Source of the DNA: an uncultured Candidatus Actinomarina sp.
GTDB taxonomy: Bacteria; Actinomycetota; Acidimicrobiia; Actinomarinales; Actinomarinaceae
Length of the DNA: 64,000 nt
Assembly: GCA_902615855.1 (NCBI GenBank)
Contig: CACMQN010000002.1
Coordinates: 1 to 64,000, forward strand
Direction: 5' to 3'
Shown here: positions 1 to 64,000 of the stretch, piece by piece
Numbering within the stretch: position 1 is the first letter of the stretch
How the letters are laid out: the number at the start of each line of letters is the position of its first letter
The notes under the pieces: generated by a model
The model's input: only the letters and a program-made list of their open reading frames with translations
What the model was told of the DNA's origin: nothing
Databases searched by the model: none
Translations under genes and position numbers: made by a program

Positions 1-363
1 ATTTCTGTCGCTTCAAGATATTCTAAGGGTGGAGAATTTGTTGGTAAAAAAGATATTAAATATTTTCTTAGCAAATATTCAGGTCGATTATTGTACTATT
101 TATTTAGAGTTGGCACAAAAGACCCAACCAACATGTTTAAGGCCTACGATAAAAATTTCCTTCAAGAAATTAATATAGAAAGTACTGTTGGTTTTACCCT
201 TGGTTTAGAATTAATCGTTAAAGCAAAGTTAAAACGAAAAAGCATTGGTGAGATTCCTACTGTCTGGATAGACAGAACTTTTGGGGAATCTAAATTTGTT
301 TTGAGTAAGTTTATTCCTAAATATTTAGTTTGGGTAAAAAGATTAATATTGAAAAGAATTTAA
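1..363 (+). CDS. Partial GT2 glycosyltransferase (3' end)
   Basis: Open from the first base in frame 1, so the N-terminus lies outside the window; 120 residues remain. The visible start SVASRYSKGG resembles the region after the DxD of polyprenyl-phosphate-sugar synthase-like GT2 enzymes (GSRY..GG), followed by a segment with GLELIVKAKLK and EIPTVWIDRTFGESK, which is typical of the C-terminal part of the GT2 catalytic domain. It should transfer a sugar from a nucleotide donor to a lipid or glycan acceptor at the inner membrane. Its stop codon overlaps the next start by one base (TAATG), so the two are probably co-transcribed. Donor and acceptor cannot be told. Confidence 0.7.
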   Translation: MSVASRYSKGGEFVGKKDIKYFLSKYSGRLLYYLFRVGTKDPTNMFKAYDKNFLQEINIESTVGFTLGLELIVKAKLKRKSIGEIPTVWIDRTFGESKFVLSKFIPKYLVWVKRLILKRI

Positions 364-1382
364 TGGAAAAAGTCTTAGTTACAGGTTCTGAAGGTTTTAT
401 AGGGGGCTATATAGTAAAAGAGCTTCTACACAATGGATACAAAGTTATTGGTATAGATAATTTATCAAAATACGGGAAAGTAGTTCGCAATCATTCTGAA
501 GATGAAAACTATCAATTTCACTCTGGAGATGTAAAGGATGAAGCATTACTGTTTAATTTACTCAAAGATTGTGATTATCTTATAGCAGGAGCAGCAATGA
601 TAGGTGGGATATCATACTTTCATGATTTTGCTTATGATCTTCTCTCTGAAAATGAAAAAATTATCTCAACTACTACCGATATTGCTATCAAGTGCCAGAA
701 AAATTATAAACTTAAAAGGACAGTATTTTTGAGTTCTTCGATGGTTTTTGAATCAAGCAACATTTTTCCCACAAAAGAAGAAGATCTATTTAATATTCCA
801 CCTCCAGAGAGCTCCTATGGTTTTCAAAAACTTGCAGTAGAGTATTTTGCTAGGTCTGCCAATCTCCAGTATGGTTTAGAGTATTCAATAGCAAGACCAT
901 TTAACTGCGTAGGTATAGGGGAAGTAAAATCCTTAAATAGTACAGATTCTGTAAATGAAAAAAAACTAACATTAAGCCATGTTGTGCCGGATTTAATAAT
1001 CAAGGCACTAGAAGGAAAAGACTCTATAGAAATACTTGGAAATGGAAATCAAATTCGTCACTATACATATGGTGAAGATTTGGCAAAAGGTATTGTTATA
1101 TTATTAAAACATCCAAATGCAAAAAATGAAGATTTTAATTTATCAACAAATGAATCAACAAATGTTATTGATTTAGCAAAATTGATCTGGGAAAAAACAA
1201 GAGGTTCCGATGAATTTAAAGTTGAGAATGTTGATGCATTTGAATACGATGTACAAAAAAGAATTCCATCAACTGAAAAAGCCAGAGATTTACTTGGTTT
1301 CGAAGCAAAGACTACTTTAAGTGAAATGTTAGATATTGTAATACCTTGGATAAAAGAAGCTCAAAAATTAGGATATTACTAA
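363..1382 (+). CDS. NAD-dependent epimerase/dehydratase (sugar nucleotide)
   Basis: 339-residue extended short-chain dehydrogenase. The N-terminal GSEGFIGGY glycine motif binds NAD(P), D at about residue 34 (GIDNLSKYG) suits NAD, SSSMVFE supplies the catalytic Ser/Thr region, and SSYGFQK is the YxxxK catalytic pair; ARPFNCVG and GNQIRHYTYGEDLAKGI are the usual substrate and C-terminal motifs. I chose ATG 363 over an upstream start at 330 because it begins directly before the beta strand MEKVLVTG and forms a TAATG junction with the preceding glycosyltransferase. It probably makes a modified nucleotide sugar for the glycan genes around it. UDP-glucuronate or GDP-mannose type substrates are both possible. 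Confidence 0.85.
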   Translation: MEKVLVTGSEGFIGGYIVKELLHNGYKVIGIDNLSKYGKVVRNHSEDENYQFHSGDVKDEALLFNLLKDCDYLIAGAAMIGGISYFHDFAYDLLSENEKIISTTTDIAIKCQKNYKLKRTVFLSSSMVFESSNIFPTKEEDLFNIPPPESSYGFQKLAVEYFARSANLQYGLEYSIARPFNCVGIGEVKSLNSTDSVNEKKLTLSHVVPDLIIKALEGKDSIEILGNGNQIRHYTYGEDLAKGIVILLKHPNAKNEDFNLSTNESTNVIDLAKLIWEKTRGSDEFKVENVDAFEYDVQKRIPSTEKARDLLGFEAKTTLSEMLDIVIPWIKEAQKLGYY

Positions 1383-1383
1383 T

Positions 1384-2349
1384 TTAAATATTTTCAATAT
1401 CTGTAATTTTAGTTTTCGTAACTTTTTCTTCAATCTTATGTGAAATGGATATGAGATATAATCCTAAAACAAGAAATATCAAAAAAACCATGAACCAAAT
1501 CCCTTGAGGTCCATCGTAGGATAAATATCTAATATTGATTATTCTATAAATAGAGAAAAAAGATAAAATAATCAATATTTGAGAGATAATGTCCATCAAA
1601 GCGGATATTTGAAATTCAGATATTCTCAGTTTTAATAAAATTTTTGAATAGTAATTTTGTAATGTATACCATATTAGTTTAAACAACATTGTTACTGGAT
1701 TTAAATTACTATTTTCATTGTTGTATCTGACTTCGTTTCTATATTGACCAATTTTAATATCACTATTAATAGATTTTTTAACCGAGTTAGTTACAACATA
1801 AAAAGGGTACCCGTATCTATTAAATAGCTTTGGAAGCTTGAAATCTGAAAGTAGGTTTTTTGAGAATACTAAAAGTCCGTTAAGTGGATCATTAATCGTC
1901 CAACATGCAGTTGAAAACTTAATTAATAAAGAAGCCAGTGAATTTCCAAAATATCTTATTGTTGGTATTTTTCCAACAATACCATCGTGCCAAAACCTAT
2001 CGCATTTAATAAAATCGTAATGCTCTTTCTCTAGTAATTTATATAGAAATAGAACATCTTTTTTAGAGAATTGGTCATCTCCATCAATCTTGATCAAGTA
2101 TTCATTATTACTTTTAAGAAAATAATTTATTCCTATTTCTAATGATTTTCCCGCTCCCATATTTTTTTCATTTGAAATTAAAGTAAGATTTTTATTTGAT
2201 TCTTTTAAACCTTCAACTATTAATTTAGTATTATCGATACTGCAATCGTCTATAATTATTACTTCATTAAAAATATCAATATATTTTTTTATTACATTCT
2301 CGATAAACTTTTCTTCATTAAAGGCAAGAATTAAAAGGGCTGTCTTCAC
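1384..2349 (-). CDS. GT2 glycosyltransferase with C-terminal membrane anchor
   Basis: 321 residues. N-terminal LILAFNEEKFIENVI and EVIIIDDCSIDNTK are the GT2 nucleotide-binding motifs, and IKIDGDDQF carries the metal-binding DGD at about residues 90-92. Two hydrophobic segments near residues 245-305 anchor the C-terminus. It resembles polyprenyl-phosphate-linked sugar transferases or GT2 enzymes that act on lipid carriers. The start is GTG; a TATAAT (2356-2361) on the same strand ends exactly 6 bp before it and there is no Shine-Dalgarno sequence, so the mRNA is probably leaderless. It is convergent with the upstream epimerase, with one base between the stops. Confidence 0.85.
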   Translation of the reverse strand: MKTALLILAFNEEKFIENVIKKYIDIFNEVIIIDDCSIDNTKLIVEGLKESNKNLTLISNEKNMGAGKSLEIGINYFLKSNNEYLIKIDGDDQFSKKDVLFLYKLLEKEHYDFIKCDRFWHDGIVGKIPTIRYFGNSLASLLIKFSTACWTINDPLNGLLVFSKNLLSDFKLPKLFNRYGYPFYVVTNSVKKSINSDIKIGQYRNEVRYNNENSNLNPVTMLFKLIWYTLQNYYSKILLKLRISEFQISALMDIISQILIILSFFSIYRIINIRYLSYDGPQGIWFMVFLIFLVLGLYLISISHKIEEKVTKTKITDIENI

Positions 2350-2355
2350 ATTTTA

Positions 2356-2361
2356 ATTATA
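2356..2361 (-). promoter_or_regulatory. -10 box of the 2349 gene (leaderless)
   Basis: TATAAT on the minus strand, 6 bp from the GTG at 2349. Transcription should begin at or next to the start codon. Confidence 0.55.
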
Positions 2362-2396
2362 TTACTCTGATTCAAGTTAGCTGAAGGTATTGCTTA

Positions 2397-3107
2397 TTAT
2401 ATAAATGTATTCAATTTGGAGTACTTTAGAATTTTTAAAAAAATTTGAATTCCATCTTTTAATTTTATTTTTTTTCCATCTTCATAGCTTCTTGCTTCGT
2501 ATTTAATAGGAACTTCAATGATATCTATTTTTCTTTTTATGAATTTTGATAGAACTTCAACTTCTATCCCGAAGCCTTTTTCAGAAATATTTATTTCTTT
2601 TAAACTTTCAACTTTCACTAACCAGTAACAACTTGCGATGTCTGATACTTTGTAATTGTTTAAAATTGAAAATAATAAAGTAAAAATTTTGTTTCCAAAA
2701 TACGTGTAAAAATACAAATTTTTCCTTTTTTTTGTACCAATTGTTCTTGATCCAAGAACTAAGTTTTCTTTTTCAGTTGAGACTGCTTCAAACATTTCAG
2801 AGATATCCTCTGGAAAATATTCTAAATCTGCATCATGAACAATCACATGTGTAGAAGTTACTTTTTCTAAACCAACCTTGACTGCACCGCCCTTACCAAG
2901 ATTTTTATTTGTTTTTGTAATTAATATTTTATTATTTTGGTTAACTAGTCTTTCCCCTATTAAATAACTATCATCTTCTGAGCAGTCGTCAACAAGAATT
3001 ATTTGTTTCACAATGTCTAATTTCAAAAGTCTTGTTATTGATGATTCTAAAAATTTTTCCTCATTATAAAATGGAACAATTACTGATAAAGAAATAATAT
3101 CTTTCAT
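2397..3107 (-). CDS. GT2 polyprenyl-phosphate sugar synthase-like
   Basis: 236-residue soluble GT2 of the dolichyl/polyprenyl-phosphate glucosyl- or mannosyltransferase type. VIVPFYNEEKFLESSI and ILVDDCSEDDS form the nucleotide fold, the NLGKGGAVKVGLE loop is diagnostic for this subfamily, and VHDADLEYFPED carries the DAD metal motif. Such enzymes charge undecaprenyl phosphate with one sugar for use by GT-C transferases outside the membrane. It closely resembles the protein at 40739-41434, including the conserved C-terminal YEARSYEDGKKI. A TATAAT box at 3114-3119 lies 6 bp before the ATG. Confidence 0.85.
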   Translation of the reverse strand: MKDIISLSVIVPFYNEEKFLESSITRLLKLDIVKQIILVDDCSEDDSYLIGERLVNQNNKILITKTNKNLGKGGAVKVGLEKVTSTHVIVHDADLEYFPEDISEMFEAVSTEKENLVLGSRTIGTKKRKNLYFYTYFGNKIFTLLFSILNNYKVSDIASCYWLVKVESLKEINISEKGFGIEVEVLSKFIKRKIDIIEVPIKYEARSYEDGKKIKLKDGIQIFLKILKYSKLNTFI

Positions 3108-3113
3108 AGCTTA

Positions 3114-3119
3114 ATTATA
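3114..3119 (-). promoter_or_regulatory. -10 box of the 3107 gene (leaderless)
   Basis: TATAAT on the minus strand, ending 6 bp before ATG 3107; no ribosome-binding site lies between. Confidence 0.5.
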
Positions 3120-3167
3120 TTTCTTTTATGCGAAATTACCTGAGTTTGGTCTTGTTGTGTATCAATC

Positions 3168-3173
3168 TATAAT
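3168..3173 (+). promoter_or_regulatory. -10 box of the 3181 gene (leaderless)
   Basis: TATAAT, 7 bp before ATG 3181, with no purine-rich ribosome-binding site between them. Confidence 0.5.
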
Positions 3174-3180
3174 TTAGTTT

Positions 3181-4896
3181 ATGTTTGAAAAACTTTCAAA
3201 AATATTTTCAAGAAATGATTTGATTTATTTTTTTTACAGCATTTTATTCTATGAAATATTTTTTAAGCTTACAAGAAGGTATTATTATTTTTTTGAAAAT
3301 ACATTAGATTATTATTTTTCATTTTTTAGTGAGAATTATTTTTATAGTTCGTATAGTTTTCTTGTACTCTCAATTTTGATTTCATTATTTTCAATTCTAA
3401 TTAGTAAAACTTTATCTATTAATCATTTCCTATCTAATTTACTTTCATTTATTTGTATTCTTTTCATACTCAAAATTTCTGACTTCCCAAGAACCAATTT
3501 TTTATATTTATTAGTTTTGTTTCCATTAGTTTATTTTTTAATCGAAAAATTAAAAGTTAATTATATTCTAAAACTTGTTCTTTTAATTTCTACGATTTTC
3601 TTATCATCAATTAACCACAGTTATTATTTTGAGGCAAGACAGACATCTTATCTATCAAACATTACAGCTCAAGATTACAATTTCACTGTAAATAATTTAT
3701 ATCAAGATAGAGATCAACTTTATGACAGTCAATATAAAATTACTGAACTTAGAACTATTACTTTTAATGAGGAACTTGTTTCAAAAGAGTTTATTCTTTG
3801 CTGTGAAAATATAAAATCATCATTTACTAAAGGAAAGCCTATTGGCTACATAGAGAAATTTGATGATAATCTCATGTATATATCTGGAACAGGTGATTTA
3901 TTTGTTATGAGTATCAATTCTCTAAATACATACTCAGTGACTGACTTCAAAAGGGTTAATTCAAATTTTAGAGATCTTGTTAAAAATGAGTATGTATATG
4001 GAATAGATGAAAGATTTGGATGGGGTGGATGGGAAAGCGTTAAAAATATATTTTATGACAAAGGAAATTTATATATTTCTTATATTGATGAAACTGATAA
4101 TGATTGTGCAACTTTAAGTATTCTTAAAGGAGAGGCTAACTTAATAGATATTAAATTTAGCAAATTCTTTTCATTAGACGAATGTATTCCCCGGACAAAT
4201 GATAATTACACCGGTATTCAATCTGGTGGAGCCATTGCCAACTATGATGATGAAAACTTAATTTTTACAACAGGAGACTTTAGACAAAGATTGTTTCCAC
4301 AAAATCAAAATAGCCAGTATGGTAAAACATTAAAAATTAACAAAAATAATGGAGAATATCAAATATTGTCAATGGGTCATAGAAACCCACAAGGTATAAA
4401 AAAAATACAAGATGATTTATTTATTTCCACAGAACATGGTCCAAGAATGGGAGATGAGATCAATCTTATAGATACTAGTGATATAAAAAATTACGGCTGG
4501 CCAATTGCTTCATATGGAGTTCACTATGATTCAAACTTTGGCATTAATTTTATCTTCGAAGAACTAACTAATGCTCCTCTACACAAATCCCATTCTGAAT
4601 ATGGTTTTGAAGAACCAATATATTATTTTGGATTTGATAAAACTATTGAACATGGAATCTCTGACATAGAAATAATATCAAATAATGAATCTACTCTTGA
4701 TTTTATGTTTGGGTCTCTCCATTATGGAAGACTTTATATAGCATCCTATAACTTAGTAAATTCCTCAATGCAATCACTTAAATCTTTTAACATTCAAAAT
4801 CGAATAAGAGATCTATTAAAAATTAGTAAGAATGATTACATAGCTTTACTTGAAAATCCTCCACGTTTAGCTGTGATTACTTTAAAAAATAATTAA
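3181..4896 (+). CDS. Membrane-anchored sorbosone/aldose dehydrogenase-like beta-propeller
   Basis: 571 residues in two parts. Residues 1 to about 150 hold four or five membrane segments. From about 170 onward is a six-bladed propeller of the soluble glucose / sorbosone dehydrogenase (GSDH, PQQ-dependent) family: GHRNPQG near residue 398 and EHGPRMGDEIN near 417 are its cofactor and calcium-site motifs, and NYGWP follows. The known family oxidises aldose sugars in the periplasm or outside the cell using PQQ. No PQQ synthesis genes are visible here, so the cofactor may be imported or absent. The membrane domain fused in front is unusual and would tether the propeller near the growing surface glycan. 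Confidence 0.75.
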   Translation: MFEKLSKIFSRNDLIYFFYSILFYEIFFKLTRRYYYFFENTLDYYFSFFSENYFYSSYSFLVLSILISLFSILISKTLSINHFLSNLLSFICILFILKISDFPRTNFLYLLVLFPLVYFLIEKLKVNYILKLVLLISTIFLSSINHSYYFEARQTSYLSNITAQDYNFTVNNLYQDRDQLYDSQYKITELRTITFNEELVSKEFILCCENIKSSFTKGKPIGYIEKFDDNLMYISGTGDLFVMSINSLNTYSVTDFKRVNSNFRDLVKNEYVYGIDERFGWGGWESVKNIFYDKGNLYISYIDETDNDCATLSILKGEANLIDIKFSKFFSLDECIPRTNDNYTGIQSGGAIANYDDENLIFTTGDFRQRLFPQNQNSQYGKTLKINKNNGEYQILSMGHRNPQGIKKIQDDLFISTEHGPRMGDEINLIDTSDIKNYGWPIASYGVHYDSNFGINFIFEELTNAPLHKSHSEYGFEEPIYYFGFDKTIEHGISDIEIISNNESTLDFMFGSLHYGRLYIASYNLVNSSMQSLKSFNIQNRIRDLLKISKNDYIALLENPPRLAVITLKNN

Positions 4897-4904
4897 AAAT
4901 TTTA

Positions 4905-6056
4905 TTAATTTTCTAAAAATATTTTATCAATTTTTTCAATTATTTTGCTGTGGTTGAGATCTCCAAATATTTTATTTTTAAGGATTTTGGTATTATCGTT
5001 TACTATTTTGCCATCTGAAAGTTTTTTAATTAAATTCTGAATATCTTTTTTGTCGTTTATTGTTGGTAGATCAATATTTCTTAAAATACTCGATCTTTGC
5101 ATATATGGATCTGGATCAGGATTGTTTATTATATAAATTGGATTATCAAGTAATAAATAGTCAACGTATACAGTAGAAATATCAGTAATAAGTAAATCAC
5201 TAATAGTCATAACGTCATAATCATTTTGTAAATTTAGTTCTTCGTTTAAAAATATGTTGTTACTCACCTTAATGTAATCATATATTTGGCTCGACAAAGT
5301 ATCTTTATAGTGAGGCTTAATTATTAGGTAAATGTTTGTATTTATAAGCTGTTTATCCATAAATTCATAAAATTTTATATTAAACGCTGAGAATTCAGAA
5401 TTAATGTAATCATTATTTCCTCTATGGGAAGTTGGAGCATATAAAATTATTTTTTTATCTGACATACTGTTCTCAGATTTAAGTTCATTTTTCTCCTTTA
5501 TATTTTCTATAAGTATTTGGTTTCTAACAAAACCCAATACTTTTAAGTTCTTAGAACCACAAAAAAGCTCTTCACATAAAATCTTTTTATCATATGGTGA
5601 ATGAAGCCAAACTTCATGAAAAAGTTCAAAATATTTTACAATTTTTTTATTATTTTTTGGGATCACACCATTTATTGCATGACCACATAAAATAGTTTTA
5701 ATTCCTATTTTATTAACAAAATTATGTAGAAAAATTCCATGTGAAGTAACCAATACTTTCGAATTAAATCCTTTAAGTATATTAAAAATATTAAATGGTG
5801 TTAAAATATTTTTTCCGTAAATTTTTTTTAAGTTACGATACTCTCCATAATCTAATGTTATGTAATAAATATTGTTATTACTAAGTCTCTTATCTTTAAA
5901 AATTACTTCTAAATTTCCAACAAGTTTTTGACCAAACAATAATATATTATTATTTTCTGATCTAAATAAAATACTTAAAACTAGTCCTATGCAGTAGTTG
6001 ATTCCTGTAACTATAAAAATAATATAGTGTGAAAATTTTTTCTTATTAAACTTCAT
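4905..6056 (-). CDS. CDP-glycerol glycerophosphotransferase-like protein
   Basis: 383 residues, with an N-terminal hydrophobic segment (about 12-30). The motifs follow the TagB/TagF (Glyphos_transf) C-terminal domain: VTSHG then GHAING, YAPTSHRG near residue 208, IIKPHYKD near 248 with the catalytic His, and DLLITDISTVYVDYLLLDNPIYII near 285-310, matching the family's LITDYSS..FDFLLLDKP. These enzymes add glycerol phosphate from CDP-glycerol to wall teichoic acid-type or capsule glycans. The second catalytic His normally seen in HG.. is represented by SHG / GHA. The substrate could also be CDP-ribitol or another CDP-polyol. Confidence 0.8.
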   Translation of the reverse strand: MKFNKKKFSHYIIFIVTGINYCIGLVLSILFRSENNNILLFGQKLVGNLEVIFKDKRLSNNNIYYITLDYGEYRNLKKIYGKNILTPFNIFNILKGFNSKVLVTSHGIFLHNFVNKIGIKTILCGHAINGVIPKNNKKIVKYFELFHEVWLHSPYDKKILCEELFCGSKNLKVLGFVRNQILIENIKEKNELKSENSMSDKKIILYAPTSHRGNNDYINSEFSAFNIKFYEFMDKQLINTNIYLIIKPHYKDTLSSQIYDYIKVSNNIFLNEELNLQNDYDVMTISDLLITDISTVYVDYLLLDNPIYIINNPDPDPYMQRSSILRNIDLPTINDKKDIQNLIKKLSDGKIVNDNTKILKNKIFGDLNHSKIIEKIDKIFLEN

Positions 6057-6113
6057 AAACCATTATCTTTCTTAGTGAATGAAAATAATTAAAATTATCA
6101 AGATAATTCTTAA

Positions 6114-6119
6114 TATACT
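6114..6119 (+). promoter_or_regulatory. -10 box of the ABC transporter gene (leaderless)
   Basis: TATACT, ending 6 bp before ATG 6126. Confidence 0.5.
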
Positions 6120-6125
6120 ATAGTC

Positions 6126-7751
6126 ATGCTTTTAAAAAGTATACGAAATAGTTTTGAAAACGTTCTTTATGTATCGAGATTAAGTAACATAAAAAACAAA
6201 AAGGCAAAAATATTTTTGTCTCTAGTTCTATCGAATTTAAGTGTTTTATTTGATATTTTTATTATCCTTTACTTTTCATATTTACTTTCTTCAAAAAACA
6301 AAGCTGATTTAAATTTTATATACAAGTTTGTCTTGGAGTTTTTATTAGAAAATAATTTTTTGATGGTACTAATTGTTCTATTGAGATTTTCTTTTTTCTA
6401 TTTGGAAAAAGTAATTCTACAGAAACTGACATTAGATATAAGGGAAAGCTTAAGAAGCTATCTTCTTAAAGAGATTTACGATAGAGGAAACTACTCAATT
6501 GCTGATTCAACTTTTTATGTTAATGAATTAACAATTCATATATCTTATTTTTACAATGCATTTGCAAAAGTCTTAAATCATACAATTCAATTAATTGTTT
6601 ACGGAGCATTCCTAATCTACTCAAACTTTGAGTTTTCCTCATATCTATTAGCGATGGGTGTAATCATATACTTTCCAACAAGAATTTTATTAAAACAAGC
6701 TAGAAAATTTATACATATTTCTTATGAAAAATCAAAAAAGATTAGCCAAGATATACAAAAAGTAATTGATAATATGTTTTTAATTAAAATTTTGAAAACA
6801 AGTAATAAGGAATTATCACAATTCAAAGAAGTCTCTAACTCATATGCTTCGGCACAATTTAAAAATTTTAATTTTTCAACAATTAACTCCTTATTTCCTA
6901 CATTTTTTGCAACAATGGTCTTTGTTATCGCTTTCTTAAATGAATCAATAGTTGAATTAATAACTCTTGAATTTATTGGAGTTACATTAAGACTTGTACA
7001 AACACTTGGTAACTTAAACACTTCTTTAAATGGATTAATCAATTCACAAGTCCATATTGAGAAATTAATTGAATTTGAGAATGATAAAGAAATTAAACTA
7101 AAACCCTTGATTTTAGATATAGATCTCAAAAAAAATTCAGCAATAGAATTTGAAAATGTAAAATTTAAATATTTTGGTTCTGAGGAATTTATGTTTGAAG
7201 ATTTAAGTTTAAGTATCGAGAGAAACAAACATACAGTTATAACGGGACTAAACGGTACGGGCAAAAGCACACTAATTGGTTTAATGTCTGGTATTTACTT
7301 TGCCGCTGAAGGTAATATAAAGTCATTTTCTGACAACATTGGATATGTTGGACCTGTTCCTTTGATTATCGATTCATCAATTAAAGAGAATTTAATTTAT
7401 GGCAACAACAAAGAAATACCAGATCAAAAATTATATGAATATATTGAGCTCTTTGATTTATTTAATGGGGAGAAGCCAGATCTTGATATGAAAATTAATA
7501 ATAAAAGCTTATCATCTGGTCAAATGCAAAAAATATCTTTCATAAGAGTAATGTTGGCAGATGTAGACATTCTTTTCTTAGATGAGTCAACAGCTAATTT
7601 AGATACAAATACCAAAGAAAAGATTCATTCAGTTTTAAATAAACTTAATATAACAATTGTGAACTCTACACATAGTAAAGATGAGTTTAAGTATGACTCA
7701 CATTTAAACATACTTAATGTTGAAGGAAAAAGATCATTTAATTTCATATAA
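6126..7751 (+). CDS. ABC exporter half-transporter (TMD-NBD fusion)
   Basis: 541 residues. An N-terminal exporter-type membrane domain (hydrophobic helices from about 25 to 300) is fused to an ATPase domain: Walker A GLNGTGKST near 375, signature LSSGQMQKISF near 460 and Walker B VDILFLDEST near 480, ending in the H-loop NSTHS. It is short for the MsbA/PglK class, and the Q-loop region (YVGPVPLIID) is atypical. It probably homodimerises and flips a lipid-linked sugar, glycan or peptide across the membrane. Its 3' end overlaps the convergent downstream gene by 18 bp. Confidence 0.85.
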   Translation: MLLKSIRNSFENVLYVSRLSNIKNKKAKIFLSLVLSNLSVLFDIFIILYFSYLLSSKNKADLNFIYKFVLEFLLENNFLMVLIVLLRFSFFYLEKVILQKLTLDIRESLRSYLLKEIYDRGNYSIADSTFYVNELTIHISYFYNAFAKVLNHTIQLIVYGAFLIYSNFEFSSYLLAMGVIIYFPTRILLKQARKFIHISYEKSKKISQDIQKVIDNMFLIKILKTSNKELSQFKEVSNSYASAQFKNFNFSTINSLFPTFFATMVFVIAFLNESIVELITLEFIGVTLRLVQTLGNLNTSLNGLINSQVHIEKLIEFENDKEIKLKPLILDIDLKKNSAIEFENVKFKYFGSEEFMFEDLSLSIERNKHTVITGLNGTGKSTLIGLMSGIYFAAEGNIKSFSDNIGYVGPVPLIIDSSIKENLIYGNNKEIPDQKLYEYIELFDLFNGEKPDLDMKINNKSLSSGQMQKISFIRVMLADVDILFLDESTANLDTNTKEKIHSVLNKLNITIVNSTHSKDEFKYDSHLNILNVEGKRSFNFI

Positions 7752-8846
7752 ATCCTCAAAATCAGATAAATAATCTGAAAAAATTTTATCTTTGCTGTAG
7801 TACTTTATTATGGTGTTTCTTGAGTTATTCAAAATATTCAATTTGTCATACTCATCATTCATACATCTTATTAAAACCTCATTAAGATTGTCATTGTATA
7901 ACAATCCAGATTCATCACCTAAAACCTCACGATTATTTTCAATATCTTTTGCTATAACTAAACATCCATTTGCCATTGCTTCTAGAATTACTTTTGAATT
8001 GCCCTCAAAATTAGATGTGGATATAAAGTACTTGTATTTCTGATAAACATTCAAAAGCTCTTCGTTTTCAATATTGTTAAATATATTTAGTTCAATGTCT
8101 AAACTTTTTGAAAGTTTTTCAAGATCTGTTTTAAGTCTACCTTCACCGTAAATGTCTATTTTGAATCCTGTTTTTTTTGCAGACAGTATAAGCTCTTCAA
8201 AGTTTTTTTGCTTCTCTAATCTACCAACAGACAATAGTCGATCGCTATACCTTTCATGTTCTGCTTCTATCGGTACGTCCACCCAATTTGGCCTAACCAA
8301 TATTTTTTTGCTTGTTAAGAATCTATTTTTTAAAAATTTTGCATCTGAATTACTTGTTACGATGTAAGAATCGGAAAAAGATATCGTAATTTGAGTTAAT
8401 AAGAAATACACAATTTTTTTTAGTAAGTTTTTTCCTTCTTTAACACTAAATAAGTACATATCATATCCGGTACGTGTGTATAACTTAGCTCCAGAGATGA
8501 TTTTAAAAATTATTGCAACCCATGAACCTAATAACTGGTTTTGTTTTATGATTAGTTTTTTTGAAGAAGTATCTATATGATTTTTTAATTTAAATGGAAT
8601 CAAAAATGATTTCACAAAATTTAAAATTTTGTACTTACTTTTTTTAGATATTGTATAGATTGGAAATATTTTTATCTTTGAATTTTTCAATATTTCTAAG
8701 TCTGAAGAATCTCCATATGTAACAAATGAAATCTCAACTCCTCTAGTTGTTAAATAATCGTATAATTTTAACTCTCTTGTTATATGTCCACTGTTTAACC
8801 AAGTTTTTAGTGAGTAATCAAAAGTAAAAAATAAAACTATATGCAT
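7734..8846 (-). CDS. GT4 glycosyltransferase
   Basis: 370 residues with the two-Rossmann GT-B fold of family 4. The donor half carries LLSVGRLEKQKNFEELI (about 205-220), IYGEGRLKTDLE and the EGNSKVILEAMANGCLVIA segment with the Ex7E nucleotide-sugar motif near 283-291. The N-terminal half starts MHIVLFFTFDYSLKTW. It should extend the surface glycan on the cytoplasmic face. Transcription is convergent with the ABC transporter and divergent from the next GT4 gene; a TATGAT box sits 8 bp before the start. Confidence 0.88.
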   Translation of the reverse strand: MHIVLFFTFDYSLKTWLNSGHITRELKLYDYLTTRGVEISFVTYGDSSDLEILKNSKIKIFPIYTISKKSKYKILNFVKSFLIPFKLKNHIDTSSKKLIIKQNQLLGSWVAIIFKIISGAKLYTRTGYDMYLFSVKEGKNLLKKIVYFLLTQITISFSDSYIVTSNSDAKFLKNRFLTSKKILVRPNWVDVPIEAEHERYSDRLLSVGRLEKQKNFEELILSAKKTGFKIDIYGEGRLKTDLEKLSKSLDIELNIFNNIENEELLNVYQKYKYFISTSNFEGNSKVILEAMANGCLVIAKDIENNREVLGDESGLLYNDNLNEVLIRCMNDEYDKLNILNNSRNTIIKYYSKDKIFSDYLSDFEDLYEIK

Positions 8847-8884
8847 TATGCTTAATCATAGTTACTTAAATTAACTTTTTTAAT

Positions 8885-10027
8885 ATGAAAAAAGTACTAA
8901 TAATACACAATTTATATCGCAACTTTGGGGGCGAAGATTCTGCAATCAATGGTGAAGTAGAACTCTTATCTAAAAAATATCATGTAGATAAAATCTTATT
9001 TGATAATAAAAATAGATTAAATTTTTTTGACTTCTTAAATTTTGTTTTTATTTCAAATATTCAATCAAATAGACTTTTAAAAGATAAAATAAATAACTTT
9101 AAGCCAGACTATATTTACATTCACAATTTATGGTTTAAAGGATCATTAGGATTATTGAAAGTAATAAAAAATTATGATATTCCTTTAGTATTAAAAATTC
9201 ATAATTTTAGATATATTTGTGCGAATAGTTTCTTCTGTAAAGCTCATTTGGGTAAGAATAAATTTTGTCCTGCATGTGGTATGAAAAAAACTTTTATATT
9301 TAATAAATACTTTAAAGATTCTTACATTAAATCACTTTTTGTAATTCGATTTTCAAAGAAACTTTACATTACTTTAAAAAATATAAACTCAAACCTATTT
9401 TTATTAACTAAGCACCATAAAGATATCCTGATTGACAGAGGATTTGATAAACAAAAGCTTTTTGTATTACCAAATTTTGTTACTACTTCTACTGATAAAA
9501 ATATAAAGAGATATAAACAATTTTTATATGCTGGAAGGATTTCTGAAGAAAAAGGAGTCGAAGAGTTAATTAAATCTTTTTTATCTCTAAATTTAGAAGA
9601 TTATACATTGAAAATCATAGGCACAGGCCCGAAGCTCGAAATTTTACAAAAAAAATATAATAATAATAATAATTTAAGAATTGTTGGGTTTTTAGATAAT
9701 AAAGAAGTTATAAAGGAAATTCAAAAGTCGATAGCAGTTGTGTCAGCAACTAAGCTATTTGAAGGCCAACCAACTATTTTATGTGAAGCATCTTTAAATA
9801 GTATCCCTGTCATATTTCCGGATACCGGAGGTATAAAAGAGTTTTTACCAAAAAATTATCAATTTCTATTTGAACAATATAACTATAATAATCTTCAAAC
9901 AGTTATGAAAAAAATAATCAATTCTGATATAGAAAAAATAGGAAATGAAAATAAAGAATTTATAACTGGGTTACTTAACAAAGATAATTTATTAAATACT
10001 TTCACAAAAGCTATAAACAATAAATGA
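8885..10027 (+). CDS. GT4 glycosyltransferase
   Basis: 380 residues, GT-B. It begins KKVLIIHNLYRNFGGEDSAI with the glycine-rich acceptor loop, has a Cys cluster YICANSFFCKAHLGKNKFCPACG at about 110-135, then FLYAGRISEEKGVEELI near 218 and FEGQPTILCEASLNSIPVI with Ex7E near 295. The four-Cys insert is also seen in many glycan-cluster GT4 proteins and may bind zinc. It heads a tight run (10024, 10700, 11820, 13189), and its stop overlaps the next start as ATGA. Confidence 0.88.
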   Translation: MKKVLIIHNLYRNFGGEDSAINGEVELLSKKYHVDKILFDNKNRLNFFDFLNFVFISNIQSNRLLKDKINNFKPDYIYIHNLWFKGSLGLLKVIKNYDIPLVLKIHNFRYICANSFFCKAHLGKNKFCPACGMKKTFIFNKYFKDSYIKSLFVIRFSKKLYITLKNINSNLFLLTKHHKDILIDRGFDKQKLFVLPNFVTTSTDKNIKRYKQFLYAGRISEEKGVEELIKSFLSLNLEDYTLKIIGTGPKLEILQKKYNNNNNLRIVGFLDNKEVIKEIQKSIAVVSATKLFEGQPTILCEASLNSIPVIFPDTGGIKEFLPKNYQFLFEQYNYNNLQTVMKKIINSDIEKIGNENKEFITGLLNKDNLLNTFTKAINNK

Positions 10028-10707
10028 AACCTTTAATTTCTGTGATAATGTCTGTTTACAATGACTCTAAAAACATTGGCAATTCAATTGAAAGTATTTT
10101 AAACCAAGATTTCAAGGATTTTGAATTTCTAATCATGGATGATGGATCAACCGATGAAAGTTATGAAATTATTGATATATATTCTAAAGATACAAGAGTA
10201 AAAGTTTTTAAAAATAATGAAAATTTAGGCCTAACAAAGTCACTTAATATATTACTGGAGGCTTCTCAGGGAACTTTTATTGCTAGACAAGACTCAGATG
10301 ATTTAAGCTTAACCACAAGGTTTACAAAGCAACTTCAATTTATGAATGATAAAAACCTAGATTTTTGTGGCTCTAGAGCAATTATAAAAGGCAGCACAAA
10401 AGTAACGCCTAATAGATCTTATTATTTACCTTTAAAACTGACTCTGAAAATAAAAAATCCATTTATTCACGGAAGTTTACTAATCAAAAAGTCAATAATG
10501 AAAGATATAAATAATTATGATGAGAGATTTTTTTACTCTCAGGATTACAAACTTGTAAAAGATATTTTTAATTCTGGATATTCAATGAAAATTATAAGAG
10601 AACCTTTATATGTGCTTAATTTAGAGAATAACATTTCAACAAATCATAAAGACAAACAAGAATATTATGCAGATTGTGTAAGGAAAAATATAATTCCTAA
10701 TGAATAA
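10024..10707 (+). CDS. GT2 glycosyltransferase
   Basis: 227 residues, GT-A family 2. ISVIMSVYNDSKNIGNSIESIL and FLIMDDGSTDESYEII are the UDP-sugar fold, and ARQDSDDLS has the DSDD metal site near residue 90. The C-terminal GSLLIKK and the ED-like YSQDYKLVKDI supply the catalytic base region. It resembles WcaA-type transferases that add a hexose or amino sugar. It overlaps both neighbours by 4-8 bp, so it is translationally coupled within the glycan operon. Confidence 0.88.
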   Translation: MKPLISVIMSVYNDSKNIGNSIESILNQDFKDFEFLIMDDGSTDESYEIIDIYSKDTRVKVFKNNENLGLTKSLNILLEASQGTFIARQDSDDLSLTTRFTKQLQFMNDKNLDFCGSRAIIKGSTKVTPNRSYYLPLKLTLKIKNPFIHGSLLIKKSIMKDINNYDERFFYSQDYKLVKDIFNSGYSMKIIREPLYVLNLENNISTNHKDKQEYYADCVRKNIIPNE

Positions 10708-11839
10708 TTTAAAGATAAGTATAAATGTTCAAAACAAAGAAGGGCCTTGGGGTGGTGGAAATTTATTTATAACTAATCTAAAAAATTATCTTGAATCAAA
10801 GGGTAATAAGGTAATTTTTGATTTATTTGATGGAGACATTGATATCATTTTAATAATTGATCCAAGAATGTTATCTGAAAGTGTTATTTATTCAATTAAA
10901 GATATTCAATTTTATAAAAGAAGGATAAACAGTGAATGTAAGGTCATACATAGAATAAATGAATGTGACGAAAGAAAAGGAACTTCAGGAATCAACAAAT
11001 ACTATATTGAAGCAAACAAAATAGCTGACTACACGGTTTTTGTAAGTGAATGGTTAAAAAATACTTTTATTAAATCAGGATTTTCTTCTAAAAATAATGA
11101 AGTGATTATGTCTGGTTCAGATAGTGAAATATTTAATGATGATGGTAGATTATTTTGGGATGGAACTGAACCTTTAAAAATAGTTACTCATCATTGGGGA
11201 AATGATTTAAATAAAGGTTTTGATATCTATCAATACTTAGATGAGAATATTCAAAAAAAATTTAAAAATAAAATTGAATTTACATATATCGGAAATACAA
11301 ATAATAATATTGAATTTAAGTCCACAAATGTAATTCAACCTAAATCAGGTATAGAGCTAGCGAATTTAATTAAGAAAAATCATATTTACTTAACGGCATC
11401 AATTAATGAGCCTTCAGGAAATCATCATATTGAAGGAGCTCAATGTGGCTTACCAATAATTTATAGAGAAAGTGGGGGAATACCTGAATTTGCTCATGGT
11501 TTTGGAGTCGGGTTTCAAGGAATAGAAGATTTTATAGAAGCTGTAGAAGAAATACAAAAAAATTATGATGATTATTTTCATAAGATGAAAAAGTATCCAT
11601 TTAATTCAAGTTCTATGTCTAGAGATTATTTAGATTTGTTTTATAAAGTCTTATCATCAGATTTCCACACAGAATCATCAAGGAAAGAAACAAATATAAT
11701 ATCAATTTATTTTCAAAATTTTTCTTACTATATCAATAAATTTTTAAATATAATTAATTTATACAATTTTAAGGTTAAAATTAAAAAATATTTGTTAATC
11801 AAATCCCCGATATTTAAAAATGAGAAAAATGTTGTTTGA
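10700..11839 (+). CDS. GT4-like glycosyltransferase
   Basis: 379 residues. The N-terminal KISINVQNKEGPWGGGNLFITNLKNYL is an acceptor-binding glycine loop; HHWGNDLNKGFDIY (near 165) and NEPSGNHHIEGAQCGLPIIYRESGGIPEF (near 235-260) match the donor half, with E..EG in place of the usual Ex7E. The protein is therefore GT-B, but divergent from standard GT4. It lies in the same operon as the genes at 8885 and 10024 and overlaps the polymerase-like gene downstream by 20 bp. Substrate unknown. Confidence 0.75.
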   Translation: MNNLKISINVQNKEGPWGGGNLFITNLKNYLESKGNKVIFDLFDGDIDIILIIDPRMLSESVIYSIKDIQFYKRRINSECKVIHRINECDERKGTSGINKYYIEANKIADYTVFVSEWLKNTFIKSGFSSKNNEVIMSGSDSEIFNDDGRLFWDGTEPLKIVTHHWGNDLNKGFDIYQYLDENIQKKFKNKIEFTYIGNTNNNIEFKSTNVIQPKSGIELANLIKKNHIYLTASINEPSGNHHIEGAQCGLPIIYRESGGIPEFAHGFGVGFQGIEDFIEAVEEIQKNYDDYFHKMKKYPFNSSSMSRDYLDLFYKVLSSDFHTESSRKETNIISIYFQNFSYYINKFLNIINLYNFKVKIKKYLLIKSPIFKNEKNVV

Positions 11840-13196
11840 AAATAAAGTTGGAAAAATTATTTCTACACTATATTTTATAAATCTTTTTCTTTATTTACTT
11901 TTTGGTCGTCCATACAGTGGTTTATATATTTCTACCTTCCGGTTAGGAGAGTTAATAATCGGATTTTTTTTAATACTAAATTTATTGATCCTTTTCCTGC
12001 CAACTAGGTATTTAAAAACAAATATAAACTTTGATAACAAGATACTTTATCTTTATAAGTTAATAATATTATCTTTTTTTATTATTTTATTTATCAATGA
12101 TGGAAGCCTCACAAATCTTTATTCATTTAAATCAAGTTCATACATATGGATGACAGGAGCATTAATTTTTTCTGGTTTTTTAGTAGAAAATATATTTAAG
12201 AAAAAAAATATTTTTGTTTTGGTAATGTTTTATCTCGTCTACCAATTTAGTACTATTCATTATCCTGTATCAATTATCAACTTTTTTGAAACATACTCTG
12301 ATAAATTTGATTTTCAAAAAGGTTCTGACCTTCTAATTATTTATGTTGTTTCAATTCTATTCATACAAAGAAATCTAAAAAACAAGTTTACTTCATTTTC
12401 TATTTTTCTGGCTTCAAGTGCTATTTTGCTTCCCTTGTTTCTGTATAAAAGTAAAGGTGCATTTTTGCCAGCGATCTTATTTATACTTTATTACCTTTAC
12501 TTGTCTAGAAATATTATTACTAAAGATTTAATTAAAACATTGGGAATTTCCTTAGTATCTCTGATTCTATTTATTGTTTCTACCTTTGAAGTTTATGGGA
12601 ATTTAAACTTTAAAAAAATGGGTATGGATGGTTATAGCTCTACAGAAGAACTTACTCAATTGTTTACAATCAATGAACTTGATAAAGGGCTAACTGCTAT
12701 AACTTCAGAAAAAAATACCGATAAATTTTTTCTTTCATTTTTTATTATGGATGGAAGACTTTATTCCAGAGAAATGATGGCAAATTGGAGATTAGAAATC
12801 TGGCAAGATATATTGAGAGATCTTAATAACGATAATAGATTCTTAAGAGGTTTTGGATATAATGAAATAATTCCTGCAATGGATTTAGTACACAGAAGAG
12901 GAACTGATGGAACTAATGAAAATCCTCACAACTTTATATTTTATATTTTAGCTCGTGGTGGCATCATACAACTACTTTTATTTGCAGCTTTTTATATCCA
13001 GTTATTACTTTTTTATTACAGAAAGTACAAGAATTTAAATATTTTGATTTATTTTATACCAATCCTTACAACATCTTTGTTTGACGCAAGCATGGAAAGT
13101 ATTAGATTTCCATTAATTTTTTATTCTTTTTTAAGTTATTTTATGATGTATAGTGTCTTTGGAGAGAACTTATTAATGGCAGATAAAAATGAGTAG
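11820..13196 (+). CDS. O-antigen polymerase/ligase-like membrane protein (Wzy/WaaL type)
   Basis: 458 residues with about ten to twelve hydrophobic segments and a large polar loop near 255-375. That loop ends GRLYSREMMANWRLEIWQDIL...GFGYNEI...HRRGTDGTNENPHNFIFYILARGG. The NPHNFIFYILARGG segment is the hallmark of the Wzy_C / O-antigen ligase superfamily, whose conserved His sits in the periplasmic loop. It probably polymerises lipid-linked repeat units or joins the glycan to its anchor. It overlaps both neighbours (20 bp and 8 bp) in the operon. Polymerase and ligase cannot be told apart by sequence. Confidence 0.82.
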   Translation: MRKMLFENKVGKIISTLYFINLFLYLLFGRPYSGLYISTFRLGELIIGFFLILNLLILFLPTRYLKTNINFDNKILYLYKLIILSFFIILFINDGSLTNLYSFKSSSYIWMTGALIFSGFLVENIFKKKNIFVLVMFYLVYQFSTIHYPVSIINFFETYSDKFDFQKGSDLLIIYVVSILFIQRNLKNKFTSFSIFLASSAILLPLFLYKSKGAFLPAILFILYYLYLSRNIITKDLIKTLGISLVSLILFIVSTFEVYGNLNFKKMGMDGYSSTEELTQLFTINELDKGLTAITSEKNTDKFFLSFFIMDGRLYSREMMANWRLEIWQDILRDLNNDNRFLRGFGYNEIIPAMDLVHRRGTDGTNENPHNFIFYILARGGIIQLLLFAAFYIQLLLFYYRKYKNLNILIYFIPILTTSLFDASMESIRFPLIFYSFLSYFMMYSVFGENLLMADKNE

Positions 13197-14229
13197 TAGC
13201 AAAATTGCTTTAATAACTGGTATTACTGGTCAAGACGGATACTATCTATCAAAACTTTTGCTTGAAAAAAATTACATTGTTCATGGGACTGTAAGAAGAT
13301 CATCAAATATTAATACTGACAGGATCGATCCCTTGATAGCAGAATACTCTCCTAAAGGTATGTTGATTTTACATTACTCCGATTTGTTAGATTCTTCATC
13401 GTTGTCATCCCTAGTGAACTTAATTCAGCCAGATGAAGTCTATAACTTAGCTGCTCAATCTCATGTAAATGTTTCCTTCAAAAATCCAATTTTTACTACC
13501 CAAGTTGGAACTTTAGGTGCTTTATCATTAATGGAGGCAATAAGATACTCTGAAAAGAGAATAAAATTCTATCAAGCCTCATCATCTGAAATGTTTGGAG
13601 GAAAAGAAAGAATTATGTTAGATGAAAATTCTCCTCTTATTCCAAAGAGTCCTTATGCTGCATCAAAAATTTTTGCTCATCATATGTCTCAAATATACAG
13701 AGATTCATACGATTTATTTTTTACAAATGGAATACTATTTAATCATGAATCTCCATATAGAGGCGAAACGTTTGTTACTAGAAAAATTACAAAGGCAATT
13801 GGTAGAATTCAGCATGGAATTCAATCTAAATTAACGTTAGGTAATTTAGATGCAAGTAGGGACTGGGGTTTTGCAGGAGATTATGTTGAAGGTATGTATT
13901 TAATGATGCAACACGAAACACCCGAAGATTGGGTTCTGGCTACAGGAGAAACTCATACTGTAAAAGAATTTCTTGAAATTGCATTTAATTCTGTAAATTT
14001 GAACTGGGAGGACTATGTTGAATCATCAGAAAAATATTTTAGACCAAATGAGGTTGATTATCTCTTGGGAGATTCATCAAAAGCAAGGAAAAAATTAAAT
14101 TGGGAACCAAAGATAAGTTTTCAAGAATTAGTTAAGTTAATGGTTGATCATGACATGAAAGAAGCGGAAAGAGAAAAAGTTCTAATTGATAATAATTTAA
14201 TAAAACCTACATGGGAAAACCCAATTTAA
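13189..14229 (+). CDS. gmd: GDP-mannose 4,6-dehydratase
   Basis: 346 residues, the usual Gmd length. ALITGITGQDGYYLSKLL is the NADP-binding motif, HGTVRRSSNINTDRID the Arg-rich adenosine-phosphate site, SSSEMFGG the Ser/Glu catalytic pair, and SPYAASK the YxxxK. LFNHESPYRGETFVTRKIT and LGNLDASRDWGFAGDYVEGM bind GDP-mannose. It converts GDP-mannose to GDP-4-keto-6-deoxymannose. The convergent neighbour is the next enzyme for GDP-L-fucose; the two stops overlap as TTAA at 14226-14229. Confidence 0.95.
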   Translation: MSSSKIALITGITGQDGYYLSKLLLEKNYIVHGTVRRSSNINTDRIDPLIAEYSPKGMLILHYSDLLDSSSLSSLVNLIQPDEVYNLAAQSHVNVSFKNPIFTTQVGTLGALSLMEAIRYSEKRIKFYQASSSEMFGGKERIMLDENSPLIPKSPYAASKIFAHHMSQIYRDSYDLFFTNGILFNHESPYRGETFVTRKITKAIGRIQHGIQSKLTLGNLDASRDWGFAGDYVEGMYLMMQHETPEDWVLATGETHTVKEFLEIAFNSVNLNWEDYVESSEKYFRPNEVDYLLGDSSKARKKLNWEPKISFQELVKLMVDHDMKEAEREKVLIDNNLIKPTWENPI

Positions 14230-15155
14230 CTTAAGCTACTTAAAAACCACTCATAACTTTTGTTAAGACCCTCATTTAAAGTAGTTTTTGGTTCCCAACC
14301 TAAAGAACTTAAGTAACTACTGTCTAAAAGTTTTCTTGGATTACCGTCAGGTTTTGACTCATCAAAAACTAATTCACCTTCAAATTCGATTAATTCTTGA
14401 ATTAATTGAGCTAGTTCTTTAATACTAATTTCTTCACTACTTCCTACGTTTATAACATTTTTATCGATATCTTTATCAATTAGAAACTCAATCGCAAGTG
14501 AAAGATCATCTACATATAAAAACTCTCTTAATGGTTTTCCGGTACCCCAAATCTCAAATTCTTTTTTCTTTAAAATTTTTGCATCATGCATTCGTCTAAT
14601 CAACCCAGGAATAACATGAGAATCTAACTCAGAAAAATTATCATTCGGACCATAAAGATTTGTTGGCATTAGATTGTATATTCTATGATTAAATTGCTTT
14701 GACATCGCATCTGCAAGTTCTATTGCACTTAGTTTTGCAACAGCATACGGGGAATTAGTTGGTTCGAGCTTTCCTGAAAAAATTGAATCTTCGTTTATTG
14801 GATTTTCTGCATTTAGAGGATAAATGCAGCTACTACCTAAATTAATAATTTGTACATTTGGATAATCAATAAGCGATTCTAAAATATTCATATTTATTTT
14901 TAAATTTTCCAAGAGAAATTCAGACCTATAAGTGTTGTTTGCAAGAATCCCACCGACTTTTGCAGCTGCAATTATTACAACATCTGGTTTTGAATTTTCG
15001 ATTTTTTGTTTAGTTTCTTGGTAATTAAACAAATTAGTATCGTTTCTTGTTGATGCTATAACTTTTGAAATCTTTGGAGACTTAGATAGTATTCTTACAC
15101 ATGATGAGCCTACTAATCCATTTGAACCAAAAACTAAAACATTATTTTTTGTCAT
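14226..15155 (-). CDS. fcl: GDP-L-fucose synthase
   Basis: 309 residues, matching Fcl/WcaG. VFGSNGLVGSSCVRIL is the NADP motif, AAAKVGGILANNTYRSEFL the characteristic AAKVGGI.AN segment, LGSSCIYP the catalytic Ser/Cys stretch, SPYAVAK the YxxxK, and LMPTNLYGPNDNF plus WGTGKPLREFLYVDDL close the active site. It epimerises and reduces GDP-4-keto-6-deoxymannose to GDP-L-fucose. It faces gmd convergently instead of sharing an operon with it, which is unusual. A TATTAT box is 8 bp before the ATG. Confidence 0.93.
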   Translation of the reverse strand: MTKNNVLVFGSNGLVGSSCVRILSKSPKISKVIASTRNDTNLFNYQETKQKIENSKPDVVIIAAAKVGGILANNTYRSEFLLENLKINMNILESLIDYPNVQIINLGSSCIYPLNAENPINEDSIFSGKLEPTNSPYAVAKLSAIELADAMSKQFNHRIYNLMPTNLYGPNDNFSELDSHVIPGLIRRMHDAKILKKKEFEIWGTGKPLREFLYVDDLSLAIEFLIDKDIDKNVINVGSSEEISIKELAQLIQELIEFEGELVFDESKPDGNPRKLLDSSYLSSLGWEPKTTLNEGLNKSYEWFLSSLS

Positions 15156-15224
15156 TAATTGAAATAATACGATATATTGTAAATTATTTCCTTTGTTATT
15201 TTTTAAATTACTATTATTGAGTTA

Positions 15225-17027
15225 ATGTGTGGATTTATAGGTTATATTTCAGAAGACCCTATTACTTTTGCTAATTTAAAAAAAGCTAACGACCATATCA
15301 TTTGTCGAGGTCCAGACAAGAATATCTTTTTTAATAATGAAAATAAAAAATTTAAAAATAATATAAATAAATATTTTCATTTTGAATTTAATAGATTATC
15401 AATTATTGATCTTTCAGAGGAAGCTGACCAACCAATGCATTCAAAAGAATATGACAATATTCTTATGTTCAATGGGGAAATATATAATCATCAAGAATTA
15501 AGAAAAGAATTAGAGTCTGGTGGGGTCCGCTTTAATACAGACCATTCTGATACTGAAGTTATATTAAATGGAATTTCTAAACAGGGTTTAAGCTTTATTG
15601 AAAAATTAAATGGTCAGTTTGCAATATTTTTTCTTGATAATAAAGAAAATAAAGCATATTTGATTAGAGACAGATTAGGGCAAAAACCTCTATATTATTC
15701 ATTGGATAACAACAATTTAATATTTTCATCAAATTTTTTATCGATTAGTACTGTATTAAAAAATAAAAACATAAACTTCAACTCCTTAAACGATTATTTA
15801 AATGTTGGAGTCATACCTGGTAAAAATACATTGATCAAAGAAATATCAGAGGTAATGCCTTCACAAATAATTGAGCTAGATTTGAATGAATTAAAAATTT
15901 TAAATATTCATAAATACTGGGAAATTGATAAACAAAATGGTTCATCTGACTTTAATAAAGAAGAATTTTTTTCATTGTTTAATGATTCAGTAGAGATTAG
16001 GCAAATTGCGGATGTTCCAATTGCTTATTTTTTATCAGGAGGAGTCGACTCAACTTCAATTCTTCAAAGTGCTTTTGAAACAAGTAATGAAAAAATAAAT
16101 ACTTTTTCGGTTACCCATGAAAACAATAAATATGATGAATCTACTTGGTCAAATATGGCATCCAATACTTTTAAAACAAACCACAATACAGAAACAATCA
16201 CAAATGATATTGATATAGGCACGATTAATGACTCCTTAGATTCATTGGACCAACCTTATTTTGACCCATCAGTAGTTCCTTCTTATGTTTTATCAAACTT
16301 GATATCAAGACATTATAAAGTAGCAATTTCTGGAGATGGAGGTGATGAGTTACTTTGCGGATATGATCGTATAATAAAATCTCAAAACATCAAAAATAGA
16401 ACCAAACTAGCAGATTTTTTATTTTATCTTTATCCATCTTTTTTAGGGACAGGAAATAAAATTCTTAGACATAGTAAAGATATATCAAAGTCATATTGGT
16501 CTTTTCATGAAGATAAAAAATTAATGAACTTATTAAATTTAGTACCTAACAATTCATTTAGGGATGAATATATTGACTACGATAAAAATCCAACACTTAA
16601 GGATTTAATGAAAACTGATTATAAATTCTTTTTGTCAGAAATGATGCTTTTCAAAGTTGATAGAACTTCAATGGCAAACTCACTTGAGGTCAGGTCTCCA
16701 TTTTTGGATTACAGATTAATTGAATATGTATTAAATTCGAATCTAAGTTTTATTGATTTTGAATATCCAAAAAAAATTATGAAAGATTATCTAGCCCATT
16801 ATTTTGATAACAGTTTTCTTAATAGAAAAAAACAAGGATTTGTATTTAATGTTGAAGATTGGGTTTATGATAACATTAGCTACTTAGACAGTGAGTTAGG
16901 TGATTCTATAATTACTTCTGAATTTAATAAAAATATACTTAAAAGCCTATCATTAAATAAAACAAGAATTAATGGAATTAGAATTTGGAAACTTTTTGTA
17001 CTTTCAAAATTTATGAAAAGAATATAA
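15225..17027 (+). CDS. asnB: Asparagine synthase (glutamine-hydrolysing)
   Basis: 600 residues. After removal of Met, Cys2 of MCGFIGYI is the class II glutaminase nucleophile; RGPD near 28 and FNGEIYNHQELR near 85 complete the domain. FLSGGVDSTS near 266-275 is the ATP-pyrophosphatase loop of the synthetase half, and ISGDGGDELLCGYDR near 375 is conserved. It uses Gln, ATP and Asp. Copies in glycan clusters often amidate uronic acids or precursors, so a sugar-amidation role is as likely as housekeeping. The next gene starts right after its stop. A TATTAT -10 box ends 7 bp before ATG 15225. Confidence 0.9.
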   Translation: MCGFIGYISEDPITFANLKKANDHIICRGPDKNIFFNNENKKFKNNINKYFHFEFNRLSIIDLSEEADQPMHSKEYDNILMFNGEIYNHQELRKELESGGVRFNTDHSDTEVILNGISKQGLSFIEKLNGQFAIFFLDNKENKAYLIRDRLGQKPLYYSLDNNNLIFSSNFLSISTVLKNKNINFNSLNDYLNVGVIPGKNTLIKEISEVMPSQIIELDLNELKILNIHKYWEIDKQNGSSDFNKEEFFSLFNDSVEIRQIADVPIAYFLSGGVDSTSILQSAFETSNEKINTFSVTHENNKYDESTWSNMASNTFKTNHNTETITNDIDIGTINDSLDSLDQPYFDPSVVPSYVLSNLISRHYKVAISGDGGDELLCGYDRIIKSQNIKNRTKLADFLFYLYPSFLGTGNKILRHSKDISKSYWSFHEDKKLMNLLNLVPNNSFRDEYIDYDKNPTLKDLMKTDYKFFLSEMMLFKVDRTSMANSLEVRSPFLDYRLIEYVLNSNLSFIDFEYPKKIMKDYLAHYFDNSFLNRKKQGFVFNVEDWVYDNISYLDSELGDSIITSEFNKNILKSLSLNKTRINGIRIWKLFVLSKFMKRI

Positions 17028-17801
17028 ATGATAAAAAATAAAATTCAAAAAATAATAAGACATATCAATATTTTTTTGAATAAAAAAAAATTCCCAAATC
17101 AAATAGTTGTTTATTTCCACGACACTCAACAAATTGAAATTGACGCAATTCAAGATATTATTCTTTTTTTTAAAAATATAGATTATGAATTTGTTACGAT
17201 ATCTGAAATATCTAAAAATCTTGGTACTGAAAAGAAATTGTTTACTTTTACTTTTGACGACGGTTTTAAAAGTTGGAAAAATCTAATTCCAATATTTGAT
17301 AAATACAAGGTAGAAGCAACTTTTTTTTTAAATTCAGTTTTCTTGACAGATGAGGGTAATGATATGTTTATTAATAATATTGGTTTGGATGATAAGGATA
17401 AAATAATTAATGTAGATATTATTAATGATTTAATTAAAAATGATCATGAAATTGGGGCTCATACACATTCACATTTTAAATTATCAAATTTAAATTTTGA
17501 AGATTTTAAGGACGAGATACAAAAGAATTTGGATATTTTAAGACAATTTTCTGAGAATATAAATAGCTTTGCAATTCCATTTGGTATGAGAAGATATTTA
17601 AAAAATGAACAAATTGGATATCTAGAAAACAATTTTAAAACCATTTGTTACGGTGAAGCAGGTATGTTATTTGATCAAGATCATAAAAATATTCAGAGGT
17701 ATCCATGGCAAATAGAACTAACTTTTTATCAGAATTTAATAAACTTAAGTACAGATACAAATTTATTTAATAAATTAACAAAAAGAAGTGGTCTTGGATA
17801 A
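17028..17801 (+). CDS. Polysaccharide deacetylase (NodB domain)
   Basis: 257 residues. FTFDDGFKSW (near 73) is motif 1 of carbohydrate esterase family 4 with the catalytic Asp and metal Asp, and HEIGAHTHSHFKLS (near 142) is motif 2 with both zinc His residues; FAIPFGMRRYL is the later Arg/Pro motif. It removes N-acetyl groups from a glycan. No signal peptide is apparent, although a short basic start (IKNKIQKIIRHINIFLNKKK) precedes the domain, so it may act on lipid-linked precursors inside the cell. It starts directly behind asnB and is probably co-transcribed with it. Confidence 0.88.
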   Translation: MIKNKIQKIIRHINIFLNKKKFPNQIVVYFHDTQQIEIDAIQDIILFFKNIDYEFVTISEISKNLGTEKKLFTFTFDDGFKSWKNLIPIFDKYKVEATFFLNSVFLTDEGNDMFINNIGLDDKDKIINVDIINDLIKNDHEIGAHTHSHFKLSNLNFEDFKDEIQKNLDILRQFSENINSFAIPFGMRRYLKNEQIGYLENNFKTICYGEAGMLFDQDHKNIQRYPWQIELTFYQNLINLSTDTNLFNKLTKRSGLG

Positions 17802-17807
17802 ATTTTT

Positions 17808-19130
17808 CTATGAATTTCTAGACGTGTTTAATTTAATTGTTGACTCAAGTAAATAAATTATCAGTTTGAAACCATCCCTAAATCTAGAAATTTGTGTTTC
17901 TCCATAAATCCGACTTCTGTAATGAACAGGGTATTCTAGAATTTTGTTTCCAAAGTAGGCTGAAGAAAATATTAAATCAAAATCTCCAAAAGGATCTGAA
18001 CTATTTAAGATACTTTGCCATTCATAAATTTTTTTTACGAGACTTCTCTTGAATACTTTTGTTCCACAGAGTGAATCTGTAAGTTTTTCATTAATTATGT
18101 AAGATATTACAAATTGAAACAAAATATTACCTATATTATTAATCCTTCTCATTGCGCCATCTTCCATTTTGTAAATTAATCTCGTTCCATTAACAAAATC
18201 AGCTCTTCCCTCTTCTACTATGCTAAAAAATGTTGATAAGGTTTCAGGATCTACACTTAAATCTGAATCTAATATTGCAAGCAGTTCACCTTTAGAGTTT
18301 TCAATTGCTTCATAAACTGCCCCAGCTTTACCTCGGGATGATTGTTGAATTACATTAATATCTAAATTACTATAACTTTTTTTAATATCTTCTGCAGCTT
18401 CGTATGTATTATCTTCCGATTTACCACATACTAAAATAAATTCCACGTCTTTGCCTAAATCTGGCATCCTTGAGAATAGGATAGGTAGATTTTTTTCTTC
18501 ATTTTTTGCAGGTACAATAACAGTTTTTGAATACGTTTGAAATTCATTTTTTGTTTTGGTAAATAACATATAATTGTTAATTCCTAAATTAAAAATATTT
18601 AATGTAATTTCTAAAAGTCTATTTAGAAAATTTCCGATTTGAAAAAATTTGAATGGAAAAATTTGTCTTGAGTAGCTTTTAATTAATTCAAAACCTGCAC
18701 TCTTTGCAATAGAGTTTATTTTTTTTGGATGAATATATGATCTTGGTCTAGATTTATTTTTAAGATTTAATAATTCAAAAATGTAAAGAAAAAGATTCCA
18801 CTTAGTGTTTATGGATGTAATTAATATTTTTCCATTTTGATTTATAGAATTATTTAATTGATCAAGAAACTTATAAATATCTGAAGTGAGTTCAAAAATG
18901 TCTGTTACTACTATTAAATCATACGTCTCATCATCAGATAAAAAATTGTTGATATCTTCATCAATTTCAACATACATTGTTTCAATTCTTGAAATTGAGG
19001 AGTATTCTAAATTTCTGTTGGAGGCTTGCTTGTTGTTTACTATATGTAGAATTTTTGCATCGTCATCAAAATATCTTTTTATTTCGTTATAATGCCTTGT
19101 GTTATAAGTTAATGAAGCAAGTTTAAACAT
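17808..19130 (-). CDS. Methyltransferase-like / GT2 fusion protein
   Basis: 440 residues. Residues 1 to about 190 look like a class I methyltransferase fold that lacks the glycine-rich SAM loop (DDAKILHIVNN where VLDIGCG is expected) but keeps YDLIVVTDIFELTSD and LNNSINQNGKILITS. Residues about 200-440 are a GT2: TVIVPAKNEEKNLPIL, FILVCGKSEDNTYEAA, QQSSRGKAGAVYEAIENS and the metal site ILDSDLSVDPETL. The second half alone is a polyprenyl-phosphate sugar synthase-like domain. The first half may be inactive or a scaffold. A TATACT lies 9 bp before the ATG. Confidence 0.78.
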   Translation of the reverse strand: MFKLASLTYNTRHYNEIKRYFDDDAKILHIVNNKQASNRNLEYSSISRIETMYVEIDEDINNFLSDDETYDLIVVTDIFELTSDIYKFLDQLNNSINQNGKILITSINTKWNLFLYIFELLNLKNKSRPRSYIHPKKINSIAKSAGFELIKSYSRQIFPFKFFQIGNFLNRLLEITLNIFNLGINNYMLFTKTKNEFQTYSKTVIVPAKNEEKNLPILFSRMPDLGKDVEFILVCGKSEDNTYEAAEDIKKSYSNLDINVIQQSSRGKAGAVYEAIENSKGELLAILDSDLSVDPETLSTFFSIVEEGRADFVNGTRLIYKMEDGAMRRINNIGNILFQFVISYIINEKLTDSLCGTKVFKRSLVKKIYEWQSILNSSDPFGDFDLIFSSAYFGNKILEYPVHYRSRIYGETQISRFRDGFKLIIYLLESTIKLNTSRNS

Positions 19131-19195
19131 TGATTTTTAAGTATAAGTATATATGGAATAATGTATAAAGAAACAAATTACTTGTAGACAAAAAA

Positions 19196-20080
19196 ATGAA
19201 TGAAAGAAAAGATAGGTCAAATACTGCAAACTTTTTCTGGGAAGGAAATCTCACAAATTATGAAGCAACGAGTATTAATTCTTTTGTAAATAATGGATTT
19301 AAAGTAAATCTTTGGAGCTATAGCCAAAATTCATTTTCAAAAATTAGTGATAAAGTACATATGAAAAATGCCTCTAATATTTTACCAGTCGACCTGCTTG
19401 ATAAATTGAATCAGAACCATCAAAAAGCAAACTATTCATCATTTTCAAATCTTTTTCGGTACAAACTTTTGGATATATATGGTGGATGGTGGTTTGATAC
19501 CGATTGTTTATGTCAAAAAAATGTTTATCATTTTGAGAATTTAATATCTAATCGTGATTATGTACTCGGTCTAGAAAAAAAAGATTATGTAGGAAGTGCC
19601 GTAATGTATTTTTCAAATACAGATCTTTTAAATGAGATTGAAGAGAATGCTTACAAGCTTATTAAAGAAAATAAGAACAAACTAAAATGGGGAGAAATTG
19701 GTCCAGATTTAATTACAGAGGTTGCTATAAAAAAAGGAATAATAGATAAAATTTTGCCACCAAATTATTTTTTTCCTGTTTCACCCAATAATATTCAAGA
19801 ACTCTTTAATCCTGGAATCAAACAGGATGTAAAGAGCAAATTAAGTGATACATATGTATGTCATACCTGGAATGAAATGTTTAGAAAGTATGATATAAAT
19901 AAAAGAGTTTTTCCTCCTAAAGGTTCTTTCATGTATAGCCAATTTGAAACTCACGGTATTTTGCAAAGTAATGAGAAAATATATACAAAAGCATTGATGT
20001 TAAGGTTTAATCCAGTAATCTCAATCTTTTATAAAATATTCTCAAGAATAAAAGTTACAATTAAAAACTATAAGAAATAA
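19196..20080 (+). CDS. GT32-like glycosyltransferase (DXD sugar-binding)
   Basis: 294 residues. The DXD motif sits in LFRYKLLDIYGGWWFDTDCLC near residue 100, the signature of the Gly_transf_sug / alpha-1,4-glycosyltransferase family; TANFFWEGNLTNYEATSI at the N-terminus and a late VCHTWNEMFRK follow the same family pattern. It probably adds galactose, mannose or an N-acetylhexosamine. Its stop overlaps the flippase start by one base (TAATG), so the two form an operon. Confidence 0.8.
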   Translation: MNERKDRSNTANFFWEGNLTNYEATSINSFVNNGFKVNLWSYSQNSFSKISDKVHMKNASNILPVDLLDKLNQNHQKANYSSFSNLFRYKLLDIYGGWWFDTDCLCQKNVYHFENLISNRDYVLGLEKKDYVGSAVMYFSNTDLLNEIEENAYKLIKENKNKLKWGEIGPDLITEVAIKKGIIDKILPPNYFFPVSPNNIQELFNPGIKQDVKSKLSDTYVCHTWNEMFRKYDINKRVFPPKGSFMYSQFETHGILQSNEKIYTKALMLRFNPVISIFYKIFSRIKVTIKNYKK

Positions 20081-21483
20081 TGATTAGAAAAAGAGCATTA
20101 ATAAGATACTCGACTTATTTTTCAGGTGTATCAACTACAGCAGTCAGTATATTTTTAATTAATTATTATTTAGATTCAAATGAATTTGCTGTTTGGGGGG
20201 TGGCAAATTCGTTAATTTACATACTTTCTCAGTTGGGTCAGCTTACTTATGTACAACATGTTGAAAAATATTTTCCAAACTTAAATGACGAGGATAAAAC
20301 TGAAAGTTTATACAAGTTTATTAAAACAACAGTTGTTTTTTTTCCATTTTGGTTTTTTATTTTAGTTTTATTGTATTTTCTAAACTATTTTTCTAAATTC
20401 AATATAACAAATATTGGATACTTATTTCTAATGATTACTATTTCAGTTGTTATTGAGGCATCTATAGAAATAGTTTCAAAGTATTTGTTAACAAAAGAAC
20501 AAACTATAGGTCTTGATAAAAATGAATTTCTTTACTCTAAATTTTTAAGATTATTTATTTTTGTTTTACTTTTGATCAATGGATTTAGTATTTATCATCT
20601 ACTCTTTACAAATATTGTATTAAGAAGCTTTTTACTGGTTAAAGTTATTAAAACTGATAATGATTCAGTCCTAAACATTCTAAAAAAAATCATAACTACT
20701 CAGATTTGGAATGACAATTTCACAAAGATAAGATACACATTTGTTGCCTTTGGCATAAAAACTCTTCTAATTGCCTTTTTAAACATATTGTTTTTGATTT
20801 ATTCAAATTTTGCAACAAGTGAAGCAATAGCTGTAGCTTCTCTTGGAGTTTTAATTATTAATAATCTTAGACCTGCAGTTGGTTCATTAACAAGTTTACT
20901 TTCACCAATGATTTCAAAAAACGTTGAAAAATCAAATAAAGATTCAAAATTAATTACAAACTTTTTGTATGTAAATTCATATAGTGCCTCATTTTTTCTT
21001 GTAATTGCCGTTCTATTTGTTGAGACATACAATCAATTTTTTAATATTATCAATCTAGTTGGTTACGATCCTGATAGGGTTATATTGCTTTCAATTCTTG
21101 CATGTACAATTAGCTCCTTATATTATCCAAAACTTTGGCACGTAAAGTTTTCAAATTTAGAAACTAGATTATTGAAACTTCTTGGATTCATTTTTATAAG
21201 CATTTTGATATTATTTAGTTTCCTTGCAATAAGTTCTGACTTGTTTATCTTCTACATTTTATTTGAGGGTTTAGTCTATTTAGTGTGTTTTCTGCTTTAT
21301 AAAACTGAATTTCCAGAATTTAAGAATAAATTATCTTACTCTTTATATATTGCATTAATTATTTTTATTTTATATTTAAATAATTTTGGTTTTCTTTACT
21401 ATCAATTAATTGTTTATGTCATAGTTGGTTTGAGAGACTTTAAACAAGTTAAGAAAATTCTTTATTCTGAATCTTTAGATTAA
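20080..21483 (+). CDS. Wzx-like polysaccharide flippase
   Basis: 467 residues with about twelve hydrophobic segments and few charged residues. The pattern matches the MATE / polysaccharide-export (Wzx) superfamily: an N-terminal IRYSTYFSGVSTTAVSIFLINYYLDSNEFAVWGVANSLIYI helix pair and paired helices throughout. It should flip the lipid-linked repeat unit for a Wzy-type polymerase such as that at 11820. Wzx proteins diverge strongly, so the assignment rests on topology and neighbourhood. It shares a TTAA stop overlap with the next gene. Confidence 0.72.
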   Translation: MIRKRALIRYSTYFSGVSTTAVSIFLINYYLDSNEFAVWGVANSLIYILSQLGQLTYVQHVEKYFPNLNDEDKTESLYKFIKTTVVFFPFWFFILVLLYFLNYFSKFNITNIGYLFLMITISVVIEASIEIVSKYLLTKEQTIGLDKNEFLYSKFLRLFIFVLLLINGFSIYHLLFTNIVLRSFLLVKVIKTDNDSVLNILKKIITTQIWNDNFTKIRYTFVAFGIKTLLIAFLNILFLIYSNFATSEAIAVASLGVLIINNLRPAVGSLTSLLSPMISKNVEKSNKDSKLITNFLYVNSYSASFFLVIAVLFVETYNQFFNIINLVGYDPDRVILLSILACTISSLYYPKLWHVKFSNLETRLLKLLGFIFISILILFSFLAISSDLFIFYILFEGLVYLVCFLLYKTEFPEFKNKLSYSLYIALIIFILYLNNFGFLYYQLIVYVIVGLRDFKQVKKILYSESLD

Positions 21484-22193
21484 TATACTGAATCTTCATT
21501 TTGGCTTTTTAGCCAATGATCTGATTCCTGATAAAGCAAGTCAGAATATTTATGTTTAAACTGAACATTGTTTGAATAATCAATTCCAAATATTCTAGCT
21601 TGGTGTTTTTGATTATTTATTGTAAATTCGAATTTGATATTAGAATCCTTATTTATTTTTGACCACTCAAGTGATTTATTTTCAGCAAGCTTGTAAATTT
21701 CCTCAATTGATCTTGCATATACTTTGGGTCCTGTTAACTTTTCGATATCATTTTTGTATAGTCCGGAATCAATATTTGCAATTATATACTCAACAGTTTT
21801 TGACAAAATAGGATGTTCTTTTTTATAAAAAAGTGCCCACTGAACGTAATTGCCTTTATTTTTTTCTGCACTTATTAAACCTTCATCATCATCTTCAATA
21901 AAACTTGTTATTGGGTTATTAAATTTTGAGTCAATATCAAGATAAACACCACCATATTTGAATAAAATTAAATACCTCCACATATCTGCTCTAGCAACGG
22001 GGTGTTTAAGTTTTTCAAATGCATTGAAAATTTCAGAATCATAGTTAGATTTAACAAAGTCGAAAAGCTGGTCATCTGTATAAATATGAAATTTGAAATC
22101 GGGATTTAACTTCCTATTTTTATTTAATATTTTTTCAATTTTCTGGGGAAAATTCTGAGTTTTCCACGTTTGAAAAACATTTTTTTGTATCAC
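21480..22193 (-). CDS. GT32 glycosyltransferase (OCH1-like, DXD)
   Basis: 237 residues. NVFQTWKTQNFPQKIEKIL at the start and ARADMWRYLILFKYGGVYLDIDSKF with DID near residue 88 are the classic Gly_transf_sug signature (IHQTW..., R.D..RY..L...GG.Y.D.D). This is a small GT-A retaining transferase, usually adding mannose or galactose with Mn2+. The start is GTG; TAAAAT at 22201-22206 lies 7 bp before it. It is convergent with the flippase. Confidence 0.85.
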   Translation of the reverse strand: MIQKNVFQTWKTQNFPQKIEKILNKNRKLNPDFKFHIYTDDQLFDFVKSNYDSEIFNAFEKLKHPVARADMWRYLILFKYGGVYLDIDSKFNNPITSFIEDDDEGLISAEKNKGNYVQWALFYKKEHPILSKTVEYIIANIDSGLYKNDIEKLTGPKVYARSIEEIYKLAENKSLEWSKINKDSNIKFEFTINNQKHQARIFGIDYSNNVQFKHKYSDLLYQESDHWLKSQNEDSVY

Positions 22194-22253
22194 ATGACAA
22201 ATTTTAGGGACATTATGTATTTTAACTTCATTTATTTAATTATTATTAGGTAG

Positions 22254-23261
22254 ATGCTTATTTCTAATAATAATTACGCAAGAAATTCAGACTTCGTATT
22301 TGCTGAAACAGTCGATCATATAACCTATGAAACTTTGGAAAGTGAAAACCTCTTTATAACTGATAAAAGTAAAGATGGAGTGGCTTACAAATCTAAAATA
22401 TTAAAAGTTGCTGATGGAGACAGTATATTCTCACGTACTGATTACTTAGATGAACTTTTTTTTCATATTAAAAAAACAAATAAAAAAAATTTAAAATTAA
22501 TTACTCACCAAACTGATATCGAAATTAATGATACTTTTGTGGAAAAACTGCCAAATAATTTTACTTACTGGTTTGGAATAAATAAAAATACAGACTCTGA
22601 TAAGGTAGTTTCTCTTCCGATAGGGATCGCAGGAGACTTTTCATATAAAAATCTCCAAGTTGATGATTTTTCAGATTCGAATATTCAAAATTTTGATTTA
22701 AAATCAAAAAAATTGATGATATATTTGAATTTTCAAAAAAATACAAATAACTATGAAAGAGAAAAAGCTTTACAAGCTTTAAAGCATTCAGATAAAGTCT
22801 ATATCTCTGAACCAAATTTAGAAAAAATGAAATACAAGCACGATTTAGAGAGATTTGTTTTTGTCTTATGCCCATGGGGCAATGGATTTGATACACATAG
22901 GATATGGGAAACATTGTATTCTGGATCTATCCCAGTAATAAAAAAACATAAAACTTTTGAATATCTCGAAGGCTTGCCCGCTTTATTCATTGATAATTAT
23001 GAGGATTTACTTGATATTGAGTTAAATAAATTTGTTAATGATTTTGATATCGCAAATTTTAATCTTAAAAAATTAAATATTGAATATTGGGTTAATCAAT
23101 TCAAAAATACAGATCTGGAACCAAAAAGAGAAATAATACATATAAATTATTATTTATCGACCTTTTTTTATTTTAAGTTAAAAATAAATGATAAATTTAG
23201 TAGTTATAAAAAAAAGGCTAATTACTACTTTAAAAAAATAAAGACTAGGGTAACAAATTAA
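22254..23261 (+). CDS. Exostosin-like glycosyltransferase
   Basis: 335 residues. The C-terminal part FVLCPWGNGFDTHRIWETLYSGSIPVIKKHKTFEYLEGLPALFIDNYEDL (about 200-250) matches the GT47 exostosin-type donor domain, where the protein scans for cell wall or surface glycan assembly. The N-terminal half has no clear motif. It ends with a basic region and overlaps the convergent membrane glycosyltransferase by 17 bp. A TATTAT box ends 7 bp before the ATG. The donor sugar is not apparent. Confidence 0.65.
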   Translation: MLISNNNYARNSDFVFAETVDHITYETLESENLFITDKSKDGVAYKSKILKVADGDSIFSRTDYLDELFFHIKKTNKKNLKLITHQTDIEINDTFVEKLPNNFTYWFGINKNTDSDKVVSLPIGIAGDFSYKNLQVDDFSDSNIQNFDLKSKKLMIYLNFQKNTNNYEREKALQALKHSDKVYISEPNLEKMKYKHDLERFVFVLCPWGNGFDTHRIWETLYSGSIPVIKKHKTFEYLEGLPALFIDNYEDLLDIELNKFVNDFDIANFNLKKLNIEYWVNQFKNTDLEPKREIIHINYYLSTFFYFKLKINDKFSSYKKKANYYFKKIKTRVTN

Positions 23262-24525
23262 AGTAAGAGTTTGCCAATATGCAAACATCAATAAAGATAA
23301 GCGAAAATAAAATATTGTTAAATTTTATAGTATTACTTTGAAATAATATTTTATCTAGTTTTAAAAAAACCATTAAAAATAAAGGTATTGCGATAGGAAG
23401 TGTATATCTTAAACCTGTCGAAATGTAGCTCATGAAAGCACTTGATACAATTATGAAACCTACTGTTAAAATCGTTATGATGTCAAAATAATTTGGCTTT
23501 AACAAATTAAATGTTTTATTTTTAAATGCAATATAAATAATCATCAACAGTATTGCTAATGTGACAAAAGATATATGACTACCAAGTTTTTCTAAACTGA
23601 AATAATCCTCTCCAATTGCTTTAAATCCATAGATAAATCTATTTACTGCATCAGAAAGTGTATGTTCAGAAACATATTTACTAAAAGAAGGTAGCTCACT
23701 TTCATCCATCGTTGGCCAACCAATTCTATCGTTGTTTGCTCTTACGCCATCAACGATTTCCTCCCACGAATCAGCCCATATATAAAATTCAGAATTTACA
23801 TTATAAAAAATATGTTTGTTAAAGTTCATATAATTTTCATATAAATATGGTGAAACAAGAATAAAAAAAGTTAAAAATACTACTAAGAATTTTTTGATAA
23901 GTGATCTTTTTTTATTAAAAAGACCAAAAATCAAAGTAAATAATGAAATTGCAAAAAATACAGTCAATCCTGTATATTTTAAGAGGTATGTAGCTGTTCC
24001 AGCAAAGCCAAGCTTTATTGAATTTAGTATTGAGGGGTTTTCATAAAATTGTTCAAAATATATGAGTAAAAGGCAAAATCCAAGGAAAAAAATACTTTCC
24101 ACTAAAAGTTGATGAACTAATGCAAATATAGGAATTACTAAAATAAAAAAACTTAAATTAATTAATAAAAATTTATTTTGAAATTTTCTATTAATTTTTA
24201 AGAAAAATAAAAAAGATAAGATACAAGTTAAGATTAGGTTTGCAGTTTTTAGATTGTAATAGTTTTGAAGTTCAGTCAACTCTGAGTTATAAAATATTGA
24301 TAAATAGTAATTGAAAAAAGGCATCCTATTTCTATCACCTAAATACCAATAGTTTTCACTCGTAAGAATTGTTCTAACATGATTTAAATATGCATTCTCA
24401 TCATATTTATTTATTGGACTGATATCGTTCATTATTAAATAGGTAAATGTGAAAAAAGCAATTACTTCTACAAAAAGAATGGAAATAGTGTATTTTTCAG
24501 TAAAATTTTGAATTTTTATAAGCAT
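23245..24525 (-). CDS. GT-C membrane glycosyltransferase (GT39/ArnT-like)
   Basis: 426 residues with about ten hydrophobic segments. The first external loop has ISPINKYDENAYLNHVRTIL, with the Asp-Glu pair expected of GT-C enzymes that use polyprenyl-phosphate sugars, followed by NRMPFFNYYLSIFY. It would transfer a sugar to a glycan or protein on the outer face of the membrane. The GT2 charging enzymes at 2397 and 40739 could supply its donor. TATAAA at 24532-24537 is 6 bp upstream of the ATG. Confidence 0.7.
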   Translation of the reverse strand: MLIKIQNFTEKYTISILFVEVIAFFTFTYLIMNDISPINKYDENAYLNHVRTILTSENYWYLGDRNRMPFFNYYLSIFYNSELTELQNYYNLKTANLILTCILSFLFFLKINRKFQNKFLLINLSFFILVIPIFALVHQLLVESIFFLGFCLLLIYFEQFYENPSILNSIKLGFAGTATYLLKYTGLTVFFAISLFTLIFGLFNKKRSLIKKFLVVFLTFFILVSPYLYENYMNFNKHIFYNVNSEFYIWADSWEEIVDGVRANNDRIGWPTMDESELPSFSKYVSEHTLSDAVNRFIYGFKAIGEDYFSLEKLGSHISFVTLAILLMIIYIAFKNKTFNLLKPNYFDIITILTVGFIIVSSAFMSYISTGLRYTLPIAIPLFLMVFLKLDKILFQSNTIKFNNILFSLIFIDVCILANSYFNLLP

Positions 24526-24561
24526 TTTAAATTTATATCATTATATATCGTGGTTTAGTTT

Positions 24562-24567
24562 TATAAT
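24562..24567 (+). promoter_or_regulatory. -10 box of the GT8 gene (leaderless)
   Basis: TATAAT, 6 bp before ATG 24574. It lies back to back with the TATAAA that serves the minus-strand gene starting at 24525. Confidence 0.5.
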
Positions 24568-24573
24568 CCTTTT

Positions 24574-25479
24574 ATGAATTTTTTATATTGTTTTGATAAC
24601 AATTTCAACTTACAAGCCTTGAATTCTATAAATTCTATAATCAATAAATCTAAAAGTAAAAATTTAAATTTTTATATTATTCACGATTCACCTAGTAATT
24701 TTTCAGATTTAATTGAAAAGTATTTATCTGAATATATAAATATAATCACAATCTTCAAATTTGATTTTGATTCAATCGATTTTCCAAAAATAACTGATGC
24801 ACACGTAAGCAAGGCTACATACTTTAGGCTTTTTTTTCAAAAATATTTACCCGAAGATATTGAATTTATTACTTATGTAGACTCAGATATCATCTGTATG
24901 AGAGATCCAGAGAGAGACGTAATCGAAGCGATTAAAAATATTAAAGATAATAATTTATTTTTGGGAGCTGTCAATGATGGTATGGGGACTTATGACAATC
25001 AAATAAGGTTAGACATGAAAAGTGACAAATATTTCAATGCAGGCGTAATGGTCATCAATCTTAAAGAGTGGAGAGCGAATATACAAATAAGTAAAATTCT
25101 ATTGCTTATGGAAGAATTGAGAGAAAAAATTTTATGGTGGGATCAAGATATTCTTAATGTATTGATTGATGGTGATTATTTAGAGTTAACAAATGATTTT
25201 AACAAAAAAACTAGTGACTTTGATATTACGCCTGAAAAATCAGTAATTTTTGTTCATTACTCCGGTAAAGGAAAACCTTGGAGCCCTATGTTTTACAAAG
25301 AAGGTGTAAATATGGTGTATCAAAATGAATTTTTAAAGACAGGGTTTTCAAAGTTTCATATTGCACCAAAAGGCTTTAAAGAAAATGTATTATTTTTTAG
25401 AAATTTAATTTCTGGAAAATATGTTAAATTTAATATTTCTGATTTAATTAAAAGCTACATTAAGAACAAAATAAAATGA
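24574..25479 (+). CDS. GT8 glycosyltransferase
   Basis: 301 residues. ITYVDSDIICMRDP near residue 105 has the DxD metal motif, YFNAGVMVINLKEWR near 152 the family-8 NAG motif, WWDQDILN near 190 and FVHYSGKGKPW near 228 the HxxGxxKPW end motif. These mark the LgtC / galactosyltransferase-glucosyltransferase family, a retaining transferase using UDP-glucose or UDP-galactose. It overlaps the next start as ATGA, so it is coupled to the GT61 gene. Confidence 0.92.
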   Translation: MNFLYCFDNNFNLQALNSINSIINKSKSKNLNFYIIHDSPSNFSDLIEKYLSEYINIITIFKFDFDSIDFPKITDAHVSKATYFRLFFQKYLPEDIEFITYVDSDIICMRDPERDVIEAIKNIKDNNLFLGAVNDGMGTYDNQIRLDMKSDKYFNAGVMVINLKEWRANIQISKILLLMEELREKILWWDQDILNVLIDGDYLELTNDFNKKTSDFDITPEKSVIFVHYSGKGKPWSPMFYKEGVNMVYQNEFLKTGFSKFHIAPKGFKENVLFFRNLISGKYVKFNISDLIKSYIKNKIK

Positions 25480-26465
25480 AAATTAGAACTTATTCAGGCA
25501 GCAAGGAATTAAGAAAAAAACCAGAGAATCTTATTCAAGAGGATATTGATCTCTTTAAACATGAATTTGAAAAAGAAATTCAATATTCTTATATTGTAGA
25601 AATTAAAAATTCATACCTATCTGGTAAGAATTTAATTAATCTAAAAAATTTTAGGTTTTATATTAAACATACCTATATGAACACACCTCCTATAAAAAAT
25701 GTAATCAAATTCATCATTAAATTTTTCAAGCTCAGGTCTAAATCAATTGAAACAATTGAAAATGGTGTTTGGGTGATAAATAACAAATCGGAAAACTATT
25801 TTCATTGGATGACTGAATCATTATCTAGAGTATTAAGTTTTAAAAAGTTAAATTCAGAATTTCCAATTTTGATTTCAGAAGATTTCAAAAATTTAGATTT
25901 TGTAACAAAAACTTTAGACTTTCTTGAAATGAAATACAAAATCTATGAAACTGATAGAGTCTTTAAAGTAAAAAAACTTTTATTAACAAGTCACACTGCT
26001 CCAGCGGGAAATTATAATTCAAATATTCTATTTGAACTTCATAAAAATCTTAATGATGGATCAAAATCAAATTTAGGAAAAAGATTGTGGGTAAGTAGAA
26101 AATATACAGATAGAAGACACTTAATTAATGAAGATGAAATAATGCCAATTTTAGAAAAATATAATATACAAGTTATTTATCCAGAAAAAATGGAATATAT
26201 TGAACAGGTCGAGTTATTTAGAAATGCTACTTTCCTTGGTGGAGTACATGGTGCAGCATTAACCAATATGCTTTACATGGAAATGAATAATAAAGTGCTA
26301 GAGCTAAGAGCTGTAAATGATGCGCATAATAATTGTCATTATTCCCTAGCTGTTGGATTGAATAATAAGTTTTACTATTTAATATGTGAAAATGATAAAG
26401 ACTCAAATTTTATTGTTGATCCTATCCAATTAGAAAATACATTAAATGAAATATTTAAAAATTAG
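25476..26465 (+). CDS. GT61 glycosyltransferase (capsular type)
   Basis: 329 residues. NYFHWMTESLSRVL near 107, LWVSRKYTDRRHLINEDE near 205 and the FLGGVHGAALTNMLYM block near 253 are the standard motifs of family 61 (DUF563), found in capsule and exopolysaccharide clusters. It starts within the stop of the GT8 gene, so the two sugars are probably added in sequence. Donor not determinable. Confidence 0.88.
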   Translation: MKIRTYSGSKELRKKPENLIQEDIDLFKHEFEKEIQYSYIVEIKNSYLSGKNLINLKNFRFYIKHTYMNTPPIKNVIKFIIKFFKLRSKSIETIENGVWVINNKSENYFHWMTESLSRVLSFKKLNSEFPILISEDFKNLDFVTKTLDFLEMKYKIYETDRVFKVKKLLLTSHTAPAGNYNSNILFELHKNLNDGSKSNLGKRLWVSRKYTDRRHLINEDEIMPILEKYNIQVIYPEKMEYIEQVELFRNATFLGGVHGAALTNMLYMEMNNKVLELRAVNDAHNNCHYSLAVGLNNKFYYLICENDKDSNFIVDPIQLENTLNEIFKN

Positions 26466-26505
26466 TTCGTAATGAAAAGTTGATTGATAACTAAACTTAA
26501 ATCTC

Positions 26506-27249
26506 ATGTCAGAAGAAACCTTATATATTAAAAATTACAAAGAGTATAAAAATCAAGAAATTATTTTATATCCTCACTTAGGACTTGGCGATATGATTAT
26601 TTGTAATGGTCTTGTAAATAAATTAAGTGATTTCTTTTTAAAAATTAATTTAATTGTTGATGCTAAGTTTACTAACCAAGCTAAATACTTGTATAAGAAT
26701 AAACCAACAATTGAAATAATATCTGATGCTCCAGTAGAAGTGAATAATTTAGATGATTATGTTGTTAGCTATGCATTAAAGAAAAACTTAAAGATATTAA
26801 GGGTAAGTCAAATGAATACGGGGAAACCTTTTTATCACGAATTCTATAAAAGTGTAGGACTGCCTTACAAAATATCTTATAAAGAGTTTAAAATGCCCGA
26901 GAACAAGGATTTACAAGATGAATTAAAAACACATTTAATTAGTGTTTATAACGCGGACCCAAAAAATTATAGTGTAGTTCATAGAGATAGTTCGAATAAG
27001 TCATATGAATTGAAGATTAAAAGTAAAAACATGATTTTTGTTGAAGAGAAATCTGATTTATTTAAAAATATATTTTTATATAAAAAGATTATTGAGGAGG
27101 CAAGTGAAATACATTGTATAAATAGTAGTTTTTTACATCTAGTCGATAGGGTTGATACCAAAGCAAAACTATATTATCACGACGTTAGGGGGGGTATAAT
27201 TAAGTTGAAAAAGAAATGGAAAATTATATATTATGAAAATAAAGATTGA
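26506..27249 (+). CDS. GT9-like (heptosyltransferase-fold) protein
   Basis: 247 residues, soluble. The N-terminal IILYPHLGLGDMIICNGLVNKLSDFF resembles the first motif of GT9 heptosyltransferase-like proteins (GLGDxxxxxP), and EASEIHCINSSFLHLVDRV resembles the late donor region (S..HLA). The length is below that of typical GT9 (about 330-350). TAAACT lies 8 bp before the ATG. The 3' end overlaps the DUF6165-like gene by 17 bp. It may be a transferase or a binding protein of that fold. Confidence 0.5.
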   Translation: MSEETLYIKNYKEYKNQEIILYPHLGLGDMIICNGLVNKLSDFFLKINLIVDAKFTNQAKYLYKNKPTIEIISDAPVEVNNLDDYVVSYALKKNLKILRVSQMNTGKPFYHEFYKSVGLPYKISYKEFKMPENKDLQDELKTHLISVYNADPKNYSVVHRDSSNKSYELKIKSKNMIFVEEKSDLFKNIFLYKKIIEEASEIHCINSSFLHLVDRVDTKAKLYYHDVRGGIIKLKKKWKIIYYENKD

Positions 27250-27640
27250 AGTTTCTATTGGAGAATTGTTAGACAAGATATCTATTCTTTTAATCAAAAA
27301 AGAAAAAATTAATGACTCTAAAAAACTTGCAGAGGTAAATAAAGAACTAAAATTTTTAGAATCACATAGCAAAGAGATACGCTCACAAGATAAAGCAAGC
27401 CATGATAAATTTTTGGGAAAACTTATATCAATTAATTCAAAGTTATGGGAAATAGAGGATAAAATAAGGATCCATGAGAAAAATTCAGATTTTGATGAAG
27501 AATTTATTAAATTAGCAAGAGAAGTTTATTTTACAAACGACGAAAGATTTTCCTGTAAAAATGAAATAAATTCATTTTTTGGTTCTGAAATAAATGAAGT
27601 AAAGGAGTATGTAAAATATAAAGGTAATTCAAAAGATTAA
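27233..27640 (+). CDS. DUF6165-like small protein
   Basis: 135 residues, helical and rich in Lys/Glu. The opening KIEVSIGELLDKISILLIKKEKI followed by a short coiled stretch matches the pattern of the DUF6165 family seen beside lipopolysaccharide and capsule genes. No catalytic motif is visible. It overlaps the preceding GT9-like gene by 17 bp and shares a TTAA stop with the next convergent gene. A partner role for the glycosyltransferase before it is possible. Confidence 0.6.
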   Translation: MKIKIEVSIGELLDKISILLIKKEKINDSKKLAEVNKELKFLESHSKEIRSQDKASHDKFLGKLISINSKLWEIEDKIRIHEKNSDFDEEFIKLAREVYFTNDERFSCKNEINSFFGSEINEVKEYVKYKGNSKD

Positions 27641-28767
27641 ATTAGCTGCTCCATTTTTAAAAAGAAATCATCCTGATTGTAATGTTTGTTAACAGTTGAA
27701 ATAGATTTTTTGCTGATATGATCAAGTAAATTTTTATCACTTAAAAGTTTGTTGATTGTATTTGTCCAATTTTCAGTACTATTGTTTTCGATAAACACAA
27801 TATTTTCCATATGACTGAATTTATCAATGTCCCAAAATCCTCTTGTTCGTGTAATTGCTACTGGAATTCCTAATGACATTGACTGCAAAGCTACACTCTG
27901 TCCAGATGGTTGATAAGTTTCTTTTATTGGTAAAAATGTTAAAAGTGCATTTTCATAGTACTCTTTTAATTTTTGATCACTTATTGCAGACTTATGCCAA
28001 TTACCGTAAATAACTTCAACATTTTCATTTTTAATTTTATTTGATATTTCTTGACTGGTAATTATTTTGATTTCTATATTTTTTAAATTATTACAAATGT
28101 CTACAACTTGTTCAAAATCTCTATTGCCGTCGTTTCCAACAAAAAGTAAGTATTCATTTTGTTTAGGATCGTATACTTTTTCCGAGTTCCAAAAATCTAA
28201 ATTAATTCCAAATGGGATAAATCTAAACTTGTCCTTAAATTTAGGAAACATTTCAATTGCCAATTGATACTCTCCTTTTCCTAAAAAAATAAAAAAATTA
28301 ATTTTTTTAATTATGAAATTTAAAAAAAATTTTTGCAAATATGCAACAATCTTTCTATCTCTTTTCTTAGAAAATAGACCCATTACAATAACTAAAAAAT
28401 TATTATTTAAGGTTCTTAATTTAGAGTACAAAATCATTGGCATCGCCGAAATTGCAAGTCTGTCATTTGTAGAGATTATTAAATCTGATTGTTTTATTTT
28501 AGATAAGTTATTTTTTGAGAACATTAAATGAATATAGAATGGAAGATTAGTAAGTTTTCTTAATACTTTGTCAATAAACTCTAAGAATAATTGATGTTTT
28601 TTTAGTTCAAATCCGTTTGGTAGCATCTCAATAGAATCTATGTTTTTAAATTTGGCTTTCATGTGGAAATATCCGTAGAAAAACTCAGAAGAATCTAAAT
28701 TATTTTGAAGAATCTTCTCTTTCCTGCCACTCCCAAATATGTACAAAATATTACTATAAGAGCTCAC
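27637..28767 (-). CDS. GT4 glycosyltransferase
   Basis: 376 residues, GT-B. The second half has FRFIPFGINLDFWNSEK, YLLFVGNDGNRDFEQVVDICNNL and ETYQPSGQSVALQSMSLGIPVAIT, where QPSGQS..LQ..S.G.P takes the place of the usual EG.P..LLEA..... pattern. The start is GTG, with TAAAAT (28774-28779) exactly 6 bp upstream and no Shine-Dalgarno sequence. It is divergent from the broken gene that follows. Confidence 0.8.
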   Translation of the reverse strand: MSSYSNILYIFGSGRKEKILQNNLDSSEFFYGYFHMKAKFKNIDSIEMLPNGFELKKHQLFLEFIDKVLRKLTNLPFYIHLMFSKNNLSKIKQSDLIISTNDRLAISAMPMILYSKLRTLNNNFLVIVMGLFSKKRDRKIVAYLQKFFLNFIIKKINFFIFLGKGEYQLAIEMFPKFKDKFRFIPFGINLDFWNSEKVYDPKQNEYLLFVGNDGNRDFEQVVDICNNLKNIEIKIITSQEISNKIKNENVEVIYGNWHKSAISDQKLKEYYENALLTFLPIKETYQPSGQSVALQSMSLGIPVAITRTRGFWDIDKFSHMENIVFIENNSTENWTNTINKLLSDKNLLDHISKKSISTVNKHYNQDDFFLKMEQLI

Positions 28768-28825
28768 GTCAGCATTTTAGTATTAATAGATTATAAAATT
28801 CTAAAACAGTGCTTAAAATGAACCT

Positions 28826-28963
28826 ATGAAATTGAGTATTTTTACTTTAAGAGAAAACCAGATAAAAGATATGTTACTCGAAAAGAATCTATGTAATGCT
28901 ACAAAGACTTTGTCGATGAAGTTATTGTTTTAATGGAGAAGTATTTAATGATTGAATTTAAAA
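28826..28963 (+). pseudogene. Remnant of a GT2-like gene related to the 44.7-kb gene
   Basis: Translation starts MKLSIFT from ATG 28826, then the match continues in another frame as KPDKRYVTRKESM, an in-frame stop, and CYKDFVDEVIVLMEKYLM. This aligns with the first 45 residues of the protein encoded at 44714 (MNFSIFTHMTNPEKRMDPWKEG, LDCYSFFSEDVFSVGDGW). The remnant has at least one frameshift and one stop, and nothing after it belongs to that family. It still has a TAAAAT box (28814-28819) 6 bp before its ATG. Confidence 0.6.
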
Positions 28964-30559
28964 ATGTTATCACTTAAAAATAAATACATAAAAATTATTG
29001 TTTTAATCTTTATTGTTTTGTTATTCACAAAAATAGATTTCAGATTCAAAACTGATATAACCTGTTGCAGTGATGATTACGATTACTTTATACACGCTGA
29101 GACCATTGCACAAGATTTTGATTTTGATTATACCAATCAACTTGAGGGATTTGAAGAAGAAAGATTTAATAAAGTAAAAACTGCTCCAAAAGGTTTTATT
29201 GGAAGTGGCCTTTTGGCATCGCCTTTTATTTTTATAGGAAACCAATTAGATTCTATTTTTGGGGAAATAAGCAATAATCATGTTAATTTCAAAATACTAT
29301 TTTATTCTTTTTCTTCGTACTTCTATTTTCTTTTATCGATATTTCTGATATATAAAAGCACTCTTCATCTTGATTTTAAAATAACAACTTTTAAAACTCT
29401 TCTTTATATTTCTGGATCAGGTGTAATTTATTATTTTTTTGAAAGATATAGTATGACACATGCCTATGAAGTTTTTGCAAGCTCACTAATTATTTATTTT
29501 TCTGCTGCTTTTTATTCAACTAATCGAAATATGTATGCTTTTATGATACCTCTTTCAGTCTTTATAGGTTTTGAAATTAAATGGATTCATTTTTATTTCT
29601 TTGCATTACCCTTTCTTATCAAATGTATCAAAAAAAGTGAATTCAAATTATATAAAAATACTTTCTTTAAAGCATCTTCTGCACTATTTTTGTTTGCTCA
29701 TTTCCTTTCTACAAAACTGATATATGGGGTTTACACAATAAATTGGCATTATGTTTACTACAACTATGAAAACAACGATGTTCAAAACTATTTCAATAAT
29801 GGTTTTACTTCTCCCAAGTTTTATATAACGAATATCAAGAATGTATTCATTCATTTTTATACTCAAGAATTTGGGCTATTTTATTTTCAACCAATAACTT
29901 TTGTTATTATTTTTGGATCCTTAATTTATTTAATGTATTCGATTTTGACTAAAAGAAATGTGTTAATTGCTTCTTTGTTCTTTTTACTTAGCTGGCAGGA
30001 GTTCGCAATTTCTTTAATTTGGACATCACCGGCTTCTTCCTATGGTTTTAGATATTTAATGAATCTTGCTCCACTAGGTTTAGTTTTCTTTTGTTATATT
30101 CTTAAAAATTATAAATTTAAATATCTAGATTACTACTTACTTACTTTTTCTTTATTTTCAATATTGTCTGTTCTATTCTTTGAAACAACTGAATATACGC
30201 AATTGAGCTTAGATGCTACATTAAATTCGTTTGGTGATTATTCAAAATATACTCAAAGATATTATCTTTCTGGAATATTTGAATCTTTACTTATTCTTGA
30301 TTCATATTTAAAAATTTTTACTACCAGTTTTCTTGGAATGTTTGTATTCAAAGCTTTAGTTGATATTTTATCTTTAGAGGGTTTGAATTCAACCCTAAAT
30401 TCACTCGGCTTACCTATATCAAATGAAAAATTTCAAATTTTACTTATTAGACTAGATGAGACTGAGTTAATATTTTTTGGAATATCCTTCATGCTTTGTA
30501 CTTTATTTGCATATCTAATTTTTAGATTTTTGAATATTCAGGATAATATAAAAAATTAA
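28964..30559 (+). CDS. Multi-pass membrane protein, GT-C glycosyltransferase-like
   Basis: 531 residues with about ten hydrophobic helices. The first loop TCCSDDYDYFIHAETIAQDFDF carries acidic residues close to a helix end, as in GT39/GT83-type transferases, and the topology agrees. ATG 28964 is preferred to a TTG four codons upstream. The 3' end overlaps the convergent UPF0104-like gene by 45 bp, the longest overlap in the window. It probably glycosylates an acceptor outside the membrane; this is inferred from topology. Confidence 0.65.
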   Translation: MLSLKNKYIKIIVLIFIVLLFTKIDFRFKTDITCCSDDYDYFIHAETIAQDFDFDYTNQLEGFEEERFNKVKTAPKGFIGSGLLASPFIFIGNQLDSIFGEISNNHVNFKILFYSFSSYFYFLLSIFLIYKSTLHLDFKITTFKTLLYISGSGVIYYFFERYSMTHAYEVFASSLIIYFSAAFYSTNRNMYAFMIPLSVFIGFEIKWIHFYFFALPFLIKCIKKSEFKLYKNTFFKASSALFLFAHFLSTKLIYGVYTINWHYVYYNYENNDVQNYFNNGFTSPKFYITNIKNVFIHFYTQEFGLFYFQPITFVIIFGSLIYLMYSILTKRNVLIASLFFLLSWQEFAISLIWTSPASSYGFRYLMNLAPLGLVFFCYILKNYKFKYLDYYLLTFSLFSILSVLFFETTEYTQLSLDATLNSFGDYSKYTQRYYLSGIFESLLILDSYLKIFTTSFLGMFVFKALVDILSLEGLNSTLNSLGLPISNEKFQILLIRLDETELIFFGISFMLCTLFAYLIFRFLNIQDNIKN

Positions 30560-31429
30560 AATGTTTATCCAAGAAAAAAATCTAAATATAAGAGAAACCA
30601 TTATTACATGAACAGCAACTAATCCATGATATAAGTTTGAAATAATTAATAAACTTTCATTTATTCCAAAATTACCAGGTGTAAATTTAATTATATTTGC
30701 TAATCCTGAGATACAAACAAAAGAAATTATTTGAAGATTATTTATTTGGATGTTTAATAAATTAAATAAATATACGTGGCTAACAATATTTACCGAAATT
30801 AAGAGAATTGTAAGACAAAACAACCTAATTATTTTTGGGCCAGAAAGGTTTAATGAATTTAATGAGAAGGAATTCAAAACTTTAAAATACTTAAATTTAT
30901 AATCTTTTGATGAAGCATACAATATTACAATGCCACTTAAGAATACAAGCAACCATAAATAAATAAAATTTATAAATATTGAATCTACGTAAATATAATT
31001 TATAAACGTTGTAATTAGAATAATTAAAATAAAAATCAAATTTGTAAATAAAGAATAATATATGTTGATATTCAAATTTTGAGTATAAGTTAGTCCATAA
31101 GTTTTTTTCAAATAATGAAATTTATATCCAGTACCTAAACTAAAAGGAGTTGATAGATTACCCGCCGTAGAATTAATTATCAATTTCAGAGTTTCATTAA
31201 ATGACATATCTATATTCTTTGTTGAATATATGTATTGGTTTAGTTTTGTTTTTATCAAATAAATAATTAAGAAAAAAATACTTAATAAGAATAAATTTAA
31301 AAAATTGAAATTAAATAAATCAATTAATTCATCTTGATTATTAAAAATAAATATTGAGAAAACAATTATAAAAAAAATAAACAATAAATTACTTAAATTT
31401 TTTTTAAAAATTTTGAATATTTTTATCAA
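30515..31429 (-). CDS. LPG synthase TM-region / UPF0104 family membrane protein
   Basis: 304 residues from a TTG at 31429, preceded by GGAG seven bases upstream. The frame stays open to a TTG at 31561, but that would overlap the divergent methyltransferase gene. About eight hydrophobic segments are present. NSTAGNLSTPFSLGTGYKFHYLKK and FTPGNFGINESLLIIS are the two conserved motifs of the lysylphosphatidylglycerol synthase transmembrane family (also AglD-like). Such proteins flip or transfer lipid-linked groups, and many in glycan clusters have no proven role. Confidence 0.75.
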   Translation of the reverse strand: MIKIFKIFKKNLSNLLFIFFIIVFSIFIFNNQDELIDLFNFNFLNLFLLSIFFLIIYLIKTKLNQYIYSTKNIDMSFNETLKLIINSTAGNLSTPFSLGTGYKFHYLKKTYGLTYTQNLNINIYYSLFTNLIFILIILITTFINYIYVDSIFINFIYLWLLVFLSGIVILYASSKDYKFKYFKVLNSFSLNSLNLSGPKIIRLFCLTILLISVNIVSHVYLFNLLNIQINNLQIISFVCISGLANIIKFTPGNFGINESLLIISNLYHGLVAVHVIMVSLIFRFFSWINILIFYIILNIQKSKN

Positions 31430-31531
31430 CCTTAAACTCCAAAGTAAATTTATGTTTCCCTTAAGAATTATAAGGTTATTTAAAGTATTTGAATTTGCTA
31501 TTATTATTTTATTTGATAATGTTCGAAGATA

Positions 31532-32473
31532 ATGATTAAGAAGCTTTACAGAAAAACACAACAGCTTTTCGTCTCAAAAAGTATAAAAAAAAATTTTATC
31601 GAAATATCTGAAAAAAATAAAACTATTTTAAGTGATAAAATTAAATACACTTATATTCCTACTATCTCAGATAATATTTCACCTAAGAAACTAGAAGAAG
31701 AAATTAATGAGCACTTAGAAGATAGAATTTTTGTAGACAGAGTAAGAGTTGTTCCATGGTTGTCTAAAAACATTATTCTAAACAATCTTTCAATATTAGA
31801 AATAGGTTGTGGAACAGGTTCCTCTTCAATTACTTTGGCAGAACAAGGTGCAAATGTTACTGGTATAGATATTCACAAGGAATCACTTGAAATAGGTAAA
31901 TTAAGAGCAGATCTTTATGGTCTTAATATAAAATTTTTAGAAATGTCGTCTGTTAACACTGATGAGTTAAAACAAGATTTTGATGCAGTTATTTTATATG
32001 CAACTCTTGAGCATCTTACAGTTGAGGAAAGATTAGTTACTTTACGAAATTGTAAAAATATTTTAAAAAAAGGTGGATATTTAATAACCATTGAAGCTCC
32101 AAACAGGCTTTGGTATTTTGATTCTCATACTTCAGAATTACCCTTTTTCCAATGGCTTCCAGACAATCTTGCATATAGATATTCGAAATATAGTCCTAAA
32201 CAATCTTTCCGTAAAAATTATCTAGACACCGAATATGATAATTTAACTGCTTTTCTTAGAAGGGGAAGGGGTGTAAGTTATCATGAATTTGAATTAGTTT
32301 TCAATGATCTTAGTGAATTAAATATTGTTTCTAGGTTGAAACGGTTAGTTTTTACCAAAGGGTATATTAATACATTTTTCGTTAAACCAATTTATAAATT
32401 TTTTCTAAAAAAACAGATTAAGGTTCCAAAAGCATTTTATGATGAGTATCTAGATTTTATAATAAAACTTTGA
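31532..32473 (+). CDS. SAM-dependent methyltransferase (class I)
   Basis: 313 residues. LEIGCGTGSSSITLAEQGANVTGIDIHKESL near 87-115 is the SAM-binding motif I and acidic loop, DAVILYATLEHL motif II and ILKKGGYLITIEAPNR motif III. The long C-terminal extension with WLPDNLAYRYS and RRGRGVSYHEFELVF is seen in sugar and lipid methyltransferases of glycan clusters. A GATAAT at 31515-31520 could start a very short leader. It probably caps or decorates the glycan with a methyl group. Confidence 0.85.
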   Translation: MIKKLYRKTQQLFVSKSIKKNFIEISEKNKTILSDKIKYTYIPTISDNISPKKLEEEINEHLEDRIFVDRVRVVPWLSKNIILNNLSILEIGCGTGSSSITLAEQGANVTGIDIHKESLEIGKLRADLYGLNIKFLEMSSVNTDELKQDFDAVILYATLEHLTVEERLVTLRNCKNILKKGGYLITIEAPNRLWYFDSHTSELPFFQWLPDNLAYRYSKYSPKQSFRKNYLDTEYDNLTAFLRRGRGVSYHEFELVFNDLSELNIVSRLKRLVFTKGYINTFFVKPIYKFFLKKQIKVPKAFYDEYLDFIIKL

Positions 32474-32475
32474 TT

Positions 32476-34020
32476 TTATTTGTAATTACTAATTATTGCT
32501 TCTTGGACAAAATCTGAAACATCAAATACCATGCTATTTATTTTTCCAAAAGCAAGATAGTTTTTAACTTCCAACAATTGAAAATTGTCTAAACTATTAC
32601 AATTTATAAAATATATAAATGTGTTTACAGTTTCACTAAGCTTTACATTTTCATTTTTACATTTACTTTCAAGGTTTGAGACAGAAAATGTACTGTATCT
32701 ATTAAGAACCTGATTAATTGATAAGTCCTCAATATTTGTAAGCTCCATTTTTTCATAATTAGGCCCATGATCTGATTGAATGAATATGATATCATTTTCT
32801 AAATCAAGTAATTTAATCAAATTACTAATTTTTAAATAAGCACAATCTAGAGATTCTCTGTATGAATCAATATTTGTAATTGGTAGATCATAAATTGGTT
32901 CACTTAGTAGTGCGCAATCTTTTCCTAAGAGGTAAGGACCGTGTGTATCCATAAAATGTAAAAAAACTGCTTTTGGTTTCACTTCACTATCAATATGTTG
33001 GAATATTTCATCTAATTCTGGATCACTACACCTTTCATTACAACTAATTGAAAATACTTCATCTATATTTAAAAATCCTTTTTCAACTAATATTTTTAGA
33101 GGTGTTCGCATGATTAAATCGTAATATACAGAGTCTTTTTCGCTATAATCATTTAAATCTGTTGTTATACAATTATCATTTTTAACTAAATTACAATTGA
33201 AAGCCAGCCCAAATTTATATAATGAGTAATTGTTACTTCTTAAAATATTTTCAAACAAAGAATTTCCCTCACGATAGTTTTTTGACAAATTACGTCTTTC
33301 TGAAAATGCAACATCTCCATCTTTAAAAATGTAGTTCATATTAAATAAAGTTGACATTGTATAAGTTGTTCTTCCGTATGAAGAGGTTGCAAGTCTATAA
33401 TTATTTAACTCATTGTTGTTAAATAAAGTTTTAAAATTAGATGTATCATAATCGTAAAATTTTTCCATTGTGGATAAGCTCGGTAGACCATCATATATAA
33501 CAAAATATATGTCAGGTTTTTTTTCAAAAACAATATTGTTGTACTCATTTATTTCAAAATTATCAGCTGAATTTTCAGATGATGAATTTAAGTTAGCTGA
33601 ATTAAACCCAATAATTATCAAGAAAACAAAGTATGTTAGTGTTGAAAATTCAAATAATCTATTAAAGAAATCTACCCTTGATACAACCAGCATGAGCAGT
33701 AATAAAACCACAAACAAAAAAAAGCTATAATTTGGTATAAATTTTATAAAATCAAATGCTTCAAAATAAATAAAAATTGTTATATTTGAATAATTGAAAG
33801 AAAGATAAAATAAAATTAACATAAAATATTCTGAATTATTTATATGTACAAATCTTTTAAACAGGAACCTACAAATGTTAAATAATATTAGATACAAGAA
33901 GGCAAAAACTAATAGCTTGTAAGTCTCATTTCTTCTTACTTGAAATAAATTAATTAAAAATAATTGAATAAAGGGAAACATAAGAAATAGATTTTGTAAG
34001 AGCAGTTTCTTTGTTTTCAT
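32476..34020 (-). CDS. Membrane sulfatase-like hydrolase (alkaline phosphatase superfamily)
   Basis: 514 residues. Residues 1 to about 145 hold four or five membrane helices, the rest a catalytic domain: KPDIYFVIYDGLPS near 172 (first metal Asp), a SYGRTTYTMSTLF stretch where the Thr/Ser nucleophile is expected, HFMDTHGPY near 357 and IFIQSDHGPNYE near 415 with the metal-binding Asp-His. The layout resembles LtaS / OpgB-type phosphoglycerol or phosphoethanolamine transferases, so a glycan-modifying transferase is as likely as a sulfatase. TAGAAT at 34027-34032 is 6 bp before the ATG. Confidence 0.8.
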   Translation of the reverse strand: MKTKKLLLQNLFLMFPFIQLFLINLFQVRRNETYKLLVFAFLYLILFNICRFLFKRFVHINNSEYFMLILFYLSFNYSNITIFIYFEAFDFIKFIPNYSFFLFVVLLLLMLVVSRVDFFNRLFEFSTLTYFVFLIIIGFNSANLNSSSENSADNFEINEYNNIVFEKKPDIYFVIYDGLPSLSTMEKFYDYDTSNFKTLFNNNELNNYRLATSSYGRTTYTMSTLFNMNYIFKDGDVAFSERRNLSKNYREGNSLFENILRSNNYSLYKFGLAFNCNLVKNDNCITTDLNDYSEKDSVYYDLIMRTPLKILVEKGFLNIDEVFSISCNERCSDPELDEIFQHIDSEVKPKAVFLHFMDTHGPYLLGKDCALLSEPIYDLPITNIDSYRESLDCAYLKISNLIKLLDLENDIIFIQSDHGPNYEKMELTNIEDLSINQVLNRYSTFSVSNLESKCKNENVKLSETVNTFIYFINCNSLDNFQLLEVKNYLAFGKINSMVFDVSDFVQEAIISNYK

Positions 34021-34026
34021 AAATGA

Positions 34027-34032
34027 ATTCTA
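34027..34032 (-). promoter_or_regulatory. -10 box of the sulfatase-like gene (leaderless)
   Basis: TAGAAT on the minus strand, 6 bp before ATG 34020. Confidence 0.5.
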
Positions 34033-34143
34033 GCGAATTAATTTATGATGAATATATAATTCGACAGTGAAAGTTATTAATTTATCAATAATGAATATAA
34101 AAAAAATTGAAAAAGTTATAAATTCTTTTAATTATATTTCAGA

Positions 34144-35115
34144 ATGCTAGATAACAAGAATAACAAAAAATTTTTTAAAAATTTAAAAAGATTTAGACCA
34201 AGAATTAGTTTCATTATAAATAAATTCATTCCAACAAAAAACTACTCCTTAACTCATTTCACAGGAGATCATGAGAACATGGTTTCATTTTCTACGCATG
34301 TTCAACAACTTACACTTGGCGCATTGTATTCAAATTTTAATAATTTTAATTTTTACTCTATTGAGCATCCGTACATTGACGATTTTCAGATAATCAACAA
34401 CAAATTCAATTCTTATTTCTCTTTCTTAAAAAAAAGATATCGTTTCTTTTACTTCGATAGGCCTGAAACAAATTACTTTAAACGAAAAAATTATTTTTCT
34501 AATGATGAAAATGATTTTCCAATAAAAGATGAAGAAAAACAAAATTATATCGATAATTTTCATAGTTTTAATAAAGAATATTTATTTGAAAAGTTATTAA
34601 TTAAAAGGGACATAAAAATCGATGATGACACTTTAGTCCTTCACATAAGGACCGGAGATATATTTTATGGTGACTGGCATAGCCTGTACAACCAGAATCC
34701 ACTAAGTTATTATTTAAAGATCTCAGAAAATTTTAAAAAAGTACTTGTTATTTCCGGAAAAGAAAATAACAACCCTGTTCTTAAGTTACTTAGAAATTAT
34801 AAAAAATTTTCTTTTCAAAGTTCAAACTTTATTGATGATTTCAACGTGTTACTAAATGCTAAAAATTTAGCAACTTCCGGTGTAAGTGGGTTTCCCCTAT
34901 CTGCAGCCTTAATGTCTCAAAAACTTCAAAACTTTTATCATTCTGATCTTTATTTAAAAGAGCATTTAAATCCTGAAATGTTGAATAAGGAAATGCTTAA
35001 TGTTCATTCATATAAAATACTTGACTATATACCTTTAAAAAACTTTGTAAAAAATGATGTAAATCTATCAAAACTTACAAGCGACGATAAATCGAAAATA
35101 ATTAAAGTTAATTAG
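34144..35115 (+). CDS. HxRxGD-motif fucosyltransferase-like protein
   Basis: 323 residues. VLHIRTGDIFYGDWHS near residue 165 carries HIRTGD, the GDP-binding motif shared by alpha-1,2 and alpha-1,6 fucosyltransferases and O-fucosyltransferases (GT11, GT23, GT65 group). NAKNLATSGVSGFPLSAALMS near 240-260 matches the later donor-site motif. GDP-fucose can be made by the Gmd and Fcl encoded in this window, which supports the call. TATATT ends 5 bp before the ATG. The stops of this gene and the convergent FkbM gene overlap (TTAG). Confidence 0.72.
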   Translation: MLDNKNNKKFFKNLKRFRPRISFIINKFIPTKNYSLTHFTGDHENMVSFSTHVQQLTLGALYSNFNNFNFYSIEHPYIDDFQIINNKFNSYFSFLKKRYRFFYFDRPETNYFKRKNYFSNDENDFPIKDEEKQNYIDNFHSFNKEYLFEKLLIKRDIKIDDDTLVLHIRTGDIFYGDWHSLYNQNPLSYYLKISENFKKVLVISGKENNNPVLKLLRNYKKFSFQSSNFIDDFNVLLNAKNLATSGVSGFPLSAALMSQKLQNFYHSDLYLKEHLNPEMLNKEMLNVHSYKILDYIPLKNFVKNDVNLSKLTSDDKSKIIKVN

Positions 35116-35855
35116 AAATTAGTTCTCAAATTTTTGATCAGATTTTTCAAAAGTCTCTTTGGATACTTTATCTTTTTAAAATGTAAATATGTATTAGTAA
35201 TATTGAAATAATTTTTTATTTTATTAAGCATATTGAAATTAATATTTTTGATATTGGTTTTCACATAAAATGCATCCCCAAAATAATTAAAACAGTCAAT
35301 ATTTGTATAAATTCTTACAAAATTGTATTTGTTTAAATATTCATCAATCTCAGAAACCAACGCATTATTTTTATACAGATATTTTGTATTTATTTCAGTA
35401 AAAATAAAATTTACATTTTCTAATTCCCTTCCAAATCCTTTAAGTACTTCGAGTTCTAAACCCTGAACATCCAAAGTTAAAAAATTAAGAGTTTCTATCT
35501 CTAACGAATCAAATCTTTTTATTTCTACTTCCTCAGAATCTTCAAAGCTTATGTCTGGTTGGGTTACTAAATGAAGTTTTGGAGTAAGTATCGAAGAACT
35601 TAGTCCATCATTACCTTTTGATTTATTTAGTCTACTTATCTCATTTTTTGATCCTAGAGCAAAGTTGTAGCAGTTTATATTGTTTAAATTGTCCACTTTT
35701 TTAATTAAATCTGCAAAAATTTCTTTTTGTGGTTCAAATAGAACAACTTTTTTATTGTATTCTATGTATTTTCTAACTTCTTGACCTCTATGAGCACCAA
35801 CATGAATTATTCCATTTATTTCTTTAATAAACTGATCTATAAAATTTGGCAACAT
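35112..35855 (-). CDS. FkbM family methyltransferase
   Basis: 247 residues from ATG 35855. I prefer this to the in-frame TTG at 35861 because TAGAAT (35862-35867) ends exactly 6 bp before the ATG, as at many genes here. GIIHVGAHRGQEVRKYI is motif I, VVLFEPQKEIF the acidic loop, and IETLNFLTLDVQGLELEVLKGF the FkbM hallmark, with FTEINTKYLY following. These enzymes O-methylate sugars or glycan ends. A second, less similar family member is at 38567. Confidence 0.87.
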   Translation of the reverse strand: MLPNFIDQFIKEINGIIHVGAHRGQEVRKYIEYNKKVVLFEPQKEIFADLIKKVDNLNNINCYNFALGSKNEISRLNKSKGNDGLSSSILTPKLHLVTQPDISFEDSEEVEIKRFDSLEIETLNFLTLDVQGLELEVLKGFGRELENVNFIFTEINTKYLYKNNALVSEIDEYLNKYNFVRIYTNIDCFNYFGDAFYVKTNIKNINFNMLNKIKNYFNITNTYLHFKKIKYPKRLLKNLIKNLRTNF

Positions 35856-35861
35856 GTCCAA

Positions 35862-35867
35862 ATTCTA
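35862..35867 (-). promoter_or_regulatory. -10 box that fixes the FkbM start
   Basis: TAGAAT on the minus strand. It abuts the alternative TTG start, and leaves 6 bp to ATG 35855. Confidence 0.5.
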
Positions 35868-35911
35868 ACATTTGAAATATCAAACTTTTATATAATATTA
35901 GAATTCATAAT

Positions 35912-36208
35912 ATGATTTATTGTTTTGATATTGATGGTACATTATGCTCTAAAGACAATCCTGATTACAATTTTGCAGAACCCTATACTGACAGAATTGC
36001 TTTAGTCAATAATCTATACGATGAGGGAAATAAAATCATTTTATTTACTGCAAGAGGTGCAGCTACTGGTATTGACTGGAAAGAATTAACTAAAAAACAG
36101 ATAAAAATTTGGGGTTTAAAGTATCATGAGTTGAGATTTGGTAAGCCACATGCAGATGTTTTTATAGACGATAGAGCAAAAGATTTATTTAACTGGTTTA
36201 ATGATTAA
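35912..36208 (+). CDS. HAD-family phosphatase, small (capsule-type)
   Basis: 98 residues. YCFDIDGTLCS holds the DxD nucleophile pair (residues 5-7), FTARGA the motif II Thr/Ser, KPHADVFIDDRA the Lys and the C-terminal acidic pair. The whole protein is a bare HAD core without a cap, as in BF1531-like capsule biosynthesis phosphatases. It lies beside a CMP-sugar synthetase-like gene and an aldolase and may dephosphorylate the sugar acid before activation. It overlaps the convergent synthetase gene by 11 bp. Confidence 0.82.
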   Translation: MIYCFDIDGTLCSKDNPDYNFAEPYTDRIALVNNLYDEGNKIILFTARGAATGIDWKELTKKQIKIWGLKYHELRFGKPHADVFIDDRAKDLFNWFND

Positions 36209-36935
36209 TATATTTTTTCAGTAACGAATCGTTTTTCATTTTATCTCTTACAAAATCAAGATCTTCCTGAACATCTACTGATCTAGAATCATTTTTAATT
36301 TTAAATTCATAAATTGAAAAGTTGTTCTCAGAACAACGTTGTAACTCATGTTTCTCAAGTCTCTCAAGGTGAGTTTCTTCTGTCTGGATGTATCTATTTA
36401 TAGATTTTAAGTCGAATACTACTAGTCCTTTTGTAATTGTTAACTTTTCTGATCCAAACGGAATATCCTGTCTGCTAAAGTAAATAATTTTCCCATCTTC
36501 ATTTGTTGCAACTTTAACTGTATTTTTATTTTCAAAATTGTTTGTTTGAATAGTCGATACAACAATTTCAAAATCATTTTTTAAGTAAAAATTTAATATA
36601 TTATTTATATCATCTGGATCAATTAGAGGCTCGTCACCTTGAATATCAACAATAACATCGCTTTCTTCAAGCCCTAGTATTTGAGCTCCTTCATGACATC
36701 TTTCTGTCCCATTTTTATGTTCAGATCTTGTAATTAAAGTAGGAATTTTGTAGGAGTTTGCAATCTTTTTTATCTTCTCACTGTCCGTTAGTAGGTAAAT
36801 TTCTTCAAGCAGTGACATCTTAGCTCTAAAGTAAACATGGGCAAACATTGGCATACCCTCTATTAATTCGAGTGACTTTTCTGGTAGCCTATTGCTATTT
36901 AATCTACTTGGTACTAGCCCTACTTTTTTAACCAT
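36198..36935 (-). CDS. KdsB-like cytidylyltransferase
   Basis: 245 residues. VGLVPSRLNSNRLPEKSLELIEGMPM at the start is the CMP-KDO / acylneuraminate synthetase P-loop, RSEHKNGTERCHEGA and DVIVDIQGDEPLIDPDDI the nucleotide and metal site, and IIYFSRQDIPF the substrate region. It should couple CTP to a keto sugar acid or related compound. The start at ATG 36935 is favoured over an upstream ATG 36980 since TATAAT (36942-36947) lies 6 bp before it and the motif follows at once. It is divergent from the aldolase with only 19 bp between the starts. Confidence 0.87.
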   Translation of the reverse strand: MVKKVGLVPSRLNSNRLPEKSLELIEGMPMFAHVYFRAKMSLLEEIYLLTDSEKIKKIANSYKIPTLITRSEHKNGTERCHEGAQILGLEESDVIVDIQGDEPLIDPDDINNILNFYLKNDFEIVVSTIQTNNFENKNTVKVATNEDGKIIYFSRQDIPFGSEKLTITKGLVVFDLKSINRYIQTEETHLERLEKHELQRCSENNFSIYEFKIKNDSRSVDVQEDLDFVRDKMKNDSLLKKYINH

Positions 36936-36954
36936 ATTATCATTATAAAAAATC
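36936..36954. promoter_or_regulatory. 19-bp divergent promoter with overlapping -10 boxes
   Basis: The stretch ATTATAAA holds TATAAT for the minus strand (36942-36947; 6 bp from ATG 36935) and TATAAA for the plus strand (36944-36949; 5 bp from ATG 36955). Both start codons sit where transcription should begin, so the whole intergenic region is a shared -10 and the -35 regions must lie within the opposite genes. Confidence 0.5.
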
Positions 36955-38559
36955 ATGAATTTTAACTTATTAGAGTGCACTTTAAGAGATGGTGGCTACC
37001 AAGTCAATTGGGACTTCGATGAAACATTTGTAAATGATTATCTAAATCTTTGTTCTAACCTAGGCCTTAAGAATATTGAATTTGGTTTTCGTTTTTTTGA
37101 TAATTCTGTCTGGAGGGGAGAATTTGCTTTTACAACAGAAGAGGTTATTAGAAAATATGATATAAATCAAGATGTAAATCTTGGAGTTATGTTGTTTTCA
37201 GGACAAGTTGTCTCTGATAAAAAATTTGACTTAAGTAAATTAGATTACCTATTTCCATTAGACAATAACAAATCACGAATTGATTTTGTAAGAATAGCCA
37301 CTTATTTAGATGGTATAGATGATTCATATTTGATAGCAGAAGAACTTTTAAAAAAAGGTTTTGAGGTCTCTATAAACCTTATGCAAATTCAAAATGCAGA
37401 CAAAAAAATATTAAAGGAATTTGGTGAAACTTCAAAAGATTTAGGACTTAAGAGTATTTATTTTGCGGATAGTGTTGGGTGTCTATTTCCAAATGATGTC
37501 AAAGATATTGTTAATCAGATGAAATCTTCCTTCAATGGAGATGTAGGTATCCATGCTCATAACAACTTAGGACTAGCATTCATTAACTCTGTTTCAGCAA
37601 TAGAGGCTGGTGCTACATGGGTTGATGGAACTCTAACTGGAATAGGAAGAGGTCCAGGAAATACATTAACTGAAGATATGTTTTTAAACTATTTTCAAAA
37701 TGAGAATACAAATTATCAAGATTTAATTCAATTTAATTCAAAACATTTGGATAAATTAAAATATGAAAAAAAATGGGGTAGTAATCCATATTATTTCTTA
37801 TCAGGTAAAAATAGAATTCACCCATCATATATTCAAGAAATGCTTCACGATGATAGTTTTGATACGTCTGATATTGTAAATTTTATTAATTCAACTAATT
37901 TTCTCGACAAGGAATCTTTTGATTTAAACAATGTAAATTTTACCGAAAAAATATACAGTAAGACTCCAAACAAAAATGAAATTAATTTGGATTCATTTGA
38001 AAATTCATCGTTATTAATTCTAGGTTCTGGAAAAAATTTAAAAAAGTATGAACACGACATTACTTTATTTGTTAATAAATTTTCACCCAAGGTTTTACAA
38101 CTTAATAGCAATAATTTTATTGACCAGAAATTAATTGATTTTAATATTTTTCTTAATCCAAATAAATTAGCTTCCGAACTTAATAGCAATGACATAAAAA
38201 TTACAAAGATTATTGCTCCTACCTCAATTTTGATAGAAAATGAAAAAATATTTTATGAAATAGTCGATGTTAAAGTAGGTGATAAATTTTATAAAGAAAA
38301 ATTCTATATTGAACTTCCAAATAGTTTAGTTCTTGGCTTTGCGTTAATGCTTTCTACGTATTCAAATTTTAACAATGTATACTTGGCAGGATTTGACGGA
38401 TACCTTTCAAGTGATCAAAAAAATAGTGAAGTCAATTTATTATTTGATCAATTTTTGAAATCTTATAAAAATAAAAAATTAATATCTCTAACTCCAACAC
38501 AGTACAATTTAGAACAAAAAAGTATAACTGGATTAATCCGACAAGATTCAATAAATTAA
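36955..38559 (+). CDS. HMGL-like aldolase with C-terminal unknown domain
   Basis: 534 residues. Residues 1 to about 265 form the TIM barrel of the pyruvate carboxyltransferase / HMG-CoA lyase family: LLECTLRDGGYQVNWDF with the metal Asp, HAHNNLGLAF near 199 with the two metal His residues, and TLTGIGRGPGNTLTEDM near 225. Residues about 345-534 form a second domain with SLLILGSGKNLKKYE and NNVYLAGFDGY, reminiscent of Rossmann-like or DUF115-type sugar-cluster domains. The first part may condense or cleave a keto acid. It pairs divergently with the cytidylyltransferase. The exact substrate is not apparent. Confidence 0.75.
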   Translation: MNFNLLECTLRDGGYQVNWDFDETFVNDYLNLCSNLGLKNIEFGFRFFDNSVWRGEFAFTTEEVIRKYDINQDVNLGVMLFSGQVVSDKKFDLSKLDYLFPLDNNKSRIDFVRIATYLDGIDDSYLIAEELLKKGFEVSINLMQIQNADKKILKEFGETSKDLGLKSIYFADSVGCLFPNDVKDIVNQMKSSFNGDVGIHAHNNLGLAFINSVSAIEAGATWVDGTLTGIGRGPGNTLTEDMFLNYFQNENTNYQDLIQFNSKHLDKLKYEKKWGSNPYYFLSGKNRIHPSYIQEMLHDDSFDTSDIVNFINSTNFLDKESFDLNNVNFTEKIYSKTPNKNEINLDSFENSSLLILGSGKNLKKYEHDITLFVNKFSPKVLQLNSNNFIDQKLIDFNIFLNPNKLASELNSNDIKITKIIAPTSILIENEKIFYEIVDVKVGDKFYKEKFYIELPNSLVLGFALMLSTYSNFNNVYLAGFDGYLSSDQKNSEVNLLFDQFLKSYKNKKLISLTPTQYNLEQKSITGLIRQDSIN

Positions 38560-38566
38560 ATATTTA

Positions 38567-39370
38567 TCAATCTTGTTTAATGTACCAGTCGTCGACTAAT
38601 GAAAAGTTTTCTAAAACTCTTTTATAGTTTTGATTGATCAAATAAGATTTAATAGCTTCTCTATTTTCTGTAAAATTATGTTCAACTGTAATTATTTTTA
38701 TGTTCGTTTCATTAAAGTTTATTGATTCTAAAATGTCTAGCTCTGTTCCCTCAGTATCAATTGATAAATAATCTATATCTTTCGGTAAATTAAACTTTTT
38801 TGCAAAATCAGTAAAAGATATTGTCTTTAACTTATAAGTTTTATTATTTTTTAATCTATAAGTTTCATGAATATCTCTTGATTTGTTATTAATATTTAGA
38901 CTTGAGAACTCAGGTTTAGTAGTTTCCAAAAAATTCACCTCCAACCCGGTTTTAGAATATAAGCAGTCATAAGAAACTGTACAATTTCTATTTTTATCTA
39001 TCTCTTGTTTCCATATTTTTGCTGGTTCAACTACAATTCCACTCCATTTAAATTCTGTTTCGAGTAGGTAAGTATTAGATAAATCTATCCCGTTTGCTGC
39101 TCCAATCTCAATAAAAAAACCATTCTCAAGATAATCGAGTTCATTTAAGACAAATAAATCTTGAAAAATTTGTGATTTAGACTTATTTACTAAACTAAAA
39201 AGTTTATCTTTATTCTTAATTCGAGGATTATTAAAAATAAATTCATATCTGTTGTATTTATGTTCAAAGTTTTTTTTGGAATTATCTAAATCTACAAAAA
39301 AATCGTTTTTAACAATTTTCAAATTGAAAATTTTTAGTATTTTATGAATAATACCTTTTACTTTTTTCAT
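38567..39370 (-). CDS. FkbM family methyltransferase
   Basis: 267 residues. FIEIGAANGIDLSNTYLLE and GIVVEPAKIW are motifs I and the acidic loop, and IDYLSIDTEGTELDILES is the FkbM signature. The N-terminal SQIFQDLFVLNELD is the usual SQ.gQDl.v entry to this subgroup. It lies 7 bp downstream of the membrane glycosyltransferase on the same strand, so it is probably the last gene of a three-gene operon starting at 41434. Confidence 0.87.
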   Translation of the reverse strand: MKKVKGIIHKILKIFNLKIVKNDFFVDLDNSKKNFEHKYNRYEFIFNNPRIKNKDKLFSLVNKSKSQIFQDLFVLNELDYLENGFFIEIGAANGIDLSNTYLLETEFKWSGIVVEPAKIWKQEIDKNRNCTVSYDCLYSKTGLEVNFLETTKPEFSSLNINNKSRDIHETYRLKNNKTYKLKTISFTDFAKKFNLPKDIDYLSIDTEGTELDILESINFNETNIKIITVEHNFTENREAIKSYLINQNYKRVLENFSLVDDWYIKQD

Positions 39371-39377
39371 AGATTAT

Positions 39378-40742
39378 TTAAGGATAATAATAATAATTGA
39401 GAGGGAAATGAGACAAATATGTTTGAAAATTGTGAACATATATTAAAAATAGGATAGTAATAAGTGTATTAAAAACTTTTTTGTTCATTTCCTCTAACTT
39501 ACTGAAATAAATAGATGCTAAAAATACAGCTAAATGAAACAATTGAATTATATATGTTGATTTAATCGTATCGCCAGTCCAATCTGGATAGGCAATTGCA
39601 AATACTAGATATCCAAAAAAACTAAATAATATTGCTTTATTTAGATATTGAATTATAAATTTTTGTTTATTTGCTCTGTATGCAAAAAAACAAAAAGTAA
39701 TAATAAGCAATGTAGTGAAGATTGAAATTATATTAACTCTTGCAAAGTAATCTCCAATTAATAATTGATTTCTACCAATATCTAGGAATCTTGAAGTAAA
39801 TGTAAAGTATCCCCAATAATCTCCCCATAAATCTGAATAAAGTATAGAAACAAATTGATTATTTAAATGTGGTCTTATAGGTTTAGTGAATAAATAAACA
39901 ATTTGTTCATAATTTGGAACATAGAAATTGAAATTCTGATTTGAAAATGAAAAACCATAAAAATCGTGATTGAAAGCAGTAAAACTACCATATCTACGAT
40001 AGAGATCTATATAAAACCAGCTTGATAGAGCCGCTCCAATTGTCGCACATAGCGACCATAATTTAAGGTATTTTAAATTGAATTCTTTAAAAAAATATAA
40101 GTAAATTAATGGTAAAAATAATAAAAATCCCCACTGTCTACTGAGTGCTATTGCCCCAATTACTAAACCTGTATAAAAGATGTATTTGAAATTAAATTCG
40201 AACCCACTCTTCTCATGTTTATATATTAAATATAAAAATATGCTCATAAAAAATAAAATGTATGGTTCTCCACGAATCATTGATATTGTTCTATAATTTA
40301 CTGCTAGTAAAGAGATCAAAATCAAATAACTAACATTAATTAATTTTTTTGAATTATTGATTGATTTAAGAGTTACAAGATTTATGAATATAGTAGCTAT
40401 ATACATAAATGATTGAAATACTTGAGTCACTTTTCCATAGTATTGCTGGCAATCTGATAAAAAATCACTTGATTCAATAACATTTCTGCAAATCACTTGG
40501 GCGATTGAAGGAACCAAATACCCAACGGGAGGATTAAAAAATTCTCTAGTTTCATTCATGGGTGGTAGCCTAAAATCTCTTGGTAAGTATCTAGATAAAT
40601 AGTTAATATATGCGTAATGTGCTTCTGCATCATAACCTAAAATTGGATTGAAATAAAGAATATTGTAAATAAGGATAAATACTGTAGATAAGCTAATTCC
40701 AATAACTATTAAATTTGTATATGTTAATTTATCTAATTTCAC
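39378..40742 (-). CDS. GT-C membrane glycosyltransferase
   Basis: 454 residues with about twelve hydrophobic segments. The external loop after helix 1, ILGYDAEAHYAYINYLSRYLPRDF, has the DAEAH acidic motif of GT-C polyprenyl-phosphate sugar transferases, and NPPVGYLVPS follows. Its start overlaps the stop of the GT2 polyprenyl-phosphate sugar synthase as ATGA, so the donor-charging enzyme and the transferase are translated together. This is the classic arrangement for adding a side-chain sugar outside the membrane. Confidence 0.75.
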   Translation of the reverse strand: MKLDKLTYTNLIVIGISLSTVFILIYNILYFNPILGYDAEAHYAYINYLSRYLPRDFRLPPMNETREFFNPPVGYLVPSIAQVICRNVIESSDFLSDCQQYYGKVTQVFQSFMYIATIFINLVTLKSINNSKKLINVSYLILISLLAVNYRTISMIRGEPYILFFMSIFLYLIYKHEKSGFEFNFKYIFYTGLVIGAIALSRQWGFLLFLPLIYLYFFKEFNLKYLKLWSLCATIGAALSSWFYIDLYRRYGSFTAFNHDFYGFSFSNQNFNFYVPNYEQIVYLFTKPIRPHLNNQFVSILYSDLWGDYWGYFTFTSRFLDIGRNQLLIGDYFARVNIISIFTTLLIITFCFFAYRANKQKFIIQYLNKAILFSFFGYLVFAIAYPDWTGDTIKSTYIIQLFHLAVFLASIYFSKLEEMNKKVFNTLITILFLIYVHNFQTYLSHFPLNYYYYP

Positions 40743-41434
40743 TTGTATTTAAAGATAGCAAGTATATATTTAAATCCGTCAATAAATTTAATCTTCTTAC
40801 CCTCTTTATAGCTCCTACCTTCGTATGAAATAGGGAGCTCTTTAAATTTTTTTGTTTTAGAGATAACTTTTGCAATCAATTCAACTTCAATAGAAAAATC
40901 ATTTTTTTCAAAAGTAATATTTTTGATTACATCTTTTTTAAAAACTTTTAAGCAAACTGCAATATCTGTTATTTTATTTTTATAAATAAATGCAAATAAA
41001 AGGCTTAGAAGTTTATTTGCATAAAATGTTCTTACATAAATATTTTTTCTTACTTTATCTCCAATAAATCTAGATCCGCATACAAAATCAAGATCTTCAT
41101 TAAAAATACAATTTATAAGTTCAGTAAGGTCACTTGCAGAATATTCTAAGTCTGCATCATATATGCCGATTACATCACCTGTTGCTATTTCAATGCCTTT
41201 TCTCACAGCAAAACCTTTTCCATTATTTTTTGCATTATTTATCAGTTCAACATTATTAAATTTCGTAGAAAGCCATTGTCCAATCTCTTTTGATTTATCA
41301 GTAGAGCCATCATTTATCAAAAGAATTTCTTTTTTAAAATCTTCATTTATCAGCCTTGTAACTGATTCTTCAAGTGTTGATTGTTCATTAAAAAATGGAA
41401 TGATTATTGATGCTTTCTGTGCTAAATTACTCAT
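40739..41434 (-). CDS. GT2 polyprenyl-phosphate sugar synthase
   Basis: 231 residues. ASIIPFFNEQSTLEESV and ILLINDGSTDKSKEI bind the nucleotide, NNGKGFAVRKGIEIATGD is the family loop, and GIYDADLEYSASDL carries the DAD metal site. The C-terminus ISYEGRSYKEGKKIKFIDG is shared with the protein at 2397-3107, which is a paralogue. It should make undecaprenyl-phosphate glucose, mannose or a similar donor for the GT-C enzyme right behind it. Confidence 0.87.
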   Translation of the reverse strand: MSNLAQKASIIIPFFNEQSTLEESVTRLINEDFKKEILLINDGSTDKSKEIGQWLSTKFNNVELINNAKNNGKGFAVRKGIEIATGDVIGIYDADLEYSASDLTELINCIFNEDLDFVCGSRFIGDKVRKNIYVRTFYANKLLSLLFAFIYKNKITDIAVCLKVFKKDVIKNITFEKNDFSIEVELIAKVISKTKKFKELPISYEGRSYKEGKKIKFIDGFKYILAIFKYK

Positions 41435-41495
41435 AAATTTGATTCTTTATTTTAATTAAATATTTCATCTCAATTATTGGTTGTATCATTACAAA

Positions 41496-42503
41496 CTACA
41501 ATAATTTTTTTCGTAATTTTAAGTCCACGAAGCCAGCCTCAATAGTATTCTTTGTTATAAGCTTTATATCTTCTTGATTCAAATCAAATGCATCAACTAC
41601 ATTAGATACTTCCTCAGACATTGATACATCACTCATTAATCTATTGTCAGTATTTATTGTTACATTGAAACCTAATTTGTACAATTCACCGAATGAATGA
41701 TTTGGTATTGAATCAAATGCACCACATTGAATATTTGAGGTTGGACAAATTTCGAGAGGAATTTTATTTTGAAACACATATTTTGCTGCTTTATTTTTAA
41801 AAGATAAATTATTATTTTTAATTTCAACATCATTAATGATTTGTGATCCGTGACCAATTCTTTTTGCTTTCGATTGTAATATAACCTCATTAATTCCTTC
41901 AGGAACCTCCCAATCTGCATGAAGAGTCATAGCAATGTCATTTTCAAGTGCTTTTTTGCATGCATTTTTATGATTTAATACTGAGAACCCAATCTCGGGT
42001 CCTGCTAAATCAAAGCCAATTACATCATCATGCTTAATACATAATTCAACGACACTCTCAGAATTATTTTCCTGTCTCATGCCACACAAAATTACTCCAC
42101 TTACAATTCCATATTTGTCCATTCCATCTTTTACACCATTTACAACTGCATTGACTACATCTGATGGACTTAAATCTTTTTGACAATGAACTAATGGTGC
42201 AAACCTTAATTCAGCGTATACAACACCATCATTGTATAAATCTTCCAACGCTTCCATTGTTACCCTATACAAAGAATCTTTGTCTTGCATGACACCAATT
42301 GTATGAGCCCATGCTTCAAGATTTAGTGCCAAAGTCTGATTGGGCTTAGGTTGAATCCAAGCTTTGAGTTCAACCTCATCTTTAGATGGCAAATCTTCGT
42401 ATCCCTGTTGTTTTGCAAGTTCAATCAAAGTAGAAACTCTAAGCCCTCCATCTAGATGGTCATGTAATACGGCTTTTGGAATCTCTTTTACCCAACTTTT
42501 CAT
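41496..42503 (-). CDS. add: Adenosine deaminase
   Basis: 335 residues. LHDHLDGGLRVSTLIELA near residue 13 supplies the first zinc His pair, AELRFAPLVHCQKDLS the family motif, HADWEVPEG near 194 the next metal His, GHGSQI the catalytic region, CPTSNIQCGAF near 257 and INTDNRLMSDVSMSEE near 280 the last Asp. It deaminates adenosine or deoxyadenosine to inosine in purine salvage. A TAGTAT box lies 6 bp before the ATG. It is an odd neighbour in a glycan cluster, with no visible link to it. Confidence 0.9.
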   Translation of the reverse strand: MKSWVKEIPKAVLHDHLDGGLRVSTLIELAKQQGYEDLPSKDEVELKAWIQPKPNQTLALNLEAWAHTIGVMQDKDSLYRVTMEALEDLYNDGVVYAELRFAPLVHCQKDLSPSDVVNAVVNGVKDGMDKYGIVSGVILCGMRQENNSESVVELCIKHDDVIGFDLAGPEIGFSVLNHKNACKKALENDIAMTLHADWEVPEGINEVILQSKAKRIGHGSQIINDVEIKNNNLSFKNKAAKYVFQNKIPLEICPTSNIQCGAFDSIPNHSFGELYKLGFNVTINTDNRLMSDVSMSEEVSNVVDAFDLNQEDIKLITKNTIEAGFVDLKLRKKLL

Positions 42504-42521
42504 AATTTAATACTATAAAAA

Positions 42522-43490
42522 TTAATCATTAAGTTGAATGTCTAAATCTTCTAAAATTTTAATCGTCTTTAATGTTAGCTCTTTTGTATTAAGGTTATTT
42601 ATGTCTTTTGAGTCATTTATTCTATTTTCAAAATCCTTAACAACTTCGACTAACGGTTCTTTTAATTCTAAATATGGGCTTACAACATCTCCAATTGAAA
42701 AGTTAAAGATAGAACCAAAGTAATTATTTTTTTCAGAAAAGTCATTAACTTTCTTATTGAATATTTTTATGGGCTCATTGTTATTAATATCATCGTAAAT
42801 AATCATTTTTTCAGATCCAACAATTTTTATTTTTCTTGATTTTTCAGGATGAAGCCAGCTGGCGAAAATTGATACAAATATTGAAGGAAAATTAATTGAG
42901 ACATTAACAATATCATGAAGATCAGAATCTCCTTTTATATATCCAGATATAGAAGATTGTATTATCTCATCTTTAATGAAAGCATTCATTATAGCTATAT
43001 CATGTGTGGCAAGATCCCACAAAGAACTCACATCTGACCTAATCGGACCAAGATTGGTTCTTTCAAAACTGATATGTAGTAATTCTCCGATTCCTTTATT
43101 TTCAATTAATTCTTTTATGTAATTTATTGAGGAATTATACAAAAATGTATGATCTGTCAATAAAACTTTATTTTTTTCACTAGCTAAGTCATACAATTCT
43201 TTAGCTTCCTTTAAATTAGTTGTTAGCGGTTTTTCAACCAAGACATTAATACTATGTTTTAGTAGAAATTTAACTATATCATAATGTGTTTTTGTTGGCG
43301 TAGACACTACAGCTGCATCAATATCTTCAGTATATTTTTCTAAGTCCTCGAGATTACTAAAAGAAATATATTCAGGTATTTCTGTTTGAGTATCAAGAAT
43401 ATATTTTAACTCAAACTGATTAGATTCTTTTTCCAGAATCCTAATAAAGTTCTTCCCCCAGTATCCTGCCCCTACCAATAAAGTATTCAT
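42522..43490 (-). CDS. Gfo/Idh/MocA family oxidoreductase
   Basis: 322 residues. LLVGAGYWGKNFIRIL is the NAD(P) loop, AAVVSTPTKTHYDIV and NVLVEKPLTTNLKEAKELYDLA carry the conserved EKP, and LWDLATHDIAIMNAF supplies the catalytic His. These enzymes oxidise a sugar hydroxyl, often C3 of a nucleotide sugar, to the keto form used by a partner aminotransferase. The DegT-type partner lies 27 bp upstream on the same strand. A ribosome-binding site (GAGGAA) precedes the ATG, as expected for an internal operon gene. Confidence 0.9.
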   Translation of the reverse strand: MNTLLVGAGYWGKNFIRILEKESNQFELKYILDTQTEIPEYISFSNLEDLEKYTEDIDAAVVSTPTKTHYDIVKFLLKHSINVLVEKPLTTNLKEAKELYDLASEKNKVLLTDHTFLYNSSINYIKELIENKGIGELLHISFERTNLGPIRSDVSSLWDLATHDIAIMNAFIKDEIIQSSISGYIKGDSDLHDIVNVSINFPSIFVSIFASWLHPEKSRKIKIVGSEKMIIYDDINNNEPIKIFNKKVNDFSEKNNYFGSIFNFSIGDVVSPYLELKEPLVEVVKDFENRINDSKDINNLNTKELTLKTIKILEDLDIQLND

Positions 43491-43517
43491 AATTATTCCT
43501 CAAGTTAAATTATAGAT

Positions 43518-44624
43518 TTACTGACTAACTTTAACTAATGTGTCTATAACTTTTGTAACTTCAGTTTTTTTCATTTTTGGAAATATTGGTAGTGATACAA
43601 TATTTTTTGAAAAGCTGTCAGCATTATTAAATTTAAAAGAACTTTGCTTATGATTTTTATACGCTAGCTGTTTATGTATTGGAACAGGGTAATGAATTGA
43701 GAGCTCTACTCCAAACTTTAAGGCTTCTTTTATTACTTTATTTCTATTTTTAACTCTTAAAACATATAAGTGCCAAACATGCTTATTTTTATGAAAGGTT
43801 TTAGGAGTAATTACTCTTGAGCAATTTTTAAATGCTTCATTGTAAGTCTTTGCTATTTCTAACCTCTCTTGATTCCAAGCGTCTAATTCAAGAAGCTTTT
43901 TTGAAAGTACGTAGCCTTGAAATGGCTGAAGTCTTGAATTAAATCCTTGGTATTTGTGATAATATTTTTTTTCACTTCCATATACTCTTAAAGCACTTAA
44001 TTTTTCTGAGAGCTTTTTGTTGTTTGTAGTTACACCACCACCATCTCCCCAAGCACCAAGGTTTTTACCAGGGTAAAAACTGTAAGCTGCTGCTATCGAA
44101 TAATCACCTACATTTTTAAAATTTAAGTCATGAGCACCATGCGATTGAGCAGCGTCTTCTATTAAATAGATATCATTTTTTTTGGTAATTTTAGATAGAG
44201 TATTCAAGTCTGCCATCTGTCCATATAAATTGACTGCAATTATTGCTTTTGTCCTTTTTGTAATTTTTCTTTTTACATCTTCAGTATCTATTAAATAAAA
44301 CTCATCATTGTCAACGAATACTGGTGTTGCACCACATCTACTTACCGCTATTGAAGTAGCAATAAATGAGTTGGTTGGTAATATGACCTCGTCTCCATGT
44401 CCTATCTCAAGACCTCTAAGTATAAGCTCTATTGCATCAGTTCCATTTGCACAAGAAATTGAATACTTTTGTTTAGTATATGAAGCAAAGTCTTTTTCAA
44501 AATTTTTAATATAGTCATTCAAAACAAACTGACTTTTATTAACTATTTTTTTGAAAACCCTAAATGAGTCATCAATAGTATTTTTATGAATCCTACTCAA
44601 ATCATTAAATGGTACGTATGTCAT
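43518..44624 (-). CDS. DegT/DnrJ/EryC1 sugar aminotransferase
   Basis: 368 residues. SCANGTDAIELIL near 60 is the PLP phosphate-binding stretch, LIEDAAQSHGA near 155 the metal/PLP Asp, AAYSFYPGKNLGAWGDGGGVTTNN near 180 the internal aldimine Lys, and HVWHLYVLRV plus IHYPVPIHKQLAY complete the family. It aminates a keto nucleotide sugar using Glu. With the oxidoreductase behind it and the formyltransferase nearby it suggests an N-formylated amino sugar. TAGAAT (44631-44636) lies 6 bp before the ATG. Confidence 0.92.
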   Translation of the reverse strand: MTYVPFNDLSRIHKNTIDDSFRVFKKIVNKSQFVLNDYIKNFEKDFASYTKQKYSISCANGTDAIELILRGLEIGHGDEVILPTNSFIATSIAVSRCGATPVFVDNDEFYLIDTEDVKRKITKRTKAIIAVNLYGQMADLNTLSKITKKNDIYLIEDAAQSHGAHDLNFKNVGDYSIAAAYSFYPGKNLGAWGDGGGVTTNNKKLSEKLSALRVYGSEKKYYHKYQGFNSRLQPFQGYVLSKKLLELDAWNQERLEIAKTYNEAFKNCSRVITPKTFHKNKHVWHLYVLRVKNRNKVIKEALKFGVELSIHYPVPIHKQLAYKNHKQSSFKFNNADSFSKNIVSLPIFPKMKKTEVTKVIDTLVKVSQ

Positions 44625-44630
44625 CTAAAA

Positions 44631-44636
44631 ATTCTA
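44631..44636 (-). promoter_or_regulatory. -10 box of the aminotransferase operon (leaderless)
   Basis: TAGAAT on the minus strand, ending 6 bp before ATG 44624. Confidence 0.5.
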
Positions 44637-44713
44637 ATAAAATAAATTAAATAATTTAAAAAAATATTTATCAAATATTTCCTATTTATACCCAAGGTAT
44701 ATAATCACGAATA

Positions 44714-45538
44714 ATGAACTTTTCAATTTTTACACACATGACAAATCCAGAAAAAAGAATGGATCCCTGGAAAGAGGGTCTTGATTGTTATTCTTTTTTT
44801 TCGGAGGATGTTTTCTCAGTAGGTGATGGTTGGGAGGAAGAATTTACATGGAGTAAAATTGGTAAAGTCTTCCATGAAGGTTTTGAAAAGGCAGAAGGTG
44901 ATTGGGTTTTAAATATTTCTCTAGATATGTTTTTACACGAAAAAGACAAAGATAAGCTATTGAATTATCTCGAAATGTATAAAGATGAACCTGCATTGGC
45001 ATTACCGAAATTAAAGTTCTACGATCCTTATCGGTACCAAATAAGCAATTTTGAAACTGTTCTATTAAATAAAAAAAAATACAAAGATATAAAGTTAAAC
45101 GGAGGTAAAGATCTTTGCATACCAACTTTAAATGGAAATATTTTAGAGATGCCAAATGTAAAGTTTCTAGACATACCTTTGTTTAATTATGATACGACTT
45201 TTAGAACAAAAAAAATCATCGCTAACGACAGAGCAAGGTTTGCAAGAGCTTGGTTTAGAGAATTTAGTACTTATGGGGATAGAGGTGGAGGAACGCCAGA
45301 AGAAGCTTTCGAAGCATGGTTTATCGAAGTCACCAAAAGGTATAAAAATCATACTTCAAAATTTGATATTGATAGTCATCCAACATTTATAAAAGATAAA
45401 TTGAAGTCTCTAAAAAAAGGTCAGTTTGGATTTGATTTGTTCGGATTAATTAATAATAATTTTTTTCTACAAAATCCAAAATATTACTTACGACAAACCA
45501 GAATTAAACAAAAATACAATCTATTTAACTTGATATAA
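44714..45538 (+). CDS. GT2-like glycan-cluster protein
   Basis: 274 residues. MNFSIFTHMTNPEKRMDPWKEGLDCYSFFSEDVFSVGDGW and EGFEKAEGDWVLNISLDMFLHEKD resemble a reduced GT2 fold in which the D(x)D lies at SLDMFLHEKD. A C-terminal helical part WFREFSTYGDRGGGTPEEAFEAWF has no known motif. It looks like a transferase, but the family is uncertain. A decayed copy of its first 45 codons lies at 28826. TATAAT at 44700-44705 is 8 bp before the ATG, and the formyltransferase follows after 7 bp. Confidence 0.6.
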   Translation: MNFSIFTHMTNPEKRMDPWKEGLDCYSFFSEDVFSVGDGWEEEFTWSKIGKVFHEGFEKAEGDWVLNISLDMFLHEKDKDKLLNYLEMYKDEPALALPKLKFYDPYRYQISNFETVLLNKKKYKDIKLNGGKDLCIPTLNGNILEMPNVKFLDIPLFNYDTTFRTKKIIANDRARFARAWFREFSTYGDRGGGTPEEAFEAWFIEVTKRYKNHTSKFDIDSHPTFIKDKLKSLKKGQFGFDLFGLINNNFFLQNPKYYLRQTRIKQKYNLFNLI

Positions 45539-45539
45539 T
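45534..45539 (+). promoter_or_regulatory. -10 box within the end of the 44714 gene
   Basis: TATAAT across the stop of the preceding gene, ending exactly 6 bp before ATG 45546. It supports ATG 45546 as start of the formyltransferase rather than TTG 45540. Confidence 0.45.
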
Positions 45540-45545
45540 TTGAAA

Positions 45546-46154
45546 ATGTTCGATTATTACATTTTTGGTCGTGGTGAGTTGTGTATTTTTACCATCGATT
45601 ACTTAATAAAAAATGAAATGTCAGTAACATTCATTCCAGATCGTCCAGAACCAGAGTGGCAAGAATCAGTAGTAGATTTCTGTAGGGATAATAATGTAAA
45701 AATTGTAGAGTTTAATGAAATTAATAAAAATATTGTAAATAACTCTATCGGCATATCTGTCTATTTCAGAAAAATTTTTAAGAAAGACTTAATTAAACAA
45801 TTTAATTACTTTGTAAATTTACACAATGCTCCTTTGCCTAAATATAGAGGGGTCAATCCAATTAACTGGGCACTAAAAAACAAAGAACCTATACACGGTG
45901 TGACATTACATCACATCGATGAGGGAATTGATACAGGTGATATTATTGATCAAGAAATATTTGATATAAATGAAAATTTAGAAGTTATTGATGTTTACCG
46001 GTTATGCATAGACGCTGGAAAAAAAGTTATTGAGAGGTCATTGTTAAATATTGAATCAATAAATCCTTCAATTCAGGATGAAAGCAAATCGTCATATTAT
46101 TCAATGGATGATTTTGAAAAATTAGGAAATAGAAAGTATTTTACAAGAGATTAA
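45546..46154 (+). CDS. Sugar N-formyltransferase (formyl-THF type)
   Basis: 202 residues. VNLHNAPLPKYRGVNPINWAL has the N..H of the catalytic triad and the LPxYRG loop, and HGVTLHHIDEGIDTGDIID the catalytic Asp, as in methionyl-tRNA formyltransferase and in ArnA / FdtF-like sugar formyltransferases. Its short length and lack of the tRNA-binding C-terminus point to a sugar acceptor. It would transfer formyl from N10-formyl-tetrahydrofolate to the amino sugar that the 42522-44624 operon makes. I chose ATG 45546 over TTG 45540. Confidence 0.87.
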   Translation: MFDYYIFGRGELCIFTIDYLIKNEMSVTFIPDRPEPEWQESVVDFCRDNNVKIVEFNEINKNIVNNSIGISVYFRKIFKKDLIKQFNYFVNLHNAPLPKYRGVNPINWALKNKEPIHGVTLHHIDEGIDTGDIIDQEIFDINENLEVIDVYRLCIDAGKKVIERSLLNIESINPSIQDESKSSYYSMDDFEKLGNRKYFTRD

Positions 46155-46165
46155 TTTCTGTAAAA

Positions 46166-46219
46166 CCTTTGTGGATCCCCAAGGAATTGAACCTGTGACT
46201 TTTTCTTTGTAAAGAATCA
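46166..46219 (-). repeat. Degenerate tRNA-Val 3'-end copy (att remnant 1)
   Basis: The reverse strand reads TTTACAA, then AAAAAGTCACAGGTTCAA, then a T-arm that no longer pairs and GGGGATCCACAAAGG. It matches the anticodon loop, variable and T-arm region and the flank after the 3' end of the tRNA-Val at 52453-52526, in the same orientation. The first 30 bp have no tRNA 5' half; instead TTTAATG and TTCTT are shared with the copy at 50.7 kb. It marks the far end of the tRNA island. Confidence 0.6.
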
Positions 46220-46227
46220 TTAAATTT

Positions 46228-47631
46228 TTATTTGTCTTTTGATTGATTTAATTTGTAAGGATTGGGTGAGGGTGGACACCCCGGAGGACATTTAGGCTGA
46301 ACTGTTCTTGTTTGACCAGGAATAATTACAGATGTTCCAGCATCAACAAATGCAACAGACCATCCCCAGTTTTCTGGATCTTCAATAACTAGTTGCGTAT
46401 TTGAATTAACACCAAAACCTTCATAATACTGATACATATATCCCATACCTTTTCGTTTATTGATAAAGCTTGACTCTCGTTTGTTTCCATTATTCTCTGT
46501 AAAAATAAACTTTAAATTAACAGGAGACCCATTGGTTACAACTATGAAGTCAATTTTTGAGTTATCAGAGAAAGGTAAATCAAGTGTTGTATTGCCATGT
46601 CCATGTTGGTTAAATATATAATTATCTGTTTGAAACCCAAGGTCTGTGGATATTATTTCTTGTTTTGGATCCAGGCTAGCGTCTCTTTCGTCACCATATA
46701 AGACTACATCCAGGTACTCTCCTCCAAATGGATGTTCTTCTGGTCCGATATACCAACCCATCGAACTAGGGAGTCCTCTTCCCCTTGCCCAGTCGTTACC
46801 ATAACTTGTACTCTCCCAACCTTCTTTTGGATTTCTGTATAAATTCGAAAACTGTTCAACGACTTCTTCAGTAAAAATTGCTGGTGCCATTTCTTGTTCT
46901 TTACTTGTACCTCTTTTCTCCATAAGGGCAAAAGCAATATGGCTTGAGCCCTGCATGGTTCCAACCATCTCTTCCAGTGTTGGAACATACATATATCCCA
47001 AGATGTCACCTTTTTTAACAACTTGACCATTTTCTACAAGAAGATAATCTCTGAAGAAGTTTTCATCCTCTTTAATAACATATCCTTCCATCTGATACAG
47101 AAAGCTCACAACATTACCATTGTTTTGTGCAAATTGTAATTTCAATAAGTAAGCAGAATGCCACCAGGGAGGGTCTGAGTCTGAATGGTCCACAACGTTA
47201 TAATAAGACCCATTTCCTTGTGCTAGCTCAATAATTCCATCTGCTACTGCGTAGAGTGCCGGAAAATCCGAGGGTTTTGTTGCCTCTCTCCATCTTGGAT
47301 CTGTATTTGAAAAATAAACTTGAGCATCATTATGTGGCCTTGGTGAGCGTTTACCTACATAAGGATGTCCAGCAATAATGTCTTCGAAATCAACAAAAAA
47401 TCTATCACTTTTATTTGTTATAAACTCTTTTATGTCTGGGAGTGTTTGTATTGTCAATCCGCTGTTTTGACTCTGGTTACCAGATTCTTGACTTGCTTTG
47501 GATTCTTGAGAACTTTTTTCACTTACTCCATTTTGTGACAATTCCTGATCTTGTTGTGGTTGTGTAGACATAGATTCCGGTGAGCCTCCACAAAAAGAAA
47601 TTAATAGGAAAAGAATTATAACTTTCTTCAT
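46228..47631 (-). CDS. Lipoprotein with degenerate M23 (LytM)-like domain
   Basis: 467 residues. Lipoprotein signal KKVIILFLLISFCGGS with Cys 15, then a Gln/Ser-rich linker to about residue 58. The central part follows the M23 order, HPYVGKRSPRPHNDAQVYF, VADGIIELAQGNGSYYNVVDHSD, VVKKGDILGYMYV and GSSHIAFAL, but the expected metal residues (H.G.D and H.H) are not all kept. It may be an inactive peptidoglycan-binding fold. A further beta-rich part with two Pro-rich Cys (PKCPPGCPPSPNP) ends the protein. It is the leftmost gene of the island. It lies convergent to the formyltransferase and away from the tRNA. Confidence 0.6.
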   Translation of the reverse strand: MKKVIILFLLISFCGGSPESMSTQPQQDQELSQNGVSEKSSQESKASQESGNQSQNSGLTIQTLPDIKEFITNKSDRFFVDFEDIIAGHPYVGKRSPRPHNDAQVYFSNTDPRWREATKPSDFPALYAVADGIIELAQGNGSYYNVVDHSDSDPPWWHSAYLLKLQFAQNNGNVVSFLYQMEGYVIKEDENFFRDYLLVENGQVVKKGDILGYMYVPTLEEMVGTMQGSSHIAFALMEKRGTSKEQEMAPAIFTEEVVEQFSNLYRNPKEGWESTSYGNDWARGRGLPSSMGWYIGPEEHPFGGEYLDVVLYGDERDASLDPKQEIISTDLGFQTDNYIFNQHGHGNTTLDLPFSDNSKIDFIVVTNGSPVNLKFIFTENNGNKRESSFINKRKGMGYMYQYYEGFGVNSNTQLVIEDPENWGWSVAFVDAGTSVIIPGQTRTVQPKCPPGCPPSPNPYKLNQSKDK

Positions 47632-47695
47632 ATAATTTTATTTTATTGAAAATAAAGGTGAATTGCAGGGATCAAGTAAGTAATTTACCTAACAA

Positions 47696-47863
47696 TTAAT
47701 TATTTTTAAAATAAACGAAGTAAGTTAAACGCAATCCAAGATACGCAAATATAGCAGCAAGAATTACTTGAGTCGGAGTGTAGTCAGAGCGAGTAAAGCT
47801 AAATACTTGCCAAGCTAAACCTAAAAGAACCAAAAAACCACCTAAGTTTTTTTTGTATTTCAC
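47696..47863 (-). CDS. Small two-helix membrane protein
   Basis: 55 residues from GTG 47863, with no ATG in frame. Two hydrophobic stretches, LGGFLVLLGLAWQVFSF and VILAAIFAYLGLRLTYFVYF, are split by a short RSDYTPTQ turn. The pattern fits a small inner-membrane protein. It fills most of the 292-bp space between two lipoprotein genes, and has no recognised family. No clear ribosome-binding site was seen. Short, so the call is moderate. Confidence 0.45.
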   Translation of the reverse strand: MKYKKNLGGFLVLLGLAWQVFSFTRSDYTPTQVILAAIFAYLGLRLTYFVYFKNN

Positions 47864-47923
47864 AATTTCATAATAATTTATAAAAAAAGTTTTTTTATAA
47901 AATGTGGGTCTGGGCTATGTATA

Positions 47924-48697
47924 TTAACTATTTTTACAATATTCGCTACTGTTGCCATCATTCCCAGATGGTGGTAAATTTTTAACTATTTCTTCGTCAT
48001 TAGGATTTAGCCAATCAAACCAACAAACTGCGTGTTTGCCAATTTTGTATTCAAACGATTTTACTAATTCTGAAGTTTTGCTTGCCTCATTTTCTTTTCT
48101 GTAGTCATATACACCAAAATCTACGAACACATTATTTAAAAATCCAACTTCGGTAGCTATCTCTTCACCTTTTAAAAACTCTATATTTTCTAAATTTGTT
48201 GTTCTTGTATCTCCTTCTTTTGGATCGGGAAGTTTATCTGCAATTTCTTGTAATTTTGGAGATAATACTCGTAAGTGGTCAAGCCTATAGTTCACATTGC
48301 AAGCTGTATTAAATTCAAACATATACTGAACTTCTCCAAAACTAAGATATCTACTACCAAGCACTAAAGAACTATCAATTGGAATCTTTACTGAAATCTT
48401 ATTGTTGTTATCACCTAACCCATCAAATCTAAATCCACCGTGTGGTTTAAAGTAATTACCTCTAATTTGTCCTGGATATAAAATTGAAGTAACCAAATTT
48501 AGATCAACAGGAGTGTCAAACAATAACTTTTCGGGGCAGTCAATATTTATTGATTGTGTAGTAGTTGTAGTCGGCGCAATAGTAGTTGTAGTCGGCGCAA
48601 TAGTAGTTGTAGTTGTTGTGTTAATTTCACTTGAAGATTCTTCACTGCCGCCACAAGCTATTACTAGAGCCAGTAATAAAAATATAATTTTTCTCAT
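47924..48697 (-). CDS. Thr-linker lipoprotein of unknown function
   Basis: 257 residues. Signal KIIFLLLALVIACGGS with Cys near 15, then EESSSEIN and a Thr-rich stretch TTTTTTIAPTTTTIAPTTTTT that spaces the mature domain from the membrane, as is usual in actinobacterial lipoproteins. The rest (from about residue 55) looks beta-rich with the charged pattern DPKEGDTRTTNLENI, and has four Cys in all, perhaps as disulphides in the mature part. No family recognised. Confidence 0.65.
   Translation of the reverse strand: MRKIIFLLLALVIACGGSEESSSEINTTTTTTIAPTTTTIAPTTTTTQSINIDCPEKLLFDTPVDLNLVTSILYPGQIRGNYFKPHGGFRFDGLGDNNNKISVKIPIDSSLVLGSRYLSFGEVQYMFEFNTACNVNYRLDHLRVLSPKLQEIADKLPDPKEGDTRTTNLENIEFLKGEEIATEVGFLNNVFVDFGVYDYRKENEASKTSELVKSFEYKIGKHAVCWFDWLNPNDEEIVKNLPPSGNDGNSSEYCKNS
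48560..48612 (-). repeat. 21-bp tandem repeat coding for IAPTTTT
   Basis: Two complete units and one partial 21-bp unit of AGTAGTTGTAGTCGGCGCAAT type, in frame within the lipoprotein gene. Each adds IAPTTTT to the linker, so length can change without a frameshift. Confidence 0.7.
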
Positions 48698-48780
48698 ATA
48701 TTGATAATTATTACAAATTTATCTTTCAAATGTAGATTGGATTTACATATAAATGTGTGTGTCCTTACAGTTATCATTTT

Positions 48781-50625
48781 TTAGGGAATTGGGAATTTTA
48801 ATTCCAATAATCCATCAGAAGCTTCATAAATATTATATCCTCCATCATCATTTGTAATATTTTCAATATACCAAGACACTTTTTGATCAAGTGTAGACCA
48901 AGCTTCTTCAGATGCTTTTTTATCAGTTACAAAAACTACTAATGTCGATACACTTCTTGTGTTTTTAAATTCTACTTTTCCATATAATTGTTCTAAATCT
49001 TCGACAGTATACGTAATTTTTTTATTTGCATTGAAACATATCGAAAACACATCTTCTTTACCTAAAGTTTTTTCACAATATTCATCAACTACTATAGGGT
49101 TACCTATAAAAGCATATAGATCACCCAGCTCACTACTAGGAAGCAACCCCATAATATATTTTTCAATGTTACCCATTTTGGTATCTGCACCATTTCCGTC
49201 TGCATAAAAATAATCTACTTGGTAATTATTACCTCCAAGTTCTTTAAGTGATTCATTGTTAAAACCTCCTAAAATTCCACCTGTTGAAAAACCAAAGTGT
49301 CCACTACCTGATCCTGGTTGATCAAAATAAACTTGATTATACGGAAGAATATCAGCTCCACTCCAAAGATGTAATAACTCATGCATTAGTGGAGCATTAA
49401 CATATGTAAAATCGCCCCAGTCATAAGTGGTAGTAGTTGAATTAAAAAACGCATTTAAGGATGGGAATATTAGATTTCCTCTTAATTTTCCATTTGAACC
49501 AAAACATGATGCAGATGAGTAAATAGGATAACCTAGCCCCTGTTCATTGTTGCTAATATCCTGTGCCATGCCACTATATGATCGAATATTGTCTAATCTG
49601 TTACCAACAAAAATTACCACTTCATATTCATCATTAATTTCTTTATATAAAGCATTCATTAATTTAGCCATATAGTTTCTGTTGTAGAATCCGATTGGAT
49701 TACTTGTCCAGTCGGGGTCAGAAAAATCGGTAAAAAACGAATCATAACCATCTTTGATAAAAAGTTCTATGTATTTTCCTGAAGGACTTTTTGAAAATAT
49801 AAAATCGTCATTACTGTTTTCATAATCATTATTTAAGTAAAAAGAAAGATCAGAGTTTCCTAAGTATATTTCTTTTAAGTTTTCTAAATTATCTAATAAG
49901 TCATAATCGTTACAGCTCCCTTCACTCTTTTGCGAATCAATGTATTTTAAATTTGATAATTTGTGGAGCATACTTGTATTTTTAAATCCAGCTGGAGTAA
50001 TAAGGTATTCCAATTTATCTAAAGGATATAAATGCTCAGCTCTTAATTGACTACAATAGTTGCAATTTAAATATCTTAACTCTGTTAGGTTTGACAAAAA
50101 CCTATAATCTCTTCCCCAAAATTTAAAACCTTGTCCTGCATCAAGATATTGCAAGCAAGTTAAATACTCCAATCCTTCATAACTTTGGATATTTTCATCA
50201 ATAGTTAATTTCTGTATGTTAAAAATATCATCACGCATTATTTCATCAAAAGACTTTAAAAATATTTTTTCAAAGTTAATTTTTGTATCAACAGAAAAAT
50301 TAGAATTTGGATTGAATGTTGAATTATTGATACAACTTTTATCCAGCTCAATTAGTTCAAAACTTTGACTCCATTCAAAACTAGGAAAACTATCTTTATC
50401 AAAAATAAATTTTGAATTAATATTTTCGAATTTATTTTTATCATCTGAGGTAGTAGCATCAGAAATATTTGTAGTCGTTGTAGATGAAGTAGTGGACGAT
50501 TCTTGAGTTGTAATAGTTGAATCTACACCAGTTGTAATAGTAGATGATACCAATGAATCATTATTTGAAACTTCACTTCCTCCACAAAATGAAAAAAACA
50601 TAATTACAACAGCTATTTTTTTCAT
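48781..50625 (-). CDS. Lipoprotein with LRR-like repeats and HExxH metalloprotease motif
   Basis: 614 residues. Signal KKIAVVIMFFSFCGGS with Cys near 14, a Ser/Thr linker to about 65, then a leucine-rich-repeat-like part (about 135-255) with repeated LxxLxxLxL such as LTELRYLNC, LSNLKYIDS and LENLKEIYL. A later domain contains APLMHELLHLWSGADIL (near 408-424), the HExxH zinc motif, after VNAPL. It reads as a surface zinc protease with an LRR-type binding region. TAAAAT (50632-50637) is 6 bp before the ATG. Confidence 0.65.
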   Translation of the reverse strand: MKKIAVVIMFFSFCGGSEVSNNDSLVSSTITTGVDSTITTQESSTTSSTTTTNISDATTSDDKNKFENINSKFIFDKDSFPSFEWSQSFELIELDKSCINNSTFNPNSNFSVDTKINFEKIFLKSFDEIMRDDIFNIQKLTIDENIQSYEGLEYLTCLQYLDAGQGFKFWGRDYRFLSNLTELRYLNCNYCSQLRAEHLYPLDKLEYLITPAGFKNTSMLHKLSNLKYIDSQKSEGSCNDYDLLDNLENLKEIYLGNSDLSFYLNNDYENSNDDFIFSKSPSGKYIELFIKDGYDSFFTDFSDPDWTSNPIGFYNRNYMAKLMNALYKEINDEYEVVIFVGNRLDNIRSYSGMAQDISNNEQGLGYPIYSSASCFGSNGKLRGNLIFPSLNAFFNSTTTTYDWGDFTYVNAPLMHELLHLWSGADILPYNQVYFDQPGSGSGHFGFSTGGILGGFNNESLKELGGNNYQVDYFYADGNGADTKMGNIEKYIMGLLPSSELGDLYAFIGNPIVVDEYCEKTLGKEDVFSICFNANKKITYTVEDLEQLYGKVEFKNTRSVSTLVVFVTDKKASEEAWSTLDQKVSWYIENITNDDGGYNIYEASDGLLELKFPIP

Positions 50626-50631
50626 AGTGTC

Positions 50632-50637
50632 ATTTTA
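50632..50637 (-). promoter_or_regulatory. -10 box of the LRR lipoprotein gene (leaderless)
   Basis: TAAAAT on the minus strand, ending 6 bp before ATG 50625. Confidence 0.45.
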
Positions 50638-50698
50638 TTGAAAATGTTCGGTTTTTGTTCGGTTGAGCTACATATATATGTAAAGATTTCTAAAAAAT

Positions 50699-50746
50699 CC
50701 TTGTGGGCGCTACAGGATTTGAACCTGTGACTTCTTCCTTGTAAGG
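50699..50746 (-). repeat. tRNA-Val 3'-end copy (att 2), 48 bp identical
   Basis: These 48 bp are identical to 52448-52495, that is, the anticodon loop to 3' end of the tRNA-Val gene plus five bases beyond. The similarity continues beyond it to about 50669 as a further near-identical flank (CATATATGTAAAGATTTCT). The 5' half of the tRNA is missing and replaced by TTTAATGGTTCTTT-like sequence also found at 46.2 kb. It is a displaced 3' end left by an integration. Confidence 0.85.
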
Positions 50747-50760
50747 AAAGAACCATTAAA

Positions 50761-50852
50761 TACTAAAGAGTATCAGAGAATATCAAATTATAGAGTCAAA
50801 GAACTCAAGCTCTATCAAAAAGATATCAGAGGTTATCAGAAAGTATCTAAAG
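50761..50852. repeat. 10-bp phased TATCA repeats
   Basis: TATC motifs start at 50771, 50781, 50813, 50824, 50834 and 50844, mostly 10 bp apart, in two groups; 50761 begins a further related TACTAAA unit. Phased sites of this kind often bind a recombinase or regulator on one face of the helix. They lie between the displaced att copy and the end of the nuclease gene, in a 260-bp space with no other gene. Confidence 0.55.
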
Positions 50853-50866
50853 TTTTTGAACATTTT

Positions 50867-50887
50867 GGTGTCTTTTAGGTGTCTTTT
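50867..50887. repeat. Cassette repeat copy 3 (GGTGTCTTT doublet)
   Basis: GGTGTCTTT, TA, GGTGTCTTTT: two 9-bp direct units. It sits at the end of the nuclease gene and matches the copies at 51828 and 52396. Confidence 0.8.
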
Positions 50888-51789
50888 TATATTTCAACCT
50901 TATTCATAATGAATTCAATGCTGTATTCATAAAAATCAATTGAGTCAATAGCTGAAAGGGCATTTTTAAGACCTGCGTCAGCTTGATGGGCAACAATGCA
51001 TCCTTTAACTGATTCATTTTCATCTGCTAAATTATTTTTTATATATCCCATATATCTTGAAGTCTGACCAACAACAACATCACTAGCAAGGTCTCTTTTC
51101 AATTCAATTACAAGATATTCGCTACCATCCTTACTTTTTGCCAATATATCTAAAGGACCAGTATTTGTTTGATATTGTCTTTCGTAAAAGTCATATTTTT
51201 CTGCAAATATAGTGCTACTCCAATTTCTAACAATATAATCTTCGAGATGTTTTTCAAGAGCAAATGAAGACATTGGTAAATTTGAAATAGTCGAAGGCTC
51301 ATTTATTTCAGATGAATCAACTTGTTTCAAAGGTGTTCCTGTAAATATATCTCCAATATCATCTACTAAAAGTTCAAATTCTATAGTTTTCCTGTCATCA
51401 CCCGGTATTGATACACCATCTTTATAACTTATTACATTGCCGACTCCTAGATAAATAAATTCTGGTTTACTGTCCCATCTAGCAAAAAAATGTGGAGTAA
51501 TTTCTTTGTCTATTATTTTTTTTATTTGCTTTTGTTCTGAATGTGCATTTGGTTTTCCATACCAAGTTATTATTTTTTTCTCATCATCGTATTTATTTGG
51601 AAAATCAAGACCTAATCTACCAGGAAATCCTATATTCATAAAAACTATTAAATTATCTTCCAATGGTGGTTTTAAACTTGTGTAGCCAGTATCCCAATTG
51701 CCTCCAGATGGTCTTCCAACGCCTGGATAACATATTTCTCCGATACTTCTTCTGGTGTACTTGGATCCTCTTTTAAAATCTAATTCCAT
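50887..51789 (-). CDS. NucS-like endonuclease with DUF3427-like N-terminal part
   Basis: 300 residues. The C-terminal half has the restriction-like core of the NucS/EndoMS type: NTGPLDILAKSKDGSEYLVIELKRDLASDVVVGQTSRYMGYIK, with catalytic D (PLDIL) and E-x-K (ELK) near 217-230, followed by VKGCIVAHQADAGLKNAL. The N-terminal half (LIVFMNIGFPG, KYDDEKKIITWYGKPNAHSEQKQIKKII, PHFFARWDSKPEFIYLG) resembles the DUF3427 region found with some restriction or helicase systems. It probably cuts DNA in defence or repair. GATACT is 7 bp before the ATG; a cassette repeat begins 39 bp upstream. Confidence 0.7.
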   Translation of the reverse strand: MELDFKRGSKYTRRSIGEICYPGVGRPSGGNWDTGYTSLKPPLEDNLIVFMNIGFPGRLGLDFPNKYDDEKKIITWYGKPNAHSEQKQIKKIIDKEITPHFFARWDSKPEFIYLGVGNVISYKDGVSIPGDDRKTIEFELLVDDIGDIFTGTPLKQVDSSEINEPSTISNLPMSSFALEKHLEDYIVRNWSSTIFAEKYDFYERQYQTNTGPLDILAKSKDGSEYLVIELKRDLASDVVVGQTSRYMGYIKNNLADENESVKGCIVAHQADAGLKNALSAIDSIDFYEYSIEFIMNKVEI

Positions 51790-51827
51790 AACTATAAGTA
51801 TCTTAGCAAATGAATATTTTGGTCATC

Positions 51828-51848
51828 GGTGTCTTTTAGGTGTCTTTT
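51828..51848. repeat. Cassette repeat copy 2 (GGTGTCTTT doublet)
   Basis: GGTGTCTTT, TA, GGTGTCTTTT, the same as copy 3. It starts 39 bp before the nuclease start codon and includes the last codons and stop of the next gene (minus strand, ends at 51836). Confidence 0.85.
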
Positions 51849-52357
51849 AAAATTTTTTGTGCCTGAGATCTCACAGCTTTTCTTTCATCATTCTTTAACT
51901 GTCTTGCGATACTTATAACCTTTGACTTCAATATTTCGTCTGAATTGGATAATTTTTCTAGAAGTTTTAAACCTTGAGCAAGTATCATCCAGTCTTTACT
52001 ATTTTCCACCCAACTCATTGCATTTTTACTAATAACTTTGTATTCTTTATCGTCAAAATATGAAATGAAATCATAATAAATTGTAATAAGCCCAAGTTTG
52101 ACTACATTATGTTCAGACTTAGAAAACTCATCTATGAATCTTTTTTTATTTTCAACAAAAATATGATTATCACCTTTTATTATTCTTTTTGTTGCATTCA
52201 TAGCTCTCATTGCAACTAAAGAATTGATAGAAAAAAAACATAAGAATAATTTATCAATTTCTTTTATATTGCTTTGAATATGTTCTACTACTTTTAATGT
52301 CTCTCCAAGTGAGTTTTGTTTTCCTTTGCTTAACTCAAATTCAAAATCTAATTCCAT
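51836..52357 (-). CDS. Helical protein, possible ARM/HEAT-like, unknown function
   Basis: 173 residues, helical throughout with an alternating pattern such as KAVRSQAQKILKD and KLGLITIYYDF, suggesting an ARM/HEAT-type solenoid. The start MELDFEF and the flank before it resemble those of the nuclease gene (MELDFKR), although the mature proteins do not match. The last codons (KDT) and stop are encoded by a cassette repeat. TATACA is 7 bp before the ATG. I cannot assign a function; a partner for the nuclease is possible. Confidence 0.55.
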   Translation of the reverse strand: MELDFEFELSKGKQNSLGETLKVVEHIQSNIKEIDKLFLCFFSINSLVAMRAMNATKRIIKGDNHIFVENKKRFIDEFSKSEHNVVKLGLITIYYDFISYFDDKEYKVISKNAMSWVENSKDWMILAQGLKLLEKLSNSDEILKSKVISIARQLKNDERKAVRSQAQKILKDT

Positions 52358-52395
52358 AACTAAATGTATATTACCAAATGAAACTCTACAGAAGT

Positions 52396-52416
52396 GGTGT
52401 CTATTAGGTGTCTTTT
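52396..52416. repeat. Cassette repeat copy 1 (GGTGTCTATTAGGTGTCTTTT)
   Basis: A third doublet of GGTGTCT units, one base different from the other two. It lies 39 bp before the start codon of the 52357 gene, the same distance as copy 2 from the nuclease start, and close to the tRNA gene. Confidence 0.8.
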
Positions 52417-52447
52417 GAGTACATATATGTAAAGATTTCTGAAAAAC

Positions 52448-52495
52448 CCTTGTGGGCGCTACAGGATTTGAACCTGTGACTTCTTCCTTGTAAGG
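52448..52495 (-). repeat. Intact attachment copy within tRNA-Val (att 3)
   Basis: 48 bp identical to 50699-50746. The copy spans the tRNA 3' half and five bases beyond the gene, and further similarity continues out to about 52420. It is the copy that keeps the tRNA functional. Confidence 0.85.
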
Positions 52496-52526
52496 GAAGC
52501 GCTCTGCCGGACTGAGCTAAGCGCCC
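52453..52526 (-). tRNA. tRNA-Val (UAC)
   Basis: The reverse strand gives a complete cloverleaf of 74 bases with discriminator A: acceptor GGGCGCT paired with AGCGCCC, D-arm GCTC/GAGC, anticodon stem CTTCC/GGAAG around the loop CTTACAA, so anticodon TAC, and T-stem ACAGG/CCTGT with TTCAAAT. No CCA is encoded. Its 3' half is repeated at 50.7 kb and, decayed, at 46.2 kb, so it is the integration site of the island. Confidence 0.93.
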
Positions 52527-52577
52527 TACTTTATCCATTCATAATATAAAATATTTAGATTTAAGTTAAGTAAAATT

Positions 52578-53492
52578 TTATTTTGAAAATATTAAGTTAG
52601 TAAATTTTTGGAACCCTTTAGGTATAGATAATTCTAGAGATTTTTCGTAAGCATAATTTATGTTTGGAGCCGCATTTTTATAATTACTCATATCAAAAAT
52701 GGATTCACTGGATAAAATGTCAGTAGCAAACCCTACATCTGTAGAAATTATTGGAGTTTTTGTAATTCCACATTCTACAACTGCTTGTGGTCCCCCCTCA
52801 ATTCTTGATGAAACTATATATAAGTCAAGAATATTGTACAATTCATTAAGCTCCTCAAAAGTAACCATCTCAAGGTAAACATAATCGATATTCAATTTTT
52901 CTAACTCGCTAATTACGTATTGTCTTCTCTTACCTGTTAGAACTACTTTAAGATTTTTTATATCATCTTTTTTTGATTTAACTATTTCAATAAATCTATC
53001 GGGACCTTTAATAAGTTTTGGACTTTTTAAATCGCTTCCCTCAGTATCCCTTTGAAATGATCCAATAAGATATGATTTCTCGTCTATATTGTATTTTTTT
53101 CTTAAATTGGATTTATCTGGAATATTAAACCAAATTGACTCATTTACCCAAAATGGAATGTATGTTATTGGTTTAGTTGTTAAGTTTCTTAAGTCTTTCT
53201 CAATATATGGTGAGATGACATGGTATTCATCAACATAACTATCACGTTTATAAAAATCTTTTAAACTATCTCTTTCAAAATCCTTTTCTTCAAAATGATA
53301 AACAGAACAGACTACTTTATTTTTTTTTAAATATCTCTTTGGAATTTTTTTCCATAACCATGGTGAGATTATCCAAATAATATCTGATTCATTTATTTTT
53401 TCAGTTGATACTTCAGAATTATGTTCATACCATTCTTTTCTCATCCTATCAATAATCCAAGATTCATTAATTTTAGATAAATAAACTTTCAT
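52578..53492 (-). CDS. GT4 glycosyltransferase
   Basis: 304 residues, shorter than usual GT4. KNLKVVLTGKRRQYVIS, VYLEMVTFEELNELYNILDLYIVSSRIEGGPQAVVECGITKTPIISTDVGFA are the family-4 donor motifs, with the E..G..AVVE pattern near 232-240. The N-terminal part has WIISPWLWKKIPKRY and CSVYHFEEKDFER instead of the usual glycine loop. It belongs to the glycan set, but now lies on the far side of the tRNA island. Confidence 0.83.
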   Translation of the reverse strand: MKVYLSKINESWIIDRMRKEWYEHNSEVSTEKINESDIIWIISPWLWKKIPKRYLKKNKVVCSVYHFEEKDFERDSLKDFYKRDSYVDEYHVISPYIEKDLRNLTTKPITYIPFWVNESIWFNIPDKSNLRKKYNIDEKSYLIGSFQRDTEGSDLKSPKLIKGPDRFIEIVKSKKDDIKNLKVVLTGKRRQYVISELEKLNIDYVYLEMVTFEELNELYNILDLYIVSSRIEGGPQAVVECGITKTPIISTDVGFATDILSSESIFDMSNYKNAAPNINYAYEKSLELSIPKGFQKFTNLIFSK

Positions 53493-53534
53493 TACTCATA
53501 AGAATAATATGACTAAAGCTTTAAAATTCTAATT

Positions 53535-54515
53535 ATGTCACCATCAAAAGTCTTAATTACAGGGATATCTGGACAAGATGGAATTTATCTTTCTTCACAT
53601 CTTTTAAAAAATTATGAAGATATTGAAATCTATGGTGTTACAAGGTCAAAAGAGGATGTGTTCTTTAATAATTTAAAAAAGGTAAATGATAAATTTGAAC
53701 CTAAAAATATAAAGCTAATTAATCTTAATTTGTACAACAAAGATGAGTTAAAAAGTTTTTTTTCAGAAACAATTATCGACAAGATAGCGCATTTATCTGG
53801 ACCAAGTTCAGTTTATAGATCGTTCTCGGATCCAGAAAGCTATAAAAGATTAATTATTGATCAGTTTGATAATCTAACAAACGCATGTATTGAAAATAAT
53901 TTCCAACCAACTTTCTTTCAGGCAGGTTCTTCTGAAATGTTTTCAAGCAAGGCAGCACTTCCACTGAGTGAGACATCAGAGATGAAACCAAGATCGCCAT
54001 ATGCTGAAGCAAAATACACTCTTCACAATAGAGTGATTGAATTAAGAAATGATATGAATTGGAACATTAAGTCAGGCATAATGTTTAATCATGAATCTGA
54101 ATTTAGAGCAAATGAATTTTTAATTATGAAAATAATAAACACAGTAATTGACATAAAAGAATCTAATGCGACTGAATTGATTATTGGAAGTTTAGATCAT
54201 TCTCGAGACTGGTCTTATGCAATGGATATTGCGGAGGCCATAGGTTTGATTCTTTTTGATGATAATCCTGTAGATTATGTGATTGGTTCTGGTGAGGGAA
54301 ATACAATAAGAAACTTGATTGAAATAGTCTCAAATTATTTTGATATTGATTATAAAAGTTTTACTAAAGTTGACGAAAACCTCTTAAGAGAAGGAGACCC
54401 TTCTAATATAGTGTCAAATCCAATCCTTATTAGGCAAAACTTGGGATGGGAGACAAGAACGTCTTTTGAATCTATGGTAAAAAAAATTATTAACTATAGA
54501 CTTAAATCAATTTAA
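53535..54515 (+). CDS. GDP-mannose 4,6-dehydratase-like enzyme
   Basis: 326 residues. ITGISGQDGIYLSSHL is the NADP motif, GSSEMFSSKAALPL the Ser/Glu catalytic stretch and SPYAEAKY the YxxxK, with FNHESEFRANEF and GSLDHSRDWSYAMDIAEAI close to those of gmd at 13189. The Arg pair of TVRRSS in Gmd is replaced by GVTRSKED, so cofactor or substrate binding may differ. It could act on another GDP-sugar. TAAAAT is 7 bp before the ATG, and its stop overlaps that of nrdJ as TTAA. Confidence 0.85.
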   Translation: MSPSKVLITGISGQDGIYLSSHLLKNYEDIEIYGVTRSKEDVFFNNLKKVNDKFEPKNIKLINLNLYNKDELKSFFSETIIDKIAHLSGPSSVYRSFSDPESYKRLIIDQFDNLTNACIENNFQPTFFQAGSSEMFSSKAALPLSETSEMKPRSPYAEAKYTLHNRVIELRNDMNWNIKSGIMFNHESEFRANEFLIMKIINTVIDIKESNATELIIGSLDHSRDWSYAMDIAEAIGLILFDDNPVDYVIGSGEGNTIRNLIEIVSNYFDIDYKSFTKVDENLLREGDPSNIVSNPILIRQNLGWETRTSFESMVKKIINYRLKSI

Positions 54516-57500
54516 CTACACCCCAACGAATTTCCACAGTTTAAACATTTATAGCAGGATCCATTTCTTATTGTTATGTGTCCACAGTCTGGACATGCAG
54601 GTGCATCTCCCATCATGTCACCAAGAACTTCTTGTACAGTTGTGACTGAGTTAGTAGCTGTATCAGTTTTTTCATGTTTTTCTGATTCTTTAACTTTTGT
54701 CAAAAACTGCACTTCCTGTACATCACCTTCCGATTCTGTTGAACCCATGTTGTTTGATGGTTTGGCTTCCTCAACTTCAACAGTATTTTCATTTGTTTGA
54801 GTATATGTGGTATGAATTTCCGATTCTTGAACAGGTGCTGTTGTTTCACCACCACCGTTATCCATATCTTCATGTGGGGGATTTTGAACAATATCTGTTC
54901 GATTTAAGTACTCAAGCCCTAGAGCTCTAAAAACATAATCAATAATCGAGTTACTCATCTTTATGTTTTCATGACCTTCAACCATTCCACGTGGTTCAAA
55001 TGTTTGGAAGGTAAATGTATCAACAAACTCTTCTAAAGGAACACCATACTGAAGACCTTTGGAGACCGCTATAGCGAAACAACCCAGAACACCTTTTAAG
55101 GTAGCTCCTTCTTTTGCAATATCGATAAATACCTCACCAAGTGTTCCGTCTGGGTACTCTCCGGTTCTTAGATAAACCTTATGCCCAGCAATTCTTGCCT
55201 CTTGAGTCCAGCCTTCTCTTCTTTCAGGTAACAAGAATCTTGGTCTTGTTGTACCTGAGTATGCTTTTGTTGGACTTGTACCAGGTGCATAATTTCCTAA
55301 CATTAGCATTGATTCATTTTCAATTATTTCAGATACCTGTGGATCTGTTTCTTCCGATTCTCCATCATCCGATGATGCTGACAATGGTTGAGATGCTTTT
55401 GAACCATCTCTATATATTGCAATTGCTTTAATTCCAAGACCTGCAGATTCAAAATAACAATTTTCTATATCTTCTATAGTTGCTTCATTGGGCATGTTTA
55501 CAGTTTTTGAAATAGCACCAGAAATAAATGGTTGTGCTGCAGCCATCATTCTGACGTGGCCCATGTAGTGAATAAACCTTTCACCATCTTTTCCACATTT
55601 GTTTGCGCAATCAAAAACATCCAGATCTTTATCTCTTAGATGTGGTGCTCCTTCAATTGTTTGTGTACCACATATATGTTTGTTTGCTTCTGCAACTTCA
55701 GTCTTTGTAAAGCCAAGATTTTCTAAAAGATTGAAATCGAAAGAAGTATATTCTTCCTCAGAAATATTAAGCCTCTGCATAGTTTCTTCACCTACAACAA
55801 AGACATTAAAAGCATGCTGAATTTCAAATGCTCCAGGTAATGAATTTTCAATATTTTCTATATCCTGGTCATTAAGACCCTTCGCTTTAAGTGTTTCTTT
55901 ATTAATAAATGGTGATCCATCAAGAGACATTGAGCCGATTACGTACTGTATAATCTCCTCAGTTTGTACATTGTCATAGCCAAGTGCACTCAGAGCTGGT
56001 CCGATTGATTGGTTTGCAATTTTCATGTAACCACCACCAGCTAGCTTTTTAAATTTCATTAAGGCAAAATCTGGTTCAACACCAGTAGTGTCACAATCCA
56101 TCAATAGACCAATTGTTCCTGTTGGAGCTAATACAGTTGCTTGAGCATTTCTATATCCATACTTTTCACCAAGTTCAAGAGCGCCGTCCCAAGAAGCTTG
56201 AGCACCTTTTAACAAGTCTTCTGGACAAAGATCCTGGTCAATAGGTAATAAGTCATGACTTATTCCTACATAATCACCCGAGTCATAGGCTGCTTTTCTA
56301 TGATTACTCATAACTCTCAGCATATTGTCTTTGTTTTCAGAAAATTTTGGAAATGGTCCAACAATGCTTGCCATCTCTGCAGATGCTTTATAGGCCTCGC
56401 CAGTCAACATTGCAGTTAAAGCCCCAGCTATAGCTCTACCTAGATCAGAATCGTAGGCTATACCTTTTCTCATAAGTAGTGATCCTAGATTTGCATATCC
56501 CAATCCTAATGTTCTATAGTCGTACGATCCTTGAGCAATTTCTTTTGAAGGAAATTGAGCCATTTCTACAGATATTTCAAGAACGATTGTCCAAATTCTA
56601 AGTGCATGCTTATAGGAATCTATGTCAAAAGCTTGAGTTTCATCGTTATAGAACTTAACTAAGTTGAGACTTGCAAGATTACAAGCAGTGTTGTCTAAAA
56701 ATAAATATTCAGAGCATGGATTGGATGCTCTAATTTGTCCGCCTGCTGGTGATGTATGCCACTCATTGATTGTAGTGTTGAATTGTACACCAGGATCTGC
56801 ACATCTCCATGCAGCATCTGCAATTTTACTCCATAACTCTCTTGCTCTGACAGTTTTCATTGTAGATCCATCGGTTCTTGCAGTAAGCTCCCAATCACCA
56901 TCTGACTCTAAAGCTTTAATAAATTCATTTGGCACTCTTACTGAGTTGTTAGAATTTTGTCCAGAAACTGTTGCGTATGCTTCTCCGTTATAGTCTGATG
57001 GGTAACCTGCATTAATTAAAGCCCTAGCTTTATCTTCTTCTATGGCTTTCCACTCAATAAAGTCCTCAATATCTGGGTGGTCAAGATCAAGAATAACCAT
57101 TTTTGCAGCTCTTCTTGTTGTACCGCCAGATTTAATAGCACCCGCGGCTCTGTCTCCAATTTTTAAGAAAGACATAACACCAGAAGAGACACCACCTCCT
57201 GAAAGGTTCTCTCCTTCTCCCCTTAGATTTGAAAAGTTAGTACCAGTACCTGATCCAAATTTAAATAACCTTGCCTCTTTTACCCAAAGGTCCATGATTC
57301 CACCTTCGTTTACAAGATCATCATCTATTGACTGTATAAAGCATGCATGAGGTTGTGGTCTTGAATATGAATCCTCTCCGGCTGTTAGTTCTCCGGTATT
57401 TGGGTCTACATACCAAAAACCTTGTGCTTTCCCTGTTAAATTATATTTAAAGTTTAAACCAGTGTTAAACCATTGAGGACTGTTTGGAGCAGCCATCTGT

Positions 57501-57904
57501 GTAGCAAGCATGTACTTTAATTCATCTTCGAAGGCTTGAGCATCTTTTTTTGAAGCAAAGTAACCTGTTTTTTCTCCCCAGTGTCTCCATGTTTCTGCAA
57601 GCCTATTAAAAACTTGTTTAGAAGAAGTCTCTGGTCCTAAAACTATTTCCCCATTATTATCTTTGATTTCTTTTCCGTGATCATCAACTTGTGGAACTCC
57701 TGCTTTTCTGAAATATTTTGAAACCATAATATCTGTAGCAACTTGTGACCAGGTTGATGGTATTTCAACATCGTTCATTTCAAATACAACTGATCCGTCT
57801 GGGTTTGTAATCTTAGAACTTCTTTTTTCCCAAACAATATTTTTATAGGGATCACCAGGTGAGGTATATTTCCTATTTATCTTAAGCCCTGAATTTTTTG
57901 CCAC
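54512..57904 (-). CDS. nrdJ: Vitamin B12-dependent ribonucleoside-diphosphate reductase (class II)
   Basis: 1130 residues. ACFIQSIDDDL near 185 and GSGTGTNFSNLRG near 217 form the substrate and B12-radical region, NPCSEYLFLDNTACNLASLN near 395 holds the catalytic centre, and TAPVQESEIHTTYTQT forms a linker. CPDCGHITIRNGSCYKCLNCGNSLGCS at the end is a zinc-ribbon-like Cys cluster. It reduces ribonucleotides to deoxyribonucleotides with adenosylcobalamin. GTG start with AAAGGAGA at a good distance, unlike most genes here. Two NrdR boxes upstream point to NrdR control. Confidence 0.95.
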   Translation of the reverse strand: MAKNSGLKINRKYTSPGDPYKNIVWEKRSSKITNPDGSVVFEMNDVEIPSTWSQVATDIMVSKYFRKAGVPQVDDHGKEIKDNNGEIVLGPETSSKQVFNRLAETWRHWGEKTGYFASKKDAQAFEDELKYMLATQMAAPNSPQWFNTGLNFKYNLTGKAQGFWYVDPNTGELTAGEDSYSRPQPHACFIQSIDDDLVNEGGIMDLWVKEARLFKFGSGTGTNFSNLRGEGENLSGGGVSSGVMSFLKIGDRAAGAIKSGGTTRRAAKMVILDLDHPDIEDFIEWKAIEEDKARALINAGYPSDYNGEAYATVSGQNSNNSVRVPNEFIKALESDGDWELTARTDGSTMKTVRARELWSKIADAAWRCADPGVQFNTTINEWHTSPAGGQIRASNPCSEYLFLDNTACNLASLNLVKFYNDETQAFDIDSYKHALRIWTIVLEISVEMAQFPSKEIAQGSYDYRTLGLGYANLGSLLMRKGIAYDSDLGRAIAGALTAMLTGEAYKASAEMASIVGPFPKFSENKDNMLRVMSNHRKAAYDSGDYVGISHDLLPIDQDLCPEDLLKGAQASWDGALELGEKYGYRNAQATVLAPTGTIGLLMDCDTTGVEPDFALMKFKKLAGGGYMKIANQSIGPALSALGYDNVQTEEIIQYVIGSMSLDGSPFINKETLKAKGLNDQDIENIENSLPGAFEIQHAFNVFVVGEETMQRLNISEEEYTSFDFNLLENLGFTKTEVAEANKHICGTQTIEGAPHLRDKDLDVFDCANKCGKDGERFIHYMGHVRMMAAAQPFISGAISKTVNMPNEATIEDIENCYFESAGLGIKAIAIYRDGSKASQPLSASSDDGESEETDPQVSEIIENESMLMLGNYAPGTSPTKAYSGTTRPRFLLPERREGWTQEARIAGHKVYLRTGEYPDGTLGEVFIDIAKEGATLKGVLGCFAIAVSKGLQYGVPLEEFVDTFTFQTFEPRGMVEGHENIKMSNSIIDYVFRALGLEYLNRTDIVQNPPHEDMDNGGGETTAPVQESEIHTTYTQTNENTVEVEEAKPSNNMGSTESEGDVQEVQFLTKVKESEKHEKTDTATNSVTTVQEVLGDMMGDAPACPDCGHITIRNGSCYKCLNCGNSLGCS

Positions 57905-57918
57905 AATATCTCCTTTTA

Positions 57919-57934
57919 TAACTAAATGTAGTAT
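57919..57934 (-). promoter_or_regulatory. NrdR box 2
   Basis: ATACTACATTTAGTTA on the minus strand (16 bp). It follows box 1 at a 31-bp start-to-start distance, the known tandem spacing. Confidence 0.7.
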
Positions 57935-57949
57935 ATGCCACTGTTTTTA

Positions 57950-57965
57950 ACACCAAATGTAGTGT
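57950..57965 (-). promoter_or_regulatory. NrdR box 1
   Basis: ACACTACATTTGGTGT on the minus strand, close to the ACACTATATCTAGTGT-like consensus. It overlaps the likely start of transcription, so binding should block initiation. Confidence 0.78.
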
Positions 57966-57971
57966 TTTTTA

Positions 57972-57999
57972 ATTATATACAAATCGCTTTAATTTTCAA
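57972..57999 (-). promoter_or_regulatory. nrdJ promoter
   Basis: TTGAAA (57994-57999), a 16-bp spacer and TATAAT (57972-57977) on the minus strand, just upstream of the NrdR boxes. This gives a leader of about 60 bases with a Shine-Dalgarno sequence. Confidence 0.65.
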
Positions 58000-58029
58000 G
58001 CTTATCTAGGTAAAATTTTCGCGAGGATT

Positions 58030-58773
58030 ATGTTACAAACTCAAATTAGATACGTTCAAAATGTTTTAACTTTAAGTATTTTTATATCAATCTTTTTAAA
58101 TAATCTTCCTTTAATAACAGCAGCATTAGTAGGCATAATTCTGGCTTGGCATCTCGAAACTTTAATTTGTGAATTAAGAACAGATAATAAAGAAATAGCT
58201 TTAGTACTCTCCTTTCTTTTCATATCATTTATCCCAGTTTTAATTTCTAACTTTGATATGAATACTAAGAACATAACGTTATTTATATTTTCTTTAATTC
58301 TCTCGGTATTGATGCTTATTACAAAAGATATTGAGCTACACAAAATTGGTAATTTAGTTATGATAACTATTTTTTCTTGTATATTAATTAATTTTTTTGT
58401 TTCTGATGAATTTCGAGATAATTACGAATATGTGACATTTTTATTTTTAATACTTTTTTTCTTAAAAACAATAGCTACGTTGTTAAATGTCCAATTTAGT
58501 AATTTTCAATACTTTTTGAACTTTTTTGGATCATTTTTTGTAATAGTTGTCATCAGCATTTTTTCAGGCTTTGATATTCAATTTGTTTTTATTACAGCTG
58601 TGATAGTTTCTATATTTACTGTTTTTTTTAATTTATTGTTTTTAAGAAATAGGCAAGAATACGAATATTTTTCTGAATTAACATCCCAAATTTTTATATT
58701 TGATTATTTGGTAGGATTTTTACTAGCTTTCTATTTTGTAGATGCTGTAAAAATTGTTAATGGGTTATTCTAG
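58030..58773 (+). CDS. Multi-pass membrane protein of unknown function
   Basis: 247 residues with seven or eight hydrophobic helices and few polar residues; LAWHLETLICELRTDNKE is the longest polar loop, and a final FDYLVGFLLAFYFVDAV may be a helix hairpin. No family recognised; a faint resemblance to phosphatidate cytidylyltransferase topology is not enough to name it. GAGG precedes the ATG at a close spacing. Two genes follow on the same strand with 5 bp and a 4-bp overlap, so the three probably form an operon for cell-envelope work. Confidence 0.6.
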   Translation: MLQTQIRYVQNVLTLSIFISIFLNNLPLITAALVGIILAWHLETLICELRTDNKEIALVLSFLFISFIPVLISNFDMNTKNITLFIFSLILSVLMLITKDIELHKIGNLVMITIFSCILINFFVSDEFRDNYEYVTFLFLILFFLKTIATLLNVQFSNFQYFLNFFGSFFVIVVISIFSGFDIQFVFITAVIVSIFTVFFNLLFLRNRQEYEYFSELTSQIFIFDYLVGFLLAFYFVDAVKIVNGLF

Positions 58774-58778
58774 AATTT

Positions 58779-59600
58779 GTGTATAAAAACCTTGTAGCGA
58801 ATTCACCATTTATTGATATTGAATTTATTGAGTCAGCTAAAAATTTAAAGAATTCTGAAAGTGAAAACGTATTTGATTATTATAAATTAAAATCAAATAC
58901 TTTGTCATTCAGTGTTGATAGAGATTTTATTGATTATAGAATTACACCATATTTCTCTAAAGACCAGATTGATGAATTGAAAATAGAAGAATTTAATTTA
59001 GATTCACTAAGTTATTTTCAGATCAAAGAATTTTTAAATCAGCACTCATTTTCTTCGGTTGAAATAAGGAAAAGTGATATTACCGTTTACATTCAACTAC
59101 CCGAAAGTTATGATTCCTACTTAAATAATCTTAGTAAGAAAAATAGACATGAATTAAAAAGAAAAAAACGGATATTCGAGGATAATTTTGACCATTTTTC
59201 TTATGAGCAGTCAAAAAATGAAACTATTTTTAATGAATTTATCAAACTTCATAAACAATCAGTTGGTGCAAAAGGCAAATATATGAATAAATATGTTGAA
59301 AAATTTTATAAGTCTCTTTCTAGACAAAAAAAATGGGTAATTCACTACATCAAACATGAAGATTCTATGATTGCTGGTGCTTTTGTCTATGAGTCAGATA
59401 AGGTTGAGTATCTCTATAACTCTTGCAGAGACCATAATTTAGATGAATTCAATACTGGTACTTACTTAAATGATCAACTAATACAAAATAGTATCAAAAA
59501 AAGTAAAAGTTATTTTGATTTTCTTAAAGGCGAGGAAAAGTATAAATTTAACTTCGGTGGAGAAGTACACCAATTATATGATTTAAAAATTAAAGTATGA
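58779..59600 (+). CDS. FemAB/BioF2-like N-acyltransferase (GNAT)
   Basis: 273 residues, GTG start. YIQLPESYDSYLNNLSKKNRHELKRKKRIF near 110-130 and the later GAFVYESDKVEYLYNSCRDHNLDEFNTGTYLNDQLIQNSIKKSKSYFDFLKGEEKYKFNFG are typical of the acetyltransferase-6 / FemAB-like group that acylates sugars, peptides or peptidoglycan bridges. It starts 5 bp after the membrane protein and overlaps the MshA-like gene by 4 bp. Confidence 0.75.
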   Translation: MYKNLVANSPFIDIEFIESAKNLKNSESENVFDYYKLKSNTLSFSVDRDFIDYRITPYFSKDQIDELKIEEFNLDSLSYFQIKEFLNQHSFSSVEIRKSDITVYIQLPESYDSYLNNLSKKNRHELKRKKRIFEDNFDHFSYEQSKNETIFNEFIKLHKQSVGAKGKYMNKYVEKFYKSLSRQKKWVIHYIKHEDSMIAGAFVYESDKVEYLYNSCRDHNLDEFNTGTYLNDQLIQNSIKKSKSYFDFLKGEEKYKFNFGGEVHQLYDLKIKV

Positions 59601-60736
59601 ATATTCTTCATTTATCATTCCACACCTCTCCCTTCAGTGAAGTTGGAATAAACGATGGGGGAGGTATGAGTGTATACATTCAACAAATAACAAAAAATTT
59701 ATCTAAAAATCACAATGTAACTGTTGTAACAGGTGAAAAAGCAGAAGGTTTCAAACATAAAAACCTCGAATTTATTTCATTGAATATATTTGAACCTGAA
59801 ATCAACGTTGAAGATAAAGAAGTGTATCTACAAGAATTTAAAAATAAGCTCGAAGAATACGTAGACTTAAAAAGCTTTAACGTAATTCATGCACACTACT
59901 GGTTGTCGGGTCTTGTTGCGAAAGAGATTTCAAATGAATTAGATATTCCTTTTATTTTTACATCTCATAGTTTGGGAGTTTTTTTAGATGGTTACAACAA
60001 AGAAAGAGTTGATTGCGAAAAAATAGTAATGACATCATCAAATATAGTTACTGCTTCTTCAGTTTTTGAAGCTATGTTGATTACTGATACCTACAAAATT
60101 GACGAAAGTAAAATTAGAAAAATTATTCCAGGAGTTGATAGAGAAATTTTTTCTCCTGATTTGTCTGTCAAAAAAGAAAATATTTTTTTATCAATTGGGA
60201 GAATACAAGAACAAAAAGGACAACTTCAAACATTAGAATTTTTGAATAATTTTAAAAAAATTGAAAATGATTTTAAATGTATTTTTATTGGGGGTCCCAG
60301 TGGTAAGTATGGAGATGAATATTTACATAAGCTAAAACAAACTGTTGAAGATTTTAATTTGGGAATACATGTTGAGTTCTTAGATAACCTTGAACAAACA
60401 AAAATTATTGAACTACTTAATAAAGCAAAATTATTGATTCATACCTCGCGATTTGAGACCTTTGGACTTGTTGCGATTGAGGCTAACACTATGGGGGTAC
60501 CTGTATTAACTATAAATAATGGATCATTGATGGAAATTATTGAAAACAATAAGAATGGTTATTTGACTGAAAATTTAATTGATAGAGATGTCAATAATTT
60601 TGTTAAGAATTTACTTAATGAAAATAAAAAATTTGAAGAAATTTCTTCATCATGTATTGAAAAGTCAAAAAAGTATGATTGGGTAAAAACCTCTACAAAA
60701 ATTGAAAAAGAGTACGAATTATTACTTTTCGAGTAA
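59597..60736 (+). CDS. GT4 glycosyltransferase, MshA-like
   Basis: 379 residues. NDGGGMSVYIQQITKNL and HAHYWLSGLVAKEISNELDIPFIFTSHSLG match the MshA / sucrose-synthase-like branch of GT4, SIGRIQEQKGQLQTLEF the hinge, and RFETFGLVAIEANTMGVPVLTINNGSLMEII carries Ex7E near 288. MshA makes the first precursor of mycothiol in actinobacteria from UDP-GlcNAc and inositol phosphate, so this could be that enzyme; other glycan roles are possible because the rest of the mycothiol genes are not in the window. Confidence 0.8.
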   Translation: MNILHLSFHTSPFSEVGINDGGGMSVYIQQITKNLSKNHNVTVVTGEKAEGFKHKNLEFISLNIFEPEINVEDKEVYLQEFKNKLEEYVDLKSFNVIHAHYWLSGLVAKEISNELDIPFIFTSHSLGVFLDGYNKERVDCEKIVMTSSNIVTASSVFEAMLITDTYKIDESKIRKIIPGVDREIFSPDLSVKKENIFLSIGRIQEQKGQLQTLEFLNNFKKIENDFKCIFIGGPSGKYGDEYLHKLKQTVEDFNLGIHVEFLDNLEQTKIIELLNKAKLLIHTSRFETFGLVAIEANTMGVPVLTINNGSLMEIIENNKNGYLTENLIDRDVNNFVKNLLNENKKFEEISSSCIEKSKKYDWVKTSTKIEKEYELLLFE

Positions 60737-61942
60737 AGTTAGAAAATTACTAACGGTTTTAATATATAATTCTGGATCAGCATTCCAAGCTTGTACATGT
60801 CCAACATTTTCATATCTCATATATGTAAGATTTTTATCTCTTTTTGATGCAATGAAGTCTGACAAAGATACGGGTATCCATTCATCGTCATCGCCATGAA
60901 AAAGTAACATTGGAACAGTAGATTCAATCACAGCCTCTCTGTAGTCCATGCTATCAAAGTCAATTCCAAATCTTACTTCAGCTAGCCATGTGAAATAATC
61001 AAAAAGGCTCTCAGGAAGCCAAGGAAATCTTGCTTGTCCATTTACTTCAACACTTTCAATAAAATTGAATGTTGGAGCTTCTAAAATTACTCCATCAACT
61101 AAAGATTTATCACTTGAGTTTTGAAGCCAAGATGCGACTGGGCCCCCACCTCCACTTACACCCCATAACACAACGCTTTTTGCTCCATTTTGCCTTGCAT
61201 ATTTAATTGCTCCATCAACATCTTCCCACTCAGAAGCTCCATATTGATACATTCCTGATGGATCTTGCTTCATGCCGGCATCATTTCTATACGCAATAAT
61301 CATTGACTTCCATCCAATTTCGGCAATTTCTTGAGCTCTAAGTAATGCAAAAACTTCTCTTTGGTAATTCCCTCTAAAACCATGTATAAATATTACCCAA
61401 CCATCTTCGCCCGTATTTGTTAAGAAAGCTGGATATTCACTAAATGTTGATTTGTAAGTCACTTCTTCATAATCTAGTTTTGAAACTGACATTGGTGTAT
61501 ATATTCCTTCAGTTGCTTGTCCAGACCATCCAGATGCTCCAACTGGTACATAGTTTCCTTCAGAATTTTTTACTAAAGAGAGGCTATAAGATACTCTTTC
61601 ACCCACTACCAAGTTTCCCTCCTGATAATCTATTTTTCTTTCAACAATTCCATCTTTTTCATCAATAATGTCACTAACGACCATGAAGCCATTTTGTCCT
61701 AAAACACCATATATTCCATTTTCTAGAAGTGGACCCCAAAGCTCATCCTTGACGTCTAATAAAACAGTATTTTCATTTATTTGTTCTACCACAATATTAT
61801 CTTCAGCAGAACCTGCATCAAGATTTTCTTGATTGTTAAAATTAAATGCAATTTCGTAAATTAATCCGGAAAAATACCAACCTGAACCAATAAGAATAAC
61901 TATTAATAAAATCCCTACTCCAATAAATATTTTTTTTATCAA
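60722..61942 (-). CDS. Alpha/beta hydrolase with N-terminal membrane anchor
   Basis: 406 residues. A hydrophobic N-terminus (about 3-32) could be an uncleaved anchor. The hydrolase domain has VIFIHGFRG near 183, the nucleophile elbow GVSGGGGP near 264, LLFHGDDDEW near 345 for the acid and NVGHVQAW near 383 for the His. Substrate unknown; an outward-facing esterase or acyltransferase acting on envelope lipids is possible. Its start overlaps the stop of the next hydrolase gene (ATGA), so they are a pair. The 3' end overlaps the glycosyltransferase by 15 bp. Confidence 0.8.
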   Translation of the reverse strand: MIKKIFIGVGILLIVILIGSGWYFSGLIYEIAFNFNNQENLDAGSAEDNIVVEQINENTVLLDVKDELWGPLLENGIYGVLGQNGFMVVSDIIDEKDGIVERKIDYQEGNLVVGERVSYSLSLVKNSEGNYVPVGASGWSGQATEGIYTPMSVSKLDYEEVTYKSTFSEYPAFLTNTGEDGWVIFIHGFRGNYQREVFALLRAQEIAEIGWKSMIIAYRNDAGMKQDPSGMYQYGASEWEDVDGAIKYARQNGAKSVVLWGVSGGGGPVASWLQNSSDKSLVDGVILEAPTFNFIESVEVNGQARFPWLPESLFDYFTWLAEVRFGIDFDSMDYREAVIESTVPMLLFHGDDDEWIPVSLSDFIASKRDKNLTYMRYENVGHVQAWNADPELYIKTVSNFLTLLEK

Positions 61943-62886
61943 TTCAATCTCTCTTTAAAAAATGGAACTATTTTATTCAAAAACTCATCTGGATACACAA
62001 ACATAACTTCTGTGTGAGAGAGTTCAGGGTATCTGTTAATTAACATTTCAACATTGTATTGGTTTCCTGCATTAATCAAATCATCAGTATGGTGTGACAG
62101 TACTCTATCACTTTTTACTCCATTAAAAATAATCATTGGATTTTTTCCTTTAGACACTCCATCCTCAGGGCTCACTTCAGTGATATCTATTCCTTCAAAA
62201 AGCAACGCATAATGATTTACTGGTTCATATAGAAATGGAGGAAAGCCTTGGTAAATTAATTCTTCTCTAACAAGTGTTGCAAAATCGAATGGAGTATCAA
62301 CAATTGAAAGAGCACTTATATCATCGCTTGCATATTGAGCCATCAAAGCAACCATTGCTCCAAAGGATGAACCATGTAAGCCAATTTTCTCAGACGGTAT
62401 ATTTTTTTCATTTATTAGCCAATTTATTGCAGCCTTTACGTCATAGATTTCTTTTTGACCTGCAGAGTGAACGCCATCTTCACAGGTACTTTCACCATGA
62501 TCTCTGAAGTCGAATGTTAAATAGTTGAATCCTTCACTAACAAGCATGCCTCCTACGAGTAAAACATCAGGTGAATGCTTACCACTTGTAACACCATGCA
62601 AACCTATTACTGTTGGAGCATTTTTATCTGTTTCAATCCACCAACCACTTAAAACAACATCATCATTTGTATTTATTAAAACAGTCTCATAATCTTGAAC
62701 AAAATATTTTGATGGATCCCAATCTGCTTTTTCTCCAAGTGAGAAGTTATCAGGCCTATTATCTTTTTCAGATTCTACAATTGAACAGGGGACGGCTACT
62801 GATTCTCCATAAACGTAAAAACCAATACCAAAATAGGCAACAATTACAAATACAAATAGACCTATTATTAATTTTTTCAATGTCAT
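61939..62886 (-). CDS. Alpha/beta hydrolase with N-terminal membrane anchor
   Basis: 315 residues. Anchor-like KLIIGLFVFVIVAYFGIGFYVYG, then VIGLHGVTSGKHS near 91, nucleophile GLHGSSFGAM near 167 with Ser, IIFNGVKSDRVLSHH near 245 and ELSHTEVMF near 292 with the final His. It precedes and overlaps the sister gene, which has a similar layout. Substrate unknown. AAAGG abuts the ATG; TAAATA is 5 bp upstream. Confidence 0.82.
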   Translation of the reverse strand: MTLKKLIIGLFVFVIVAYFGIGFYVYGESVAVPCSIVESEKDNRPDNFSLGEKADWDPSKYFVQDYETVLINTNDDVVLSGWWIETDKNAPTVIGLHGVTSGKHSPDVLLVGGMLVSEGFNYLTFDFRDHGESTCEDGVHSAGQKEIYDVKAAINWLINEKNIPSEKIGLHGSSFGAMVALMAQYASDDISALSIVDTPFDFATLVREELIYQGFPPFLYEPVNHYALLFEGIDITEVSPEDGVSKGKNPMIIFNGVKSDRVLSHHTDDLINAGNQYNVEMLINRYPELSHTEVMFVYPDEFLNKIVPFFKERLN

Positions 62887-62917
62887 CCTTTTATTTAGTT
62901 AAGAATTTTACTGCTTA

Positions 62918-62923
62918 TATACT
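62918..62923 (+). promoter_or_regulatory. -10 box of the SAM hydrolase gene (leaderless)
   Basis: TATACT ending 7 bp before ATG 62931, supporting that start. Confidence 0.5.
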
Positions 62924-62930
62924 TAGTTTA

Positions 62931-63734
62931 ATGAAAAGTATTATATCATTCGCTTCAGACTTCGGGATTTCTGATGGATCAGTTGGTGTAGTAAAAGGTG
63001 TAATAAATAGAATTGATCCAGAATTAAAAATTAATGATATTTCTCATGACATTCCAGCACAAAACATAAAATATGGAAGTTTGCTTTTAATGAGAGCAAT
63101 TCAATATATTCCTCAGGGTGTTCTTTTAGCAGTCGTTGATCCAGGCGTGGGGACGGAAAGAAAACCTGTTGCTATTGAAACTGATTGGGGAGTGATGGTA
63201 GGACCTGATAATGGATTATTAAATCTTGCATGCGCAACTGTCGGGGGAGCAAAAAGAGCCTATCTCCTTGAAAATGAAAATTGGATTATTCCAAGTGATG
63301 GAAACACCTTTCACGCTAGAGACATATTTTCTCCTTTTGCTGCTGGTATTGCTTCAGGTCAACTAGATATTAAAGATTGTGGTGAGGAAGTTGATCTTAT
63401 GAATCTTCAACAATATTTAATTCCCTTAACAGAAAAAAAAGATGACGAAGTAAAGGGTGAAGTCTTATGGGTCGATCATTACGGTAATTGTCAGACTAAC
63501 ATTTCACCAGATGAATTGACTGAACTCGGAAAAAGTATCGGAGATGTTTTGAGCATTAAGGTTCAAAATCAAGAAATTAAAATGACCTGGTCTGAAACAT
63601 ATCAAAGCGACGGTGTAAATCAAGTTGGATTAATCACTGACTCATGGGGTATGATTTCAATTTTTGCTAAAAATAAAAATGCTTCAGAAATAATAGGCAT
63701 TGTTGACGGTGAAAAAATAGATATTAAGAAATAA
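62931..63734 (+). CDS. SAM hydrolase / SAM hydroxide adenosyltransferase (DUF62)
   Basis: 267 residues from ATG 62931; the frame is open further upstream, but that part overlaps the minus-strand hydrolase and is not protein-like. ISFASDFGISDGSVGVVKGVI at the start, DPGVGTERKPVAIET, GPDNGLLN and HARDIFSPFAAGIASG are the motifs of the SAM-dependent chlorinase / fluorinase-like family, with the Asp that activates water (SDFG). In bacteria it mostly hydrolyses S-adenosylmethionine to adenosine and methionine. An adenosine deaminase lies in this window too (41496). Confidence 0.9.
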   Translation: MKSIISFASDFGISDGSVGVVKGVINRIDPELKINDISHDIPAQNIKYGSLLLMRAIQYIPQGVLLAVVDPGVGTERKPVAIETDWGVMVGPDNGLLNLACATVGGAKRAYLLENENWIIPSDGNTFHARDIFSPFAAGIASGQLDIKDCGEEVDLMNLQQYLIPLTEKKDDEVKGEVLWVDHYGNCQTNISPDELTELGKSIGDVLSIKVQNQEIKMTWSETYQSDGVNQVGLITDSWGMISIFAKNKNASEIIGIVDGEKIDIKK

Positions 63735-63810
63735 TATTTAAGACAATCGCACCTGAAACAAAAATAATGACAGCTAATAAAACTATAAATATTAATGTCC
63801 AAGGTCTCAT
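63724..63810 (-). CDS. Small single-helix membrane peptide
   Basis: 28 residues, starting MRPWTLIFIVLLAVIIFVSG and ending VLNIIS. A single hydrophobic helix with an Arg-Pro-Trp start and no other motif. It overlaps the 3' end of the SAM hydrolase gene convergently by 11 bp. The composition is that of a real membrane peptide, but it is short, so the call stays tentative. Confidence 0.35.
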   Translation of the reverse strand: MRPWTLIFIVLLAVIIFVSGAIVLNIIS

Positions 63811-63815
63811 TTGAC

Positions 63816-63821
63816 TATATT
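63816..63821 (+). promoter_or_regulatory. -10 box of the glutaredoxin-like gene (leaderless)
   Basis: TATATT ending 6 bp before ATG 63828. Confidence 0.4.
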
Positions 63822-63827
63822 AGAGAT

Positions 63828-64000
63828 ATGCCCACTATACGTATTGTTGTTACAGAAAATTGTGAGATATGTGACAAAGGTTTAAAAAGTCTTGGTTATT
63901 TAAATAACCTTTTTACTATTCAAAAAGTTGATGTTGAAGATGGTTATGAAGAATTTTTATTGAGAGTACCTGTGGTTTTATATGGTAAAAAAGTTTTAGA
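63828..64000 (+). CDS. Glutaredoxin-like protein (DUF836), partial
   Basis: The first 57 residues are visible; the rest lies past the window edge. IRIVVTENCEICDKGLKSLGYL carries the CxxC (C-E-I-C) of a small thioredoxin-fold protein, then VDVEDGYEEFLLRVPVVLYGKKVL with the cis-Pro (VPV), as in the DUF836 glutaredoxin-like group. It should reduce or bind disulphides or glutathione-like (mycothiol-type) thiols. Confidence 0.75.
   Translation, partial: MPTIRIVVTENCEICDKGLKSLGYLNNLFTIQKVDVEDGYEEFLLRVPVVLYGKKVL

What the first reader, a model, noticed from the sequence alone, without database searches (positions are those of the whole stretch)
46166..52526. Tandem tRNA-Val integration island with three direct att copies and no integrase
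Seen: the 48-bp 3' half of tRNA-Val (52448-52495) occurs identically at 50699-50746 and in decayed form at 46166-46219, all in the same orientation. The two outer copies share a different 5' flank (TTTAATG, TTCTT). Known: elements that insert in tRNA 3' ends leave an intact gene on one side and a displaced 3' end on the other. Inference: two elements of about 4.5 kb and 1.75 kb were added one after another at this tRNA. Neither has a recombinase gene, so they may depend on an integrase elsewhere, as satellites do.
Basis: partly seen in the sequence, partly recalled or inferred. Interest (0 to 1): 0.82.

Follow-up and report, generated by a model that had tools for sequence, protein, structure and literature searches.

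The report
Integrase-less defence-gene cassettes at tRNA-Val
A tiny ocean bacterium keeps a row of one- to few-gene inserts, several of them likely anti-virus genes, behind one tRNA gene; none carries a recombinase gene, yet both ends of each insert bear the same short address sequence, which differs from insert to insert, as if each were moved by its own outside enzyme.

Summary
The window lies in a Candidatus Actinomarina genome, inside its envelope-sugar island. Three same-strand copies of the tRNA-Val(TAC) 3' end are present, with no recombinase between them. The same array recurs with different cargo in about half of 41 congeneric genomes: a hotspot already reported in outline in 2020. 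New here: intact units are cassettes bounded by attP-like ends. Each end carries a pair of 11-bp-phased direct repeats at a fixed distance from the anticodon-loop core. The pair is the same at both ends of a cassette but differs between cassettes: 17 of 18 units match, plus one held-out unit. Such repeats are about 1000-fold rarer elsewhere. Mycobacteriophage attP sites have the same layout of integrase arm-type sites. Cassettes are 97-99.6% identical between species whose core gene is 79-82% identical. The genomes hold almost only XerC/XerD-like recombinases. I infer mobilisation in trans by phage-type integrases of differing arm specificity; no helper was found. Several cargoes are defence-type genes.

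The parts
52452..52526 (-). intact tRNA-Val(TAC), the attachment target
   Evidence: ARAGORN
52481..52500 (-). core in the intact tRNA: anticodon stem half-sites around the 7-bp loop CTTACAA (52488-52494)
52396..52416 (-). right-arm repeat pair of unit 1 (AAAAGACACCTAATAGACACC)
51836..52357 (-). cargo gene 1 (family F16, 173 aa, no known family); the same cassette is in G012, G019, G006 and G018
51828..51848 (-). repeat pair at the junction of the two fused cassettes (overlaps the stop of gene 1)
50887..51789 (-). cargo gene 2: NucS_C-type nuclease, candidate defence family PDC-S02
   Evidence: Pfam 1.5e-11; PADLOC 2.8e-49; only this genome in the genus
50867..50887 (-). left-arm repeat pair of unit 1 (AAAAGACACCTAAAAGACACC), matching its right arm
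50753..50847 (-). conserved left arm of unit 1 (TGATACT-type repeats), attP-derived
50674..50750 (-). second att copy (core plus tRNA 3' half plus 3' flank), 96% identical over 77 nt
50645..50664 (-). right-arm repeat pair of unit 2 (AACCGAACAAAAACCGAACA); its partner at the far end is lost
48781..50625 (-). unit 2 cargo: lipoprotein with weak leucine-rich-repeat similarity
47924..48697 (-). unit 2 cargo: lipoprotein (87% identical relative in G062)
47900..47912 (-). remnant of another right arm (CAGACCCACATTT), sign that unit 2 is a composite
46228..47631 (-). unit 2 cargo: lipoprotein with weak M23-type similarity; shared with G006 and G031
46142..46219 (-). third, decayed att copy; far end of the array

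Best explanation
The locus is an array of non-autonomous, attP-bearing gene cassettes. Each cassette is one or a few genes between a right arm and a left arm; when circular, the arms flank a core consisting of the tRNA-Val anticodon stem-loop plus the tRNA 3' half. A phage-type tyrosine integrase supplied in trans by a phage or other visiting element would bind the arm-repeat pairs on both sides, exchange strands in the CTTACAA anticodon loop and insert the cassette at the intact tRNA, whose 3' half the cassette restores. Older cassettes are pushed downstream with their tRNA 3' copies. Because the repeat pair matches at both ends of a cassette but differs between cassettes, each is probably addressed to an integrase of a particular arm specificity. 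Neighbouring cassettes fuse when the core between them is lost, as in window unit 1. The likely benefit is a quickly exchanged set of anti-phage and envelope genes. Shown: the anatomy, the matched arms, transfer between species, defence-family content, absence of an integrase gene from the arrays. Inferred: that the repeats are integrase sites, that integrases act in trans, what carries them, and what the genes do.
For: End-matched repeats: 18 units with both pairs, 17 matched (mean 18.6/20 vs 12.7 +/- 0.7 in shuffles, 0 of 20,000 reach it; 8 of 8 dereplicated classes matched). Fixed geometry: 34-39 nt after the tRNA end, 137-142 nt before the core, phase always 11. Enrichment: 32 exact phased pairs in 2.4 kb of arm windows vs 7 in 661 kb elsewhere, 5 of those 7 being cassette relics or tRNA-Ile arms. 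A held-out unit with a new motif, GACGCC, matches at both ends. Mobility: R-M cassette 99.6% identical in G003 (first position) and G008 (second) with NrdJ at 79%; F16 97-98% with NrdJ at 81-82%. Recombinases: 42 genomes hold XerC/D-like proteins, one full phage-type integrase (at tRNA-Ile, with matched GTCAC arm pairs) and two integrase fragments. Precedent: pairs of 11-bp arm-type sites flank the core in mycobacteriophage attP and differ between close integrases (PMC3203893). A prophage in tRNA-Val of another Actinomarinales genome is reported (PMC7771536).
Against: No integrase specific for tRNA-Val was found, and no IMG/VR contig has the core or arms (exact patterns only). The window genome's own phage contig has neither integrase nor core. 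No reads or circular junctions were available. Genomes are 51-94% complete. Homologous recombination between conserved arms could also move cassettes. The F16 cargo has no known function, and several cargoes are lipoproteins rather than defence genes.
Confidence: 0.7

Rival explanations
1. The cassettes were once inserted by integrases, but are now fossils shuffled between strains by homologous recombination through the conserved arms, tRNA copies and island flanks.
For: Conserved left arms (87-91% over 130 bp between unrelated cassettes) and 77-nt tRNA copies give homology. The whole sugar island is exchanged between strains. No helper integrase was found.
Against: The same cassette lies in different order and next to different neighbours at 97-99.6% identity. 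Arms stay intact and matched at both ends in intact units, whereas unused sites should decay. Intact tRNA copies keep GCTTCC and displaced copies the attP-type TTCTT(T/C)C just left of the 7-bp loop, as strand exchange in the loop predicts.
Confidence: 0.18
2. The units are in-place remains of integrase-bearing prophages or islands that lost everything but their ends and a gene or two.
For: Integrase fragments exist in G001 and G002; a tRNA-Val prophage is published (PMC7771536); window unit 2 is plainly eroded.
Against: Identical compact cassettes recur in several species at the same size (788-bp units in G012 and G019, 786 bp in G018). Recurrent identical deletion end points would be needed.
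Confidence: 0.07
3. The host XerC/XerD recombinases move the cassettes, as in Xer-dependent integrative elements.
For: XerC/D-like proteins are the only recombinases in most of the genomes.
Against: The core is the tRNA anticodon stem-loop with a 7-bp overlap rather than a dif-like site, and Xer proteins lack an arm-binding domain, which leaves the matched distant repeats unexplained (established knowledge; no Xer binding test here).
Confidence: 0.03

Closest known systems
Additive cassettes of the flexible genomic island fGI1 in Ca. Actinomarinales (Lopez-Perez et al. 2020, PMC7771536)
   Same: Same organisms, same sugar island, tRNA targets, tRNA-fragment direct repeats at cassette ends. The window genome is very probably their AG-919-G14: its contig C11 is a 29.7-kb, 35.4% GC phage, theirs 29 kb and 35.5% GC.
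   Different: The main text never mentions an integrase; the passages read describe no arms, attP architecture or end-matched repeats.
Cis-mobilizable elements (CIMEs), e.g. the integrase-less ssrA islands of Dehalococcoides (PMC3146451)
   Same: Tandem units bounded by attL/attR-like repeats downstream of one RNA gene, no integrase, presumed movement in trans or by accretion.
   Different: There, 16 sister islands encode the serine recombinase; here none of the tRNA-Val units seen encodes one. Here cassettes are mostly 0.7-5 kb and carry cassette-specific arm pairs.
Lambda/L5-type attP with paired arm-type sites (CrimD, Giles, L5; PMC3203893)
   Same: Pairs of 11-bp repeats on both sides of a tRNA or tmRNA core; specificity differs between related integrases.
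   Different: Those attP sites sit next to an integrase gene; the cassettes have none.
Integron gene cassettes and CALINs
   Same: Arrays of short gene cassettes lacking their recombinase.
   Different: The site is a tRNA 3' half plus long arms, not attC; no integron integrase.
Tycheposons and phage satellites (PICI, PICMI)
   Same: tRNA or site-specific insertion, marine hosts for some, dependence on helpers.
   Different: Described tycheposons carry a tyrosine recombinase (PMC10872708) and satellites usually an integrase (general knowledge); these cassettes carry no mobility gene.

Membership tests
Actinomarinales fGI1 tRNA cassettes | in the envelope-sugar island, at a tRNA, with a tRNA-fragment direct repeat at the end | tested here: met
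   PMC7771536
CIME | flanked by attL- and attR-like sites | tested here: met
CIME | no recombination or transfer genes of its own | tested here: met
CIME | derived from an ICE/IME by deletion; mobilised by accretion with a related integrase-bearing element | tested here: inconclusive
   no integrase-bearing element at tRNA-Val in 42 genomes; a published tRNA-Val prophage could not be fetched
Lambda/L5-type attP | pairs of arm-type repeats on both sides of the core | tested here: met
Lambda/L5-type attP | adjacent cognate integrase gene | tested here: not met
Lambda/L5-type attP | repeats bound by the integrase N-terminal domain | not testable with these tools
   needs protein-DNA binding
Integron / CALIN | attC sites and an integron integrase | tested here: not met
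   the repeated unit is the tRNA-Val 3' half with long arms; only Xer-like proteins in this genome
Tycheposon | tRNA at the border plus an element-encoded tyrosine recombinase | tested here: not met
Phage satellite (PICI/PICMI) | element-encoded integrase | tested here: not met
Phage satellite (PICI/PICMI) | packaging signal and induction by a helper phage | not testable with these tools
   needs helper phage and induction data
PDC-S02 candidate defence protein (window gene 2) | profile match over the nuclease domain | tested here: met
   PADLOC 2.8e-49, residues 173-297; function untested

The most novel reading that the evidence does not exclude
A class of minimal, integrase-less cassettes whose only mobility determinant is an attP with a cassette-specific arm address, so that different visiting integrases move different defence genes into one shared tRNA site: an integron-like exchange system in which the recombinase is always external and specificity lies in the arms.
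Probability: 0.42. Interest if true: 0.85.

Novelty: new variant of a known kind. Interest (0 to 1): 0.68.

Why it matters
These genomes were described as almost free of mobile elements, yet they exchange genes across species at one tRNA. End-matched, cassette-specific arm repeats suggest how: parasitism of passing integrases through their arm specificity. If true, it offers a natural library of arm-site variants for studying how tyrosine integrases evolve new DNA specificity, a testable answer to where the recombinase of integrase-less tRNA islands comes from, and a simple sequence signature (11-bp-phased pairs 34-39 nt after the tRNA end and about 140 nt before the core) for finding such cassettes elsewhere.

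Tried and rejected
IMG/VR scans for the core (35-mer, 20-mer), for left arms of several types, and for relatives of the two integrases gave nothing. The window genome's phage contig as helper: no integrase and no core. Serine recombinases: none in 29 Actinomarina genomes. Contigs binned as Bacteroidetes that carry the core (L130, L134) looked like possible helpers but hold Actinomarina-type sequence, so they are misbinned. Structure of the 173-aa protein: mean pLDDT 46, not used. A stand-alone copy of the NucS-type cassette, to prove the fusion directly: none found. A clean empty site within one species: the collections hold one genome per species; the best pair, G028/G023, has both flanks aligned with 386 bp against 4.08 kb between them, but G028 still holds cassette remnants. 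A tally of T-stem pairing in displaced copies used a wrong offset and was dropped.
Full report
Check of the observation. One intact tRNA-Val(TAC) lies at 52452-52526 on the minus strand. Its 3' half is repeated exactly at 50699-50746 (77 nt of homology at 96%) and in decayed form at 46142-46218. All three copies are on one strand, and the displaced copies share a non-tRNA 5' flank. There is no recombinase between them.

What the genome is. A scan of genome contigs with the 35-nt core returns almost only Candidatus Actinomarina (OCS155) single-cell and metagenome assemblies. The window is G000:C2. Contig C11 of the same assembly is a 29.7-kb phage sequence at 35.4% GC. This fits the phage of genome AG-919-G14 in Lopez-Perez et al. 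2020 (29 kb, 35.5% GC; PMC7771536), so the window is very probably AG-919-G14 (inference). The tRNA sits among glycosyltransferase, formyltransferase and nucleotide-sugar genes, that is, in the island that paper calls fGI1. It already states that tRNAs in this island receive gene cassettes marked by tRNA direct repeats.

Genus-wide pattern. 37 of 41 genomes of the genus have the core, 22 of them in two or more copies, with none for the reversed control pattern. Forty loci were read around it. Cargo between copies differs from genome to genome, but some cassettes recur. The 173-aa gene F16 is found in G000, G012, G019, G006 and G018, first in line in four and second in one. A type II R-M pair is first in G003 and second in G008. 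The R-M cassette is 99.6% identical over 2,078 bp, whereas the adjacent ribonucleotide reductase gene of the two genomes is 78.8% identical. F16 cassettes are 97-98% identical to the window's copy, whereas the reductase gene is 81-82%. The cassettes therefore moved between species recently.

Anatomy of a cassette. On the tRNA strand: core TTCTT(T/C)C-CTTACAA-GGAAGAA (anticodon stem as inverted half-sites, anticodon loop as 7-bp overlap), then the tRNA 3' half, 34-39 nt, then a pair of direct repeats phased by 11 bp (right arm), then cargo. The same repeat pair follows, starting 137-142 nt before the next core; the stretch between that pair and the core is a conserved left arm of one of about three types. 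The pair is the same at both ends of a cassette and differs between cassettes: GACACC, GACACAC, CCGAAC, CCGCAC, CACCCAC, CACGCAC, CCCCAC, GACCCAC, CCCCTAC. Seventeen of 18 units match (shuffle test 0 of 20,000), as do all eight dereplicated classes. The exception is a composite ending in a decayed core. A unit fetched after the rule was formed (G064) shows a new motif, GACGCC, at both ends; another G064 unit has only one copy of the motif in its right arm and could not be tested. Exact phased pairs number 32 in 2.4 kb of arm windows and 7 in 661 kb elsewhere; five of those seven are fused-cassette junctions, a cassette relic or tRNA-Ile arms.

The window's two units. Unit 1 (1.75 kb) is two cassettes. 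Gene 1 (173 aa) ends in a repeat pair that runs directly into the leader of gene 2, which shares 88% of 43 nt with the leader of gene 1. This is what deletion of a core between two repeat pairs would leave (inference). G006 and G024 hold other fusions in which a core was lost within the left arm. Unit 2 (4.5 kb) starts with a CCGAAC pair but ends without a partner. It holds a remnant of another right arm at 47900-47912, so it is an eroded composite.

Cargo. Window gene 2 is a NucS_C-type nuclease matching candidate defence family PDC-S02. Other cassettes or array genes encode type II R-M (NgoPII-type), type I R-M, a T5orf172 (GIY-YIG-like) protein of PDC-S57, an HNH protein with weak PtuB similarity, a TIR protein similar to ThsB and an SNF2 helicase. 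Others are lipoproteins. A role in phage defence is likely for some; it rests on family names, not tests.

Recombinases. 42 genomes hold XerC/XerD-like proteins and little else (the two of this genome checked by profile). Exceptions are one complete phage-type integrase in G034, between two tRNA-Ile copies with matched GTCAC repeat pairs at the two ends, a remnant of the same integrase in G001, and a C-terminal integrase piece in G002. No serine recombinase was found. IMG/VR gave no contig with the core or arms.

Mechanism. Paired 11-bp arm-type sites on both sides of the core are a described layout of mycobacteriophage attP, and their sequence differs even between close integrases (PMC3203893). 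I therefore read the repeat pairs as integrase arm sites (inference). Cassettes without an integrase gene but with complete, end-matched attP ends are best explained as substrates of integrases supplied in trans; differing motifs imply several helper specificities (inference). The reported prophage in tRNA-Val of AH-324-A03 is the obvious candidate; I could not fetch it. Homologous recombination of fossil cassettes is the main rival.

Comparison. The unit fits the CIME description (att-flanked, no mobility genes) and resembles the integrase-less ssrA islands of Dehalococcoides (PMC3146451). It differs in the absence of any integrase-bearing sister at this site in 42 genomes, in size, and in the cassette-specific arms. 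It fails the tests for integron cassettes, tycheposons and PICI-type satellites. Verdict: a new variant of a known kind, in a hotspot already known in outline.

Noticed in passing
L141:5843-10881 (G034:C1): A 5-kb element between two tRNA-Ile(GAT) copies carries a phage-type integrase, tRNA-Leu(TAA), a methyltransferase and a likely restriction enzyme, with matched GTCAC arm pairs; G001:C54 keeps a C-terminal remnant of the same integrase next to the same flanking genes.
   Followed up: partly
L067, L075, L078, L083 (downstream of gene families F15-F6-F29); L072, L079, L081 (other loci): Further copies of the core start with GAGCGCTT or close variants, i.e. a few bases more of the tRNA than attP-derived copies, at a few conserved places away from the tRNA gene in several species; they look like secondary landing sites.
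   Followed up: partly
G000:C11 (L147, L148): 29.7-kb phage contig with terminase, portal, HK97-type capsid and tail genes, no integrase; probably the published AG-919-G14 phage.
   Followed up: partly
window 50574-50625 and L050:6274-6330: Two lipoproteins with different mature parts share right arm, leader and signal peptide (MKKIAVVIMFFSFCGGS), as if cargo were swapped behind a constant expression head.
   Followed up: no
L062 copy near 8981: The displaced tRNA 3' half carries a compensatory change in the T stem (ACAGG/CCTGT to AGAGG/CCTCT), suggesting selection to restore a working tRNA.
   Followed up: no
L130 (PATA01000003.1), L134 (JADHMR010000075.1): Contigs filed under Flavobacteriaceae and Bacteroidia MAGs carry Actinomarina-type sequence: misbinned.
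   Followed up: yes
L053:13291-15591: A cassette in G018 encodes an Hsp70-like protein next to a coiled-coil protein and a small protein; possibly an uncharacterised defence system.
   Followed up: no
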